Shown: one piece after another, positions 1 through 64,000 of the stretch | How the letters are laid out: each line of letters begins with the position of its first letter | Numbering within the stretch: position 1 is the stretch's first letter | Assembly (NCBI GenBank): GCA_950073835.1 | Contig: CATMRP010000003.1 | Location: forward strand, 1 to 64,000 | Length of the DNA: 64,000 nucleotides | Direction of reading: 5' to 3' | Source: an uncultured Alteromonadaceae bacterium | GTDB lineage: Bacteria; Pseudomonadota; Gammaproteobacteria; Enterobacterales; Alteromonadaceae | The notes under the pieces: generated by a model | The model's input: only the letters and a program-made list of their open reading frames with translations | Told to the model about the DNA's origin: nothing | Databases searched by the model: none | Made by a program: the position numbers and the translations under genes

Positions 1-255
<255 letters not shown>

Positions 256-384
256 ACAACGCCTAAATGGCTTTAGCCTTTAGAGTGTTGTGTGAGTAGA
301 CTGTCTAATTATTAAGTGAGAGTAGTTGAGTTACTCAACTGATTGAAACGAATATCAAGCTTTCTGAAATTGTTAACAAGTTTT

Positions 385-502
385 TGCCTGGCGGCAATAG
401 CGACGTGGTCCCACCTGAATCCATTCCGAACTCAGAAGTGAAACACGTTAGCGTCGATGGTAGTGTGGGGTCTCCCCATGTGAGAGTAGAACACCGCCAG
501 GC
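385..502 (+). rRNA. 5S ribosomal RNA
   Basis: tgcctggcggcaatagcgacgtggtcccacctgaatccattccgaactcagaagtgaaac...gagagtagaacaccgccaggc; complementary 5'/3' ends. Confidence 0.95.
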
Positions 503-522
503 TCCCAATTCGAAAAACAAAG

Positions 523-546
523 AACCCAGCGAAAGCTGGGTTTTTT
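523..546 (+). terminator. Rho-independent terminator of the rrn operon
   Basis: aacccagc-gaaa-gctggg followed by TTTTTT. Confidence 0.9.
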
Positions 547-608
547 GCTTTTAGGACTGGCACTACCGTGCCACTCCTATGAAGACCTAACTATCGAGGG
601 TCATATCC

Positions 609-616
609 ATTAAAAC
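609..616. repeat. Left target-site duplication ATTAAAAC of IS66-family element
   Basis: Identical 8-mer at 2970-2977 immediately outside the other end. Confidence 0.93.
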
Positions 617-691
617 GTGAGCGTCCGGTGATCTCCACATTCAAATACTGAAATAGCTACGGCATGGTGTCCTTTTCAAAAGGAGTATGCC

Positions 692-1009
692 ATGCGACAC
701 CCTCAACGTAGCCAGCAAGAATGGCGACAATTATTCAAACAGCAACAACAGAGTGGCCTGTCGGCTGTCGAATTCTGCCAACAACAACATATCAATATCC
801 AAACCTTTTATGCCCGGCGCAGTGATATTCGCTTGCAACATAGGCAAAGCAAGTTTGTTCAGGTGAAACGCGAAGTCACCACGGTTGAATCCCGAGAGTG
901 TACAACGGCCGAACAGATAACACTGGATTATGGCGCGGGACAACTCAGTTTACCCATTACCGTACAACCGCATTGGGTAGCGGCGTTGATGAAGGCGCTT
1001 AACGAATGA
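692..1009 (+). CDS. tnpA: IS66 family accessory protein TnpA
   Basis: ORF within IS66 ends; N-terminal HTH-like QQEWRQLFKQQQQSGLSAVEFCQQQHI. Confidence 0.88.
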   Translation: MRHPQRSQQEWRQLFKQQQQSGLSAVEFCQQQHINIQTFYARRSDIRLQHRQSKFVQVKREVTTVESRECTTAEQITLDYGAGQLSLPITVQPHWVAALMKALNE

Positions 1010-1356
1010 AGATGTTCGTCGAGCCTGCTGATATCTATCTGTACATGGACATTGTCGATTTCCGTAAATCCATCAACGGACTGATTGTGGTGGTTGAGCA
1101 ACAGATGCAGCTTAGTCCGTTTAGGGATGCCCTGTTTGTCTTCTGTAATAAAAAGCGCGATAAAGTCAAAATCCTCTATTGGGATAAAACTGGCTTCGCG
1201 CTGTGGTACAAACGCCTCGAAAAGCACCGCTTTAAATGGCCAAATGATGCTGATTTGCAGCACATGCATCTGAGCGAACAGCAGTTGCAATGGCTGTTAT
1301 CCGGCTATGATGTGATAGGCCATCAGCCCTTACATTACACTGCTTCCGGCTTATAA
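1006..1356 (+). CDS. tnpB: IS66 family accessory protein TnpB
   Basis: IYLYMDIVDFRKSINGL...DALFVFCNKKRDKVKILYWDKTGFALWYKRLEKHRFKWP, typical IS66 Orf2; overlaps tnpA stop. Confidence 0.95.
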   Translation: MKMFVEPADIYLYMDIVDFRKSINGLIVVVEQQMQLSPFRDALFVFCNKKRDKVKILYWDKTGFALWYKRLEKHRFKWPNDADLQHMHLSEQQLQWLLSGYDVIGHQPLHYTASGL

Positions 1357-1442
1357 CCGGTGATCATAAGCAGCGATTATCGATCACGAAATAATCTGAA
1401 TAATGGCATGTAATCAGTCAGTTATTGCGTAATACTAGAGCA

Positions 1443-2948
1443 ATGAATATTGATATCGAGAACCTCCCCGACGACCCGGCAACACTGAAAAAGATGTTGT
1501 CGCAGATGGTATCGCGTTATCAATACCTGGAAGAGCAGTTCCGCATTGCTCAGCATAAACAGTTCGGTAAAAGTACTGAAGGCCACCCTGGGCAGGGTGA
1601 GTTGTTTAATGAGGCCGAAGAGCTGGTTGCTGAGGTTGAAACACCCGAGCAGGAAGCCATAAGTTATACGCGCAATAAACCTAAGCGTAAACCATTGCCC
1701 AGTGATTTACCCCGCGAGGTTATCGTTCACGATATCCCGGAAGCAGACAAAACCTGTGACTGCTGCGCCAGCGAGTTGCACTGCATCGGCGAAGATAAGT
1801 CTGAGAAGTTACAGTTTATCCCGGCTCAGGTGAAAGTGATTGAGCATGTACGTCTGAAGTATGCGTGCCGTACCTGCGACAAAGACGGTACTAGCAACAC
1901 TATCAAACAAGCGCCGGTGCCACACAGTGTTATCCCCAAAGGGTATGCCACGCCCAGCCTGTTAAGCCAAATCATCACCAGCAAATACCAGTTTGGTCTG
2001 CCATTGTACCGACAGGAAGCCATGTTTAAACAACACGGTATCGAGCTTAGCCGCAAAACCATGGCTGACTGGATAATCCACTGTGCTGAGTTGTTTAAAC
2101 CGCTCTATGACCAGCTTCATCAACATCTGCTACAGCAACCGGTTATCCAGGCGGATGAAACCACGCTGAAGGTGGTCGATGCGGATAAATCGACGAGCTA
2201 TATGTGGTTATATGCCACAGGGGCTGATTCACCCGACGGAAACATACCAGGCACAACCATCCCGAACATCGTACTGTATGACTACCACAATAGCCGGGCC
2301 GGGCAATGTGCCGTGGACTTCCTTGGCGGCTATAACGGTTATCTACAAGTGGATGGTTACGCGGGTTATGAACAAACCCAGGCCACCTTGGTCGGCTGCT
2401 GGGCTCATGCCAGACGCAAGTTCATGGAGGCCAAAAAAGGGGCGGGTAATAAAGGCAGTGGTAAAGCCGACTGGGCCCTAAACCATATCCAAAAGCTCTA
2501 CCGTATCGAAACCCAGATAAAAGATAGCTCAGCAGAACAACGCTTTACCACACGGCAGGAAAAGAGCCTGCCATTACTGAGCCAACTTCATACCTGGCTA
2601 ACCAAATCAGCACAACAAGTGTTACCGAAAACAAAACTGGGTGAAGCGATACAGTATTGCTTGAACCAATGGCATAAGTTGGTTCGATACACACTAGACG
2701 GCCAGCTCAGCATTGATAACAACCGTGCAGAGCGAGCAATAAAACCGTTCGTCATTGGCAGGAAAAACTGGCTGTTCAGCCAGACAACTACCGGCGCAAA
2801 CGCCAGTGCCATCCTCTACAGCATCATCGAAACCGCCAAGGCCAATAACCTCAACGTGTTCGAATATGTGATGAAAAGTCTGGAGTTGCTGAGCCAACCG
2901 GAAGCCGATGTCGACCCACTACTACCATGGCAGGTTGCTAAAGACTAG
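1443..2948 (+). CDS. tnpC: IS66 family transposase TnpC (DDE)
   Basis: VIQADETTLKV, LQVDGYAGYEQ, GCWAHARRKF, DNNRAERAIKPFVIGRKNWLFS motifs; ATG at 1443 preferred to TTG at 1425. Confidence 0.95.
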   Translation: MNIDIENLPDDPATLKKMLSQMVSRYQYLEEQFRIAQHKQFGKSTEGHPGQGELFNEAEELVAEVETPEQEAISYTRNKPKRKPLPSDLPREVIVHDIPEADKTCDCCASELHCIGEDKSEKLQFIPAQVKVIEHVRLKYACRTCDKDGTSNTIKQAPVPHSVIPKGYATPSLLSQIITSKYQFGLPLYRQEAMFKQHGIELSRKTMADWIIHCAELFKPLYDQLHQHLLQQPVIQADETTLKVVDADKSTSYMWLYATGADSPDGNIPGTTIPNIVLYDYHNSRAGQCAVDFLGGYNGYLQVDGYAGYEQTQATLVGCWAHARRKFMEAKKGAGNKGSGKADWALNHIQKLYRIETQIKDSSAEQRFTTRQEKSLPLLSQLHTWLTKSAQQVLPKTKLGEAIQYCLNQWHKLVRYTLDGQLSIDNNRAERAIKPFVIGRKNWLFSQTTTGANASAILYSIIETAKANNLNVFEYVMKSLELLSQPEADVDPLLPWQVAKD

Positions 2949-2969
2949 GTGGGATCACCGGACGGATAC

Positions 2970-2977
2970 ATTAAAAC
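2970..2977. repeat. Right target-site duplication ATTAAAAC of IS66-family element
   Basis: Identical to 609-616. Confidence 0.93.
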
Positions 2978-3203
2978 TCTTCGAACAGCGTCCTTTAGTG
3001 ATACGTCCCTGTAGCGGGCATCCAGCTCGCCATCCATGGCTCGCGTTCATTACTTGTCGAATGCCACTGGCATTCGCCATGCTTTTACGAAGCACCGTTC
3101 TTCACCCCCATGTGAGAGCTCTCTTAATTTAATAAAACAAAGAACCGTCATCCTGCAACCGTAAGGCGTATAAACGCGCCACAAAAAGCACTAACAATAA
3201 ACC

Positions 3204-4001
3204 CTATGGCAATCCAGCCTGGATTGACTCAAGCCGGTAACGGGCGTTACCGATATTATAACGGGCTTTGAGCATAGCAATGATCCCCGGATTACTGGCT
3301 ATAAACTCGTTCAGTTCGATTAAGAGTTCAGGGTTTTTGACCGTAGATAAACAAAATTCGACTACGGTAACAGGTAAATCAGGGTCGAGTTTGAAGTCAT
3401 CTACATCATCGAGTTTCTGCATCAGATACTGAGCCACGTAGTAATCCATATCAAAGGCATCAGCTCTGTCCCACTGCGCCATATAAATGGCTGATTTATT
3501 ATCTGCTACAGAAATAAGCTTGGTTTGACCACTGTCGATACGTTCCTGCCAGTATAAAGGGGAAAAGCCCAATACAATGGCCACTTTTCGTATGGCAGAA
3601 AGGCCCTGGCCAAATCGCTCTGGCTTTACAAATGTCCCAACCAGACTCTCCGTCAACGGTGCGCTGAAATGTTTAGTGGCATTGTCGTTTACCGGGTTAG
3701 TCCAGGTAGGATGGTCCGGATAAACAAAATCAACGTTACCTTTTTCAAGCTCGATCTGCAGACGCAATACCGGCATGCTGACGTATTCAAATTTAATCCC
3801 GCGGTCGCTTGCGAAAGCCTCTAGTAACGCCCATGCATAGCCTCGGTCCTTGACTGCAGAGAACTCATAATGAGGGTAATAGGCGATGTTTTGTGACGCT
3901 ACTACGTAAGTCTCTGCACACGATGTATTCAACGATAATGCTGAAGAAACCAGCAATAAAAAAGAGCATGAGAGTTGGCGAGCCAGTGAGTACATCATCA
4001 T
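3204..4001 (-). CDS. Periplasmic solute-binding (SBP_bac_3-like) protein
   Basis: Signal peptide; paralogous to 4874-5668 (YYPHY.F...W A..EAF...SMPVLRLQ.EL.KG.VDF.YPD). Confidence 0.75.
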   Translation of the reverse strand: MMMYSLARQLSCSFLLLVSSALSLNTSCAETYVVASQNIAYYPHYEFSAVKDRGYAWALLEAFASDRGIKFEYVSMPVLRLQIELEKGNVDFVYPDHPTWTNPVNDNATKHFSAPLTESLVGTFVKPERFGQGLSAIRKVAIVLGFSPLYWQERIDSGQTKLISVADNKSAIYMAQWDRADAFDMDYYVAQYLMQKLDDVDDFKLDPDLPVTVVEFCLSTVKNPELLIELNEFIASNPGIIAMLKARYNIGNARYRLESIQAGLP

Positions 4002-4155
4002 TACTTAACGCTGTGGGTAATAATTTAACTATAGTACACAGACTACTGAAGTTGCCAAACACATTTGCATTTTCACTGTAAGGCGACGAATATGGATTGT
4101 TAAGGGCTTATAATTTAATCAATGGAAATTGGCCCTCTGGTTAAGTAAGCCCTGA

Positions 4156-4866
4156 ATGGACATTGATATGAGCAATAACTCATCAACGACAATATTGGAT
4201 TCCTCCGTTTTTTCGATCATCATTACCAGTCTGATTCTGTTTTCAGTGGTCACTTTTTCAATGGAAACACTTCCTGATTTAAGTGCCCGGCACCGCCAAT
4301 GGCTACGGTATGCTGAATACGTCATAGTAACTTTGTTTACCCTTGAATATTTAACCAGAATCTATCTGGCACGTGAAAAATTAAAGTTTATTTTCAGTTT
4401 TTACGGGGTAGTCGATCTGATTGCTATTTTGCCATTCTTTCTGGCGTTTACCGTCGATCTCACAACCTTGCGATTACTCAGATTGTTAAGGCTTGCAAGG
4501 CTAATCAAGCTGGCAAGATACAACACGGCATTTCATCGTTTTACCCGCGCTTTATATATGGCGAAAGAAGAGTTGGTTATATTTACGCTGGCTAGCTTTG
4601 TGCTGTTATACCTATCCGCAGTGGGTATTTATCATTTCGAACATGCGGCACAACCTGATGTGTTTCGCTCGATCTTCGACAGCTTGTGGTGGTCTGTTGC
4701 CACTCTGACAACAGTAGGATATGGCGATATCTATCCCATTACACTCGGTGGCAAAATGTTTACGTTTTGTGTACTCATGATTGGTTTGGGCTTAATTGCC
4801 GTACCAACGGGAATAGTGGCGTCTGCACTGTCTGCGGTCAGACACGAGCGCAGAGAATCTGAATAA
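4156..4866 (+). CDS. Voltage-gated potassium channel family protein
   Basis: Selectivity filter TLTTVGYGD; S4-like LRLLRLLRLARLIKLARY; multiple TM segments. Confidence 0.92.
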   Translation: MDIDMSNNSSTTILDSSVFSIIITSLILFSVVTFSMETLPDLSARHRQWLRYAEYVIVTLFTLEYLTRIYLAREKLKFIFSFYGVVDLIAILPFFLAFTVDLTTLRLLRLLRLARLIKLARYNTAFHRFTRALYMAKEELVIFTLASFVLLYLSAVGIYHFEHAAQPDVFRSIFDSLWWSVATLTTVGYGDIYPITLGGKMFTFCVLMIGLGLIAVPTGIVASALSAVRHERRESE

Positions 4867-4873
4867 ATTAGCA

Positions 4874-5668
4874 TTAATAGTATTGATCTCTTAAGTCGTT
4901 AAGAATCGTTTCTGGTGGTCTGATTCTGTATTGCTTGTGGAGTTGTTTAATTAATGCGTGGTGGGATCTAAGGAAAGCGTTAAATTCAGCCAGCAAGTGA
5001 GTATGGTTGATTGTCGCTAACATAAAGGCAACGCCATCATGGGGTAATTTAGGGTCCAGTGTAAACTTGCCAAGTGCTGGCTGCTGAGAAGCAATATGTT
5101 GAGTGACATGGTATTCGAGATTGGCTGCATCCGCTCTGTCCATCGCGATGAGTTCCAGTGCATTGAGCGTATCATTTACCCGGATAAGATGGGTTAGATG
5201 TTTATCTACCCTGTCTTGCCAGTTGACTGGGGTAAAGCCCAAAGGCATAGCGAGGCGACGAATATTATCAATTCCACCACCCACCTTTTTAGGGCGCATA
5301 ATGGTGCCGCCTAATGCGCGTGTGACTGGTTGACTAAAGGTTTTGAGCGTATTACTGATAATGGGGTTATACCATTTTGGGTTATCCGGATAGATAAAAT
5401 CGACACTGCCCTTGGCCAGTTCTTTTTGTAGTCGGAGTACTGGCATAGAGATATAAACAAACTCGTGTTTGGTCGTGGCTCTAAAAGCCTCAAAAATTGC
5501 CCAGGCAAGGCCTTTGTCATCTTTTGATGTGAAATCATAATGAGGGTAATAATGAAAATTCTGCGTCCCGATAACAATGGTGTCGGCGCGGCTACAGGTT
5601 CCTGCGATGAGCAAAAAGACTATTGCAAGGCGGCTCACTACAGAAGCTATCCCCTTAATGTAATACAT
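4874..5668 (-). CDS. Periplasmic solute-binding (SBP_bac_3-like) protein, paralog of 3204-4001
   Basis: Signal peptide; IGTQNFHYYPHYDF...AWAIFEAF...SMPVLRLQKELAKGSVDFIYPDNP. Confidence 0.75.
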   Translation of the reverse strand: MYYIKGIASVVSRLAIVFLLIAGTCSRADTIVIGTQNFHYYPHYDFTSKDDKGLAWAIFEAFRATTKHEFVYISMPVLRLQKELAKGSVDFIYPDNPKWYNPIISNTLKTFSQPVTRALGGTIMRPKKVGGGIDNIRRLAMPLGFTPVNWQDRVDKHLTHLIRVNDTLNALELIAMDRADAANLEYHVTQHIASQQPALGKFTLDPKLPHDGVAFMLATINHTHLLAEFNAFLRSHHALIKQLHKQYRIRPPETILNDLRDQYY

Positions 5669-5779
5669 AACAAAGTGTGGTTTGATACATCCATAACACT
5701 AGACTACGGCAAAGGTTGGTTGTTTTATAGACGTTTTTTCGTTATATACGTATTTTCTTATGTGCGTAGCAAACCATTA

Positions 5780-8700
5780 CTAATGAAAGTCCCTGGAGTG
5801 CATCAGCAATTGATCAAGCTTATCACTGTGATCGATAAGTTTACCGGCAATGATATGGGTTACGCCTTCTTCTGAACGTTCCAATATTCCTCTTACCTCA
5901 AGGATCTTACTGCTGATAAAGGCCTTTTTCTGCAGTCGTGCCGTACTCTGCCAAACTATCACGTTCAGATTACCGGTATGATCCTCGAGCGTCATAAAGG
6001 TTACTCCACCGGCAGTCCCCGGCGCTTGTCGGCCCACCACGCAACCAACCACTCGAATAGGGGATTTATGTGCTTTGGTTAATATCTCATTTGCCAGTGT
6101 CAGATGATGAATAGGGTGTTGCGCTAAAAGCAGTTTGACAGGATGCTGCGCCAAAGACAGATTAAGCGACGCGTAATCTTCGATAAGATCCTCAACTGCA
6201 GTAGGGGCCGTTATCTGCGGGGTGATCTCAGTCTGATCTTTCAATAAAGGTAGTGTCATTTGCGAGTCCATTAACTGCCAGCGGGTGTTAAACCGGTCTT
6301 TAGCCAGAGCTGTTAAGGCGTTAGCGCTGGCCAGCGCCGCCAGCTCATTACGATTAAGGCCAAGAGATTTAATCTCAGTCAGGCTGGTAAAGCCTTTTTC
6401 CGGGCGCTGTGATATCAGTGTATTCATGGCTTTGTCCGATAAGCCATTCACTTGTCTCAGACCCAGTCTGAAGTGGTGATTATCAATAACAGTGTGATCA
6501 ATACTGCTTTCATTGATATCAACCGGCAAAGCATAAACCTGATGTCGGGCAGCATCCTGAACAAGTTGCGCCGGTGAGTAAAAGCCCATTGGCCAGCTGT
6601 TAAGCAACCCAACATAAAACTCCACCGGGTAATAATACTTAAGCCAGGCTGAGGCGTAAGCCAGTACTGCAAACGAAGCAGAATGAGACTCAGGAAAGCC
6701 GTATTCGCCAAAGCCACAAATTTGTTCAAAGAGTTGTTCGGCAAATTGCGGCTTGTAGCCTCTCTGAGTCATACCATCAATCAACTTGCTTCTGAACTGG
6801 CGTAACTTGCCGTTTTTCTTCCAGCTAGCCATGGCTCTTCTTAGCTGATCGGCTTCGCCGCCGGTAAACCCTGCAGCAACCATGGCTAACTGGATCACTT
6901 GCTCCTGAAAAATAGGTACCCCCATGGTTCGGCACAGGACCGACTTTACTTCATCAGAAGGATAGCTGACCGGCTCTTTTCCGTGTCTTCTTAACAAATA
7001 AGGGTGCACCATGTCACCCTGGATAGGGCCAGGTCTGACAATCGCTATTTGCACTACCAGATCATAATAAGAAACGGGTTTTAATCGCGGCAGCATGGTC
7101 ATTTGCGCGCGGGACTCAATCTGAAAAACACCCACAGTATCGGCGTTGCAAATGGCACTAAACACCTGCTTATCCCTGCCATGGGCAGAGATAAAAGGTA
7201 TAGATATATCCTGTTGGTAGCGATCGCTGATCAGTGAAAAGGTTTTACGTATAGCGGTGAGCATCCCCAGCGCCAGCACATCCACCTTTAGCAGCCCCAA
7301 AGACTCCAGGTCGTCTTTGTCCCACTGAATCACGCTGCGATCTGCCATGGCGGCATTTTCAACCGGCACCAGCTCGTATAGCGGGCCAGCAGAAATGACA
7401 AAGCCGCCTACATGCTGAGATAAATGACGGGGAAAGCCTATAATCTCTTGCGTTAAAGTTATTAACTGCTTAACGGTACGGCTGTCCTGATCGATGCCCA
7501 GTTCCTGCAATTGGCTTTGCCAGCCAAGGGTTCGATCGCGAAGGTTAAATTGCTTGAGCCAATAACCAAGTAGCGATTCGGGCAGCCCTAATGCCTTGCC
7601 AACTTCCCGAAACGCACTTTTAAATCGGAAGGTCGAAACACTGGCTGCCAGCGCAGTCCGTTCGCGGCCATACTTGCCGTATATATACTGGATCACCTCT
7701 TCACGGCGTTCATGCTCAAAATCCACATCAATATCCGGCGGCTCGTTACGCTCCTTAGAGATAAAACGTTCGAACAGAACATTGATCTGGCGCGGATCTA
7801 CAGCGGTTATTTCCAGGCAATAACACACTATGGAGTTTGCTGCAGAGCCCCGCCCCTGATACAAAATACCTTGCTCTTTGGCGAATTGCACAATGTCGTA
7901 AATGGTCAGAAAGAAGTATTCAAATTGCTCCGAACGGATCAATGCCAGCTCTTTTTCGATGATCTCTCGGATAGATTGCGGTACACCTTGTTTAAACCGC
8001 TTTTTAATCCCGGCTTCAACGCAGTGGCGAAGATAGCTGGTTGCCGTGTACCCGTTTGGCACGAGCTCGCTGGGGTACTGATACTTAAGCTCATCCAAAC
8101 TAAACTGACAACGCCTGGCAATACTCACACTCTCGCTTAACCACGCCTTAGGGTATAAGCGGGTGAGTTTAGTGAGTGTTTTGAGGCTGCGCTCCTGATT
8201 AGGTAATCCATCGCGGCCTAACCCTGCCACCGTACTGCGTGTGCGAATGGCGTGCAGAACATGCTGAGTGTGTTGGCGGTCGGGGTGATGAAAGAGCGCC
8301 TGGTTGGTGGCTACCAGAGGAAAACAATACTCTTCGCTCAGCGACATTGCCGCGGCGAAATGAGCGTTATCATTACCGTTTAATAAACGCGATACGCCAA
8401 TCCAACAACGTTTACTGAAGAACTTAGCAAAAAATTCTGCCCAATGATTATCGTTATTGTTATACGCCGGTAACCAGATAGCCAAACACGACTTAACCGA
8501 TTTGAGATCCCATTCTGATAAGGCGTAATGGCCTTTTTCACTGCGCCGCCGTGCATTGGTGATAATACGGCAGAGCTCGGCATAAGCCGTTTTATCCGGG
8601 CACAGTAAACACACTCTCAAACCCGGCGCCAGATGCAACACACTGCCAACAATCAGCTTTATGGGTAAGCCATTCGCCTTGATTTCTGCATGGGCTCTGA

Positions 8701-8839
8701 CCACTCCGGCCACTGAACACTCATCGCAAATGCTAATGGCTTCATAACCCAGAAAAGCGGCGGTATTAACCAGCTCTTCGGGATGAGAAGCCCCTTCTAA
8801 AAATGAGAAGTTACTTTGGCAAACCAGTTCAGCAAACAT
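5780..8839 (-). CDS. dnaE2: Error-prone DNA polymerase DnaE2
   Basis: PHP domain start FAELVCQSNFSFLEGASHPEEL; PDIDVDFEHERREEVIQYIY; downstream of imuB. Confidence 0.96.
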   Translation of the reverse strand: MFAELVCQSNFSFLEGASHPEELVNTAAFLGYEAISICDECSVAGVVRAHAEIKANGLPIKLIVGSVLHLAPGLRVCLLCPDKTAYAELCRIITNARRRSEKGHYALSEWDLKSVKSCLAIWLPAYNNNDNHWAEFFAKFFSKRCWIGVSRLLNGNDNAHFAAAMSLSEEYCFPLVATNQALFHHPDRQHTQHVLHAIRTRSTVAGLGRDGLPNQERSLKTLTKLTRLYPKAWLSESVSIARRCQFSLDELKYQYPSELVPNGYTATSYLRHCVEAGIKKRFKQGVPQSIREIIEKELALIRSEQFEYFFLTIYDIVQFAKEQGILYQGRGSAANSIVCYCLEITAVDPRQINVLFERFISKERNEPPDIDVDFEHERREEVIQYIYGKYGRERTALAASVSTFRFKSAFREVGKALGLPESLLGYWLKQFNLRDRTLGWQSQLQELGIDQDSRTVKQLITLTQEIIGFPRHLSQHVGGFVISAGPLYELVPVENAAMADRSVIQWDKDDLESLGLLKVDVLALGMLTAIRKTFSLISDRYQQDISIPFISAHGRDKQVFSAICNADTVGVFQIESRAQMTMLPRLKPVSYYDLVVQIAIVRPGPIQGDMVHPYLLRRHGKEPVSYPSDEVKSVLCRTMGVPIFQEQVIQLAMVAAGFTGGEADQLRRAMASWKKNGKLRQFRSKLIDGMTQRGYKPQFAEQLFEQICGFGEYGFPESHSASFAVLAYASAWLKYYYPVEFYVGLLNSWPMGFYSPAQLVQDAARHQVYALPVDINESSIDHTVIDNHHFRLGLRQVNGLSDKAMNTLISQRPEKGFTSLTEIKSLGLNRNELAALASANALTALAKDRFNTRWQLMDSQMTLPLLKDQTEITPQITAPTAVEDLIEDYASLNLSLAQHPVKLLLAQHPIHHLTLANEILTKAHKSPIRVVGCVVGRQAPGTAGGVTFMTLEDHTGNLNVIVWQSTARLQKKAFISSKILEVRGILERSEEGVTHIIAGKLIDHSDKLDQLLMHSRDFH

Positions 8840-8841
8840 AA

Positions 8842-10245
8842 TCAGCCGAAGTACCCGTGCACGTACCAGTGTTGCTGATCATCCCGATACACCCACAAGC
8901 GCTGACCTTTACCGGTTAAGGCTAAAAAATAGTCCCGCTTTACCGGGTGATCATCCCACCAGCCAGTGTGCACCCGCTCCGGCCCGTAGACAATTTGAGT
9001 CTGCTCGGTTAGCGGTTGAGGTTGAACCATCAGCCAGACCGGTTGCAGGCCGTTAGCTTCTGAACAGGCCGGTGCCTTATGGAGTGCGCAAGCCTGTTGC
9101 ACAACATAGTCCTGACGGTGTTCATTAACCTGTTCAACGGTTTTCACACTGTCGCTGCCGAGTCTGGCCAGCAGTTTGCCCAACAGCATATTTTCAGCGT
9201 GTCTTGAATAGCTGCTTTGCAGCAACGACAGGTTTTCCGGGTCAAACTCAACCAGTTGATCACAGGTTAGGGTGAGCGAGGTGACCGGCGAGTCGAGTTT
9301 CAGTTGCTCAAGCTTAAGATCAATCAGCATTTGCCACTCACTTAAATGGTGGTGAGGGGTACCGGCGTTAACTTTAAACATCAGGTTATCGTGTTCCCGT
9401 TGCTGAAGTTCAAACTGTAAGGTATCGGTGGCCAGATTGCGCTTTTGCAGGTATGCACAATTATTGGCCAGCACAATAGCAATATAACGGCTTAATCTTG
9501 GCGCAGACTCTACCGCATATGGCAGCTCCAGGTACTGACTGAATACCTTTCGTGGATGAAATAAGCTGTATGGCGGCTGCTTTACGCCCTTTATAGCCAG
9601 CAAATAAGTAATGATCTGGTTATTAAAACGTTTGCCAATTTCATCCAGCGGTAACGCAATAAGTTGCCCCAGCGTGCGTATACCAATGCGGTTTAACTGC
9701 TCTTTTTCTTTGCTGGGGAGCTCAGTGGCCTGTAACGAACAATTTTTAAGGTGATTTAGAGCCAGACTCGGCTCGCTCTCTACCCGGTCAAAATGACTGC
9801 GGGCCAGCACCCGGGCAATTTCGATGGTAGCGCCGGAGCCATAGTGAAAGTGCACTTGCCGGACGGTTAGGGATCGTTTGCATAACGCCATGAAATTATC
9901 CAGCCCCTGATAATAAAGTTCCAGCGGACTCAGATTAATGGCGATGCCATTGCTGGCAACGCAGACAATGTCGGAGGCAATCGCATAAAGGGTGGTAGCC
10001 AGCTGCTCTAGCTGACAATTTTCGCTATTGGCGGCATATTCAATAATACAGGTTTGTGCATGAATGGCGGTTATTTCTGCTAAGCCCATGCCTGGTTTAA
10101 TACCAGCAGTGAGGGCCGCTGCCGATAACTGGCACACGGTATTGTCGGTTCCGTCAATCACTACCGTTGGCCCGGTTTGCTCAGGATGAAGCTGCTCGAA
10201 GAGATCGAGCTGCAGACGCGGAAAGTGCAGGTAGAGCCAGTGCAT
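8842..10245 (-). CDS. imuB: ImuB, Y-family polymerase-like protein (likely non-catalytic)
   Basis: MHWLYLHFPRLQLDLFEQ N-terminus; context imuA-imuB-dnaE2. Confidence 0.93.
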   Translation of the reverse strand: MHWLYLHFPRLQLDLFEQLHPEQTGPTVVIDGTDNTVCQLSAAALTAGIKPGMGLAEITAIHAQTCIIEYAANSENCQLEQLATTLYAIASDIVCVASNGIAINLSPLELYYQGLDNFMALCKRSLTVRQVHFHYGSGATIEIARVLARSHFDRVESEPSLALNHLKNCSLQATELPSKEKEQLNRIGIRTLGQLIALPLDEIGKRFNNQIITYLLAIKGVKQPPYSLFHPRKVFSQYLELPYAVESAPRLSRYIAIVLANNCAYLQKRNLATDTLQFELQQREHDNLMFKVNAGTPHHHLSEWQMLIDLKLEQLKLDSPVTSLTLTCDQLVEFDPENLSLLQSSYSRHAENMLLGKLLARLGSDSVKTVEQVNEHRQDYVVQQACALHKAPACSEANGLQPVWLMVQPQPLTEQTQIVYGPERVHTGWWDDHPVKRDYFLALTGKGQRLWVYRDDQQHWYVHGYFG

Positions 10246-10249
10246 TAGA

Positions 10250-10948
10250 CTAACTGACTTCGTGAATGGCAGTTACGTCGTTGCTACTGAACTGCCTGAA
10301 CGCGTTGACAATGGCATCGTTAGAAGCCGGAAGCGGGTGTTCAATGGCAATATGCTGTTGCGGCCAGGCACCGGTTACCCGGTGTAAATCAACAAACCAC
10401 TGCCGCATATCAAAGCTCAGCGCCATATCAATGTTTACCGGCAACGCGCCCGGGCTCCTGTTACCGGGATGTACCAGGACCACCAGGCAGTCGTATTGCC
10501 TCGCCAGTACCTGCAGGCGCCGCGCTGCCTTGGGTTCTACCTGTGCAAGGTAAATCACTATACAACAACAGGCCTGGCTGCGAATGGCCTGTTCGCAAGC
10601 CCATAAGGCATCTGCTTCGTTAGGGGTGTTGACTACCCAGGATTGTTGCTGATAGGGCGTTTGGCACATCCAGTTTGGGTTTAATTGCAACCGGTTGGGC
10701 AACCAGATAATGCGCTTTTGCGTCCCGGCTTTTTGCAACAGCACATTATTCAGCAGTTGTAGTTCGCCTTGCCCGGCAAGTGCTCTGATACTCAGCACGC
10801 CAGAGGCAGGCACACCGCCTGCACAGGCTTTATCCAGATTGGTCTGACCGAAAGGCAGACGCAATTCGCTGCCATCGGCACTGTGGCGATGGTCCCGACC
10901 CCGAAATACCAGGGGATGTTTAATAAGCGAACTGATAGATGCTGACAT
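10250..10948 (-). CDS. imuA: ImuA, RecA/SulA-like translesion synthesis accessory protein
   Basis: Context; P-loop-less RecA-like fold (LPFGQTNLDKACAGGVPASGVLSI). Confidence 0.9.
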   Translation of the reverse strand: MSASISSLIKHPLVFRGRDHRHSADGSELRLPFGQTNLDKACAGGVPASGVLSIRALAGQGELQLLNNVLLQKAGTQKRIIWLPNRLQLNPNWMCQTPYQQQSWVVNTPNEADALWACEQAIRSQACCCIVIYLAQVEPKAARRLQVLARQYDCLVVLVHPGNRSPGALPVNIDMALSFDMRQWFVDLHRVTGAWPQQHIAIEHPLPASNDAIVNAFRQFSSNDVTAIHEVS

Positions 10949-10956
10949 AATAAAGA

Positions 10957-10976
10957 TACTGTTTATTTATACAGTA
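10957..10976 (-). promoter_or_regulatory. LexA (SOS) box upstream of imuA
   Basis: TACTGTTTATTTATACAGTA, perfect CTGT-N8-ACAG core, 9 bp upstream of imuA start. Confidence 0.93.
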
Positions 10977-10984
10977 TTTTAGTC

Positions 10985-11009
10985 AAAAAAAACGCCTCTG
11001 CAAGAGGCG
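10985..11009 (-). terminator. Rho-independent terminator downstream of the 11026-11517 gene
   Basis: minus strand GCCTCT-TGC-AGAGGC followed by TTTTTTTT. Confidence 0.8.
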
Positions 11010-11025
11010 CGGGCGGTTTGTTTAA

Positions 11026-11517
11026 TTATTCCGCTTTACTGCTTTCAGTTTTGGTTGGCGGAAAACTAAGTCCCCGGCAGGCGATAATAAACCCATCCAG
11101 GGTGTTTTTACTCCAGGCCATACGGATATCACTGGGTTGGACTTTTATCACTTCACGAAGCTGCTCCAGAGTCACTTCCTCATCCTGTAAAGCGGCATTG
11201 AGGGCTTCTTCAACCGACATACCTTTATCCATGCAATATACTGCCACTGCGCTGATTTTCTCAAACATTGGCTGCAGTGTTTCATAGTGCTTAGCGTTCA
11301 CTAACCCTCGTTTGTGTGAGGCGTCGAGACGTTCAGCCAAAAAGCTCTGAATTTGTTGGGCGAGCACCACCATGCTGCCGCTAGCATCGCTTATACGTCT
11401 TGAAGTGGTTTTCAGGCTGTTTTGGCAGAGCTGTAATTGCTTTTGTAAGTTCTGAACTTTCAGACCAAAAAAAATCAATAACAGAACCAGCGCAGCAAAG
11501 CTCGCAAATATCAGCAT
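11026..11517 (-). CDS. DUF2489-like membrane-anchored protein
   Basis: Single N-terminal TM then helical domain; family recalled from sequence. Confidence 0.6.
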   Translation of the reverse strand: MLIFASFAALVLLLIFFGLKVQNLQKQLQLCQNSLKTTSRRISDASGSMVVLAQQIQSFLAERLDASHKRGLVNAKHYETLQPMFEKISAVAVYCMDKGMSVEEALNAALQDEEVTLEQLREVIKVQPSDIRMAWSKNTLDGFIIACRGLSFPPTKTESSKAE

Positions 11518-11554
11518 GTCAGAATAATCCTTGTGTCAGTACAGGCCCGCAGGG

Positions 11555-11881
11555 TTAGTCTTTCTTTGGGGTATATATAGGTCCGGGGAACGCCGTTACC
11601 TTATCCGATAACTCGGTGATTTTGGCACTACCTTGTTTTTTTACCTGGTCGATTCTAAGCACATTATGCATTGGAATAAAAGTGCTGGTGACATCGGCAA
11701 ACTCGGTTTTGAGTTTTTCATGGGAGGGATCCACCACAATGTGGCTGTGATTATCCCAAACAAAATCGCCAATCTCGACAAATCCGAATAATCCGCCCTG
11801 AGAGACCTCCCGCACATAAAGTTCGTAATGTTCTCCATTACTCACAAACTGCACCCGGTAGAGCATTTTATTGTCGGCCAT
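11555..11881 (-). CDS. DUF1820 family protein
   Basis: YRVQFVSNGEHYELYVREVSQGGLFGFVEIGDFVW...VVDPSHEKLKTEF. Confidence 0.75.
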   Translation of the reverse strand: MADNKMLYRVQFVSNGEHYELYVREVSQGGLFGFVEIGDFVWDNHSHIVVDPSHEKLKTEFADVTSTFIPMHNVLRIDQVKKQGSAKITELSDKVTAFPGPIYTPKKD

Positions 11882-11974
11882 CTATGTTCTCTTTATTACT
11901 GCTGAAAAGGTATAACACTAGCGCCGATTATAAAGGGAGATGGGTAGCCTCTCCAAGAGGAGAAAGCACAATTG

Positions 11975-12544
11975 TTATTGCGAAATAGGCTGCAGTAACG
12001 CGCGGGTGGCAATATGTAACTCTTCTTCGCTTTCCGCCAGAATACTGTTGATGGCAAATCCTTGCACGAAACTGGTGAGCTGTAAGGCTACCGCCTCAAC
12101 ATTGATAGTGGATTGCACGGTTTGCTGGCGCTGCGCTTGTTCAAGGCAACCGATAAACGCCAGCTGAAGTTTGTCGAGGTAATGACGGCCCAGCGAGCGG
12201 ATATGATCATCTTCGCTGCCTAACTCGGTTACCATGTTAATCAGCAGGCAGCCGCGACCATAAATATGTTCGATGTAAGCAGCAAAAAAGCGTTCAATCG
12301 ATGCCAGGCCCTGATGATCCTCAAGGTGCGCAAGAATGGGCGATAGTTTGTGAGTATCGTAATACTCCAGGGCAGCGTAAAGAAACTTTAGCTTGCTGCC
12401 AAACTCAAGATAAAATCCCCGGCGATTAAACTCAGTCCGGGCGATAATTTCATCCATTACGGCGCCGTTGTAACTGTGCTCAATAAAGATATCTTCCGCT
12501 TCGCAGAGAATATCATCCAGGTTGTAAAGCGAGGTGCGAGGCAT
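11975..12544 (-). CDS. TetR/AcrR family transcriptional regulator
   Basis: N-terminal HTH (IARTEFNRRGFYLEFGSKLKFLYAALE). Confidence 0.85.
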   Translation of the reverse strand: MPRTSLYNLDDILCEAEDIFIEHSYNGAVMDEIIARTEFNRRGFYLEFGSKLKFLYAALEYYDTHKLSPILAHLEDHQGLASIERFFAAYIEHIYGRGCLLINMVTELGSEDDHIRSLGRHYLDKLQLAFIGCLEQAQRQQTVQSTINVEAVALQLTSFVQGFAINSILAESEEELHIATRALLQPISQ

Positions 12545-12638
12545 AATAAAGTCAGCGTTTTAATCTAAGTTAACTGTAGTTTGCCTCGCATGGAATGCAA
12601 ATAAACGGTTGGTCTAAGTGTGCAATCGTTAACGTAGG

Positions 12639-13229
12639 TTAAATGAAAAAAGACTGCTTAAAGCAGGCCCAGTGTTCATTAAAATACTCGGTAGGTTTGC
12701 GCTGAAAACCACTGCGGATAAACTGGTTGATGCGGCCATCGGTAAAACAGATAAGCGTGTTAGCAATCACTCCTTCATCGGCAGCAAGCTCTTTGCCCTC
12801 GCGTAAACGTCGTTCCCGTAACACTTGCTTTAACTGAGTTTCCAGACGTTCGAACAGTTTGGCAATGCGCAGTCGCAAACGCTCCTGCTCACCCATCAGC
12901 GCATCACCATTTAAAATGCGGGTTATGCCGGGGTTTTTTTCCGCAAAGCCAAGAATAAGATGCAGAATGAGCTGACAACGGGCTGCCGCGTCTTTTTCTT
13001 CATTGATAATTTTATTGATGCGCGAAAACAGGGTTTCCTCAATAAACTCAATTAAGCCTTCAAACATCCGGGCTTTGCTGGGAAAGTGACGATACAGCGC
13101 GGCTTCTGATACGCCTACTTTTTCAGCAAGCTTTGCCGTGGTTATACGCTGACCGGGGCTGGTTTCCAGCATTCCGGCGAGCGCCTGTAGAATTTGCGCT
13201 CTACGGTTAGTTCGTTTTGCAGCAGGCAT
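12639..13229 (-). CDS. slmA: Nucleoid occlusion factor SlmA
   Basis: [63 protein letters not shown]. Confidence 0.95.
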
Positions 13230-13288
13230 AATAAAAGTGCTTCCTCCACCATATTATTGAGTGACAACAGTTTCCACTTTATTGTGAA

Positions 13289-14506
13289 TTATAATGACAG
13301 TGTGTCGTGTTTTTCTTGATATCGTTCAATGACAACGTTCAACAGTGCCAGTGCCAGTTCTGTTTTTGACTGGGGCGGCAGATCACAGCGCCCATCCGGC
13401 CAGAACACTTGTAACGCATTCGCGTCACTGTTGAACCCTAATCCGGCAACCGTAATATCATTGGCTGCAATCATATCGAGCTTTTTATCGGCCAGTTTCC
13501 GTTTTGCATAAGCTTCAACATCCTGGCTCTCTGCAGCAAAACCAACGCAAAATGGTGGCTTAGGCAAGCCTGCTACTGTTTTTAGGATATCAGGGTTTTT
13601 TACAAAAGTAAGTGTTAACTCATCGGCATTTTTCTTGATTTTGTTGTCTGCCACATTTTCTGCCCGGTAATCGGCAACGGCGGCGGTTGCGATAAAAATA
13701 TCCTGACTACTCACCTTGGCCATAACGGCCTCAAGCATTTGTTCGGCGCTCTCTACATTTATTCGCGTTACCCCGACAGGCGTGGGTAACGCAACCGGAC
13801 CGGCTACCAGAGTGACCTCGGCACCAAGATTTCGGGCCTGTTCTGCAATGGCAAAGCCCATCTTGCCCGAGCTGTGATTAGACAAAAAGCGCACCGGGTC
13901 CAAGCTTTCCCGGGTAGGGCCCGCGGTAATCAACAAACGCTTGCCCCGCAACGGCAGCGGCTTGTTGAGTATTGTCATTAAACTTTCAACGATTTTTTCT
14001 GGCTCAAGCATCCTACCCGGGCCGATATCACCACAGGCCTGGGCGCCGTCAGCCGGGCCAAGAATGTGCGCCTCGTAGCTACGCAGTAAGCTCAGATTGT
14101 GCTGCGTGGGTCTGGCTTTCCACATTTGCTGGTTCATGGCAGGGGCAATACAAACGGTTGCCGGGGTGGCCAGATACACTGTGGTCAGCAGGTCGTCGGC
14201 AATGCCGTGGGCAAGCTTGGCCATGGTGTTGGCGGTGGCTGGTGCTATCAGCAGAATGTCCGCCCATTTAGCCAACTCTATATGGCCCATCGCGGCTTCT
14301 GCGCTGGGATCCAGCAAATCAGTGCTAACCGGAAAACCAGACACTGCCTGCAGCGACAGCTCGCTGACAAAATGCCCGCCGGACTGATTAAGGATCACGC
14401 GAACCTGCGCGCCCTGAGCCGTTAATTTACGCACTAAATCAGGGGTTTTATAAGCCGCTATACCGCCGCTAATCCCCAGTACTATTTTTTTACCTTGTAA
14501 CGTCAT
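13289..14506 (-). CDS. coaBC: Bifunctional phosphopantothenoylcysteine decarboxylase/phosphopantothenate-cysteine ligase
   Basis: GKKIVLGISGGIAAYK, APAMN.QMW, ITAGPTRE.LDPVRF.SN.SSGKMG. Confidence 0.97.
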   Translation of the reverse strand: MTLQGKKIVLGISGGIAAYKTPDLVRKLTAQGAQVRVILNQSGGHFVSELSLQAVSGFPVSTDLLDPSAEAAMGHIELAKWADILLIAPATANTMAKLAHGIADDLLTTVYLATPATVCIAPAMNQQMWKARPTQHNLSLLRSYEAHILGPADGAQACGDIGPGRMLEPEKIVESLMTILNKPLPLRGKRLLITAGPTRESLDPVRFLSNHSSGKMGFAIAEQARNLGAEVTLVAGPVALPTPVGVTRINVESAEQMLEAVMAKVSSQDIFIATAAVADYRAENVADNKIKKNADELTLTFVKNPDILKTVAGLPKPPFCVGFAAESQDVEAYAKRKLADKKLDMIAANDITVAGLGFNSDANALQVFWPDGRCDLPPQSKTELALALLNVVIERYQEKHDTLSL

Positions 14507-14653
14507 GTGACTATGTCCGACCAGCTAAACAGGGAAAGATTAGCATGCGCCGCACCAGGTGTGTAGCGAAAACCCGGCTCAGGTGCAGTAGTTAGCCGGC
14601 TACTTTTCTCTTAGTCTGTTGAGGTTATCAACGTTACCTTACCGAGAGATGTT

Positions 14654-15334
14654 ATGACGCTGACCCTACATCACTGGCCGGAACAGGAACGGCCCCGTGA
14701 AAGACTGCTCAAGCACGGGCCACAGCAGCTATCCGACACGGAACTGCTGGCGATTATCCTGCGCAGTGGCACCCGCGGACTTACCGTGCTGGAACTGGCG
14801 GGTACCTTACTGACCCATTTTAGCAGTTTGCGCGGGGTGATCTCTGCCTCCAGTCACGAACTTTGTGCTGTGCCGGGCATTGGCAAAGCCCGCTATTGTG
14901 AATTGCAGGCGGCCATGGAAATTTGCCGTCGCCAACTGGCCGAACCATTATATAAACGCTCGGTATTTCATTGCGCCGAAGATGCTAAGTATTACCTGCG
15001 GGCTGAGTTGCGCGACCTAAAACAGGAAGTATTTGGCGTGTTAATGCTCGACAGCCAGCACCAGTTAATTATGTTCCGAAAGCTGTTTTCCGGCACCATT
15101 AATGCCGCGGCTGTTTACCCCCGTGAAATTGTTAAACAGGTGATTGCCGATCATGCTGCCGCGATTATACTGGTGCATAATCATCCGTCGGGGAATCCCA
15201 CACCCAGCGAAGCGGATATTCGCTTAACCCGGGATATCAAACACGCTATGGCGCTGGTGGATGTTGAAGTGCTCGACCACTTTATTGTGGCCGATAATCA
15301 GGTGTGCTCTCTGGCCCAACAGGGGTTAATGTGA
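14654..15334 (+). CDS. radC: RadC family JAB-domain protein
   Basis: RPRERLLKHG...LSDTELLAIILRSGT; IILVHNHPSGNPTPSEADIRLTRDIK. Confidence 0.96.
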   Translation: MTLTLHHWPEQERPRERLLKHGPQQLSDTELLAIILRSGTRGLTVLELAGTLLTHFSSLRGVISASSHELCAVPGIGKARYCELQAAMEICRRQLAEPLYKRSVFHCAEDAKYYLRAELRDLKQEVFGVLMLDSQHQLIMFRKLFSGTINAAAVYPREIVKQVIADHAAAIILVHNHPSGNPTPSEADIRLTRDIKHAMALVDVEVLDHFIVADNQVCSLAQQGLM

Positions 15335-15506
15335 TCACCTGAGTTATCGTCGGCGTATAAAAGTTTGAAATTTTATACTTTAGTTTGTTTTTTCATACCA
15401 GTATATTTTATCTAAAGTTGTACTTTTTTACACCACCCCTAGTGATCTGCCGGTAAAAATGCTTTAGTATGATCACTTGGCGGATATCCCATAGAAAGGA
15501 CTAAAC

Positions 15507-15902
15507 ATGAAAAAATCATTGCTTATTACGCTGATCACTGCCGCTATGGCAATGTCTGCGAATGCACAACAAGAAACCGGTGAAGCTGGCGCTGGTGCCG
15601 GCGGTGCTGGTTCAGCTGGTGCTGGTTTCGGTGGCCTTGGTGCAGCTGGAATTGCGGGTGCCGTAATCGGTACAGCAGTTGTTGGCTCTATCATTGCCAG
15701 CAACGACACCAACACTAACACCGACAACGGTGGTGGTGGTGAAACTCCGGATCCGGATCCAGAGTGTTCTGCTGGTGACGACCTGGTAGACGGCATTTGC
15801 TACAACGTAACAAATACTCTGACTACTACTGTTACCAACGGTGTTACTACAACTATCACTGTACCAGTAACAACTACTTATTTGCCTACTGTTCCTCAGT
15901 AA
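15507..15902 (+). CDS. Small secreted Gly/Ala/Thr-rich protein, YjbE-like
   Basis: Signal peptide, Gly/Ala-rich tract, Thr-rich tail; immediately upstream of yjbFGH-like genes. Confidence 0.7.
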   Translation: MKKSLLITLITAAMAMSANAQQETGEAGAGAGGAGSAGAGFGGLGAAGIAGAVIGTAVVGSIIASNDTNTNTDNGGGGETPDPDPECSAGDDLVDGICYNVTNTLTTTVTNGVTTTITVPVTTTYLPTVPQ

Positions 15903-15920
15903 GCGAAAACAGTTATACAA

Positions 15921-15946
15921 AGCCGCCTGTTGGGCGGCTTTTTTAT
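15921..15946 (+). terminator. Intra-operon Rho-independent terminator between yjbE-like and yjbF-like genes
   Basis: AGCCGCC-TGTTG-GGCGGCT followed by TTTTTT. Confidence 0.85.
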
Positions 15947-15983
15947 TGGCTATGGAATTATATTAGGCTGAGCTGAGTCTTTC

Positions 15984-16676
15984 ATGTCTGTTGCAACATT
16001 TCTTCGGTTTTTCATCATGGTAGCGGTCAGCATTATGCTGGCTGGTTGTTCAAATATAAACAGGTTGTACCTGGAAACCCTGCGTCTGGCATTTTTCGAA
16101 GATGGCCCCTCGTTATCTTTGGAGCAGGTTAGGGAGAGCAGAATTGACTTCCTTAAAGTATTGCATGGTGAACGATTACCCGTTTATATGGCGCTGGCAT
16201 ATATCGAGGATGGTCAGGATAAGTGGGTGTCTGCAGATCATATTGTAGTAGCCATGGATCGGGATAAAATCATCCGTATTTCTGGTTTGGATGTCGACCT
16301 GCAGTATACCGATAATCTGCAGGGTAACCCCCTCAGATCGGAGCCGCTATCAAACGTAAACTGGCAGTATCACATCGATGTGGAAGACCACCACTTTGGC
16401 TTACCGGTGGATTCACAGTGGCAACGCGGCGCCCCTCAGCAGGTCACGTTTTACGATAGAACATTCACCGTTATTCCGGTCACCGAAACCGTTTCTATCG
16501 ATATTGATGAACCTTACTGGACCCACGAAACCAGCTGGCAAAACGTGTACTGGCTGGAACAGGACTCCGGTCAGATCATTTACAGTGAACAAAAGCCCAC
16601 ACCAAATTCTGATCTGATGAAAATGACCTTTGTGAGTCGTATTGCCCGATTAATTAACGTCCGGGAGGCAAACTGA
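15984..16676 (+). CDS. yjbF: YjbF/GfcB family exopolysaccharide lipoprotein
   Basis: Lipobox LAGC; YjbF-like; first of three overlapping/adjacent genes. Confidence 0.85.
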   Translation: MSVATFLRFFIMVAVSIMLAGCSNINRLYLETLRLAFFEDGPSLSLEQVRESRIDFLKVLHGERLPVYMALAYIEDGQDKWVSADHIVVAMDRDKIIRISGLDVDLQYTDNLQGNPLRSEPLSNVNWQYHIDVEDHHFGLPVDSQWQRGAPQQVTFYDRTFTVIPVTETVSIDIDEPYWTHETSWQNVYWLEQDSGQIIYSEQKPTPNSDLMKMTFVSRIARLINVREAN

Positions 16677-17404
16677 TGTTGCGAACTTTCTGTGTGTTGT
16701 TCTGTTTGCTTTCCTGCCCGGTGACGGCGGCCACAGCCGTGACCTTCAATGTGGCCGGCCAGATATATACTTTCGACCAGCCGGTGCGCCTGGCAACGGT
16801 ATTGTCTATCGTTGAACAAAAACCTACTCAGTACTGGGCTAATGCAGCGGTATATGAGTTAAATGCGCCTGAAATAGTGCAGCAACAGGCAGATATTCTG
16901 CAGCAACTGGCTGCGCTTATTCGTGAGCAGTCGAAGGGCAGTTCCGAATATCGCCAACTTTCTGCGTTATACCAGGAAATCGGCAGCTGGCAGCTGATGC
17001 GTCGACTCAATGTGATAGTTGATTATGATCAGGCGCGGCTTAATCCTGCGCGCAACCCCCAGTTTAACTCTGGAGAATACTATATTCGGTTTAAGGACCG
17101 CTCTCAGGTGATTCGGCTTAGCGGCATGGTGGCACAAGCCACCACACTGCCGTTTAAGACCGAATACACGGTCACTGACTATATCGACCATGTCGTGGTA
17201 GCGGCCAGTGCGCACCGGGATTTTGCCTATTTGCTCGAACCCGATGGTGATGTGAGAAAGCTTGGTATCGCCTACTGGAATCGCCAGCATGTGCAGCCGA
17301 TGCCCGGCAGTGAGATATTTATACCGCTTCAGGATGAGCTGTTTTTCGACCGTATCGGTCCGCTCAACGACAAAATCGCCCAACTTATGATGCATAGGAT
17401 GTAA
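16676..17404 (+). CDS. yjbG: YjbG/GfcC family capsule biosynthesis protein
   Basis: Signal peptide, SLBB-like GfcC region; ATG overlaps the preceding stop. Confidence 0.82.
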   Translation: MLRTFCVLFCLLSCPVTAATAVTFNVAGQIYTFDQPVRLATVLSIVEQKPTQYWANAAVYELNAPEIVQQQADILQQLAALIREQSKGSSEYRQLSALYQEIGSWQLMRRLNVIVDYDQARLNPARNPQFNSGEYYIRFKDRSQVIRLSGMVAQATTLPFKTEYTVTDYIDHVVVAASAHRDFAYLLEPDGDVRKLGIAYWNRQHVQPMPGSEIFIPLQDELFFDRIGPLNDKIAQLMMHRM

Positions 17405-17406
17405 CC

Positions 17407-19524
17407 TTGGCTGTTCCGCGTTTCTCTTTCTCTTTGTCGACTCTGGCGCTGGCCTGTATTGCGGCCGTGCCTCAGAGCCGGGCTGACGGATCCGATCAGC
17501 CAACAACCTATTCAGTGACCCCCAGCCAGATGGTGCAGGGTGGTGTAGGGCTATGGCAAACGCCAACGGCCCGGATGATGCCGGAAGGCGCCCTGTCGAT
17601 GAGTTATACCGACAACCAGGAATACCGGTTTATGTCGGTCAGTCTGCAGTTGTTTCCCTGGATGGAAGCCACCGCCAGGTATACCGATGTACGAACCCGA
17701 CTCTACAGTAACGTCGACGATTTCAGTGGCGACCAAACCCTGAAAGACAAAGGTCTCGATGTAAAATTCCGCTTATGGGAAGAAAGCTATTATTTACCGG
17801 ATATTTCGGTTGGCTTCAGAGATTTTGGCGGCACCGGCTTTTTTGAAAGCGAGTTTGTCAATGCCAGTAAAGCCGTGGGGCCATTCGACTTTCACCTTGG
17901 CTTAGGTTGGGGGCACTTAGGTTATCAGGACGACATCACCAATCCCTTCTGTGAGCTGAGAGACAGCTTCTGCGAGCGTCCTGACGGTTTTTCCGGCCGG
18001 GGAGGGAAGGTTGATTACCAGAACTTCTTTAAGGGGCCCATGGCCGTGTTTGGTGGCATCGAATATCAGACCCCACTGCAAGGACTGAGTTTCAAAGCCG
18101 AGTTTGAAGGAAACAACTACCAGCAAGACCGTGCCGGTGCCCTGGAGCAGGACTCCCGCTGGAACTTTGGCGCCGTCTACCGCTGGAATAATTTTGATTT
18201 TTCTCTCAATTACCAGCGTGGCAATACCATTGGCTTTGGGGTGAGCTATAAGCTCAATATGCACACCATAAGACAGGTTAAAATTGATGATCCGCCGCGC
18301 GAAATCCTCGGTGTCCGCCCTCCTGAGAACGCCGCCGCCGTGCAGCGGCAAAAGCTGTTTAACGATCTGCGCCGTGATGCCGGCTATGTGATCACCGACC
18401 TCGAAATTGACGACGATCAGGCTACTTTTTATGGCTTGCAAACGGCCTATCGTGACCGAAATGAAGGTATCGAGCGGGTTGGGCGCATTCTGGCTACAGA
18501 GCTGCCAGAATCGATTCAACAATATCATTTGGTTGAACAAAGCAATAACATCCCGCTGGTGGATACCGTTATCGATGCCGCTAAGTTTCGCCAGCACGCA
18601 ACGTACAGCGTGCCAGAGAGCGATGTAGAAGACACCTATCAGCGTGTTTCGCCTACCCAGCAGCAGGTGGACGCTTACGAGCCGCATCGCGCCACCGGCG
18701 CCTATTTCTCGACCAAGTTTTTCTGGACGCAGACCTTCGGTAACCCGGAAGATTTCTATTTATATCAAATCGGCTTGCTGAGCAGTGTGGGGTATAAATT
18801 TAATGACCATCTGGGGATCTACGGTGGGATCCGCACAACGTTGCTGGATAACTTCGATAAATTTAACTATACCGTGGATGCTGAAGAAGCGTTTCTGCCG
18901 CGGGTAAGAACCCGGGTTCGTGAATATGTTAGCGGGCCAATGGTTATCCTGGATACGGTGTTTATGCAGTGGTCAGACAGACTGGCCGACAATTGGTACT
19001 ACCAGGGCTATGGCGGCTACCTGGAAACCATGTTTGGTGGTGTAGGCGGCGAAATTATGTATCGCCCCATCGACAGTAACTTTGCGTTCGGCGTGGATAT
19101 CAACTACGTGAAACAGCGCGACCCTGACAGCACAACCGCGTTTATCGATTATTCTGCGGTCACCGGTTTTGCCTCGGCTTACTACCAGCCCGACTTCTTA
19201 CCGGATACACGCATCAGAGCCAGCGTAGGGCAGTTTCTGGCCAAGGATCGCGGTATCAATATCGATTTCGCCAAACGCTTCGACAGTGGCATTGTGGTTG
19301 GCGCATTTGCCTCATTCACTAATGTTTCATCGGAAGAATACGGTGAAGGCAGTTTTACCAAAGGCTTTTATATTTCGGTGCCGTTGGATTTGTTTATTCT
19401 GCAGCCAGCCACAGGTCGCGGGCAGTTCCCGTGGATACCGATTGCCCGGGATGGCGGTCAGATGTTAAATCGTCCGGTGCAGCTGATCGGCGTAACAGAA
19501 ATGCGATCGCCATTCTTGGATTAG
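17407..19524 (+). CDS. yjbH: YjbH/GfcD family outer-membrane exopolysaccharide protein (TTG start)
   Basis: YSVTPSQMVQGGVGLWQTPTARMMPEGALSMSYTDNQEYRFMSVSLQLFPWMEATARYTDV. Confidence 0.92.
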   Translation: MAVPRFSFSLSTLALACIAAVPQSRADGSDQPTTYSVTPSQMVQGGVGLWQTPTARMMPEGALSMSYTDNQEYRFMSVSLQLFPWMEATARYTDVRTRLYSNVDDFSGDQTLKDKGLDVKFRLWEESYYLPDISVGFRDFGGTGFFESEFVNASKAVGPFDFHLGLGWGHLGYQDDITNPFCELRDSFCERPDGFSGRGGKVDYQNFFKGPMAVFGGIEYQTPLQGLSFKAEFEGNNYQQDRAGALEQDSRWNFGAVYRWNNFDFSLNYQRGNTIGFGVSYKLNMHTIRQVKIDDPPREILGVRPPENAAAVQRQKLFNDLRRDAGYVITDLEIDDDQATFYGLQTAYRDRNEGIERVGRILATELPESIQQYHLVEQSNNIPLVDTVIDAAKFRQHATYSVPESDVEDTYQRVSPTQQQVDAYEPHRATGAYFSTKFFWTQTFGNPEDFYLYQIGLLSSVGYKFNDHLGIYGGIRTTLLDNFDKFNYTVDAEEAFLPRVRTRVREYVSGPMVILDTVFMQWSDRLADNWYYQGYGGYLETMFGGVGGEIMYRPIDSNFAFGVDINYVKQRDPDSTTAFIDYSAVTGFASAYYQPDFLPDTRIRASVGQFLAKDRGINIDFAKRFDSGIVVGAFASFTNVSSEEYGEGSFTKGFYISVPLDLFILQPATGRGQFPWIPIARDGGQMLNRPVQLIGVTEMRSPFLD

Positions 19525-19739
19525 GGCCTGAAACAGGGTATAAATGCCGATCTGAAGGATCCCGCTGCTGGTTTTTTGCGCAGGATCGCAGGTTTTTCTG
19601 GATTAGTGTTGAATTCGGCGCAAATTTACTGTATAAAATGCGCCCTCTTATTTAAAGGTTAAGACGTCATCAGACCCGACACCCAAAGTGCTGGTGGGAC
19701 CGATTGGCGAGACAAAATTCGTTGTTCTGGAGACAAATA

Positions 19740-19976
19740 ATGTCAAGAGTATGTCAAGTAACAGGTAAGCGTCCTGCGGTAGGTAACAACCGCTCTCACG
19801 CTAGAAACGCGACTCGCCGTCGCTTTTTACCAAACCTTCAATCTCACCGTTTTTGGGTTGAGAGCGAAAACCGCTTCGTAAAACTGCGTCTGTCTGCAAA
19901 AGGCATGCGTATTATCGATAAAAAAGGTATTGATGCTGTATTAACAGACATCCGTGCCCGTGGCGAAAAGATCTAA
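19740..19976 (+). CDS. rpmB: 50S ribosomal protein L28
   Basis: [42 protein letters not shown] track start at 19704 is too early. Confidence 0.97.
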
Positions 19977-19988
19977 GGAAGCCAAATC

Positions 19989-20144
19989 ATGCGTGATAAA
20001 ATTAAATTAGTTTCTTCAGCTGGTACTGGTTTCTTCTACACCACTGACAAAAACAAGCGTAACATGCCGGGCAAAATGGAGATCAAAAAGTATGATCCCG
20101 TTGTTCGTAAGCACGTTATGTTTAAAGAGGCCAAAATCAAGTAA
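19989..20144 (+). CDS. rpmG: 50S ribosomal protein L33 (51 aa; absent from supplied ORF track)
   Basis: [51 protein letters not shown] translated from the sequence. Confidence 0.97.
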
Positions 20145-20167
20145 TAAAACTTGCTTTTGTCTCCACG

Positions 20168-20193
20168 AAAACCCGGCCGTTGCCGGGTTTTTT
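20168..20193 (+). terminator. Rho-independent terminator after rpmBG
   Basis: ACCCGG-ccgttg-CCGGGT then TTTTT. Confidence 0.88.
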
Positions 20194-20233
20194 GCGTGAA
20201 TGTCAGCAGTATCTCTTAACAGGTAACTAAACT

Positions 20234-20710
20234 ATGGCAAGACTGTCCAAACGAGGATTCAATAACGTGGTGATATTCGCCATGTTAGGCATGATTTTCC
20301 TGTTTAACCTGGACCGTTTTGTGCCGCAAAGTCAGCAGCCTGTCAGCTTACCGCTGCTGCCGGAAAACGCCCATGTGCTCAAGATTGAGCAAAGCGGCTA
20401 TAAACTGGAGCGGGTAGGCCAGCAATGGCGCTGGAATGGCGTAAATAAAACCCTCAGCAGCACCCCGGAAGCGCAAATCAATCACTGGCGCAGTGCCGTA
20501 ATGCAACCGGCCAAACCGCCGCGGGAAATCACCCAAACAGAACCACTGATTGCGGTTGTCTGGGTCGCCGGTGCCTCACAGGGACTGGTTTATGCCTTTG
20601 TGGGTAAGGATCAAAACCTCTGGGTACAGTTTGACCAGCAGTGGTATACCCTTGATGAGGTACGGTTGTCGCAGTTGTTGCCCTGGCTGGGCGATGAGCA
20701 GGAAATGTAA
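20234..20710 (+). CDS. Conserved hypothetical membrane-anchored protein
   Basis: N-terminal TM; stop overlaps mutM start region. Confidence 0.6.
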
Positions 20711-21525
20711 TGCCTGAGTTACCCGAAGTCGAAGTCAGTCGCCTTGGCGTTGCCCCGTTTCTGCAAGGGCAGACGATCCGCAATATTATTGTTCGCGATC
20801 GCCGTTTACGCTGGCCGGTGCCCGAATCACTCGCTGACGCGGTAGGCCAACAGGTAACGGCAGTTAACCGTCGGGCCAAATATCTGCTTATTGAGCTGGC
20901 AAGCGGTGGGCGTATTATTCTGCACCTGGGAATGTCTGGCAAGCTACGGGTTCTCGATGCAAGTGTGGCACCGGTCAAACATGATCATATCGACATTGTA
21001 CTGGAAAGCGGCAAATGCCTGCGCCTTAACGATCCCAGACGCTTTGGCGCCTGCCTGTGGCAAGCCCCCGGCGAACCTGCTGTACAGCAACTGGCTCACC
21101 TGGGCCCGGAGCCGCTGACAACCGATTTCGACGCTGAGCGTCTGGTGACCTTGTCTCGCACTAAACAGGTGGCCATCAAGAATTTTATTATGGACAATGC
21201 GGTCGTGGTAGGAGTAGGTAATATCTACGCCAACGAAGCGTTGTTTATGGCCGGTATCGATCCCCGCCGTAAAGCGGGCAAGGTCAGTGCAAAACGCTAT
21301 GCGCTGCTGACTATCGCCATTAAGGAAGTACTGGCAAAAGCCATTCGGCAGGGCGGCACTACGCTCAAAGACTTCACCCAGACTGATGGGAAGCCGGGTT
21401 ATTTTAAACAGTCTCTCAACGTTTACGGGCGCACTGGCGAGCCATGCTTAACCTGTGAAACACCGATTAAAAGCCTGACCATCGGCCAGCGTAATACTTT
21501 TTACTGCCCGCACTGCCAGCGTTAA
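20710..21525 (+). CDS. mutM: Formamidopyrimidine-DNA glycosylase
   Basis: [10 protein letters not shown]-terminal zinc finger [25 protein letters not shown]. Confidence 0.98.
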
Positions 21526-21534
21526 GCCGGCTAA

Positions 21535-22038
<504 letters not shown>

Positions 22039-22086
22039 TTATCAAAACAGTAACCAGAATTGGCGGCGGATGCAATTGCCTGCAGG

Positions 22087-22812
22087 TCACTTGCTGCGGA
22101 TGTAACCGGTTTGCAGGCTATGCCAGTTGTCTGGCGTAAACTGATAACCGGCATACTTACCTTGCTCCTTAAGCAAGGAACGGTGTAAACGGCTGAGATT
22201 ACCGGCTTTCCATTGATCCCCGGCTTTCTCGGCGCATTTATCAAAATCTATCAGCCAGAACTTATCGTCCCGATCGATCATGATATTGTGAATATTGAGG
22301 TCGTGATGATAGACCTGGTTGTTGTGTAACTGCCTGACCAAGCGTCCTATTTGTTGCCACTGTTGGTCAGCAAGTGGTTTTGCCTGCAGGTGTTCATGCA
22401 CTTCACAACTGTGCGGAATACGTTCCATTAAAATACTGGCTTCGTAACTAATACCATAGCGGCTGACTCGCCCGGCCAGCCCTCTGGGCACCGGTAATCC
22501 TGCCTGTTGCATTTTGTTGAGCAGGTTGAGTTCACGATAGGGTCGGGTTGTGGTTAAGCCGCCGAAAATAAATCGTCTTTCAGACACATGCCTTACCAGA
22601 CCACCCCGGCAATAATCCCTCAGCACCATTTGCGCCGGCTCATCAATCAGTACTGCCTGGCCGCGCCCGCTGTTGGCTGTGGCAGACTGCTGCCAGTGCG
22701 ACTGCTGTAACCATTCAGCAGGAGGAACAGGGATCCCGAATGCCTCGCACTGGTCGGCGCAAAGTAACAGAGTATCACGGCCTGATGTGTAGGTTTGTAT
22801 GGCTTGCAACAA
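22087..22812 (-). CDS. kdkA: 3-deoxy-D-manno-octulosonic acid kinase
   Basis: VHEHLQAKPLADQQW...VYHHDLNIHNIMIDRDDKFWLIDFDKC. Confidence 0.9.
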   Translation of the reverse strand: MLQAIQTYTSGRDTLLLCADQCEAFGIPVPPAEWLQQSHWQQSATANSGRGQAVLIDEPAQMVLRDYCRGGLVRHVSERRFIFGGLTTTRPYRELNLLNKMQQAGLPVPRGLAGRVSRYGISYEASILMERIPHSCEVHEHLQAKPLADQQWQQIGRLVRQLHNNQVYHHDLNIHNIMIDRDDKFWLIDFDKCAEKAGDQWKAGNLSRLHRSLLKEQGKYAGYQFTPDNWHSLQTGYIRSK

Positions 22813-22882
22813 TAATTCTCAGTATTAAGACTTGTTAATTCATGCTGATTGTAATCAAATTAGCGGGGTTTATCAGTGCTAG

Positions 22883-23959
22883 TTGGAAGATTCTTTGTCA
22901 GGCGTATTAAAACTCCCTCAAAATGCAAGAATATGTATTCTTAGACTGTCGGCCATTGGCGATGTGTGTCATGCCGCTGCCATGGTTAATCGTATCAGGG
23001 TTGCCAGGCCTGACATCCGTATTACCTGGATAATCGGCAAGATAGAGTACCAGTTGCTCAACGGTATGGACGGCGTGGAGTTTGTTATCTATGACAAGAA
23101 AACCGGCCGAAAAGGAATGCAGGCTATCCGCCAGCAATTTAAGGCACAACGCTTCGATGTGCTGTGTGTAATGCAGATAGCACTGCGCGCTAATCTGCTT
23201 TCCCGGGCTATCAGGGCTAAAGTGCGTTTAGGATTCGATAAGTCCCGCAGCAAAGAAGGTCATAGCCTGTTTATTAACCAACGCATCGCCCGGCAACAGC
23301 ATCCCCATGTGCTGGAAGGTTTTATGGCGTTTGCTGATGCCATGGGCATTGCGCCGGTGGAAAAGCCAACCTGGCAGCTACCGTTGAGTGAGTCTGATCT
23401 GGCTAAGGGCATTAGCTTAAAGCAGCAATATGGCCGCTATGCCGTTATTTGTCCGGCTGCGTCTAAGGCAGAACGTAACTGGACCGCAGAGGGGTACGCC
23501 GCGGCCGCTAAGCATCTTGCCGATAAAAATATACCGGTATTGCTATGCGGCGGACCGGGCCCGCTCGACAGAACCATCGGCGATGCTATTCTGGCCGCAG
23601 GCGCACCTGTCGAAGCGGATTTGATTGGTACCACCACCCTCAAAGAGCTGGCCGGAGTGCTCGCTGAGGCCAGCTTGGTTATCGCCCCGGATACCGGCCC
23701 TGCTCATATGGCTACGGCGGTATCTACGCCGGTGATCGGGTTGTATGCCCATTCTAATCCACGTCGCACCGGGCCTTACAACAACCTGGCCGATGTGGTT
23801 TCGGTTTACGACGAGTGTATTGAGCAGCAGGCTGGCAAACCCTGGCAAGCTTTGCCCTGGGGACGCCGGGCCAAAGGTGAAGCCTTAATGACCCAGATCA
23901 CCACCGCTCAGGTAAATACGACTATCGATAGCGTGCTAAACCATGAAAACGGCGGGTAA
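22883..23959 (+). CDS. Glycosyltransferase family 9 (heptosyltransferase-like) protein
   Basis: ICILRLSAIGDVCHAAAMVNRIR; APDTGPAHMATAV.TPVIGLYAHSNPRRTGPY. Confidence 0.9.
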   Translation: MEDSLSGVLKLPQNARICILRLSAIGDVCHAAAMVNRIRVARPDIRITWIIGKIEYQLLNGMDGVEFVIYDKKTGRKGMQAIRQQFKAQRFDVLCVMQIALRANLLSRAIRAKVRLGFDKSRSKEGHSLFINQRIARQQHPHVLEGFMAFADAMGIAPVEKPTWQLPLSESDLAKGISLKQQYGRYAVICPAASKAERNWTAEGYAAAAKHLADKNIPVLLCGGPGPLDRTIGDAILAAGAPVEADLIGTTTLKELAGVLAEASLVIAPDTGPAHMATAVSTPVIGLYAHSNPRRTGPYNNLADVVSVYDECIEQQAGKPWQALPWGRRAKGEALMTQITTAQVNTTIDSVLNHENGG

Positions 23960-24113
23960 AGGCCGCCTCTATTGCACTAAAGTTATAATAATAAACACTT
24001 TAAAAAATCCAATTCTTTTCTAAACTTGTACTTGGGCTTTGCCAATTCGGGAAGGCACTTCGCGGCAGGAAGGGACCTACGCAAATGACTACTATATTAG
24101 TTAAGGCGTACAT

Positions 24114-24581
24114 TTGAAAATTTGGATTTTAAAAGTCTTCTGCCTCAGCGCCCTAATATTCTGGACAGGAGCGCTCTGGATAGGAACGGCTCGGGCCGAG
24201 ATACCAACGCAGCCTATTGCTGTGGTGGTTAATCAATCCGTCGAGATTACTACGCTAACACCCGCACAACTTCGGATGATCTTTGCCGGGCGTACTCAGT
24301 TCTGGCCTGACGGAAGTCGGATCAGGGTATTTGTGCTGCCGCCTGAAAGTGATATTCACCAGTTTTTTTGCCGTCAGTTACTCAATATTTATCCGTACCA
24401 GCTCGAACGCATCTGGCAACGGGTAGTGTATTCCGGCCAGGGCGAAGCCCCTGAATCCATCAATACTGCTCAGGCAATGCAAGACATAATCGGACAAACT
24501 CCCGGCGCGATTGGCTACCTGCCAGCACCGGAGAAGATAAATAAAAATATCAGGATGATCGCCATAGGAGAGCCGTTATGA
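24114..24581 (+). CDS. PstS-like (phosphate-binding-like) periplasmic protein
   Basis: Signal peptide; AVVVNQSVEITTLTPAQLRMIFAGRTQFWPDGSRIRVFVLP; GAIGYL. Confidence 0.8.
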   Translation: MKIWILKVFCLSALIFWTGALWIGTARAEIPTQPIAVVVNQSVEITTLTPAQLRMIFAGRTQFWPDGSRIRVFVLPPESDIHQFFCRQLLNIYPYQLERIWQRVVYSGQGEAPESINTAQAMQDIIGQTPGAIGYLPAPEKINKNIRMIAIGEPL

Positions 24582-25765
24582 AACGTTTTGCGTTGAGTGT
24601 GGGGGTTCTGCTATTGCTGGTTAGCCGGTATAGCGCAGCTAATCACGACGATTTCTCATGGCATGGTTTTATAGCGCAAGGGCTTACCAGTTCTACCGAC
24701 AGTAATTACATCACCACCGGCGATGAAATAACCACCGAGCTCACTGAAATAGGCATTAACGGTTCGTATGTGATTAACCCATCTTTGAGCGTGTCCGGTC
24801 AGTTAGTTTACCTCGACGGCGGTAACCGTTTTCGCCAGGGGGGCCGCCTCGATTATTTATTCTTAGACTGGCGCATAACGCGGTTATTCGACTGGCAGGT
24901 AAACGTGCACCTGGGCCGTTATAAAAACCGTCACTGGTGGTATTCGGCCACCCAGGATGTACCGCAAACCCGACCATCCATTTCATTGCCACAGTCTATC
25001 TATTACGATGGGAACCGCGATCTCGCCCTGAGCAGCGACGGCATCGCCCTGCAAAGTACCAAAACCAGCAACAGTGGCACCTGGGAAGTACGATGGAGCT
25101 ATGGGCGCTCACCGCTGGCCAGAGAAGATACCGAAAAATTACTGAGTCCGCAGGCGCAAGGGCGCGTTAAACAGGATTTCACGCATCAGTTCAGTACCTA
25201 CTGGCAGCCCCAATCCATGCACTGGCAGTTAGGCTTTAGTTTGCTGCAGTCCGAGTTTACCTATAATCCCGCCGCACGGGATATCCTGTTAAATGGCAAG
25301 TCCGGTATCGACCGGCTCACCCTGGCTGCACGTTACGACAGCGAAAACTGGGAACTCACCATGGAGCTGCTGCGTGACCGCCTGATGTACGAGGGAGACT
25401 TCACTCAGGGCATCACGCTGGATGTGGATAAAACCGGCGAGGGCGGATACCTGCAATGGCGCTATTTCCTGCAAAACAACCTGACCGGGCTGGTGCGATT
25501 TGATACCTACGATGTGGATCGCCACGACCGCCACGGTGATCAACTGGTCTTTAATCCATTTGGTGCCATTCCTGAACACTATGGGTATATGGATACACTG
25601 ACCGTGGGCATGAGCTGGGATATTATGGCCAACCTGAGACTCAGCGGCGAATTCTCGCGTACCCACGGCGCCGGCCGCCTGACTGCGGTGGTATTTCCTG
25701 ATGCACTGGTTTATGCCAGGCCCTACTGGAATGCGTGGTCGCTCCAACTGATGTACTGGTTCTGA
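24578..25765 (+). CDS. Outer-membrane porin-like beta-barrel protein
   Basis: Signal peptide; alternating beta strands; terminal aromatic LQLMYWF; overlaps upstream stop. Confidence 0.7.
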   Translation: MKRFALSVGVLLLLVSRYSAANHDDFSWHGFIAQGLTSSTDSNYITTGDEITTELTEIGINGSYVINPSLSVSGQLVYLDGGNRFRQGGRLDYLFLDWRITRLFDWQVNVHLGRYKNRHWWYSATQDVPQTRPSISLPQSIYYDGNRDLALSSDGIALQSTKTSNSGTWEVRWSYGRSPLAREDTEKLLSPQAQGRVKQDFTHQFSTYWQPQSMHWQLGFSLLQSEFTYNPAARDILLNGKSGIDRLTLAARYDSENWELTMELLRDRLMYEGDFTQGITLDVDKTGEGGYLQWRYFLQNNLTGLVRFDTYDVDRHDRHGDQLVFNPFGAIPEHYGYMDTLTVGMSWDIMANLRLSGEFSRTHGAGRLTAVVFPDALVYARPYWNAWSLQLMYWF

Positions 25766-25769
25766 GCCG

Positions 25770-28220
25770 ATGAAGAAAACCGTCTCGCTCAGTTATAAAG
25801 TGCTGGCTATTATGTTGCTGGTAGTGATGTTTGTGTGTTCGCTGGTGGTGAGCTTACTGCTGTACCAGGCGGCCAATCAGGAACAACAACTGAATCAGGC
25901 GATTTTATCGCGGGATGTTACCCGCTATCATCAACTGTCAACTTTGCTTAATGACCGCTTATCAGTCTGGGTAGAAGGGATTCGGTACATTAACGACACC
26001 CCACCACGCAACACAGACGAACTGGTGGCAACATTAATGCGAGCTGAGGATTTCCTGCTGCTGCAATGGGATGTCAGCAATCTGTGGGTTATCGACAATC
26101 AGCAGCAACTGGTTTATCAGCAAGGCGAGTACTTGCCGGAGGATGTGTTTGCTATGGTAGAGCAAACCTTCACCGAGGCCCGGCCCATTACCCGTGTGCA
26201 TTGCCATGTGATATGCGAACAGATCCTTAGCATTCCGGTAATGATCAACCGTCAAACCACCAATGTGGTGGTAATGAGCACTTCACTGCAGGAATTGCTG
26301 GCTTTACTGAGTGAGGCTACCCAGGGAGCGAGTCAGTCTGATTTGGTGCTGGTTAAGCACGCCACAGGCGGAAATGATCAGTCTGATCGGTATTTTATAA
26401 ACAGTATGGTCAGTGAAAAGCAGGAGCGCTTTATGCGCGATATCCTGGCGGTAATTCCGCCGTCAGCCAGTAAAACCACATTGATTACCAGTGGCTACGA
26501 AGTAGCCGTAAACGGGCGCGCCTATCTGATCACGTTATTGCCGCTCTATCAGCATAAATCTAACGGGCACTATCTGATGTTTACCCATGATATTCATGAG
26601 CGCAAACAAGCCTATAAAAGCCAGAACCGCATCATCTTTTTTGGTGGCGTGGGGCTGGTGTTAACCTTTGTGCTGTGCATGTTTGTGTTGTTGCTGCGCT
26701 ACGCGCAAAAACTCTCTGCGCTGTCTAGCATGCTGCCGTTACTGGCGCAAAAGCGCTTTGAGGAGTTTAAGTTACAGCAAAAACGCAGTTTTAGCCGCAA
26801 AAAATGGCTGCTCGACGAGCTCGATACCCTGGGCGAGGCGGCTGTTGAGCTATCGGATAAGCTGGAGTCTTTGGATCAGCAAATGACAGTGAACACCGCC
26901 AAACTGGAAAAGATGGCGATGTTCGACAGCCTCACCGGCCTGCCCAATCGCAACATGATGACCTTTCAGATCAACAAACAACTGGCTGCGCTGCACCGCC
27001 AGCAAGCGGGAATGGCCTTGTTATTTATTGATCTGGATAACTTTAAAAAGGTCAACGATAGCCACGGTCATCACTTTGGCGATGAAGTGGTAAAACTCGC
27101 CGGAGAAAGGCTCTCCAGGGTGATCAGAGAAAATGATCTGATCGCCCGGTTTGGAGGCGATGAGTTTGTGATCCTGGTAACCGGGCTCGATAAAGTGGAG
27201 CAGGTCAATATTGTGGCCGACAAACTGATTGAAGAATTTGTAGAGCCCATGCGCATCAGTGAGCAAACCTTCTATATCAGCATCAGTATTGGCGTGGCTT
27301 ACACCACCACCTCAAAAACACGGGCACTGGAGCTTATGCGTCAGGCCGACACCGCCATGTACGAAGCCAAGCTGGAACGAGGCTCCAGTTATCGTTTCTT
27401 TAATCCGTCGATGAACCAGAAGATCGTGAAGCAGGTGGAGCTTGAGAATGAAGCCCGCATTGCTTTAAAAGAACAACAATTCTTCCTTGCCTTGCAGCCG
27501 CAAATTGAATTGGCCAGCAAGCGGCTTACCGGCTTTGAAGCCCTGCTGCGCTGGAAGCATCCGCAGCGCGGCCTGGTGCCGCCGGGCGATTTCCTGCCCA
27601 TGCTCGAAAATACGGCAATGATGTCTGAACTTGATTTTTGGGTGATGGAAAAAGCTATCGAGCTACTTTCGCAACTGGCAGCCAATGGCTACCGTAATGT
27701 TAAAATGGCCATTAATCTGTCGGCAGCGCAGTTTGCTAACAGCGCCTTGCTACCCTACCTGATGGAGCTTATTCAGCTGTATAAAGTGGACGCGCGCAAC
27801 ATCGAACTGGAGCTCACTGAAACCGTACTGGTGGCCGATATAGAACGTGCAGTAGAGGTGATCCAGCAAATCCGTGCGCTGGGCTGTAAAATTGCCGTAG
27901 ACGACTTTGGGACCGGTTATTCATCTCTGAGCTATTTAAAGATGATCCCCAGCGATATTATTAAGATTGACCGTTCTTTTATAGCCGGCATGCTCGAGAC
28001 AGAAAGCGATCGCAATATTGTGAGTTCTACCATCAGTATGGTGCGCAGTATGGGGCAGGAGATCATCGCCGAAGGCATCGAACAACCCGAGCAACTGCAT
28101 CAACTGGCTAATATGAGTTGCCAGTACGGGCAGGGGTATTACATTAGTAAGCCCATTGAAGACGATTCGCTGTGGGAAGTGCTGCAATCCAAGGTTTATC
28201 TGGGCCGCTGGCAGCTCTAA
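25770..28220 (+). CDS. Membrane GGDEF-EAL protein with periplasmic sensor region
   Basis: Two TMs flanking a periplasmic domain; [38 protein letters not shown] intact. Confidence 0.95.
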
Positions 28221-28377
28221 TCCACCACCTCTCAGGCGGGTGTTACGTAGCGTCCTTAAAAGTTTACACTTGGCGGGGACAGAAACCTGCAGCCATGCTT
28301 TGTGGCATAGGCAGTATCACCGGCTCTTCGGTACAATACGCCTCTTTTATCCAACCCTTTCGGCCAGGAGTGCTTGC

Positions 28378-29574
28378 ATGTCAGCATCTTTTATTTCTCA
28401 TCTCGAACAACAGCTTAACGCCACCCGTGAGGATGGGTTGTACAAAGTAGAGCGGGTGATCACCACTCAGCAACAAGCCGACATAGCCACCCAGAGCGGT
28501 GACCACGTTATTAACTTTTGTGCCAACAACTACCTGGGTCTGGCAAACCATCCGGCGCTGATTGAAGCAGCAAAAAATGGCCTGGACTCCCATGGCTTCG
28601 GCATGGCCTCAGTGCGCTTTATATGCGGCACCCAGGACATTCACAAAGCGCTGGAAGCAAAAATCAGCGATTTCCTGGGTACCGAGGACACTATTTTGTA
28701 CCCGTCCTGTTTCGACGCCAACGGCGGCTTGTTTGAAACCCTGCTCGGGCCGGAAGACGCCATTGTGTCTGATGCGCTAAATCACGCCAGTATCATCGAC
28801 GGTGTACGTCTCAGTAAAGCGAGGCGCTACCGCTATGCTAACAATGACATGCAGGCGCTGGAGGAACAATTAAAGCAGGCGCGCGAAGACGGCGCCCGGT
28901 TTATCTTAATTGCAACCGATGGCGTGTTTTCGATGGACGGAATCATTGCCAACCTGAAAGGCGTGTGCGATCTGGCCGACAAGTACGACGCCATGGTGAT
29001 GGTGGACGACTGTCATGCCACCGGCTTTCTGGGCGAAAACGGTCGCGGCAGCCACGAATACTGTGACGTGCTGGGACGGGTGGATTTGATTACCGGTACT
29101 TTAGGTAAGGCCTTAGGCGGCGCCTCCGGCGGTTATACCTCAGGCAGCAAAGCCGCCATTGAGTGGCTGCGCCAGCGTTCCCGCCCGTACCTGTTTTCAA
29201 ATTCTGTGGCGCCGCCCATTGTAGCTGCCTCACTGAAGGTATTCGACATGATGGCCGATGGCCACGATTTACGTGCCCAGCTGTGGCGCAATGCCGAACA
29301 CTTCCGTAACCGCATGACTGAAGCGGGCTTTACGCTGGCAGGCGAAGATCACGCGATTATTCCGGTGATGCTCGGTGATGCCAAACTGGCTAACCAGATG
29401 GCCGAAAAGCTGCTGGAGAAAGGCATTTATGTGATTGGCTTTTCTTACCCGGTAGTACCTAAAGGCCAGGCCCGTATTCGTACTCAGATGTCGGCCGCCC
29501 ACACGCTGGAGCACGTAGATAAAGCGGTCGATGCGTTTATTGAAGTTGGCCGTGAACTGGGAGTGATTGCATGA
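28378..29574 (+). CDS. kbl: Glycine C-acetyltransferase (2-amino-3-ketobutyrate CoA ligase)
   Basis: [40 protein letters not shown]-track start at 28156 is too early, ATG at 28378 used. Confidence 0.97.
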
Positions 29575-30596
29575 AGTCGTTGGTAAAACAGCAGCCAACC
29601 CGCGGTATCTGGATGCTCGATACCGATAAGCCGGTTGTCGGGCACAATGACCTGCTGATCAAAATTCGTAAAACCGCTATTTGCGGCACCGACATGCATA
29701 TATATCAGTGGGACGACTGGGCACAGAAAACCATTCCGGTACCTATGGTTGTGGGCCATGAATATGTAGGCGAAGTGGTCGACATGGGTCAGGAAGTGCA
29801 GGGCTTTAAAGTGGGCGACAGAGTGTCTGGCGAAGGCCATATCACCTGTGGCCACTGCCGAAACTGCCGCGCTGGCCGCCGTCACCTGTGCCGCAATACC
29901 GAAGGGGTCGGCGTAAACCGTGCCGGTGCATTTGCCGAGTATCTGGTGATCCCCGCATTTAACGCGTTTAAAATTCCGGATAACATCAGCGACGATCTGG
30001 CCTCTATCTTCGACCCGTTTGGCAATGCCGTGCACACCGCGCTGTCGTTTGATCTGGTGGGTGAGGATGTGTTGATCACCGGTGCCGGCCCAATCGGCAT
30101 TATGGCTGCTGCGGTCGCCCGCCACGTTGGCGCACGCCATGTGGTGATCACCGATGTAAACCCGTATCGCCTGAAACTGGCCGAGAAGATGGGCGTAAGC
30201 CGCGCTGTAAATGTGGCGGAGGAATCGCTGAAAGACGTTATGCAGGCGCTGGGCATGACCGAAGGCTTTGATATCGGCCTAGAAATGTCTGGAGTCCCGG
30301 CGGCCTTTCGCGATATGCTCAATAACATGAATAACGGCGGTAAAATTGCCATGCTTGGTATTCCGCCGCAGGACGTCGCCATCGACTGGAACCAGGTGAT
30401 TTTTAAAGGCCTGGTGATCAAAGGGATTTACGGCCGGGAAATGTTTGAAACCTGGTATAAGATGGCGAGTTTACTGCAAAGTGGCCTGGACATTTCCCCC
30501 ATCATTACGCATCAGTTTGCCATTGACGATTTTCAGCAAGGCTTTGATGTGATGGGTTCCGGAGAGTCAGGAAAAGTCATTCTTAACTGGCAATAA
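29571..30596 (+). CDS. tdh: L-threonine 3-dehydrogenase
   Basis: [35 protein letters not shown]; overlaps kbl. Confidence 0.98.
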
Positions 30597-30603
30597 AAGT
30601 ATT

Positions 30604-30915
30604 ATGCAACCATTCCAACACATCTCTATCGCCGACGTCGCCGAGCAAAAAGACGAGCTGGTTATAGCCGATATCCGCGATGCCGGGTCGTTTGAGGCGG
30701 CGCATATGGAAGGCGCCATTAACCTGTCGAACGATAATCTGGCCGCGTTTATGGAAGCCACACCTAAAACTGCGCCGGTAGTGGTGGTGTGCTATCACGG
30801 CGTAAGCAGCCAGCAGGCCGCGCAGTTTCTGGTCGGGCAAGGCTACGAAAAGGTGTACAGTATGGATGGCGGCTTTGAAGGCTGGCGTCTGGGTCAGCCG
30901 GTGGTTAGCGTCTAA
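30604..30915 (+). CDS. glpE: Thiosulfate sulfurtransferase GlpE
   Basis: Single rhodanese domain, active site VVCYHGVSS. Confidence 0.95.
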   Translation: MQPFQHISIADVAEQKDELVIADIRDAGSFEAAHMEGAINLSNDNLAAFMEATPKTAPVVVVCYHGVSSQQAAQFLVGQGYEKVYSMDGGFEGWRLGQPVVSV

Positions 30916-30917
30916 TT

Positions 30918-31781
30918 GTGGCAAAACCACTGATTGCAATCAGTCAGCTGCGATACGCTGACTCACTGGCCAGTTATCTTAAATCCCAACAGATCCCGGT
31001 GCAGGTTCAACATGTACCGGAAGATGACCAGTATGTGCTGGTGCTGGAAAACGATGCCGACCACGTACGCGCGCTGGAAATTTGCCAGGCGTTTATTCAG
31101 GCCCCCAATGATCCTAAATATCAGCAGGCAGCCTGGCAGCACTCTGAACGAACCGATGTGCCGGTAGAGCAGACGCAGGGCAACAGTATGCGCCGCTGGC
31201 TGGTCTCCCTGCGCCGTGCCCCGGTCACCGGCATTATTTTAATGCTTTGTACCCTGATATTTGGTGCGTCACTGGTAGGGCTGTTCCAGCCTATTGCCGC
31301 CGCACTGATGATAATGCCGCTTGGTAATCTGCTACAAAACCACGAGTGGTGGCGCCTGTTAGGGCCGGCCTTTATCCACTTTAGTGTATTGCATTTTATT
31401 TTTAACCTGCTGTGGTGGAGCATGCTTGGCTCCCAGGTAGAGCGCAAGTTTGGCAGCAGTTTTATTATTATTTTGTTTGTGGTGACTGCGCTGGTGAGTA
31501 ACCTGGCTCAGCTGATTGTATCAGGGCCAAATTTCGGTGGCCTTTCCGGGGTAGTGTATGGCCTGGTGGGCTTTGTGTGGATCACCGGCTGGCTGCGGCC
31601 ACAATGGGGGCTTTATCTGCCCAAAGCCATTGTTGGCTTTATGCTGGTATGGCTGTTGTTGGGTTTTGCCGATGTGCTGTGGGTAAACATGGCCAATGCG
31701 GCGCATACTGCCGGCTTAATCTCAGGCTGTGTGATGGCCTGGCTGCTGACGCTGGGCAGCGGTAAACCAACTGCCCCATAA
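30918..31781 (+). CDS. glpG: Rhomboid intramembrane protease GlpG
   Basis: HFSVLHFIFNLLWWSMLGS, GGLSGVVYGL catalytic Ser, AHTAGLISG His. Confidence 0.95.
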   Translation: MAKPLIAISQLRYADSLASYLKSQQIPVQVQHVPEDDQYVLVLENDADHVRALEICQAFIQAPNDPKYQQAAWQHSERTDVPVEQTQGNSMRRWLVSLRRAPVTGIILMLCTLIFGASLVGLFQPIAAALMIMPLGNLLQNHEWWRLLGPAFIHFSVLHFIFNLLWWSMLGSQVERKFGSSFIIILFVVTALVSNLAQLIVSGPNFGGLSGVVYGLVGFVWITGWLRPQWGLYLPKAIVGFMLVWLLLGFADVLWVNMANAAHTAGLISGCVMAWLLTLGSGKPTAP

Positions 31782-31790
31782 ACCGTATCA

Positions 31791-32195
31791 CTATTTTTGA
31801 TGCAGGTACTTGGTAAAGATTATGTCTTTTATTACCTTGGCACCGGTTTCCTGCAGCATGTGATCCTGCAGCGCGGCCAGCACGGCACGGCGAATGTCTT
31901 CGCGGCCGGTAAGTGATTTAACCTTCTCTTCCGGCTGGCGGCCAAAAATCTCAATGGCGGTAGCGCGTAGCAGTGGCATGTGGTGCTCTACCAGTTCGAG
32001 CTGGTCGACATCCGATACCATGATTTCGATCATCACCCGTACATAGCCCAGCTTGGTGGCATTAGGGCCCAGATAGTTGGTGACTATCTCAGGCTCAATA
32101 CCAATATAGGCATAAGAGGGTTGATCCTGTGCTGAGGCATTAGAAAAAGGCGCGAGCATGCCCAGTAACACAATCAGCCGAAGAAACTGCTTCAT
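31791..32195 (-). CDS. FliL-like protein with a signal peptide
   Basis: YIGIEPEIVTNYLGPNATKLGYVRVMIEIMV...REDIRRAVLAALQDHMLQETG. Confidence 0.75.
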   Translation of the reverse strand: MKQFLRLIVLLGMLAPFSNASAQDQPSYAYIGIEPEIVTNYLGPNATKLGYVRVMIEIMVSDVDQLELVEHHMPLLRATAIEIFGRQPEEKVKSLTGREDIRRAVLAALQDHMLQETGAKVIKDIIFTKYLHQK

Positions 32196-32349
32196 TAAGG
32201 TTATCCATAAAATTCAATTAGCTAAATTCTAGTTGAGACAACCACAGCGCACAACCTAACTTTAGACTAAAGGCGGATGGTGGATTGTCTCGGCGTTGCC
32301 GGCAATGCTAAACTTCCGGCGTCTTCACTGCGCGCTGGTATGCCAAAAC

Positions 32350-33225
32350 ATGACGCTGACCCTGCAAAACTTTCCTCACTACGCCAAACTCATGCGGCTC
32401 GATAAGCCCATTGGTATTTACTTACTACTGTGGCCAACCCTGTGGGCATTAATGCTGGCAGCCGGTGGTATGCCGCCGCTGAAAGAGCTGATTTTATTTT
32501 CTCTGGGCGTAGTGGTAATGCGTTCGGCGGGTTGCGTAATTAACGATTACGCCGATCGTCACGTAGACGGCGCGGTAAAACGTACTAATGAACGCCCGCT
32601 GGTGGCCGGGCATGTCACCGAGCGTGAAGCCTTACACCTGTTTGGTGCCCTTATCCTGATTGCGTTTCTGATTGTGCTACAACTGAGCCTGGCAACCATT
32701 TTGCTCTCGTGCGTAGCGCTGCTGCTGGCCTCGGCCTATCCCTTTATGAAGCGCTATACCTATTTACCACAGGCAGTATTAGGGGCCGCTTACGGCTGGG
32801 CGATACCCATGGCGGTGATGGCGGTAAGCGGCGACATTCCGGCCTGGGGCTGGCTACTGTTTGTCGCGAATCTACTGTGGACCATTGCCTACGACACCAT
32901 GTATGCCATGGTCGACCGCGATGATGACGTGATTATTGGCATTAAGTCGAGTGCCATCTTGTTTGGCCGCATGGACAAACTGATTGTGGCGCTGCTGGAA
33001 GTGATCACGCTGTTGTTACTGGTGGCGGTGTTTATGCTTAATCACCTTGGCGTGTTCGCTTATGCTGGTTTGGTGGCAGCCGCGGGGCTGTTTATTCATC
33101 AGCACTACACTATTCGTCACCGCCAGCGCGAGGCCTGTTTTAAGGCCTTTTTAGATAATCACTACGTAGGGCTGGTGATTGCGCTGGGGCTGATTATGGA
33201 TTTAATTTTGCTGGGGCAGGCTTAA
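32350..33225 (+). CDS. ubiA: 4-hydroxybenzoate octaprenyltransferase
   Basis: [57 protein letters not shown]. Confidence 0.97.
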
Positions 33226-33476
33226 TCGTCGGCTGCCTGCTCGGCTTCCAGCGCGGCCAGGCGTACTTCCATGGCTTCCAGCTTTTCCCGGGTTTTAATT
33301 AACACCTGGGTTTGAATATCAAACTCTTCGCGGGTCACCAGATCCAGTTTGGACAGTTGTGACTGTAGCACCTGTTTAATTCTTCCTTCGGCTTCTTCGG
33401 CCATGTTTTTAACGCCTGGTGGTACCGAGTCGGCAATCTGGCGTGCAATATCTTCAAGTTTTTTAGGATCTAACAT
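33222..33476 (-). CDS. ubiK: Ubiquinone biosynthesis accessory factor UbiK (YqiC/BMFP family)
   Basis: Coiled-coil; [32 protein letters not shown]. Confidence 0.9.
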
Positions 33477-33629
33477 GGCGTTTCCTTGGCAAATACGTAA
33501 ATTGGCCGGGTTATTCTAAAACACTTCCACCGCGATGCAATACAATCAGTACTCGGATTCTGGCCATGGGTCGATTACAATACCGCTTTTACCGTTGCCA
33601 TTTCCCTTTGTTGTTGAGAATACCCGTTA

Positions 33630-35645
33630 ATGAAGCTTAATCCCGCCCAAGAATCTGCTGTAACCTTTGTATCCGGCCCGTGCCTGGTACTCGCCGGTGC
33701 CGGCAGTGGTAAAACCCGGGTGATCACCAACAAAATTGCTCATCTGGTGCGCCAGTGCGACATGCCGGCCCGCTATATTGCCGCGGTTACCTTTACCAAT
33801 AAAGCGGCGCGGGAGATGAAAGAGCGGGTAGGGCAGACCCTGGGTAAAGTAGAAGCCAGAGGCCTGAAAGTCTCTACGTTTCACACCCTGGGCTTAAATA
33901 TTATTAAGTCAGAAGTGAAAGCGCTGGGCCTAAAGGCCGGATTCTCGCTGTTTGACGATAAAGACAGCATGGCGCTGCTTAACGACCTCACCGCCCACTC
34001 ACTCGACGGCGATAAAGACCAGCTTAAATTACTGCAAAGCTGTATCTCTAACTGGAAGAACGATCTGTTAACCCCGGAGATACTGCTGAAGCAGGCAGTG
34101 AGTCAGGGCGAAAAAGAGTTTGCTGAGTATTATCAGCAGTATCAGAACCATCTGCGCGCCTACAATGCGCTGGATTTTGATGATTTGATCATGCTGCCCA
34201 CGCTGCTGCTCAAAGTGGATGAAAAAGCCCGCACCAAATGGCAAAGCAAAATCCGCTATCTGCTGGTGGATGAGTATCAGGATACCAACACCAGTCAGTA
34301 CGAGCTGGTAAAGCTGTTGGTGGGCGAACGGGCCCGGTTTACCGTGGTGGGCGACGACGACCAGTCGATTTACTCCTGGCGTGGTGCCCGGCCGCAAAAC
34401 CTGAATTTGTTGCAGCAAGACTTTCCCCGCTTAAGAGTGATCAAGCTGGAGCAAAATTACCGCTCTTCAGGGCGTATTCTGCACTGCGCTAACATTCTTA
34501 TTCAGAACAATCCGCATATGTTCGACAAAACCCTGTTCTCGGCCCTCGATTACGGTGTGCCGCTGCGGGTGTTAATGGCCAAAAACGAAGAGCACGAAGC
34601 CGAGCGGGTAGTAGCCGAATTGCTGGCCCATAAGTTTACCAATCGCACCAAGTTCAAGGATTACTCGATTTTGTATCGCGGTAACCACCAGAGCCGCCTG
34701 TTTGAAAAGCTGCTGATGAGCAACCGTATTCCTTACAAAATCAGCGGCGGGATGTCGTTCTTTGGCCGTACCGAAGTGAAAGACATCATGGCTTACCTGC
34801 GTTTGCTGGTAAACCAGGACGACGACAACGCTCTGCTACGGGTGATCAATACGCCTACCCGCGGCATCGGCCGCGCCACCCTGGAAAAGCTCGGTAACTT
34901 TGCCAACGAACTGGGTGTGTCGATGTTTGAGGCGGCCTGCCACGACAACCTTAATTCAGTGCTAAGCGGCAAAGGCTATCTGGCCGTACATAACTTTGCG
35001 CGCTGGATTGTGTCGCTCTCCGACGAAGCGGTGCGCGGCGATACTGCAGCGGTACTTCGCAACATGATCCGCGCCATGAGCTACGAAGAGTGGCTCTATG
35101 AACACAGCACCAGCCCCAAGGCCGCCGAAATGGCCATGGCTAACGTAAGTACCCTGTTTGGCTGGGTAACCGATATGCTCGAAGGCGACGAGCTCAATGC
35201 GCCCATGACCCTGCCAGAAGTGGTTAACCGCCTAATCTTACGGGATATGATGGAGCGCGGCGAAGAAGAAGCCGAGGCCGACCAGGTGCAGCTAATGACC
35301 TTACACGCCTCCAAGGGGCTGGAGTTTCCTATTGTGTTTCTGGTGGGCATGGAAGAAGGCCTGCTACCGCACCAGAGCAGCATCGATGAGGATAACGTGG
35401 AAGAAGAGCGTCGCCTGGCTTACGTAGGGATCACCCGTGCCCAGCGCGAGCTGATTTTTACCTTGTCGAAAGAGCGCCGTCAGTTTGGTGAAGTTATTCA
35501 GCCGGAGCCCAGCCGTTTTCTATACGAGCTGCCAACCGACGATCTGGAATGGGAAGAGAAAAAGCGCAAGGCAACCGCCGAAGAGCGCCAGCAAAAAGGC
35601 CAGGCCAGCATTGCCAATATCCGCGAAATGCTGGGTAAGTCTTAG
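33630..35645 (+). CDS. rep: ATP-dependent DNA helicase Rep
   Basis: [40 protein letters not shown]; UvrD-like motifs. Confidence 0.97.
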
Positions 35646-38251
35646 GCGCTCGACTGATTCAGCGCTGGCAGTAATTGCGAGCTTTCCAGGTACTTGCCCT
35701 GGCCGTAAATACACTCAATTTCGGTTAACGCCTCAAGCTGGGAGTAGCTGTCGATACCTTCGGCAATCACGTCGAACTTGAGGTGCCCGGAAATCAGCAT
35801 AACCGACTGGATCAGCTTTAAATTACGCAGCGAGCGCGGCAGTGATTTAATAAAGCGGTGATCGATCTTGATGTAATCAAACGGGTAAGAAAATAAATAA
35901 CTCAGCGAGGCCAGGCCGCTACCAAAGTTATCCAGCACCAGTGTTACACCGGCGCGTTTGAGCTTTTTAATGGCTGGTAAAATGTATTGTGAGCGGCGGT
36001 TCAGATCGTTCTCGTCGAACTCAAACACCAACGCCGCGGGCGACACGCCGGCTTCACCGATCACGTTAAGGATTTTCTGTACCAGTGAGCTTTGCAATAA
36101 ATGGTTAATGGATACATTCACCGCAATTTTAGGCTCGTAACCTACCCGCTCGGTATCCGGCCAGGCTTTAAGTAACTCACAGGCGGCCCGCAACTGATAC
36201 ATATCCAGTTCCAGAATTAGGCCACTTTGCTCTGCCACCTGGCGGAACTGCTCGCGGGAGATTTTACCCAGCGACGGATGCACCCAGCGCACATAAATTT
36301 CGTGATACAGCGGCAGCTTGGTGTTGAGATTAATAATCGGCTGCAGGTAGCATTCAAACTCTTTGTCGCGCAGTGAACGACGAAACTCGTTTTCCAGCTC
36401 CAGCTCTTCCAGCAGGCGCTCACGCATACTTTTATCGAATATTACTAACCGGCCACGGCCCAGGGATTTAGCCTGATACATGGCGGCATCGGCGTCGCGG
36501 ATCACTTCATCGGCGCTGCGGTAGTAGGTTTCCACATGGGCAATACCAATACTGGCGCCGGAATACATCTCTTTATCATCCAGAATAAACGGCTCCGAAA
36601 TGGAGTCGATAATGCGCGCGGAGATTTCTTCCACATCGGAGGTATACTCAAAATTATCCAGCAGCAGCACAAACTCGTCGCCGCCGTGCCGGGCCAGTAA
36701 ATCATGGCCCCGGATACATTTGGTAATACGCTTGGAAACCTCAATTAAAAACTCATCCCCAGCATGATGGCCAAGGGTGTCGTTAATAATTTTAAAGCGG
36801 TCCAGGTCGATAAACAGTACCGCAAACAGGTTTTCCGGGTGGCGCTGTTTATTGGCAATGGCCAGTTCCAGACGGCTGGCAAACATCGAGCGGTTGGGCA
36901 GGTCGGTAAGGGTGTCGTGATGGGCGTCGTGGATCAGCTTAAGCTCAATTTCCTTGCGCTCTTCTATTTGCTGGCGCAACACATCATTAGCCCGGTTAAG
37001 CTCGGTGGTACGCTCTTTCACCCGCTCTTCCAGCTGCTCGCTATAGGCGTGCATGGCCTCGGCGCGAAATTTACGCTCCAGCGCCACGGCAATATGGTGT
37101 GATACAAAGCGCATCAATTCTAAATCGCGCGGGGTGTACTTGGCTGACTTACCATAGGTTTGCACGGCAATCACCCCGTACACCTCGCCATCAATGATCA
37201 GCGGGGAACCCAGCCAGGAGTTGGCCTGCTTTAAAATTCGCTGGGCTACGGTAACGTCGATTTCGCCGTCTTCGGTGAGCGACAAGATACGCGACGGATC
37301 AATCAGCTCCGCCTGGCCACGGCGAATAACAAACTCGGTCAAGCCAAAGCCCAACGGGCGGGTACCTGGCGCCTCATCCTGAGTATCGCTGAAATAGGGG
37401 AAGTTCAGGAACTGCTTAGTATCATCGAGGATGGCAATATAGCAGTTAGGCGCGCTTATCAGCCGGGCAATAATTTCGTGCAAGCTGGAGTAGAAAGAGT
37501 CCATGTTGCGGCTGGCAGTCGCCGACAGTTCTGATATTTCAAATAAGGCCTGCTGCAGCGCTTCGACTTTCTGGCGTTCGAGGATTTCTTCCTGCAGGTC
37601 GTCGTTGATCTGGCGTAACTGGCGGGTACGCTCGCGAATGGTACGCTCGGTAAGCTCGCGGTTTTTTACCCGGTCGACGGTGGTAACAATGTGCTGGGAA
37701 ACAAACAGCAATACTTCCAGATCTTCCTGGGTGTAACTCACGTTATCGTCGTAAGTTTGAACCACCATGGCACCAATGACCTGGCTACCGCGTTTTAATG
37801 GCACGCCTAATAGCTGGTGGGGCTGACTGCCGATAAGCTCCACTTTATGGTCTTTATCAAACTCATCCTGGTTATCGTTGCGATAAAAAACATGATTGCC
37901 GGACTCAAGAATATAACCGGTAAGGCCTTTTTTAAGCTCTTCGGCGGGTAGCTGCTTAACCACCTGTTCATCGAACTCATCAACAAAGTAGGCCATGTCC
38001 ACCATGGCGGTATCAGGCGAGTAAAAGGCAACAAAAAAGTTTTCCGCATCCATAAAGTCGGCGATGATTTCATGAATAGCAGGATAGAGGCGAGACAGGT
38101 TACTAACGGAACTGGCCAGCTCTGATATGTTAAACAGCGCTTTCTGAACTCTTTCAGCACGCTTGTATTTATCAGTTAACTGCTGCAGCTGCGGGATAAG
38201 CTCTCTTAATTCCGCTTCTGACAACTCGTATTTTGTTGACTCAGATGACAT
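35642..38251 (-). CDS. Double GAF-GGDEF-EAL protein; EAL domain probably degenerate
   Basis: Two GAF-like regions, [12 protein letters not shown] intact, EAL-domain DDFGTG replaced by LDNFGSG. Confidence 0.92.
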
Positions 38252-38418
38252 AAAAAAACAGCAGCCGGCAATCCGCTAGAGTAAAACGAATAACTTACTC
38301 TATTGTGGATAATTTTGCCAGAGCTTTGGAGGGAATGTACTCACCAACAACCTGCTGTTTTGGTGTCGAAATGCGCCGAAGTTGCGCAAAACATGCAGGT
38401 TGTCAGTGTTACCGAGCG

Positions 38419-38856
38419 TTATAGCTCTTCGGTCATGTACTCAATGGCTGCTTTGATGTCGTCATCGCTACAGCTGGCACAGGTACCACGAGGAGGCATG
38501 GCATTGAAACCGTTAATCGCATTGGCTAATACAGCGTCGAAACCTTTTTCCAGGCGAGGCGCCCAGTCGGCTTCGTTGTTTACACGAGGCGCACCCAGTA
38601 CACCGGCAGCGTGACAAGCAACACAAGCTTTGTTAAATACGTCTTCACCCGACAATGCACCGGCAGGTGCAGCGGCCGCAGCGCCTGCAACGTGCACAGA
38701 GCCAACTGGCTTAATACGCTCTTTGATCGCCTCGTCTGACATTTCCTGAGCGTTTACCGCAAAAGCTGCCAGTACTACAGCGCCCATACCTAACCACGTT
38801 TTTAATTTCACAATCGTCTCCAGGTAATTTTGGTCTGAAAAATAAATAATCCGCAT
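38419..38856 (-). CDS. Cytochrome c5 family protein
   Basis: NKACVACHAAGVLGAPR; MPPRGTCASCSDDDIKAAIEYM. Confidence 0.93.
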   Translation of the reverse strand: MRIIYFSDQNYLETIVKLKTWLGMGAVVLAAFAVNAQEMSDEAIKERIKPVGSVHVAGAAAAAPAGALSGEDVFNKACVACHAAGVLGAPRVNNEADWAPRLEKGFDAVLANAINGFNAMPPRGTCASCSDDDIKAAIEYMTEEL

Positions 38857-38974
38857 GATTATAAAGGTTAATCCAGCCGCGACAACTGTTTGAGACTAAT
38901 TGATTAGTCCTTATCCGACAAAAAGCCAATAAAAAACGCTTTTTTGCCGCTGTGTCGCTTACGGGCAACCATTT

Positions 38975-40306
38975 TTACTGCCCGGCAGCCATTTTAGATG
39001 ACTTTTCGCCAAGCAATTGGGCCATGGCAATATTCAGCAACTGTTGCATTTTTTTGCCAGCCCGGCCAACACCGGCTTCGTTGGCTCCAGGCACCTCGGT
39101 TTGCACGGCCAGCGTAAACTCCCGCATGAGCTTTCCATTTAGCTGCAAGATCACATGCGCCAGTAAAACCGTTTCGCTTTGGTTGCGGGTTTCACTGGGC
39201 CCGGCACCAATTTTCTGAAAGATGCGCCATCTGCCACCCGTTAATTCATCCAGCACCGCCTTTGCCGAGGCGTCAGAGCCTGGCGCCAGCGCATTAGCAA
39301 TGGCACGGGCCAACAGTACGCCGATACCCGCCTGCATGCCGCCGGCATCGACCACCGAATTACTATGGCCATTACCATACAACAGCATATCAAGGTGAGA
39401 AGTCCTAAAGCCCGGTAAGCGGGTTTGTGGCTCTGAAGTATGGGTAACCATGCGCTTTAAAAACTCAGCCTGGGCCAGCGTTGTCATGGGCTTATTACCG
39501 GTTATACCGCACTCATCGCAGCGATACGCTTGATAAAAAGGATCGTCGCTGGCCTCTTCAAACGGCTCCACAGCCAGTTCGTTGCGTAAATCGAACTGCC
39601 AGTCGGCTGAGCTCGGCGCAAACGCAGTAGGGCCATAGGCGCCCCGAAAGCGAATGGCCGGATTGTTCATGTTAAGCCATTTGTCATGAAACAAACCGGT
39701 AAGAACTTCCCGCCCGGCAATGTTCGCAAAGTAGGTGGCAATGGCATTGGAGTTACCATCTGCCTTACCCGAGGGCGCATAACTGTTAATACTGGTGATC
39801 AGATCGCCCAGCTTTACATCACCCACCAGAGTAGAAGCACTCACTTCCCGGCCAATCGTCGTCAGCGCCCCGGCAAAAGCCATAATTTTAGAAGAGCTCC
39901 AGGGCTCATAAAGCACATCCTGGGTATTGGCATTCGCCAGATAGCGATAACCTGTTCCATCGGGCGTAGCACCAAAATCAATCAGGGTAATTTTGCCCAG
40001 TGAGGCCGGCACATTAAAGTAGTTCCAATCACTGGCTACCCGTTCTTCCCAACCAGGAGCGGTACCAGACTGCTCAACAGTAAAATAATCGGGGTTTGGT
40101 TTGCGGCTGCGCATAGTCGCGCCTGGCATCATGTTCGCAATGCAGTCGGGCACGCCGCAATCAGACGTGTATTGTTTGGGTAACAGCGGTGGGGCGCTAA
40201 ACACGTTATGGTAAAAATCCAAATCGCTTTGCTCATCAGCCAGGGCCGAGAATGAAACCAGCGCACCCAGAAAACCACACAAAATAACCTGCCAAATTCG
40301 AGACAT
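38975..40306 (-). CDS. Periplasmic serine hydrolase (beta-lactamase/transpeptidase-like fold)
   Basis: Signal peptide, EPWSSSKIMAFAGAL (SxxK-like); ATG at 40306 preferred. Confidence 0.65.
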   Translation of the reverse strand: MSRIWQVILCGFLGALVSFSALADEQSDLDFYHNVFSAPPLLPKQYTSDCGVPDCIANMMPGATMRSRKPNPDYFTVEQSGTAPGWEERVASDWNYFNVPASLGKITLIDFGATPDGTGYRYLANANTQDVLYEPWSSSKIMAFAGALTTIGREVSASTLVGDVKLGDLITSINSYAPSGKADGNSNAIATYFANIAGREVLTGLFHDKWLNMNNPAIRFRGAYGPTAFAPSSADWQFDLRNELAVEPFEEASDDPFYQAYRCDECGITGNKPMTTLAQAEFLKRMVTHTSEPQTRLPGFRTSHLDMLLYGNGHSNSVVDAGGMQAGIGVLLARAIANALAPGSDASAKAVLDELTGGRWRIFQKIGAGPSETRNQSETVLLAHVILQLNGKLMREFTLAVQTEVPGANEAGVGRAGKKMQQLLNIAMAQLLGEKSSKMAAGQ

Positions 40307-40483
40307 ACACTTAACATCCTTAATTGTTAAAACCAGACTAAGCCAATTCAGAACGCGAAGCAAAAGCCAAATTTGCCTGATTTTTAAACATCAGCACCGG
40401 CATTTTCATTTTTTACTGTAAATTAACCAGATGAACTCCTATAATGCGCCACTCTAGACGGTTCCTAGCCGTTTACACAGAAA

Positions 40484-40560
40484 GCACCCGTAGCTCAGCT
40501 GGATAGAGCGTTGCCCTCCGGAGGCAAAGGTCATAGGTTCGAATCCTATCGGGTGCGCCA
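40484..40560 (+). tRNA. tRNA-Arg (anticodon CCG)
   Basis: GCACCCG...CGGGTGC acceptor, loop CTCCGGA, GGTTCGAATCC T-arm, encoded CCA. Confidence 0.97.
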
Positions 40561-40817
40561 TTTTTAAAGGGTTTAGCCCGACTGCTTCTTGTAAAACATC
40601 CCTTTCTAAATATGTAGCAGATGCGTAGCGTCTTTATTAGCCGTTGAAACGATATGGCCACTCCCTCTTTTTATGAGACAGTTTTTAATTAGAGTTTTTT
40701 AGTTTTGCTCGATAAGCTGCCAGCGACAGGTTTCACAATCCTTCAAAGTAGAAAATTTGGGTCTAATATCACCACCTGGAGCACATGTCCAAAATACGGT
40801 TTATTTAGGTCTGAATA

Positions 40818-41789
40818 TCAAGTGATAAGGCTGAGCAACTTTTCAGAGCTTATATTTCCTCGGTGAACTTCATCATGGCAAATATTACAAAGTGTAATCA
40901 GGTTTTCTAACAAGTTTTTGCCCCCTTTCGCGTGATGCTCTATATGATGTAGTTCCAGTAGGTTACGAAACCTGTCTGCTTCGTTCCTATTCTGATGGTT
41001 CCAGCCGCAGTTACAGCATGAGTAATCATCTCTTTCTAGCACACCAATACGGACTGGATCAGGTATTTTTCTATCGTGTACTTCGGCCTGTCGATCTTCT
41101 TCTAATACATATATGCCTACGTTAAGGTCAGGACGGCCTGAGACTTTAGTTGCTATTGGCCAACCCTCTTCAGTTCGTAGCTCTCTTACTCGCCTAGGCC
41201 ATTCTGAGCGGTCATTGGCCAAGTATTTCAATTCTTCACCAGTAACTTCTTTGCCAACGTTTTTAAGAAAGTAGTCAATAATTTTACTTTTGACGCCAGC
41301 ATTGTTTTTGCGAATTGTATTAGCAAGTTTCCATCTGTAAGCAGCATCTCTATCTTGATTATTTTCGGTTAGAACGTAGAAATCTTTTTTAAGTAGCTGT
41401 TTTGGATATAGGTTTTCTAAACCTTTGTCATCCTCGATTATGTCTTTTAGAGCCAGTCCAGTCTGAATAGGCCACCCCATTTCAACACGTAACTCCCTGA
41501 TGCGACGTGCATACTCACTAATACCTGCAACGACCATTACCTCGTCTCCAGAAATCAGTGTTGATGGGTATTTTCTAAAATAAGCAAGTATGCGGTCTCT
41601 GGCTGAATTAGTACCGTCCTCATCAATGAGGGAACTTCCCAAGTCTCGAAGCAAGTGATTTGCAGGGATAAGATCTTTGACCTTATCTCGAAGGTCATCT
41701 TCTAACAATTTCGTCTTAAACTTGATCAATAAATTGACTAATTCTTCTCTTAGCGTTTCAGGATCTGTCCGTTGCGACCTTCTAGCCAT
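40818..41789 (-). CDS. HNH endonuclease, probable restriction enzyme of the adjacent methyltransferase
   Basis: C-terminal HNH (CCNCGW...LLELHHIEHHAKGGKNLLENLITLCNICHDEVH); two internal repeats ending in RRIRELR.E.GWPI / RRVRELRTEEGWPI. Confidence 0.9.
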   Translation of the reverse strand: MARRSQRTDPETLREELVNLLIKFKTKLLEDDLRDKVKDLIPANHLLRDLGSSLIDEDGTNSARDRILAYFRKYPSTLISGDEVMVVAGISEYARRIRELRVEMGWPIQTGLALKDIIEDDKGLENLYPKQLLKKDFYVLTENNQDRDAAYRWKLANTIRKNNAGVKSKIIDYFLKNVGKEVTGEELKYLANDRSEWPRRVRELRTEEGWPIATKVSGRPDLNVGIYVLEEDRQAEVHDRKIPDPVRIGVLERDDYSCCNCGWNHQNRNEADRFRNLLELHHIEHHAKGGKNLLENLITLCNICHDEVHRGNISSEKLLSLIT

Positions 41790-42904
41790 TAAGCAACTCT
41801 TCGTATTTTATGTTTATTAACAAACTCAAGTAGTTCACTAATATAACCGGCAATGTTGCAGGCGAAAATAGGAGGCACAGCATTTCCAATCTGTCTCGCT
41901 ATTTCTATCTTTGTTCCTGAAAACACAAAGTCATCAGGAAAGGTCATCAACCTGGCTGCTTCTCTGTGCGTTATTGGACGGTTGGCCTCTGGGTGGAGGT
42001 AGCGGCCTTTCTCGGGTTTAAAAAACTCGGTACGAATTGTCACTGAGGGACGGTCCCACCATAGTCTGCCAAATAAATCGGTGCCACCAGATTTTTTGTT
42101 TATCCAGCATTTTGGAGTTATATCAGGCCTATTTTTCTGCAAATCGAAACGGTTTCCGCCGAGAGGAACAGCTTTATATCTTTCCTTGCTTATATCAGTA
42201 GGCTTTCGCCCAAAATGCAAGTTAAGAGGACCACTTAGTTCAGCTCTAACTTCTGTGCCTTCAGGCTCTGGGAGATCATGAATAAACTCTTTAACTGTTC
42301 TCCAGGCAGGAAGCTCGCCACCGGTGCTAGGGTTTTGATGTGTTGGTGGAGGAGGGAATGCTGGTAACCTATCAAAACGATCGAAGTGATCAGTTTTTAC
42401 ACCAACAATAATTGCTCTCTTACGAGTTTGAGGCACACCGTAATTGGCAGTATTAAGAACAAGTGGATTTAGAAGCTCAAATCCAAGTTCTAGCGCTCTG
42501 TTATGTATATCATTGAACTCAGAGCTTTTGAGTAAACCTTGAACGTTTTCCATAACAAAAACTGAAGCTTCTGATTGTGCAACAATGTCCATGTATGGTT
42601 CCCATAGCTGTCTACGAGCATCACCATCCCTATTTTTGTTAAGTAGACTGAAACCTTGGCAGGGCGGACCTCCGATAATTACGTCTGCTTTGGGAACTGC
42701 ATTATCCTGCAACCACAATTCTATATTCTCGTGGAAACAATGGTTGTCGTCGCCAAAGTTCGCATTATATGTGGCTACCGCGGCCTCATCATTATCGATA
42801 GCCAAAATACTTTCAAATTCACCGTTAAATCGCTCGTCAACGAAGCCTAGTGACATGCCTCCTGCACCACAAAATAAATCGATGAGTTTGTATTTTTGTT
42901 TCAT
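41789..42904 (-). CDS. DNA (cytosine-5) methyltransferase
   Basis: LIDLFCGAGGMSLGF, VIIGGPPCQGFS, VFVMENVQG, RQIGNAVPP; stop overlaps HNH start by 1 nt. Confidence 0.96.
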   Translation of the reverse strand: MKQKYKLIDLFCGAGGMSLGFVDERFNGEFESILAIDNDEAAVATYNANFGDDNHCFHENIELWLQDNAVPKADVIIGGPPCQGFSLLNKNRDGDARRQLWEPYMDIVAQSEASVFVMENVQGLLKSSEFNDIHNRALELGFELLNPLVLNTANYGVPQTRKRAIIVGVKTDHFDRFDRLPAFPPPPTHQNPSTGGELPAWRTVKEFIHDLPEPEGTEVRAELSGPLNLHFGRKPTDISKERYKAVPLGGNRFDLQKNRPDITPKCWINKKSGGTDLFGRLWWDRPSVTIRTEFFKPEKGRYLHPEANRPITHREAARLMTFPDDFVFSGTKIEIARQIGNAVPPIFACNIAGYISELLEFVNKHKIRRVA

Positions 42905-42932
42905 GTTATTTCTATCCGACCAATGACTCTTT

Positions 42933-42952
42933 AGCTGTTTTTATATACAGTA
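42933..42952 (-). promoter_or_regulatory. Candidate LexA box upstream of the restriction-modification operon
   Basis: AGCTGTTTTTATATACAGTA; perfect CTGT-N8-ACAG core, about 30 bp upstream of methyltransferase ATG. Confidence 0.65.
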
Positions 42953-43286
42953 TTTTTGTGGGTTTCAATAGCTAAGCGCGTAATCTAGACCAAAGGACAG
43001 TCATTATACATATTATAACTAAAAAAAGCCTTTCGAGGCGTTCTGTAAAGTTGATAGAGTTTTTTTCTCTATAGATTACATGAAGTTAATTTATTTCGGT
43101 TGGCTTTTAAAATGAACGCGAGTTGGAATGGTGTAAGGCTAATCTATGATTGGCAAGTTAGGTGATAAGCTATTCAATAAGCCCGGCTTTTGCAGACAAA
43201 CGTACTTTGCATTTTTTTATTGCATTGTTCATATTCTGCCCAATGAAGATAATTTATCAGGATTGTCTTACACGGCAAAACGGGCG

Positions 43287-43748
43287 ATGGCGTTTTCTCA
43301 ATCTGATTTGCTTAAAGCGTTAGCCTGGGAAGATCCACGCAGAACCACAGCGCGAGTTAGAAGCCGGGTAAACACCTTGCTTGAGAGTGAAAAGGTAAAC
43401 TGTAGCTGGTCGGGGAAAAAGCTGGTGGCAGAGTATTCTATCGACCACGCTATGCCATTTTCCCGATGGCCGAATAATGATTTATGGAATTTGCTCCCTG
43501 CAAAAACGCACATCAACGCCAGGAAATCAGATAAATTGCCCAGCTCCGCCCGTTTGCAGCAAAACAGACGAATCATCACAGACTGGTGGCAACAAGGCTG
43601 GTCTGACAGTGCGGATGAGTTTTTTACTCAGGCTAATCTCGCGCTGCCGAACCTGCCTGATAGTAACCGTAGTTTTGAGGATGTCTTCGATGCGCTCACA
43701 TTACAGCGGGACCGAATCAAAGACTTTCAGCAACTCGAAGAATGGTAA
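43287..43748 (+). CDS. HNH endonuclease domain protein, possibly N-terminally truncated
   Basis: CSWSGKKLVAEYSIDHAMPFSRWPNNDLWNLLPAKTHINARKSDKLP; ATG at 43287 preferred. Confidence 0.7.
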   Translation: MAFSQSDLLKALAWEDPRRTTARVRSRVNTLLESEKVNCSWSGKKLVAEYSIDHAMPFSRWPNNDLWNLLPAKTHINARKSDKLPSSARLQQNRRIITDWWQQGWSDSADEFFTQANLALPNLPDSNRSFEDVFDALTLQRDRIKDFQQLEEW

Positions 43749-43781
43749 TGTGAGCCTCATGCAGAAAGATCTGTTGTAAAT

Positions 43782-44660
43782 CTAAAGCTCATCTGATCGC
43801 CTCATTGCCAGTTGTTCTATCTGATGATTTATCCGCTCCAGAGCAGAACTATTAAGTATAGTTTTTCTCGTAAGACTGTAATACTTGGCCAGTGATTTAT
43901 GGTTCATTACTGGTACGGTTGGCTTTTGTTTGTTTTCAATAAACCAGCCTGGGATAACTACCAGGGGGTTGGTGATTACTTCCATGCCTGTGCTTTTACT
44001 TAACTCTTTAGACAGCCAGGTTGCCTGACGAGTTGCTTGTTCGATTATTGCGGTGTCGGGGCCATGAGGAAATTGGATCTTGTTACCTTGCACTACCAAC
44101 TTGTGGGTTTGTCTTGAGTTTTTGATATTCGGCTTTCTTCTTCCTTTGGTTTCAATCGCCAACACACCACCGGGGTAGGTAACTACGTGGTCAATATTAA
44201 AGTTTGGCCCTTGAATATCATGAAAGACTCGAACATTAGGGTTCGTAATTTTTGATAATGCGTAAGAAACTGCCCATTCTGCTTCGATGCCGAGTCTGAT
44301 ATTTCGGAGCTTGGTAAAAGCCTGTACTGCTTTAACTAAAGCGTAAACTGCAACAATGGAAAAGATACCCGCGTAGAGCCACCATTGTCCAATTTTACTT
44401 TCGAATCCAAGCAGTCGGGCAAGTGTTGGAATGGAGAAAGGTAGCTGAAAATATATGGCGGACATGAAAGTCCACTGCAGCATATTAAACGTTTCATCTC
44501 TTTGATTTTGAATGAGGGTAAAGGCCGGGACTCTGATCATGTCAGAATAATCGAAAGGAACCCGAGATCGTTTATGAAAGGACTTGGCAATGACGGCAAT
44601 CGCCGAGAAAATAATAATAAAAGGCAAAAATGCGATCAACAAAACGATCAGTAGTTCCAT
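43782..44660 (-). CDS. Membrane protein with nuclease-related (NERD) domain
   Basis: N-terminal TMs; LGIEAEWAVSYALSKI...VFHDIQGPNFNIDHVVTYPGGVLAIETKGRR. Confidence 0.88.
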   Translation of the reverse strand: MELLIVLLIAFLPFIIIFSAIAVIAKSFHKRSRVPFDYSDMIRVPAFTLIQNQRDETFNMLQWTFMSAIYFQLPFSIPTLARLLGFESKIGQWWLYAGIFSIVAVYALVKAVQAFTKLRNIRLGIEAEWAVSYALSKITNPNVRVFHDIQGPNFNIDHVVTYPGGVLAIETKGRRKPNIKNSRQTHKLVVQGNKIQFPHGPDTAIIEQATRQATWLSKELSKSTGMEVITNPLVVIPGWFIENKQKPTVPVMNHKSLAKYYSLTRKTILNSSALERINHQIEQLAMRRSDEL

Positions 44661-44887
44661 CTATACATTCCTTGAAATATTACTAAAGTCGAGTCTACAA
44701 ATCGGTTGCTTGCAAAGCAAAATATAATAAATAACCAACGTTTATTAAGACATACGTATTAAATACTCCCTGATGACCGTTAAACATACACCCTCTAAGC
44801 TTTCACCATCGGAAAATCGTTAAAACCAGCCCGCAACCTCGTTAAATCCGATATAATCCAGGTTGATATTTAAAGTGGAGTTTTGTA

Positions 44888-45316
44888 ATGCGTGTATGTG
44901 GTGTAGAACTGGCCGGAAATGATGCCAACATTGCCCTGATGAATCTGGAAAATGGCCTGATTCAGCTTCCTGACTGCCGTACCCGTAAACTGAGCTTACA
45001 GAGAGCCGCTACTGCTCATGAGCTTAAGTATTTTCAGAAATCCTTCGCGCAGCTGGTGCAGGATTATAAAATTGAAACCATCGTTATCCGCCAGCGCCCG
45101 ATGAAGGGCAAGTTTGCTGGTGGCGCTATTGGTTTTAAATTAGAGGCGGCGCTGGAATTGCTAAACGGGGTGCAGGTTATCGTGATTCTGCCCACCGAAA
45201 TCAAAACGGCGTTAAAAGAAAGTCGCGTGTTTATAGAATTCAGCGAGACCGGCTTAAAAGGTTTTCAGAAATCTGCGTTTGAAACTGCGCTGGCTTATAT
45301 GAGTCAGCATCTGTAA
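44888..45316 (+). CDS. DUF3010 family protein
   Basis: MRVCGVELAGNDANIALMN...LPDCRTRKLSLQ; family recalled. Confidence 0.75.
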   Translation: MRVCGVELAGNDANIALMNLENGLIQLPDCRTRKLSLQRAATAHELKYFQKSFAQLVQDYKIETIVIRQRPMKGKFAGGAIGFKLEAALELLNGVQVIVILPTEIKTALKESRVFIEFSETGLKGFQKSAFETALAYMSQHL

Positions 45317-45489
45317 CGCTTCCCCGCCAGGTCTGGTTTTTTCTGAATAAAGTGCTCTTGTAAACGTTGGTATAACCTCTTCATCATAAGTGAAAGCGTT
45401 CAGGTTTTTATTGTTCCGCTACGCAAAGTACGTTGCGCCAGCAGTTCGTGGTGAAGCCACTGTGATAGCCAGGCTATAACCAGATACCG

Positions 45490-46803
45490 CTATGCTTTCA
45501 GAAAGGTCGTAATTTTGCGCAGACAGGTAAGTGTGCGTTCGGTAATTACTTCGGCCACCTCAACGTCAAAAAGCGCATTAGCCTGCTTGAGGGTGTTATT
45601 AAGTGCTGTCTCTACGTTGTCGTCTAAAGAGGTCAGGATAGCGAATGTTTGATCTTCATCTATGCCTTGTTTTTTGCCGTGCTCTGGCCAGTGCCGTGGC
45701 ATAATTTCATGCCATTTGTAGTGCGTATTTTTGCTGTGGACTTTCATTGCCATCTTTATTTTCTTTGCCTGGATGTTGCCCTGACCAAAATAGGGGTAAG
45801 CACTTAGCACATCGTAGAAGGGTGTAAGCCGATAACCATCCTGGTCCAGCGCAATGCTAAAGTTCTTTGCATGCCCATCAATCGCCGCAAGTAACCAAAA
45901 TACAATTTGTACCCGTAAAAATTCGAGCCTGTCTTCATAGGCGTTTCGTGAGCCAGACAGCAACGCCATAATTTTTCCGGCGCCCGGGCCACCGTTTTCC
46001 TCATACTTTGAGCCACTCACTTTTCCTAATGCCTGACACATGTCTTCCTGGGGAAGTCGGAAAATGACATCTTCCTCAACTCTGCGATCGAAGCGCTCCA
46101 CTAGCAGTACTTTCTGGTCTTCAAACTGCGCAATGTCACAATTTGCGACGGTCAAACCTAAGTTTTTCATAAAGGTTTGGCAAAACCACTCGTTGTCTAC
46201 GCTTGAAGATAAGTCTATTCCTAAACTTTCGTGATGAAGAATGGGGGGTTTGAATATATGCGTGGTAGGTGTTGCGCCGTGTGGCCGGCACCAGTTGCCT
46301 TCCCACAGGGTAAGCGCGGTCTTTTCCTGGGCACCGGCAAGAGAAATTCTGAAATCATCATCTGAGTTCATCCCTAACATTTTTTCAATGCGGGTCTCTC
46401 TGATAATTTGTGCTATTGCGTCCTCAGACAATGGCGTGAGTGAGAGCGCAGGCATTTCTCCTGTGGCAGGCACCTGTGTGAATGTGAGCGCACCAACACA
46501 GTCTTTTCCAACCTTGGCTAATAAATCAAAGGGCCTGGCGCTCTCTGCACCTAAGCGGTCTTTCATATGCTCTCTGATGGTGGTTGTATCGGGTAGTAAA
46601 TTGTCAAAATAAGCATGTACTGCATCTCCTGTTATCTCTGCCCTTTGCATAGGCAAGCTAAGAGAGATGGCACGGCCGCCGTCTACGTCTAACCACTCCG
46701 GGGAGTATTTAAAGCTCATACGGCCATTTTTTAAATACAACTCACCTACCGGAAATCCGTTCATAGAGCAGTAGAGTGTGCGGGTATGTGATTTTCGCCC
46801 CAT
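45490..46803 (-). CDS. hipA: HipA-type serine/threonine kinase toxin
   Basis: FRISLAGAQEKTAL, THIFKPP, LLVERFDRR, DGHAKNFSI, LTPFYDVLSAYPY. Confidence 0.95.
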   Translation of the reverse strand: MGRKSHTRTLYCSMNGFPVGELYLKNGRMSFKYSPEWLDVDGGRAISLSLPMQRAEITGDAVHAYFDNLLPDTTTIREHMKDRLGAESARPFDLLAKVGKDCVGALTFTQVPATGEMPALSLTPLSEDAIAQIIRETRIEKMLGMNSDDDFRISLAGAQEKTALTLWEGNWCRPHGATPTTHIFKPPILHHESLGIDLSSSVDNEWFCQTFMKNLGLTVANCDIAQFEDQKVLLVERFDRRVEEDVIFRLPQEDMCQALGKVSGSKYEENGGPGAGKIMALLSGSRNAYEDRLEFLRVQIVFWLLAAIDGHAKNFSIALDQDGYRLTPFYDVLSAYPYFGQGNIQAKKIKMAMKVHSKNTHYKWHEIMPRHWPEHGKKQGIDEDQTFAILTSLDDNVETALNNTLKQANALFDVEVAEVITERTLTCLRKITTFLKA

Positions 46804-47069
46804 TAGAATCTCAGTGATTTCTTCGCGTAAGGCGCGGCCGTTGCAGACACTTCTTTATTGGGCTGATTGCCGATATTCAATTCTAAGTCCAGCGCCGCAC
46901 AAAGTTTGATCAGCATCTCGACAGAGACTTTTTCAGACTTTGTTTCGTAGTTAGAAATATCCCTTTGATAGACGCCGATACGCTTAGCTAAATTAGCTTG
47001 CGTCCAGCCTTTAGACTTTCTGCTGTCCCTGATAACGGCACTTAGATCTTTTGGCGTGTTTATCTTCAC
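46803..47069 (-). CDS. hipB: HipB-type XRE antitoxin/repressor
   Basis: HTH RKSKGWTQANLAKRIGVYQRDISNYE; start/stop overlap with hipA. Confidence 0.92.
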   Translation of the reverse strand: MKINTPKDLSAVIRDSRKSKGWTQANLAKRIGVYQRDISNYETKSEKVSVEMLIKLCAALDLELNIGNQPNKEVSATAAPYAKKSLRF

Positions 47070-47091
47070 AGTAATCTCTTATGCACTATAT

Positions 47092-47112
47092 TGTATAAAT
47101 AGATTTTATACA
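47092..47112. promoter_or_regulatory. Candidate HipB operator O1
   Basis: TGTATAAA-N5-TTTATACA perfect palindrome 23 bp upstream of hipB. Confidence 0.7.
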
Positions 47113-47145
47113 GAAATAAGGATAAAGCAATTTTATTCATAAATG

Positions 47146-47166
47146 TGTATAAAATTTTAATATACA
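47146..47166. promoter_or_regulatory. Candidate HipB operator O2
   Basis: TGTATAAA-N5-AATATACA, imperfect copy of O1 with same span. Confidence 0.6.
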
Positions 47167-47185
47167 AAATTCTGAATGAAATAAA

Positions 47186-47205
47186 TTTATACATGACCCT
47201 GTATA
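47186..47205. promoter_or_regulatory. Candidate HipB half-sites O3 (outward orientation)
   Basis: TTTATACA-N6-TGTATA. Confidence 0.4.
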
Positions 47206-47311
47206 CGAGAATGAGTCAGGAGTTAAACTCGTCAATTTATTACTCAATAGATCACCGACTCTTAAGGCAAATGCGTTAAATATTCCCTAATGCCGTTTGA
47301 GTATGGCCTAC

Positions 47312-48220
47312 TTAAAACTGCCACTCTTCCCGCTTGGCCAAAAAGAAATCCAGAAATACCCGTACCTTTGCCTGTGTAGGTGTTGATGGGTGGTAATAGG
47401 CGCAAACCTCGGCATCCTGCCACCAATAGTCTTGTAGCACCGGGGCGAGTTTATTTTGCTGTAGCAGGCGTTGAATGTGGCCGGATTCCACCGGTGCGTT
47501 TATGAGCCCCAGGCCTGCTTCGGCCAGTTCTACCATGCCGGCTACGGTTTTTATCTGGCAGTGCGGTGTGGCGTAAATGTGCTCGCCGTTACTGTCTTGC
47601 AGCACCAGTACGTTGCTCGGTTGGTTATACAGATAACCGATTACCTTATGCTCTGCCAATTGGTCCGGGTGGTCGGGCGTACCATGAGCTTTAAGATAAG
47701 CCGGGGAGGCAAATACCCCGTATCGGGTTTTCCAGATGGAGCGGCGTTTTAATCCCGGGTATCTGCCGCCCAGGTAATCACCTACCGACCAGAACACATC
47801 ATAGTCGTCATCGCGAATATTGATCAGCGATTCTTTCACATCCAGCGACAGGGTGAGCTCTGGATATTGCGCAGTAAATTCGGCCATCCAGGGCACCAGG
47901 GTTTCCGTTACTACCTCATTGCTCTGGCACAGCACTCTCAACTCGCCGCTGACTACCGTGGCTTTGGTGTGGCTCCATTGCATCAGCGCCTGGTGTTGTT
48001 CCAGTAAAGCCTCGCTTTTGTGCTTAAACGCTTTGCCAAACTCGGTTAATAGCAACTGTCGTCGGGAGCGAATAAACAACGCCTGGCCAAGCTGCGCTTC
48101 CAGCTTAGCAATTTGCTTGCTGATGGCCATTACGGTTTTGGCTTCTGACTCGGCCACCCGAGACATATTGCCCGTCTCAGCAACCTTACAGAATATGGCG
48201 AGATCTTTAGGATTAATCAT
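47312..48220 (-). CDS. LysR family transcriptional regulator
   Basis: N-terminal wHTH DLAIFCKVAETGNMSRVAESEAKTVMAISKQIAKLEAQLGQALFIRS. Confidence 0.94.
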   Translation of the reverse strand: MINPKDLAIFCKVAETGNMSRVAESEAKTVMAISKQIAKLEAQLGQALFIRSRRQLLLTEFGKAFKHKSEALLEQHQALMQWSHTKATVVSGELRVLCQSNEVVTETLVPWMAEFTAQYPELTLSLDVKESLINIRDDDYDVFWSVGDYLGGRYPGLKRRSIWKTRYGVFASPAYLKAHGTPDHPDQLAEHKVIGYLYNQPSNVLVLQDSNGEHIYATPHCQIKTVAGMVELAEAGLGLINAPVESGHIQRLLQQNKLAPVLQDYWWQDAEVCAYYHPSTPTQAKVRVFLDFFLAKREEWQF

Positions 48221-48328
48221 TGTGTAAACTAAAAGTATAAGTAACTACAATTTTTAATATATTTATTTATCAATTGCCACTCTTTAAGCTGGTTTTACTC
48301 AATTTTTGGTGGAGAGAGGGCAAATAAG

Positions 48329-49051
48329 ATGACATTACATTCAGGCGAGTGGCTGGTACTGGCAATGATGGCTGGCATGGTGTTGTACAGCTTGTGGGAA
48401 GCGGATAAAAATAAACTGGCGGTTATCGCAGGGCGTAAAACCAAACTCGCCATGTATAAAGAAACCATCGGGTTTTTATGGTTGCCAACCAATTTTCTAC
48501 TGCTATTACTCCCGTTCAACATTGTGTCGGCAGAGCGTCTGGGGCTTACCTGGCAAAACAGCTGGCCTAACTGGGCAGGCGTACTATTGGTACTGGCTGG
48601 GCTGGCTTATATGTACTGGCATATTCGTAGAATTCAGCCAGGCACGCCACAGTATCAACAGCTCTTTGATGCCATGCAAACCCACAGTTGGTTAATGCCT
48701 GTCAATAAGCGTGAGCTGTATTGGTTTACGGGCGGGGTGTCGATGTCGGCCGGTATTTGCGAGGAGCTGTTATTCCGGGGCTTCTTTTTAGCGGTGTTTG
48801 CCGAGCCTCTGGGCGTGTGGGTGAGCCTGGTGCTGGGCAGCTTTTTATTTGGCTTGTGTCATCTCTATCAGGGCTGGGCCAATGTGCTGCGAACCGGCGT
48901 TATCGGTTTGGTGTTAGGTATTATCTATGTGCTTACTGAGTCGCTGTGGGTGGTGATTGCCTTACATGCGCTAATGGATATCTTTGGCGGGGTGTTAGGG
49001 TATGTGGTGCATAAACACGGTAAGTATGAAACTGAGGCGGCCACAGTTTAA
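48329..49051 (+). CDS. CPBP family (CAAX protease/bacteriocin-processing) intramembrane protease
   Basis: CEELLFRGFFLAVF and FGLCHLYQG motifs. Confidence 0.9.
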   Translation: MTLHSGEWLVLAMMAGMVLYSLWEADKNKLAVIAGRKTKLAMYKETIGFLWLPTNFLLLLLPFNIVSAERLGLTWQNSWPNWAGVLLVLAGLAYMYWHIRRIQPGTPQYQQLFDAMQTHSWLMPVNKRELYWFTGGVSMSAGICEELLFRGFFLAVFAEPLGVWVSLVLGSFLFGLCHLYQGWANVLRTGVIGLVLGIIYVLTESLWVVIALHALMDIFGGVLGYVVHKHGKYETEAATV

Positions 49052-49178
49052 CCCTGTAGGAAAACCAATCTTTGCACTTTCTACTACTGATTTTGTATTT
49101 TCTAACCCTGAGTACAGCTTTCCTAGTGCCAGCTATCATTTATGGCTAACGCTGCTAATTTCTGGTTAGGATGCTGTA

Positions 49179-49571
49179 ATGGATAACAGAGCAATTCATT
49201 TAATCATGTTCACCCTGTCGGCGATATTGTCGCTGGCAGTTAAATTACATCGTGACGTCTACACCGGTATTCATGGCGGGCTGGATGTACTGCTGGGTTC
49301 GGTGATGAGCTATTTATATGTGGTGATCCTAGTGTCTGGTTACGTTACTTTTGCCCATTCTGTGACTAACAGAAAACTCCGCAACTGCATTATAAGTATT
49401 ACCTGCGGGGCGTTGTTGTGGGAGGTTCATCAGGCTTTCATTCCAGAAATGTACTTCGACTGGAATGATATTGTTGCAACGCTACTAGCCTTTACTGTAT
49501 TAATGCTGATCCAGCGCTATAAACCGGTGGGCAATTCTGTGCATAGCTCTGCAGCGATTGGCAATGGGTAG
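49179..49571 (+). CDS. Hypothetical multi-pass membrane protein
   Basis: ORF with several hydrophobic segments; function unknown. Confidence 0.5.
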   Translation: MDNRAIHLIMFTLSAILSLAVKLHRDVYTGIHGGLDVLLGSVMSYLYVVILVSGYVTFAHSVTNRKLRNCIISITCGALLWEVHQAFIPEMYFDWNDIVATLLAFTVLMLIQRYKPVGNSVHSSAAIGNG

Positions 49572-49659
49572 CATGTCGGGGAAGTCCTCCGCGGGTTTCG
49601 CGCGCAATTTACTGCACGCTTCCCTCACCGTGTAATAGCGTTGTGCAGGTTTTATGCAG

Positions 49660-51720
49660 TTAAAATTGGGCGGTCAGGCCGAAGTAAAAGCTGCGACCCG
49701 GGGCGGGCTCGAAATAACCCCGACTGCTTACTTCCCGGTCGGCATTAGCGTTTACTCTGACATTCGAAAAATACATCTTATCGAAAAGATTACGCACACC
49801 GGCCTGAATTCGCAAAGTAGAAGTAACATCATAGCCAACCCGGCCGTTCACCAGCCAATACTGTGCTATTTCCGTTGTATTGCTGTTTTCTGCATAGTAG
49901 TTACCGCTGAATGTACCTTCCAGTTCCACTCGCCATGCATTTTGTTGCCAGTTGAGCTGATTAACCCATTGAATTTGGGGTAAGCCTGGCATCCGGTTGC
50001 CATCCAGGTTGTCGCCGCTGAGTGCGGCAAAGTCACCAAACTCATAGCGGGCAAGTGTCAGCGCGCTACGCCATTGCCAGCGTTGGTTAAGTTGCCACTG
50101 AAGGGCCGTTTCAAGGCCATGGCGATTGGTCTTGCCGGCATTTTCATAAAATGCCCGACCGTCAATCTCGTAGGCAATGAGTTCGTCGGTAACGCGGATG
50201 GAAAACAGCGCTACATCATAATTTAAATCGTTGTACTGGCCGCGCCAACCGAGCTCAAGACTCAAGGTATCCTGGGGTTTTAATACGGGATTGAAGCCGC
50301 TGCCCTGCGGGTTGGCAAACTCAGTAAAGGTAGGTGACTCATAGGCTGAAGCAACATTGGCGTACCATTGGTGTTGCGTGCCTGGCCGATAGCTTATACC
50401 AATGTTGCCATTCCATTGGTGATAGTGGCGCTCGCCTGAGCCTACCGCACTAAGGCCGAGCCGGTCGTTTATCGACATTGCAAGATCATCATAACGCACG
50501 CCGGTGGTCAGGGTGAGGGTGTCAAAGAGCAACCAGTCGACAATGGCAAATACGCCAACTGAAGTGGCTTGCTGCAATTCATCTGCGGTTTGCTGCTTGA
50601 CAACTTTATCCGGAGTGACTCTAAATCGGGTGCGGTCGTCTTCCTGACGGCGGATTTCTGCGCCTGCGGTATACCTTACTGGCCAGCCAGCGTTCTGCCA
50701 GTCCTGAGAAAGCTCAATACTGCCGCCATAAAACCAACGGTCGTACCTAATCAGACTGCTGCCAGGAAAGGGTAGCTGCTGGGTAAAGTTGCGATGGGTA
50801 GCAAAGGTATTGGCAGACCAGCTGCCATGCAAGATGTCCTTATCGTGGTATACCAGTCCGATGGTTTGCTGTGCCACTTGCTGCCCGCTGTTTAGTCTGC
50901 TGGCCATAAAGGTAGCCTGGCGTCGATCTGAAGTCACTTGCGCGGCGGTAAGGCCTCCCGGATCCTGTGCTTCAGGCATATCCATCAGCGAGGTGATTAT
51001 CGTAAAGCTTTTAGTGTCACTGAGGTCCCAGCGCAGTTTACCGCGCAGGGTACTTTTCTTTACCTGACTTTGTTCGCGGTAGCCGGCAAAGTTAAGGTGG
51101 CTCATGCTGATAACCGCGTCGATGTCGTTCTCGCTGGTGCCAGCCTGCAGGTTTACTTTATAAAAATCATGGCTGCCGACATTCAGGCTGGCATTAACTC
51201 CTTGCAGGCTATCGCCGGTCACAGTGGTGATATCAATTGCACCGCCAGCACCATTACCGTACTGCACCGCTGCTGCGCCCCGGATAACCTGTAATTGTTC
51301 GACGCTGTTTAAATCGATATCATCCACCTGGGTTTGGCCATCAGGCAATGTGTAAGGGATGTCATCAACCTGCAATTGCAGGCCGCGCACACCAAACGGA
51401 GCGCGCGAACCGAAACCGCGGATGGATATCCGCAGGTTTTGAGCAAAGTTATAGCGATTCTGAAAATATACGCCAGGCACAAATTGAAGCGCTTCGTCTA
51501 ACTGCAGTGCTTCCTGCAGTTGCAGTTCCTGCCGGGCATCGAGTAGCGAAACTGCCGCAGGGGTAGCAAAGAGATCCCGTGATAATCTCGTTGAAGTTAC
51601 TTTTACTACTTCAATATCTTCAACTGCTGGTGGTCCCGCAGAGGGTGTTACTGCTGCAGCCAGCAGAGGCGGGCTCATGAGAAGTAGGGTTAGTGAGGTC
51701 ATTAAGTGATGCTGAGTCAT
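49660..51720 (-). CDS. TonB-dependent outer membrane receptor, PqqU/YncD-like
   Basis: Plug domain and barrel; QNRYNFAQNLRISIRGFGSRAPFGVRGLQLQVDDIPYTLPDGQTQ, DPGGLTAAQV, NAGKTNRHGLE, YFEPAPGRSFYFGL resemble recalled E. coli YncD; ATG at 51720 preferred. Confidence 0.85.
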   Translation of the reverse strand: MTQHHLMTSLTLLLMSPPLLAAAVTPSAGPPAVEDIEVVKVTSTRLSRDLFATPAAVSLLDARQELQLQEALQLDEALQFVPGVYFQNRYNFAQNLRISIRGFGSRAPFGVRGLQLQVDDIPYTLPDGQTQVDDIDLNSVEQLQVIRGAAAVQYGNGAGGAIDITTVTGDSLQGVNASLNVGSHDFYKVNLQAGTSENDIDAVISMSHLNFAGYREQSQVKKSTLRGKLRWDLSDTKSFTIITSLMDMPEAQDPGGLTAAQVTSDRRQATFMASRLNSGQQVAQQTIGLVYHDKDILHGSWSANTFATHRNFTQQLPFPGSSLIRYDRWFYGGSIELSQDWQNAGWPVRYTAGAEIRRQEDDRTRFRVTPDKVVKQQTADELQQATSVGVFAIVDWLLFDTLTLTTGVRYDDLAMSINDRLGLSAVGSGERHYHQWNGNIGISYRPGTQHQWYANVASAYESPTFTEFANPQGSGFNPVLKPQDTLSLELGWRGQYNDLNYDVALFSIRVTDELIAYEIDGRAFYENAGKTNRHGLETALQWQLNQRWQWRSALTLARYEFGDFAALSGDNLDGNRMPGLPQIQWVNQLNWQQNAWRVELEGTFSGNYYAENSNTTEIAQYWLVNGRVGYDVTSTLRIQAGVRNLFDKMYFSNVRVNANADREVSSRGYFEPAPGRSFYFGLTAQF

Positions 51721-51823
51721 ATTGGCCTTGCTGATTCTGTCGTTAGTTGCCGATGTGTCGCGAACAGGTGAGTTCACGCAGTCATCGCTCTATTGGGGTT
51801 ATTGCCGTTTTGCGGGCAGGGGA

Positions 51824-52972
51824 TCAGGGACGAAAGCGAACATGTTCCCGTTGCAGGTCCTTTATGCTGCTGCAGCCCATGAGTCGCATGTCGCGTTCAA
51901 TTTCAGCCTGCATGAGCTTAAGGACCCGCTCCACACCTGGCTGTCCGGCCGCCGCCAGTGCATACAGGTACATCCGCCCTATTCCCACCGCTTTAGCGCC
52001 CAGCGCCAGTGCTTTAAGTACATGTGAGCCACGCTGCACGCCGCTGTCAAAAAGAACGTCGATATCATTGCCTACAGCGTCGACAATTTCGGCCAGTTGA
52101 TCAAAAGAGCTGCGTGAGCCGTCAAGTTGGCGTCCGCCGTGATTAGAAATCACGATACCGGTGCAGCCAATATCTACGGCACGTCTGGCATCTTCAACGC
52201 TCATAATGCCTTTTAAACAAAACTGACCATCCCAAAATTCAACCATGTCAGCCACATCCTGCCAGTTCATTGCCGGATCCAGCATATTGGTAAAATAATC
52301 ACCGATAGAGCTGCTGCCGCCGTCCATGTCAATATGGGCCTGAAGTTGTGGTAGGGAGAATTTTTCGTGGAGCAGATAGTTGATGCCCCAGGCGGGTTTA
52401 CGGGCAAATTCAACCATGCCGCCCAGGGTCAGACGAAAGGGTATCGAAAAGCCGGTACGTAAATCCCGCTCCCGATTGCCACCGGTGATTGAGTCTACCG
52501 TCAGCATCATAACTTGTATGCCACTGGCTTTCGCCCGTTCCATCATGGCCCGGTTAAGCTCGCGGTCTTTATGAAAATAAAACTGATACACCTGGGGAAT
52601 ATCAAAATCCTGTGCAATTTTCTCCATCGACACGGTGCCCAGCGACGACACACCGAACATGGTGCCAAACTTTTCGGCGGCGGCCGCAACTGCATATTCA
52701 CCTCGGTGGTGATATAACCGTTGTAGGGCGGTCGGAGAGCAGTACACAGGTAATTCAAGCCGCTGACCCATCACCTCAATACTCAGATCAACATCTTTGA
52801 CACCGCGAAGTACCCCGGGAATTAAATCACACTGATTAAAGGCTTCAGTGTTACGCCGCATGGTTACCTCGTCATCGGCACCGCCGTCGATGTAATTATA
52901 GATTGGGCCGGGCAGGCGTTTTTTCGCCAGGGTTCTGAAGTCCTGATAGTTATAGCATTGATTCAAGCGCAT
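51824..52972 (-). CDS. FMN-dependent alpha-hydroxy acid dehydrogenase
   Basis: LPGPIYNYIDGGADDEVTMRRNTEAF; CTGIVISNHGGRQLDGSRSSFDQL; VLFDSGVQRGSHVLKALALGAKAVGIGR. Confidence 0.95.
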   Translation of the reverse strand: MRLNQCYNYQDFRTLAKKRLPGPIYNYIDGGADDEVTMRRNTEAFNQCDLIPGVLRGVKDVDLSIEVMGQRLELPVYCSPTALQRLYHHRGEYAVAAAAEKFGTMFGVSSLGTVSMEKIAQDFDIPQVYQFYFHKDRELNRAMMERAKASGIQVMMLTVDSITGGNRERDLRTGFSIPFRLTLGGMVEFARKPAWGINYLLHEKFSLPQLQAHIDMDGGSSSIGDYFTNMLDPAMNWQDVADMVEFWDGQFCLKGIMSVEDARRAVDIGCTGIVISNHGGRQLDGSRSSFDQLAEIVDAVGNDIDVLFDSGVQRGSHVLKALALGAKAVGIGRMYLYALAAAGQPGVERVLKLMQAEIERDMRLMGCSSIKDLQREHVRFRP

Positions 52973-52994
52973 AGCGTGTTACTGCCTCTGTTCG

Positions 52995-55900
52995 TTACTG
53001 CGATAGGGTTGGGGGCGAAGATGAGCGTTGCTCAGTAGTTCCCCGATCGGCCTGGATGTATAAAAACTGGTTAGCCGGAATATTGTGAAACGTACTGACA
53101 CTTCCTGTTTTGTCTGGCCATTCAATAGTAATGATGTCGGCCTGGCTGGCGTCACCCAAACCAAAGTGCAGGGTAGACGGCGCACCGCTTAAAAATCCGC
53201 CGCCTGCGCGTACTTCCTGCAACTGGGTAGTGTTGCCGGTAGTCACATGCACTTTAGCGCCCAGTGCCCGGGTGTTTTGCGTACTATCGCGCAGGGTAAT
53301 GGATAAGTAGTTGTTGCTGGCGTCATCGTTGTGACGATTGGCATACAGTACCGGTCGCTGTTCGTGGTTACTGACCACAATATCCACATCACCATCCCGG
53401 TCGTAGTCCATGCAGACCACGCCGCGGCCAGAAAAGGTATCGGTGATCCCCCACTGACGACTGCGTTCTGTGAATGTACCGTCCTGATTAGAAATAAACA
53501 GCCGACTCGGGGTATTCTCAAACTCAGCCATGGCCTGCTTCAGGCGACGATACGCCAGCGGGTTACCAAGGTGGCGGCTAAGTTGTGGCGGCAGATCAAA
53601 ACCGTTAACGTGAAATAGATCCAACCAGCCATCGTTATTAAAGTCGGCAAAGCATGCGCCCCAAGCCCATAGCCCTTCGGCCACACCAGCCTGTGTTGTT
53701 GCATCCTCCAGCCGACCCTGGTGATTGTGGTACAGGCGGTTACCACTGACCCCCCAGCTACCTTCCGGCTTGCCATTCGGATCCCAGATACTGCTTACAA
53801 ACCAATCCAGGTAGCCATCGTTATCATAGTCTGCAACGGCTGCCCCCATGCCATTCTGATCTGAAATCTCATGGGTGTGGGTCTCTTTAGCAAAGGTACC
53901 GTCGCGGAGGTTTTTATACACCTGGCTGGTTTCAAAATCTGCTGCAAACAACAAATCCAGCCAGCCATCATTATTGATGTCGGTAAAGTTAGCGGTAAAT
54001 GTAAAGTCTGCATTGCCTACCAAATCTGTAAGGCCTGCCTCGGTATCCAGGCCTTCAAACCAGATCCCCTCCGAGCTGCTTATGTTGCGCCACAGGTGGG
54101 TTGGCTGTTCGCCGCCCAGTCCGGGGCCGCGCCAATGGTTGGTCAGCATGTCAACGGTGCCATCTTTATTGACATCGGCAAAAGCAAAAGACCAACTGGT
54201 AAGCTGTATTTGTAATCCGATGTCAGCGGCAACATGCAACTTTTGTTGCGCATCGTTGAGGTATAACGTGGGAAGCTGGGAGTCTGGCAACTGCATCTTT
54301 TGACCGGTGATGGATGGCAGTTCGGGCTGTAGCAGATTAGAGGTGAATAAATCCAGATCGCCGTCGCCGTCAATGTCTACCATGGCTGCACCGTTAGACA
54401 GTTCAACGCTGGTTAATCCCCACACTGTACTGACATCGCTAAAGGTGCCGTTTCGTTCATTTTTATACAGTACGTCTGCTGCCGCGTCGCCGGTTGCAAA
54501 AAATAGATCCGGCCAGCAGTCACCATCAATATCGCCGGCCGCCAGTCCACCGCTAAAGATCAGGCGTTGTGCCGAAGACAGGGTATAGTTCTCCCAATTG
54601 ATGTGATGTTTGTGAGCTAACCCGGCACTCACAGCGACTTCATCAAAGCGTTTGGCGCTTTGATGGCGGCTATGGTACTTGGCGAGAGACTGATGCGTCG
54701 GCGCAGAGCGGGAACAGCCAAATGCGTCACCGCTAAGCAACGCAGCAGGGAGCGCCGGGCCCGGGACCTGATGAGGCAGACTGGTGTGAGTTGCCTCCAG
54801 GTGTATGGCTACAGGTTGAGGGGGAGGCATATGGCCGCGAAATTCTGCTACGAGGCGGAGCTCGTCAGGGGCTGATGCATTGCTATCAGGTACCCATTTC
54901 GCCATACAGGCTCTATCGGTAATACAAGGATCGGTAAGGCTGGCTAGAAAGGCCTTTAAATCGTCTAGCTGCGTTTCTGTTAGGGTCAGGCCGGCAGGCA
55001 GCAGGCTGCTGCCTGCGGCTTGCTCCCGGTTAAGCTGAGCCAGTGCACCCTGGGTGTGTTGTTTACTGTCGCTAAGCAACCCGGCAACGTGCTTCAATTG
55101 CGGGTTGTTAGCAAAACTATAGTCAAACTGACTAACCGACTCATCCGGTGCCAAATGATGCGCAATGATGGCATCAAGATCCGTGAAAGCGCCAGCGTGA
55201 GTGTAGGGAGCGGTTGCCGTCACGTTTAGTAGTGAAGGAGTACGAAATCCGTATCGGTCTTTGTCTTGTTGTGTTACGCCGCGGCGGCCAAAATCTTCCC
55301 CATTGGGTTGTTTACCACGTCCAATCTGCACCGCAGCAATATTATGAAATTTCTCATCTGTAAAAATTGGCGGCGTATGGCAGTTTATACAACCTGCACC
55401 GCCCTTATCCGGACTGGTTAAAAATAGCTTTGCGCCGCGCTTCTGACTGGCCGTCAGCGCGTTGGTTTTACCGTTAACATAGTCAAACCAGGGGGCATCC
55501 AGCAAGATTTGAGTAGACTGATAATAGGAGATAGCAGTTTCGATATTGGCAAATGTAATCAGCGAATTCGGGCTGCCAGTGGGTGAGGCGAAGGCCTGCC
55601 GAAAGAGCTGCAGCCACTGCTGTACATTTTCGCTTTGTTTGAGCCGTTCGATCAGCGCGTGGCGTACCCCATCGTTAGTACTGTCGGCAGCAAAGGTATG
55701 GCCACGCATTTCATCGGTGGATATCACCGGAAAGCGCACCTGAGTGGCGAGTAAATCGCGTCCTGCAGAGCTATCGCCCTGCCACAAATTACTATCCGGT
55801 GTCCGGTGGCGCTGATCTTCACCATGGGAGCGTAAGGTCGGATCAAGCACAAAAATGCGCCCGTCATAAAACATCGAGCGGCTGTATAATGACGCGTTAA

Positions 55901-56315
55901 ACGTGGTTTGAGAGTGTCTGGCAACATTGGGTGTACCGTCAGCTTTTGGATCGGCCGAACGCTGCCAGTCATGCCAGCGTCCGGGTCCTACCCAATTGTC
56001 ATTATACGGTGACTCGCCAACCGGCAGGCTGAGGCTATCGCCCCCGGCAAGATATGGATGATGGCAACTGGCGCAGGCAACATCCTGATTACCGCTGAGT
56101 GATTTACTAAAGAACAGCTCCATGCCTAACCGAAACATTGGTGTTTCAGTTGACGGCGACACAGTATCAACCGTAAATGCATAAGAATCACTCAAGCTGT
56201 CTAACAGTTTGCTCAGCGCCTGCTCTTCATTGGCTTCCAGCCGCGCATTGCCACTGGCGCTGAACAGCGTCAGCAGTGTTACCATATATACCTTACCGCG
56301 ACCAATGAGCCCCAT
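52995..56315 (-). CDS. Fusion protein: di-heme cytochrome c peroxidase/MauG-like domain + FG-GAP/VCBS repeats + ASPIC/UnbV domain
   Basis: Hemes VACASCHHP and GAGCINCHTPP; DIDGDCWPDLFFATGD, DIDGDGDLDLF, NNDGWLDLLF, DYDRDGDVDIVV; C-terminal LGAKVHVTTGNTTQLQEVRAGGGFLSGAPSTLHFGLG. Confidence 0.92.
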   Translation of the reverse strand: MGLIGRGKVYMVTLLTLFSASGNARLEANEEQALSKLLDSLSDSYAFTVDTVSPSTETPMFRLGMELFFSKSLSGNQDVACASCHHPYLAGGDSLSLPVGESPYNDNWVGPGRWHDWQRSADPKADGTPNVARHSQTTFNASLYSRSMFYDGRIFVLDPTLRSHGEDQRHRTPDSNLWQGDSSAGRDLLATQVRFPVISTDEMRGHTFAADSTNDGVRHALIERLKQSENVQQWLQLFRQAFASPTGSPNSLITFANIETAISYYQSTQILLDAPWFDYVNGKTNALTASQKRGAKLFLTSPDKGGAGCINCHTPPIFTDEKFHNIAAVQIGRGKQPNGEDFGRRGVTQQDKDRYGFRTPSLLNVTATAPYTHAGAFTDLDAIIAHHLAPDESVSQFDYSFANNPQLKHVAGLLSDSKQHTQGALAQLNREQAAGSSLLPAGLTLTETQLDDLKAFLASLTDPCITDRACMAKWVPDSNASAPDELRLVAEFRGHMPPPQPVAIHLEATHTSLPHQVPGPALPAALLSGDAFGCSRSAPTHQSLAKYHSRHQSAKRFDEVAVSAGLAHKHHINWENYTLSSAQRLIFSGGLAAGDIDGDCWPDLFFATGDAAADVLYKNERNGTFSDVSTVWGLTSVELSNGAAMVDIDGDGDLDLFTSNLLQPELPSITGQKMQLPDSQLPTLYLNDAQQKLHVAADIGLQIQLTSWSFAFADVNKDGTVDMLTNHWRGPGLGGEQPTHLWRNISSSEGIWFEGLDTEAGLTDLVGNADFTFTANFTDINNDGWLDLLFAADFETSQVYKNLRDGTFAKETHTHEISDQNGMGAAVADYDNDGYLDWFVSSIWDPNGKPEGSWGVSGNRLYHNHQGRLEDATTQAGVAEGLWAWGACFADFNNDGWLDLFHVNGFDLPPQLSRHLGNPLAYRRLKQAMAEFENTPSRLFISNQDGTFTERSRQWGITDTFSGRGVVCMDYDRDGDVDIVVSNHEQRPVLYANRHNDDASNNYLSITLRDSTQNTRALGAKVHVTTGNTTQLQEVRAGGGFLSGAPSTLHFGLGDASQADIITIEWPDKTGSVSTFHNIPANQFLYIQADRGTTEQRSSSPPTLSQ

Positions 56316-56334
56316 TACCTTTTCCTTTCTTGCC

Positions 56335-56796
56335 TTACTTAATAGCGCTAACTGCGCTGCAACTACTGCCGCGCAAAAACTGGTTATTCACCAGCCGAAT
56401 TTCCAGGCCATCAGCAGACGGGCGGATGCGGTTTATCTTTACATCGCCCTGATAAAGCGTGCGGGTTTCGCCTTGTTCGCGACCAATATCTTTGCAGTTC
56501 GGGCTGTAATAAGCGGCATACTCGGTTTTTTCTGCCTGCTTTTTCTCGAACACGGTAACCACTCCGGTGCCACATTCCGCCATTGCGTAGATATCATCAT
56601 CCTGTGCGTATACCTGTACAGGTTTTGCTTCTTCGTCATTTATCCAGTGAATATGTTTATCTGGCGTACGGACAAAAAAGCCGCCCTGGCAACTCACGCC
56701 TGTCATTGGCTTAGCGGCACTGATTGCCTGGCTGCAAAACAACGTCATTAGCAGACCAGTGGTAACAGGAAGCATTAATTTATGTTTGTTGTTCAT
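56335..56796 (-). CDS. Small secreted Cys-containing protein of unknown function
   Basis: Signal peptide ending SQAISA; four cysteines in the mature part; inside the operon. Confidence 0.6.
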   Translation of the reverse strand: MNNKHKLMLPVTTGLLMTLFCSQAISAAKPMTGVSCQGGFFVRTPDKHIHWINDEEAKPVQVYAQDDDIYAMAECGTGVVTVFEKKQAEKTEYAAYYSPNCKDIGREQGETRTLYQGDVKINRIRPSADGLEIRLVNNQFLRGSSCSAVSAIK

Positions 56797-56808
56797 GGGG
56801 GTTCTCCG

Positions 56809-57450
56809 TTATCTGGGGGGCTTACCAAAGCCAATCCAACTATTAAAGTTGCCTGCCACCACTATTTCGTCATTCTCAACTTTGAGCGGTAATGCGGGCA
56901 GGTTTCGCGGTGCTGGGCCGGCCATCACAACTCCACTGTCTTTGGGGTTAAACACAGACTGGTGGCACGGACACATGTAGTTTTCCTCGTCTGTCATCCA
57001 GCCGGTAACCGGGCAGCCAGCATGGGTACAGATGGCTGAATAAGCCACCACACCACTTGCCGATAGTGCCTTGGTGTCATTGGACAGCTTGCTCTCGGGG
57101 AGCTTTTGCAGCAGCACCTGGTTGTAGCGCGAGCCGTCGCGGACAATGTTATTCTGCGCGTCGTAGGGCAAAATTAGCTGTTGTTTGTCGAGTTCGGCCA
57201 AATCGGATAGTTTTATAATCTGGCCGCGTTTGCTTTTACTGAAATACGTCAATCGGTCGCCGGGTTGTGGTGGCAGTCGCTCAGGTCGGTTCTGAGCAGC
57301 TGACAGCTTGCCGCTGACAGAGAGGTTGGCAATAGGAATGGCAAAGGCCAGGTACTTCAGCATGTCCCGACGAAAGCCATTATCTGGTCCATCATAATCC
57401 GCCTGGCAGCACCGGGATTGCCTGGCATTGTCAGATGTACGATTTGTCAT
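56809..57450 (-). CDS. Rieske [2Fe-2S] protein
   Basis: CTHAGCPVTGW...MCPCHQSVFNP; N-terminal RR-DMLKYLAFAIPIANL Tat/TM-like segment; ATG at 57450 preferred over 57537. Confidence 0.92.
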   Translation of the reverse strand: MTNRTSDNARQSRCCQADYDGPDNGFRRDMLKYLAFAIPIANLSVSGKLSAAQNRPERLPPQPGDRLTYFSKSKRGQIIKLSDLAELDKQQLILPYDAQNNIVRDGSRYNQVLLQKLPESKLSNDTKALSASGVVAYSAICTHAGCPVTGWMTDEENYMCPCHQSVFNPKDSGVVMAGPAPRNLPALPLKVENDEIVVAGNFNSWIGFGKPPR

Positions 57451-57543
57451 AGGATACCTTCTTACTTCTTTATTGAATCTGTTTATGTACAACGAACCTG
57501 GAAGCCGGCGCCAATGCGCCGACTTTCGTGACCTCAAAAAGGC

Positions 57544-59340
57544 CTAATCCGGCAGTGCAAAGACCCAGATCACCCCGCCCTCAGGGACATCTGCGATCCA
57601 TTCACCAGATTCATCTTTGTCGGCCAGAACACTGTTGGTCCAGTGTGCGTCTACGCCATAGCCAGCGGTAATAGCGATATATTGCTTACCATCAACTTCA
57701 TAGCTCACAGGGGGCGCAATGGCCGTTGAGTTAAGCGGGAATTCCCACAATACTTCGCCGCTTTCGGCGTCAAAGGCGCGTAGTATCCGGTCGTTAGTAC
57801 CAGCACCAAACACAATGCCGCCTGCTGTCGATAGCACAGGGCCCCAGTTCATGGTTTTGCCAAAGTCGTGTTGCCAGACTTTTTCGCGGGAATTGATATT
57901 CCAGGCCTGAAGTTGACCTACACCCTTGTTAGGGTCATCAAGGTAAACATCGAGGTCGGGAATATCGATGCCAGCCCAGAATTGCCCGGATGCAGGTTCA
58001 ACATCATCCTGAAATTTGCCGAGGAATGAGTTACATACGTTGTCATTGGCCGGCACATAAACCATGCCGGTTTGCGGATTATAAGACTCGTAAGGCCAGT
58101 TTTTACCGCCCCACAGACTAGGGCAGTAATCCACCCGTTTACCCGTGACCGGAACATGATCATAGTCGTAGGTAGGGCGACCGGTTTTTTTATTGAGCGA
58201 CTTAAAGGCGTTATTTTTAACAAAGGGTTTGCCTTCAACATAACCTATTTCACCGTCGTCACTGCGCTCCAGCCAATACATGTAGCCATTACGCTGAGGT
58301 GAGACCAGGCCCTTAACCGTTTTGCCATTTTGTTTAAAATTAACCAGCATTGGTGCATTCATGGCGGCCCAGTCCCATGAATCATTGTAATGGTACTGGA
58401 AATGGCCTTTGATCTTTCCGTTGTCCGGGTCCATGGCAATCGATGAAGCCACATAAAGGTTATCCCCGGGACGCTGATCACCGAGCCATGGTGAGCCGTT
58501 ACCCACTCCCCAGTAAAGTATGTCGGCCTCTGGATCGTAGTTACCCGGCATCCACATGCTTCCGCCACCATATTTCCATGCGTCGGGGCGTTTTCCTTGT
58601 TTTTTCCAGGTTTCATGACCTGGCTCCCCCGGACCTGGCACGCTGTATGTGCGCCATGCCTGTTCACAGGTTTCGGCGTCCATCGCTTCTAAAAAGCCCC
58701 GCACGCCATACTCGCCGCCAGACGGGCCGACCAGTATTTTGCCTTTCACCGGAGTGGGCGCCGAGGTGATATAAGCACCGATACTCCAGTCACCAATCTG
58801 CGCCTGACAAATGCGTTCCCCGGTTTTGGCATCCAGCGCATTCAAAGTGCCATCAAGTCCGGCGACATAGACTTTGTCGTCCCATAAGGCAATGCCGCGG
58901 CTGGTGTTATGCATCACCGACAGATCATAAGGATTGTCATGCTTATAGCGCCAGTAAACCTGCCCGGTTTTGGCATTCAAAGCGATCACGTGATTGTAGG
59001 GTGTTGATACAAACATGACGCCATTATTGACCTGGGCGGGTGCCTCATGGCCGGAGTCCAGGTTGGTGGAGTAGGTCCAGACAGGTGTGAGCTTTTTAAC
59101 ATTCTTTTTATTAATTTGCTGAAGTTCACTGAACATCCAGCCTTCGTAATTCCCTTTGGGTAGCAACCAATCTTTGGGGTTTGCTTCGTTTAACCGCTTT
59201 TGCGTGACAGGTGTGTAGTCTTCAATTTCTTTTGTTAGCTTGGTCAGACCGGCGGCTGATGCATATGAGCTAACCATGATACCTGCTAACCCCAGACAGC
59301 AACTAAGGTAGCTCAGGTGTGGAGCACTAGTTTTTTTCAT
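57544..59340 (-). CDS. PQQ-dependent dehydrogenase (methanol/ethanol dehydrogenase-like, no haem domain)
   Basis: Signal peptide; 8-bladed propeller W-docking repeats (ALNAKTGQVYWRYK, ALDAKTGERIC, AFDAESGEVLWEF); GVGNGSPWLGDQRPGDNLY; YHYNDSWDWAAMN; no CXXCH. Confidence 0.93.
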   Translation of the reverse strand: MKKTSAPHLSYLSCCLGLAGIMVSSYASAAGLTKLTKEIEDYTPVTQKRLNEANPKDWLLPKGNYEGWMFSELQQINKKNVKKLTPVWTYSTNLDSGHEAPAQVNNGVMFVSTPYNHVIALNAKTGQVYWRYKHDNPYDLSVMHNTSRGIALWDDKVYVAGLDGTLNALDAKTGERICQAQIGDWSIGAYITSAPTPVKGKILVGPSGGEYGVRGFLEAMDAETCEQAWRTYSVPGPGEPGHETWKKQGKRPDAWKYGGGSMWMPGNYDPEADILYWGVGNGSPWLGDQRPGDNLYVASSIAMDPDNGKIKGHFQYHYNDSWDWAAMNAPMLVNFKQNGKTVKGLVSPQRNGYMYWLERSDDGEIGYVEGKPFVKNNAFKSLNKKTGRPTYDYDHVPVTGKRVDYCPSLWGGKNWPYESYNPQTGMVYVPANDNVCNSFLGKFQDDVEPASGQFWAGIDIPDLDVYLDDPNKGVGQLQAWNINSREKVWQHDFGKTMNWGPVLSTAGGIVFGAGTNDRILRAFDAESGEVLWEFPLNSTAIAPPVSYEVDGKQYIAITAGYGVDAHWTNSVLADKDESGEWIADVPEGGVIWVFALPD

Positions 59341-59393
59341 TTTTTACCTCTGAAAGTCGTTTTGTTCGAGCAGAATGCCTAAATCAATTAACA

Positions 59394-59410
59394 TGCCAAT
59401 AACATTCCCC
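59394..59410 (-). promoter_or_regulatory. Candidate sigma-54 (-24/-12) promoter of the PQQ operon (weak match)
   Basis: minus strand GGGGAATGTTATTGGCA; GG-N10-GC spacing, about 55 bp upstream of ATG. Confidence 0.4.
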
Positions 59411-59512
59411 AATGGTTATATTCTTAATATGTTGATTTTTAAAAGGTTTATTGGGGCGTGCTGTTTCGTTGAAAAAAGTAAGTACAGAAAGTCGTTTGAG
59501 TGAAGAAACACC

Positions 59513-59533
59513 TGTCGCAGCGTTAGTGCAACA
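59513..59533. promoter_or_regulatory. Candidate activator binding site (UAS) for PQQ operon
   Basis: TGTCGCA-N7-TGCAACA inverted repeat; centre 115.5 bp from GG of candidate -24. Confidence 0.6.
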
Positions 59534-59875
59534 ATGAGACACTTTTCGGTTGCGGTTGGCAGACTCGCACTTACCAATATTTGCCGAGCCGTTTTGCCGC
59601 ACCTTCCCTGCAGGGCTTTTAGCTACTAAGTAATAACACTTAAAAAACAATAAGTGATTGTATTTGTTTTATTTTTCTCTTTGTTTGATGGGGGGCGGCA
59701 AACGGATCCACATCAATGTGGCGGTAAATACAAGAAAAAATACAAATTTGAAAAAAATGTTACAAAAATTGCATCATTACGTTAATTTGATAAGGTGTTG
59801 AATAGTTGACCAGGGGAATTTCCTGATGCTGCTAGTACATTGCCTGCAATAAACTAAGAACGGAGTACGACGGTA

Positions 59876-61870
59876 ATGATGAAACAAACTTCGCAATCTA
59901 TGGACGTTAGTGGTGCTGAAACATTTATGTCGGCCGAATTTCAGCTTCGAAATATTCAGCCGACAGAACCGATTTCCCGCTCATGGCAACGTAGCTTGCT
60001 AAAGCACGGCCTTGATCCGCATGCGACCAATGAGGTTGAAGTTTTATCGTCCTCAGAGATGCGATTGCAATTGCAGCAACAGGAAGACTATTTAAATATT
60101 GCCCGGCAGGGGCTAACTGGTTTATCCAAGCGAATTTCCGATGCAGGCTACTCGGTAGTGCTAACCGATGCTACAGGGTTAACCCTGGCGACAAATCTAC
60201 CTGATCGGGAAAAAGTCCGCAGCAAAGAATCCGGATTACTCATCGGGGCGCGTTGGGCGGAAGATCAGGTAGGTACCAATGGTATTGGTACCTGTCTGGT
60301 TGAAAAAGAGTCGATTATTATTCACCGGGATGAGCACTTTTATCCCAGTCACAGAGACTTAAGTTGTTCCGTTACCCCTATATTTGATCCAATGGGGGAA
60401 TTACGTGGCTGCCTGAACGCGTCATGTCTTGGCGCTGACAAAAACAGAAGCAGCCAGTTTATGACGCTGCAAATGGTCATGATGTACGGTCGAATGATTG
60501 AAAACAGTTATTTTCGCAAGACCTATCGTAATCAAATGACGTTGAATATCCGTCCGGCGGAAAGCTTTTTCGATTTGGCGCAGGAGCAGCTATTAGCGGT
60601 TAACGAAAGAGGCGTTATCACCGGGGCAAATCGTTCGTCATTTTTTGAATACTCGTCACTGCTGCCAACTGATCAACTGCTACCGGGGAGCCGGTTACAA
60701 GATATCATTGGTATTTCTATTGATGAGTTACTTACCAAAACAAACGGCGGTAGCAATGTTATAAAGGTTTATTCGCCGCTATTACTGGAAGAGATTGAAC
60801 TGGCATTGCGGGTGCCTGGTTCCCGGTCGGTGGCGTCTGCATCGGTTCGGACTGCTGCTAAAGCAGCCTCTCCCTTAACGTCAGGAAAGCATCCTTCACT
60901 GAACGAGTTAGGTGGTGAAGATCCACGGATGCAAAGAATCGCGCGACAGGTTCTGCAAGTTATTGATAAAGACATTCCAATTCTAATTACCGGCGAGACC
61001 GGCACGGGTAAGGAAGCCTTTGCCAGGGCAATCCATGATGCCAGTGCACGGGCCGACGGTGCCTTTATCGCATTAAATTGCGCTGCCATTCCTGAAACGT
61101 TGATAGAAAGTGAGCTATTTGGTTATCGCAGCGGCAGTTTCACTGGCGCCAATAAAAATGGTATGAAGGGCAAGCTGGAACTGGCCAATGGCGGAACCCT
61201 GTTTTTAGATGAAATTGGCGATATGCCTGTGCAACTGCAAACACGCTTGCTACGTGTGTTGGCAGAACGGGAAACAATGCCATTAGGTGCCACCGAGCCG
61301 ACGGCTTTGGACTTACAGGTTATTTCTGCCACCCACCAGGATCTGCGAGCGCGTATAGACCAAAAGGAGTTTCGGGAAGACTTTTACTACCGCCTCAATG
61401 GCATGGCTCTGAAACTGCCACCGCTAAGGGAGCGTACTGATAAATCGGCTATTATTGCCAATGTAGTAAGACGGGAGCTACAGCACTTGGGTGATTATCA
61501 AATTGATGAAAAGGCTCGCCAGGCTCTGGAAATGTATCACTGGCCTGGCAACATACGCCAGCTAATGAGCGTGTTGAAATATGCCGCTGCGGTGAGCGAA
61601 AACAATTTGATAACGCTTGATAGTTTGCCAGATGAGATTCTCGATCATCATTCGCTGGATACGTTAGATACGGAGCAAGAGACTGGCGTTGTCAAACAAA
61701 AGGCTTTGTCTAAGTATGCAGGCAGTCACGAAGGTCAGTTATTATTAGACACGTTAAAAAAACACCGGTGGAATATTACAACGGTGTCAGAAGAGCTCAG
61801 TATTTGCCGTTCAACGGTCTACCGAAAAATGAAAAAATACAATATTGTACAGCCTAACGATATTTACTAA
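59876..61870 (+). CDS. Sigma-54-dependent activator, AcoR-like (GAF-AAA+-Fis HTH)
   Basis: GETGTGKEAFARAIHDAS, GYRSGSFTGANKNGMKGKLELANGGTLFLDEIGDMP, C-terminal HTH TTVSEELSICRSTVYRKMKKY. Confidence 0.95.
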   Translation: MMKQTSQSMDVSGAETFMSAEFQLRNIQPTEPISRSWQRSLLKHGLDPHATNEVEVLSSSEMRLQLQQQEDYLNIARQGLTGLSKRISDAGYSVVLTDATGLTLATNLPDREKVRSKESGLLIGARWAEDQVGTNGIGTCLVEKESIIIHRDEHFYPSHRDLSCSVTPIFDPMGELRGCLNASCLGADKNRSSQFMTLQMVMMYGRMIENSYFRKTYRNQMTLNIRPAESFFDLAQEQLLAVNERGVITGANRSSFFEYSSLLPTDQLLPGSRLQDIIGISIDELLTKTNGGSNVIKVYSPLLLEEIELALRVPGSRSVASASVRTAAKAASPLTSGKHPSLNELGGEDPRMQRIARQVLQVIDKDIPILITGETGTGKEAFARAIHDASARADGAFIALNCAAIPETLIESELFGYRSGSFTGANKNGMKGKLELANGGTLFLDEIGDMPVQLQTRLLRVLAERETMPLGATEPTALDLQVISATHQDLRARIDQKEFREDFYYRLNGMALKLPPLRERTDKSAIIANVVRRELQHLGDYQIDEKARQALEMYHWPGNIRQLMSVLKYAAAVSENNLITLDSLPDEILDHHSLDTLDTEQETGVVKQKALSKYAGSHEGQLLLDTLKKHRWNITTVSEELSICRSTVYRKMKKYNIVQPNDIY

Positions 61871-61952
61871 TAATCTGAGTTTTATTATTTGAACCGTTAA
61901 TTGTCGAAAGGTAATTAACGGTTTTTTATTGCCGTAATTAATTGTTGCATTA

Positions 61953-61973
61953 TGCTGCAATTGGCGTGCGACA
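61953..61973. promoter_or_regulatory. Candidate activator binding site (UAS) for porin-like gene
   Basis: TGCTGCA-N7-TGCGACA, with extra half-site TGTTGCA at 61943-61949. Confidence 0.6.
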
Positions 61974-62076
61974 CTAGTTTAATTTTTAAGAAAAATAATT
62001 TTTCTATAAAGTCCGAATTGATTTAAAATTCCTTTTAAATTAATGGTTAAACTTAATTTTTACAATTTAATTACAA

Positions 62077-62092
62077 TGGCATGTTCTTTGCC
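62077..62092 (+). promoter_or_regulatory. Sigma-54 (-24/-12) promoter upstream of porin-like gene
   Basis: TGGCATGTTCTTTGCC vs consensus TGGCACG-N4-TTGCW; 52 bp upstream of ATG. Confidence 0.8.
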
Positions 62093-62143
62093 ATCCCTTA
62101 TTTGCGAATGAATGTTTAAATTCCAAACAGGGGACACAATGAA

Positions 62144-63349
62144 ATGCAGTTTAATAAAATAGTACTAGCCACTTCTGCCTTAGCGCTGACTTATTTTAGT
62201 CCGGCTTCTGTTGCGCAGGAAAAAAGCCGGATTCAGTTGTCTGGTGCGGTGATGCAAAGTTGGCAGGCGGGGATGGAAGTCGACGGCGCAGCGGCGGACC
62301 CGGGCAATGCTAACACTGACTCTGGTTTTCATCGTTTGCGCTTTGCGTTAAATATTAATGCGCAGTTGACAGACAAGCTATCCGTTTTTGCCGAACTCGC
62401 CGAGGAACCCAACGACTGGAATAACGGCAGCGCTGCTATCAGCCAGGATTTAGCGTGGATACAGTATCAGATTAATCAGGAGGTGGGCGTCAGGCTGGGT
62501 AATATGATCGCTACCACGCAGAACTTCCTGCGCTACTCTGATGGTGCGGCAGTGCAAAGCAACCCATTTGTTGGCAATAGCCTGGTTGACATGATCACCG
62601 CAGAAGAAGGATTGTGGCTATATGGGGTACATAAACTGGCAGGCGGCAGCAGTATTACCTGGGACGGTACGTTGTCGACCCCGGACTTTTTCGCGGACTT
62701 TTCTGACGGACGAGGATACAACTACGGCTTACGCGGGACCTATAATTTAAGCAATGGTTTATCGTTTGCCGCAGGTGTTTTTTCCACCAATCATGAAATG
62801 AGTGCTGTAGAAGGGAAGACCGCTGGCTCGTTGATTGCTGTGGGAGACGGCGATAACTATCAGTTTGCCAGTTCGGCTCCGAATGCCAGAGTAACCCACC
62901 CGTTGATTGTGCCGGGCGTTGACGCCTTTATCTGGCAGGCTGATGTCCAATACATGACCGATACAGTTATGTTTCATGCCTTGTACGGGAGTGCAAAAGA
63001 CGATTATAGCTGGGAAAATGGCCAGGGGGCGTTTCAAACCAGCTATGTAGAACAGGAATCTGAAATGAAGTTTTGGTCTGTAGAAGGGCGCTATATGATT
63101 AATTCAGAGTTTTATGTTGCGGCCCGTTACGCCGAATCAGATAACGAAAGTGTTGGTATTACTGGCAATAACACCGCAAGCCGTTTGCAGTTGGGCGGCG
63201 GCTGGTGGATGAATGATTTCACGTTATTCAAAGCTGAATATGTTACGCAAGAGGAAGAACAGTATTCCGGAGGCGGTACTGCAGCATTCGGTGCTGCTGG
63301 TGGAGCAGAGTGGGACGGTATTATCGTTGAGATCTCAGTGACGTTTTAA
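62144..63349 (+). CDS. Porin-like outer-membrane beta-barrel protein
   Basis: Signal peptide ending SVAQ; HRLRFALNINAQLTDKLSVFAELAEEPN; terminal GIIVEISVTF. Confidence 0.78.
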   Translation: MQFNKIVLATSALALTYFSPASVAQEKSRIQLSGAVMQSWQAGMEVDGAAADPGNANTDSGFHRLRFALNINAQLTDKLSVFAELAEEPNDWNNGSAAISQDLAWIQYQINQEVGVRLGNMIATTQNFLRYSDGAAVQSNPFVGNSLVDMITAEEGLWLYGVHKLAGGSSITWDGTLSTPDFFADFSDGRGYNYGLRGTYNLSNGLSFAAGVFSTNHEMSAVEGKTAGSLIAVGDGDNYQFASSAPNARVTHPLIVPGVDAFIWQADVQYMTDTVMFHALYGSAKDDYSWENGQGAFQTSYVEQESEMKFWSVEGRYMINSEFYVAARYAESDNESVGITGNNTASRLQLGGGWWMNDFTLFKAEYVTQEEEQYSGGGTAAFGAAGGAEWDGIIVEISVTF

Positions 63350-63379
63350 TCTGTTCATTGCTTTGTGAGTATATAAAAA

Positions 63380-63406
63380 GCCGCAGCATCACCTGCGGTT
63401 TTTTTA
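63380..63406 (+). terminator. Rho-independent terminator after porin-like gene
   Basis: CCGCAG-catcac-CTGCGG followed by TTTTTTT. Confidence 0.88.
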
Positions 63407-63415
63407 ATTTTAAAT

Positions 63416-63793
63416 TTAATTGTTTATAAATATAACGTGATTATTTCTGGCGTTGTTAACTGATAATCTAATACTATTTTGAGGGGGGGAGGCCTGAGTC
63501 TTCTGAAAAAAATAATCAGCTTCTTCCACTGATGAATAAATATCTATTGAATTGATTATTAAAAAGGCGTTTTCGTCAAATGAATTGTCAGGTTTTTGCT
63601 CAGTAAAAAAAGTTAGTGAATCTTCGATGGCTAATTTACATAACACTAACTCTGCTCTCTTCATGTCAAAGTTAGCTGGAATTTTTGTGCTGAGTATTTC
63701 AATTGTCTGCTGGTTAACTGAATTGGTGTATGGGCAGTTAATTTCAAAAATAGGTATGTGAATTCGGCTCAGTTTCTTTTTTAATCTGGTCAT
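63416..63793 (-). CDS. Hypothetical protein
   Basis: 125-aa ORF, no recognised motif. Confidence 0.4.
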   Translation of the reverse strand: MTRLKKKLSRIHIPIFEINCPYTNSVNQQTIEILSTKIPANFDMKRAELVLCKLAIEDSLTFFTEQKPDNSFDENAFLIINSIDIYSSVEEADYFFQKTQASPPQNSIRLSVNNARNNHVIFINN

Positions 63794-64000
63794 GAATAAC
63801 TTTCACGTAAAATAGGCTATGGATACCGTTGAAAACTTTTTATAAATGCAGAGGCTAACGCTGTTTGTAACAGTAAAAATATAATATGAACTATGTGTTG
63901 TTAGTTTCATTTTCCTTTTGGCTGTCGTGAGACAGAGGGCAGCAGCCCTAACGTAACTGCTAGTAATTGTCGTGTCGGCAAAAAGCGCACTGTATAACGC

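Follow-up and report, generated by a model that had tools for sequence, protein, structure and literature searches.

A PQQ dehydrogenase operon with a Rieske protein and a PqqU-like receptor in an uncultured Alteromonadaceae bacterium

We analyzed a 64,000-nucleotide stretch of DNA from an uncultured Alteromonadaceae bacterium (the window; contig CATMRP010000003.1), in which six minus-strand genes form an operon that begins with a PQQ dehydrogenase. Our preferred reading, to which we give even odds (a probability of about 0.5), is that the operon is regulated by sigma-54 and encodes a periplasmic oxidation of diols, with a Rieske protein as the putative electron acceptor and a PqqU-like receptor that would supply the PQQ. 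We computed the gene content, the kinship and signature residues of the receptor, the status of the pqq genes, the pairing with the Rieske protein, the missing disulfide, and the neighboring modules. From these we infer the substrate, the path of the electrons, the transport of PQQ, and the roles of the MauG-type protein and the small secreted protein. The pairing of the dehydrogenase with a Rieske protein is the part most worth following, and it may be a new route for electrons out of PQQ enzymes.

A check of the open reading frames found the six genes in the place and order given by the original prediction, and their domains were borne out as well. All on the minus strand, they encode a PQQ dehydrogenase of 598 amino acids (57544 to 59340); a periplasmic Rieske [2Fe-2S] protein with a twin-arginine-like leader (56809 to 57450; PF00355); a small secreted protein of 153 amino acids (56335 to 56796); a protein of 1106 amino acids that fuses a MauG-type dihaem domain (CCP_MauG) to FG-GAP repeats and an ASPIC/UnbV domain (52995 to 56315); an FMN-dependent alpha-hydroxyacid dehydrogenase of 382 amino acids from the lactate/glycolate oxidase family (51824 to 52972; FMN_dh, PF01070); and a PqqU-like TonB-dependent receptor (49660 to 51720, with a likely ATG start at 51720). 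The reported gaps of 12, 19, and 22 bp, and of about 103 bp before the receptor's ATG, are correct. The reported 6-bp gap between the dehydrogenase and the Rieske gene does not hold, because it was measured to an open reading frame boundary: the Rieske frame reaches 57537 from a TTG. Both the homologues and a twin-arginine-like motif (FRRDMLK) place the start of the Rieske protein near 57450 (a likely ATG), which leaves about 93 bp between the dehydrogenase's stop and the Rieske start.

Operons that start with the same four genes, in unchanged order, are found in Alteromonas, Pseudoalteromonas, Aliiglaciecola, Neptuniibacter, and a Rhodobacteraceae metagenome-assembled genome (MAG), so the arrangement is not due to chance. 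In all, we considered nine loci with this type of operon (one of them, L059, hardly differs from the window). The six genes do not always travel together. The FMN dehydrogenase gene is present in six of the nine operons, and we rejected it as a core part because it is missing from Alteromonas C1M14, Neptuniibacter, and the Rhodobacteraceae MAG. Five of the nine operons either lack the receptor or have one of a different kind, which speaks against our preferred reading.

The dehydrogenase matches the methanol/ethanol family model TIGR03075 at 526 bits (the cut-off is 480). Comparison with ADH IIB and 43 homologues showed that it keeps the residues for PQQ and calcium (the Glu, Asn, catalytic Asp, and Trp motifs). 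Its active site is of the calcium type (DSWDWA), and we rejected a lanthanide-type site for this enzyme. (Two distant members of its clade have DSWDWD.) The original reading of the dehydrogenase overlooked that the vicinal disulfide is missing: the adjacent cysteine pair is replaced by VM, and both dehydrogenase paralogues in the same genome carry the pair. To define the clade, we used the dehydrogenase as a query against GTDB species genomes and obtained 49 loci, down to 47% identity. The cysteine pair was found in none of the 44 clade members that were long enough to align, and all 44 retain the catalytic Asp as well as the Glu and Asn motifs for calcium. An independent sample of 369 genomes from the same class yielded two further clade members (about 47% identity), both without the pair; in that sample, 26 of 27 other PQQ dehydrogenases have it.

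The Rieske protein's cluster ligands (CTH and CxCH) are invariant among 12 aligned homologues. Its gene adjoins the clade's dehydrogenase in 46 of the 49 public loci, and the other three are on truncated contigs. This recurrent pairing was also missed originally. In the independent sample, both clade members have a Rieske neighbor, and no Rieske gene lies within 1.5 kb of any of the 27 other PQQ dehydrogenases whose loci were available. There is no small cytochrome c gene in the operon, and the Rieske gene stands in its stead. The related PQQ dehydrogenases described in the literature that we read pass their electrons to a cytochrome c, and their vicinal disulfide has been linked to this transfer; in ExaA, the disulfide is reported (PMC12997753, citing Mennenga 2009) to be required for electrons to pass efficiently to cytochrome c550. 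The Rieske protein seems to be the dehydrogenase's electron acceptor in place of cytochrome c. This clade, lacking the disulfide and paired with a Rieske protein, offers a natural test of the disulfide's role in electron transfer.

Alternatively, the Rieske protein could be a partner in assembly or sensing, with the electrons going to an unlinked cytochrome c or to the dihaem MauG-type protein. The marine operons do encode a dihaem protein, and co-occurrence does not by itself demonstrate electron transfer. But most of the loci with the dehydrogenase/Rieske pair have no MauG/ASPIC gene, and the entire clade lacks the disulfide that is linked to cytochrome c550 transfer in ExaA (PMC12997753). 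We consider this alternative rather unlikely, and we prefer the Rieske protein as the acceptor. A search of open-access literature found nothing relevant on a Rieske-linked quinoprotein dehydrogenase or on a matching propanediol cluster, which is weak evidence for novelty.

The ped and exa clusters of Pseudomonas (PMC12997753) are among the closest known systems. They also encode periplasmic PQQ alcohol dehydrogenases of the methanol/ethanol family, which act on short alcohols and diols. The window's operon differs in that its dehydrogenase lacks the vicinal disulfide, in that it has a Rieske protein instead of an adjacent cytochrome c550 gene, and in that the aldehyde dehydrogenase of the locus is of the AldA type.

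We also considered what the substrate might be. The original prediction had alpha-hydroxyacid oxidation as the step that follows the dehydrogenase. This is plausible but incomplete: just beyond the window's end lies an AldA-type aldehyde dehydrogenase (C3:64033-65514), which would complete a path from a diol to a 2-oxoacid. AldA-like proteins (at least 45% identity to E. coli AldA) are encoded near 26 of the 49 loci, and most of those that we examined first are 55-60% identical to the E. coli protein. Neighbors at other loci include LutA/LutB-type proteins for lactate oxidation, a lactate permease, and an LldR/PdhR-like regulator, and some loci have pyruvate dehydrogenase E1 or a molybdenum aldehyde oxidase. 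The common theme is a diol, a hydroxyaldehyde, a hydroxyacid, and a 2-oxoacid. Among diols, 1,2-propanediol fits best, and the neighbors point to a pathway from 1,2-propanediol via lactaldehyde and lactate to pyruvate.

We suggest that the operon probably serves to oxidize a small diol, for instance propylene glycol, by means of its PQQ enzyme. The calcium-type, disulfide-less dehydrogenase would convert a short 1,2-diol to the hydroxyaldehyde (1,2-propanediol being the likeliest diol), and its electrons would pass to the co-encoded periplasmic Rieske protein rather than to a cytochrome c. AldA would then convert lactaldehyde to lactate, and the FMN dehydrogenase would convert lactate to pyruvate. 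In E. coli, 1,2-propanediol and ethylene glycol are oxidized by FucO, which is NAD-dependent, together with AldA. The two routes share an AldA-type aldehyde step followed by oxidation of the hydroxyacid, but in the window the first step is assigned to a periplasmic PQQ enzyme.

A caveat is that neighboring genes cannot prove a substrate, and AldA is also compatible with ethylene glycol. The same machinery could thus act on ethylene glycol via glycolaldehyde, glycolate, and glyoxylate. AldA oxidizes both glycolaldehyde and lactaldehyde (PMC11166783, PMC12214560), and the FMN enzyme's relatives in PDB include lactate oxidases and glycolate oxidases, which it resembles alike. On the other hand, the relatives' cassettes have LutA/LutB, lactate permease, and pyruvate dehydrogenase as neighbors, which points to lactate and pyruvate, so we judge ethylene glycol to be an unlikely substrate and retain 1,2-propanediol.

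The receptor was predicted to resemble E. coli PqqU (YncD), and several lines of evidence agree with this. First, its best matches in PDB are the structures of E. coli PqqU (6v81 and 9c4o; E = 4e-78 and 6e-78), and the next match has E = 1e-14. Its best NCBIfam model is also PqqU, at 337.5 bits. This is below the curated cut-off of 1200, but the cut-off is narrow, as true PqqU proteins from other genera (560-720 bits) miss it too. Second, the sequence motifs that had been singled out are present. Third, the PqqU signature is an aromatic residue at position 99 (Y, F, or W) with R304 and R365 (Munder et al., PMC12124388), and the window's receptor has F99, R304, and R365 in the aligned columns. 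The other receptors of this genome that we compared, five in all, each lack at least one of the three. The receptor also keeps the PqqU residues Q84, Q121, Q308, and R536, and three others are changed (K274 to Q, Q310 to L, and N477 to T). Finally, in a tree of 24 sequences, the receptor falls outside the nine PqqU sequences and is their sister (support 91/98), albeit on a long branch and with few outgroups. Overall, by sequence, signature residues, and tree, the receptor is PqqU-like. PqqU imports PQQ in E. coli and many other Gram-negative bacteria (PMC12124388). The window's receptor is homologous to it over its full length but differs from it in forming a sister clade and in being encoded within a PQQ dehydrogenase operon.

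Does this organism need to import PQQ? The original prediction noted that pqqABCDE are absent from the window. This is true but misleading, as all of pqqABCDEF is present at one locus elsewhere in the genome, on contig C20. (The pqqD, C, E, and B genes score above the cut-offs of their models; pqqA and pqqF were judged by sequence and place.) The organism therefore has the genes to make its own PQQ, and the receptor may be dispensable for it. Such a locus is one half of the result that the original prediction had named as its refutation, the other half being dehydrogenase activity that does not need the receptor.

The related operons are informative here. Pseudoalteromonas CO133X and P. arabiensis have the same operon with a PqqU-like receptor, and they lack pqqB, pqqC, and pqqE. 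In both, the operon's dehydrogenase is the only match to TIGR03075 in the genome and the operon's receptor is the only PqqU-type match. These strains would suit tests of PQQ sharing among marine bacteria. In two Aliiglaciecola that lack pqqB, pqqC, and pqqE, an unrelated receptor replaces the PqqU-like one. A 2.7-Mb MAG without pqqC or pqqE has an unrelated receptor as well, as in Aliiglaciecola, and a complete Aliiglaciecola genome (G372), which lacks pqqB and pqqE, has the same receptor as the other Aliiglaciecola. Neptuniibacter marinus and the Rhodobacteraceae MAG have pqqC and pqqE, and no receptor was seen in their operons. The window's species and Alteromonas C1M14 have both the pqq genes and the PqqU-like receptor. 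This distribution fits PQQ import, although it is a small table and does not amount to a statistical test. Furthermore, in Tahibacter, Pseudoxanthomonas, and Nevskia, genes for true PqqU (about 600-650 bits) adjoin the same Rieske/dehydrogenase pair. A role for the receptor in PQQ uptake gains support from the two Pseudoalteromonas genomes.

The receptor might instead import another cargo, such as a metal chelate or a substrate. Its clade, with a long branch, is sister to PqqU, K274 and N477 are altered, and Aliiglaciecola has a different receptor at that place. However, F99, R304, R365, R536, Q84, Q121, and Q308 are all kept, and this is the sole PqqU-type receptor in Pseudoalteromonas that have a PQQ dehydrogenase and no pqq genes. 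Another cargo therefore appears improbable to us. We favor the PqqU-like receptor as a carrier of PQQ into the periplasm, where the imported PQQ would supplement the window species' own synthesis and would be the main supply for related carriers without pqq genes. The proposed coupling of PQQ uptake to the dehydrogenase is consistent with the pqq-less Pseudoalteromonas, but reliance on exogenous PQQ is refuted for the window's genome. That the operon is dedicated to scavenging in an organism without PQQ synthesis of its own, as first proposed from the receptor in the operon and now echoed by relatives that carry the operon without pqq genes, is very improbable given the pqqABCDEF locus.

Taken across the clade, we tentatively propose, at a little under even odds, a branch of quinoprotein alcohol dehydrogenases, found widely among Proteobacteria, that has lost the disulfide and its cytochrome c partner, reduces a dedicated periplasmic Rieske protein, and serves a 1,2-propanediol pathway, with the operons of some marine lineages adding a PQQ importer of one kind or another. 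If this is correct, then the Aliiglaciecola receptor would be a second, unrecognized kind of PQQ receptor.

The same nine loci have both the MauG/ASPIC fusion and the small secreted protein, and the remaining 40 have neither. The MauG domain has two haem motifs (CASCH and CINCH), and both CXXCH motifs are conserved in all nine orthologues. The small protein has no match in Pfam or NCBIfam. Four cysteines are invariant among its homologues, as are W51, Y63, and Y97. Its structural model is all-beta, with moderate confidence, and in a fold search with this model no match reached E ≤ 0.001; the hits were weak and propeller-like. Like other dihaem enzymes of the MauG family (MauG, MbnH, and His-Xaa-Ser-associated enzymes), the window's protein has a CCP_MauG domain, two CXXCH motifs, and a small secreted partner encoded nearby. 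Unlike them, it is fused to FG-GAP and ASPIC domains, and the small protein resembles none of the known MauG substrates. Where peroxidases have a Met ligand, the window's MauG domain has, by eye, a conserved pair of histidines near that position. Our guess is that the MauG domain matures the small secreted protein, but a relay in which the two proteins pass electrons is as likely.

Upstream of the dehydrogenase there is a sigma-54-like promoter (TGGCATGTTAATTGAT; 59383 to 59398, minus strand), 58 bases before the ATG. In a comparison of the nine operons, eight have such an element 55-83 bases upstream of the dehydrogenase; these are matches to the consensus only. Generic scans for promoters and terminators gave no more sites than in shuffled sequences. 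A divergently transcribed sigma-54 activator (59876 to 61870, plus strand; PF00158 and HTH_8) is the probable regulator of the operon. Such an activator adjoins most of the operons, and 31 of the 49 loci have one as a neighbor. Also beside the operon is a probable outer-membrane porin (62144 to 63349, plus strand), which neighbors seven of the nine operons; it has no match in Pfam, and we judged it to be a porin by eye.

The fusion gene is patchy, in that 5 of the family's 399 genomes carry it, and the dehydrogenase is 84-90% identical across genera. Together, these observations suggest that the operon may have been transferred horizontally.

The operon's receptor position is not always occupied by a PqqU-like protein. 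Aliiglaciecola and one MAG instead carry, at this point in the operon, a TonB receptor that is not related to PqqU (L061:17520-19565, L062:17746-19791, and L132:5678-7723), and the host genomes lack pqq genes (pqqB, C, and E in the two Aliiglaciecola; pqqC and E in the 2.7 Mb MAG). This receptor is a candidate for a second type of PQQ receptor, or else it could be a receptor for the substrate. The window's own genome (G000) encodes a relative of the Aliiglaciecola version on another contig, distant from the operon (C16:30120-32111; in L135 and L139).

G000 also encodes two further PQQ dehydrogenases, both with the vicinal Cys pair, on contigs C34 (L055:9564-11348) and C16 (L056:381-2243). The C34 enzyme has a DGWDFD motif of the lanthanide type, and a gene for a small CXXCH protein lies nearby.

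Within the Rieske-paired clade, the dehydrogenases of L147 and L148 are distant members (~47% identity). Their motif is DSWDWD, whose last Asp sits two residues past the catalytic Asp. (An Asp at this position is typical of lanthanide enzymes.)

In non-marine loci, the Rieske/dehydrogenase pair is repeatedly adjoined by a ~300-amino-acid protein (L074:6938-7888; homologues in 21 loci), which had no match in a Pfam search and belongs to no family that we recognize. Similarly, a Pfam search gave no match for the 125-amino-acid protein encoded between the porin and aldA (window 63416-63793, minus strand). Judged by eye, L093 and L062 have comparable small ORFs at the equivalent position.
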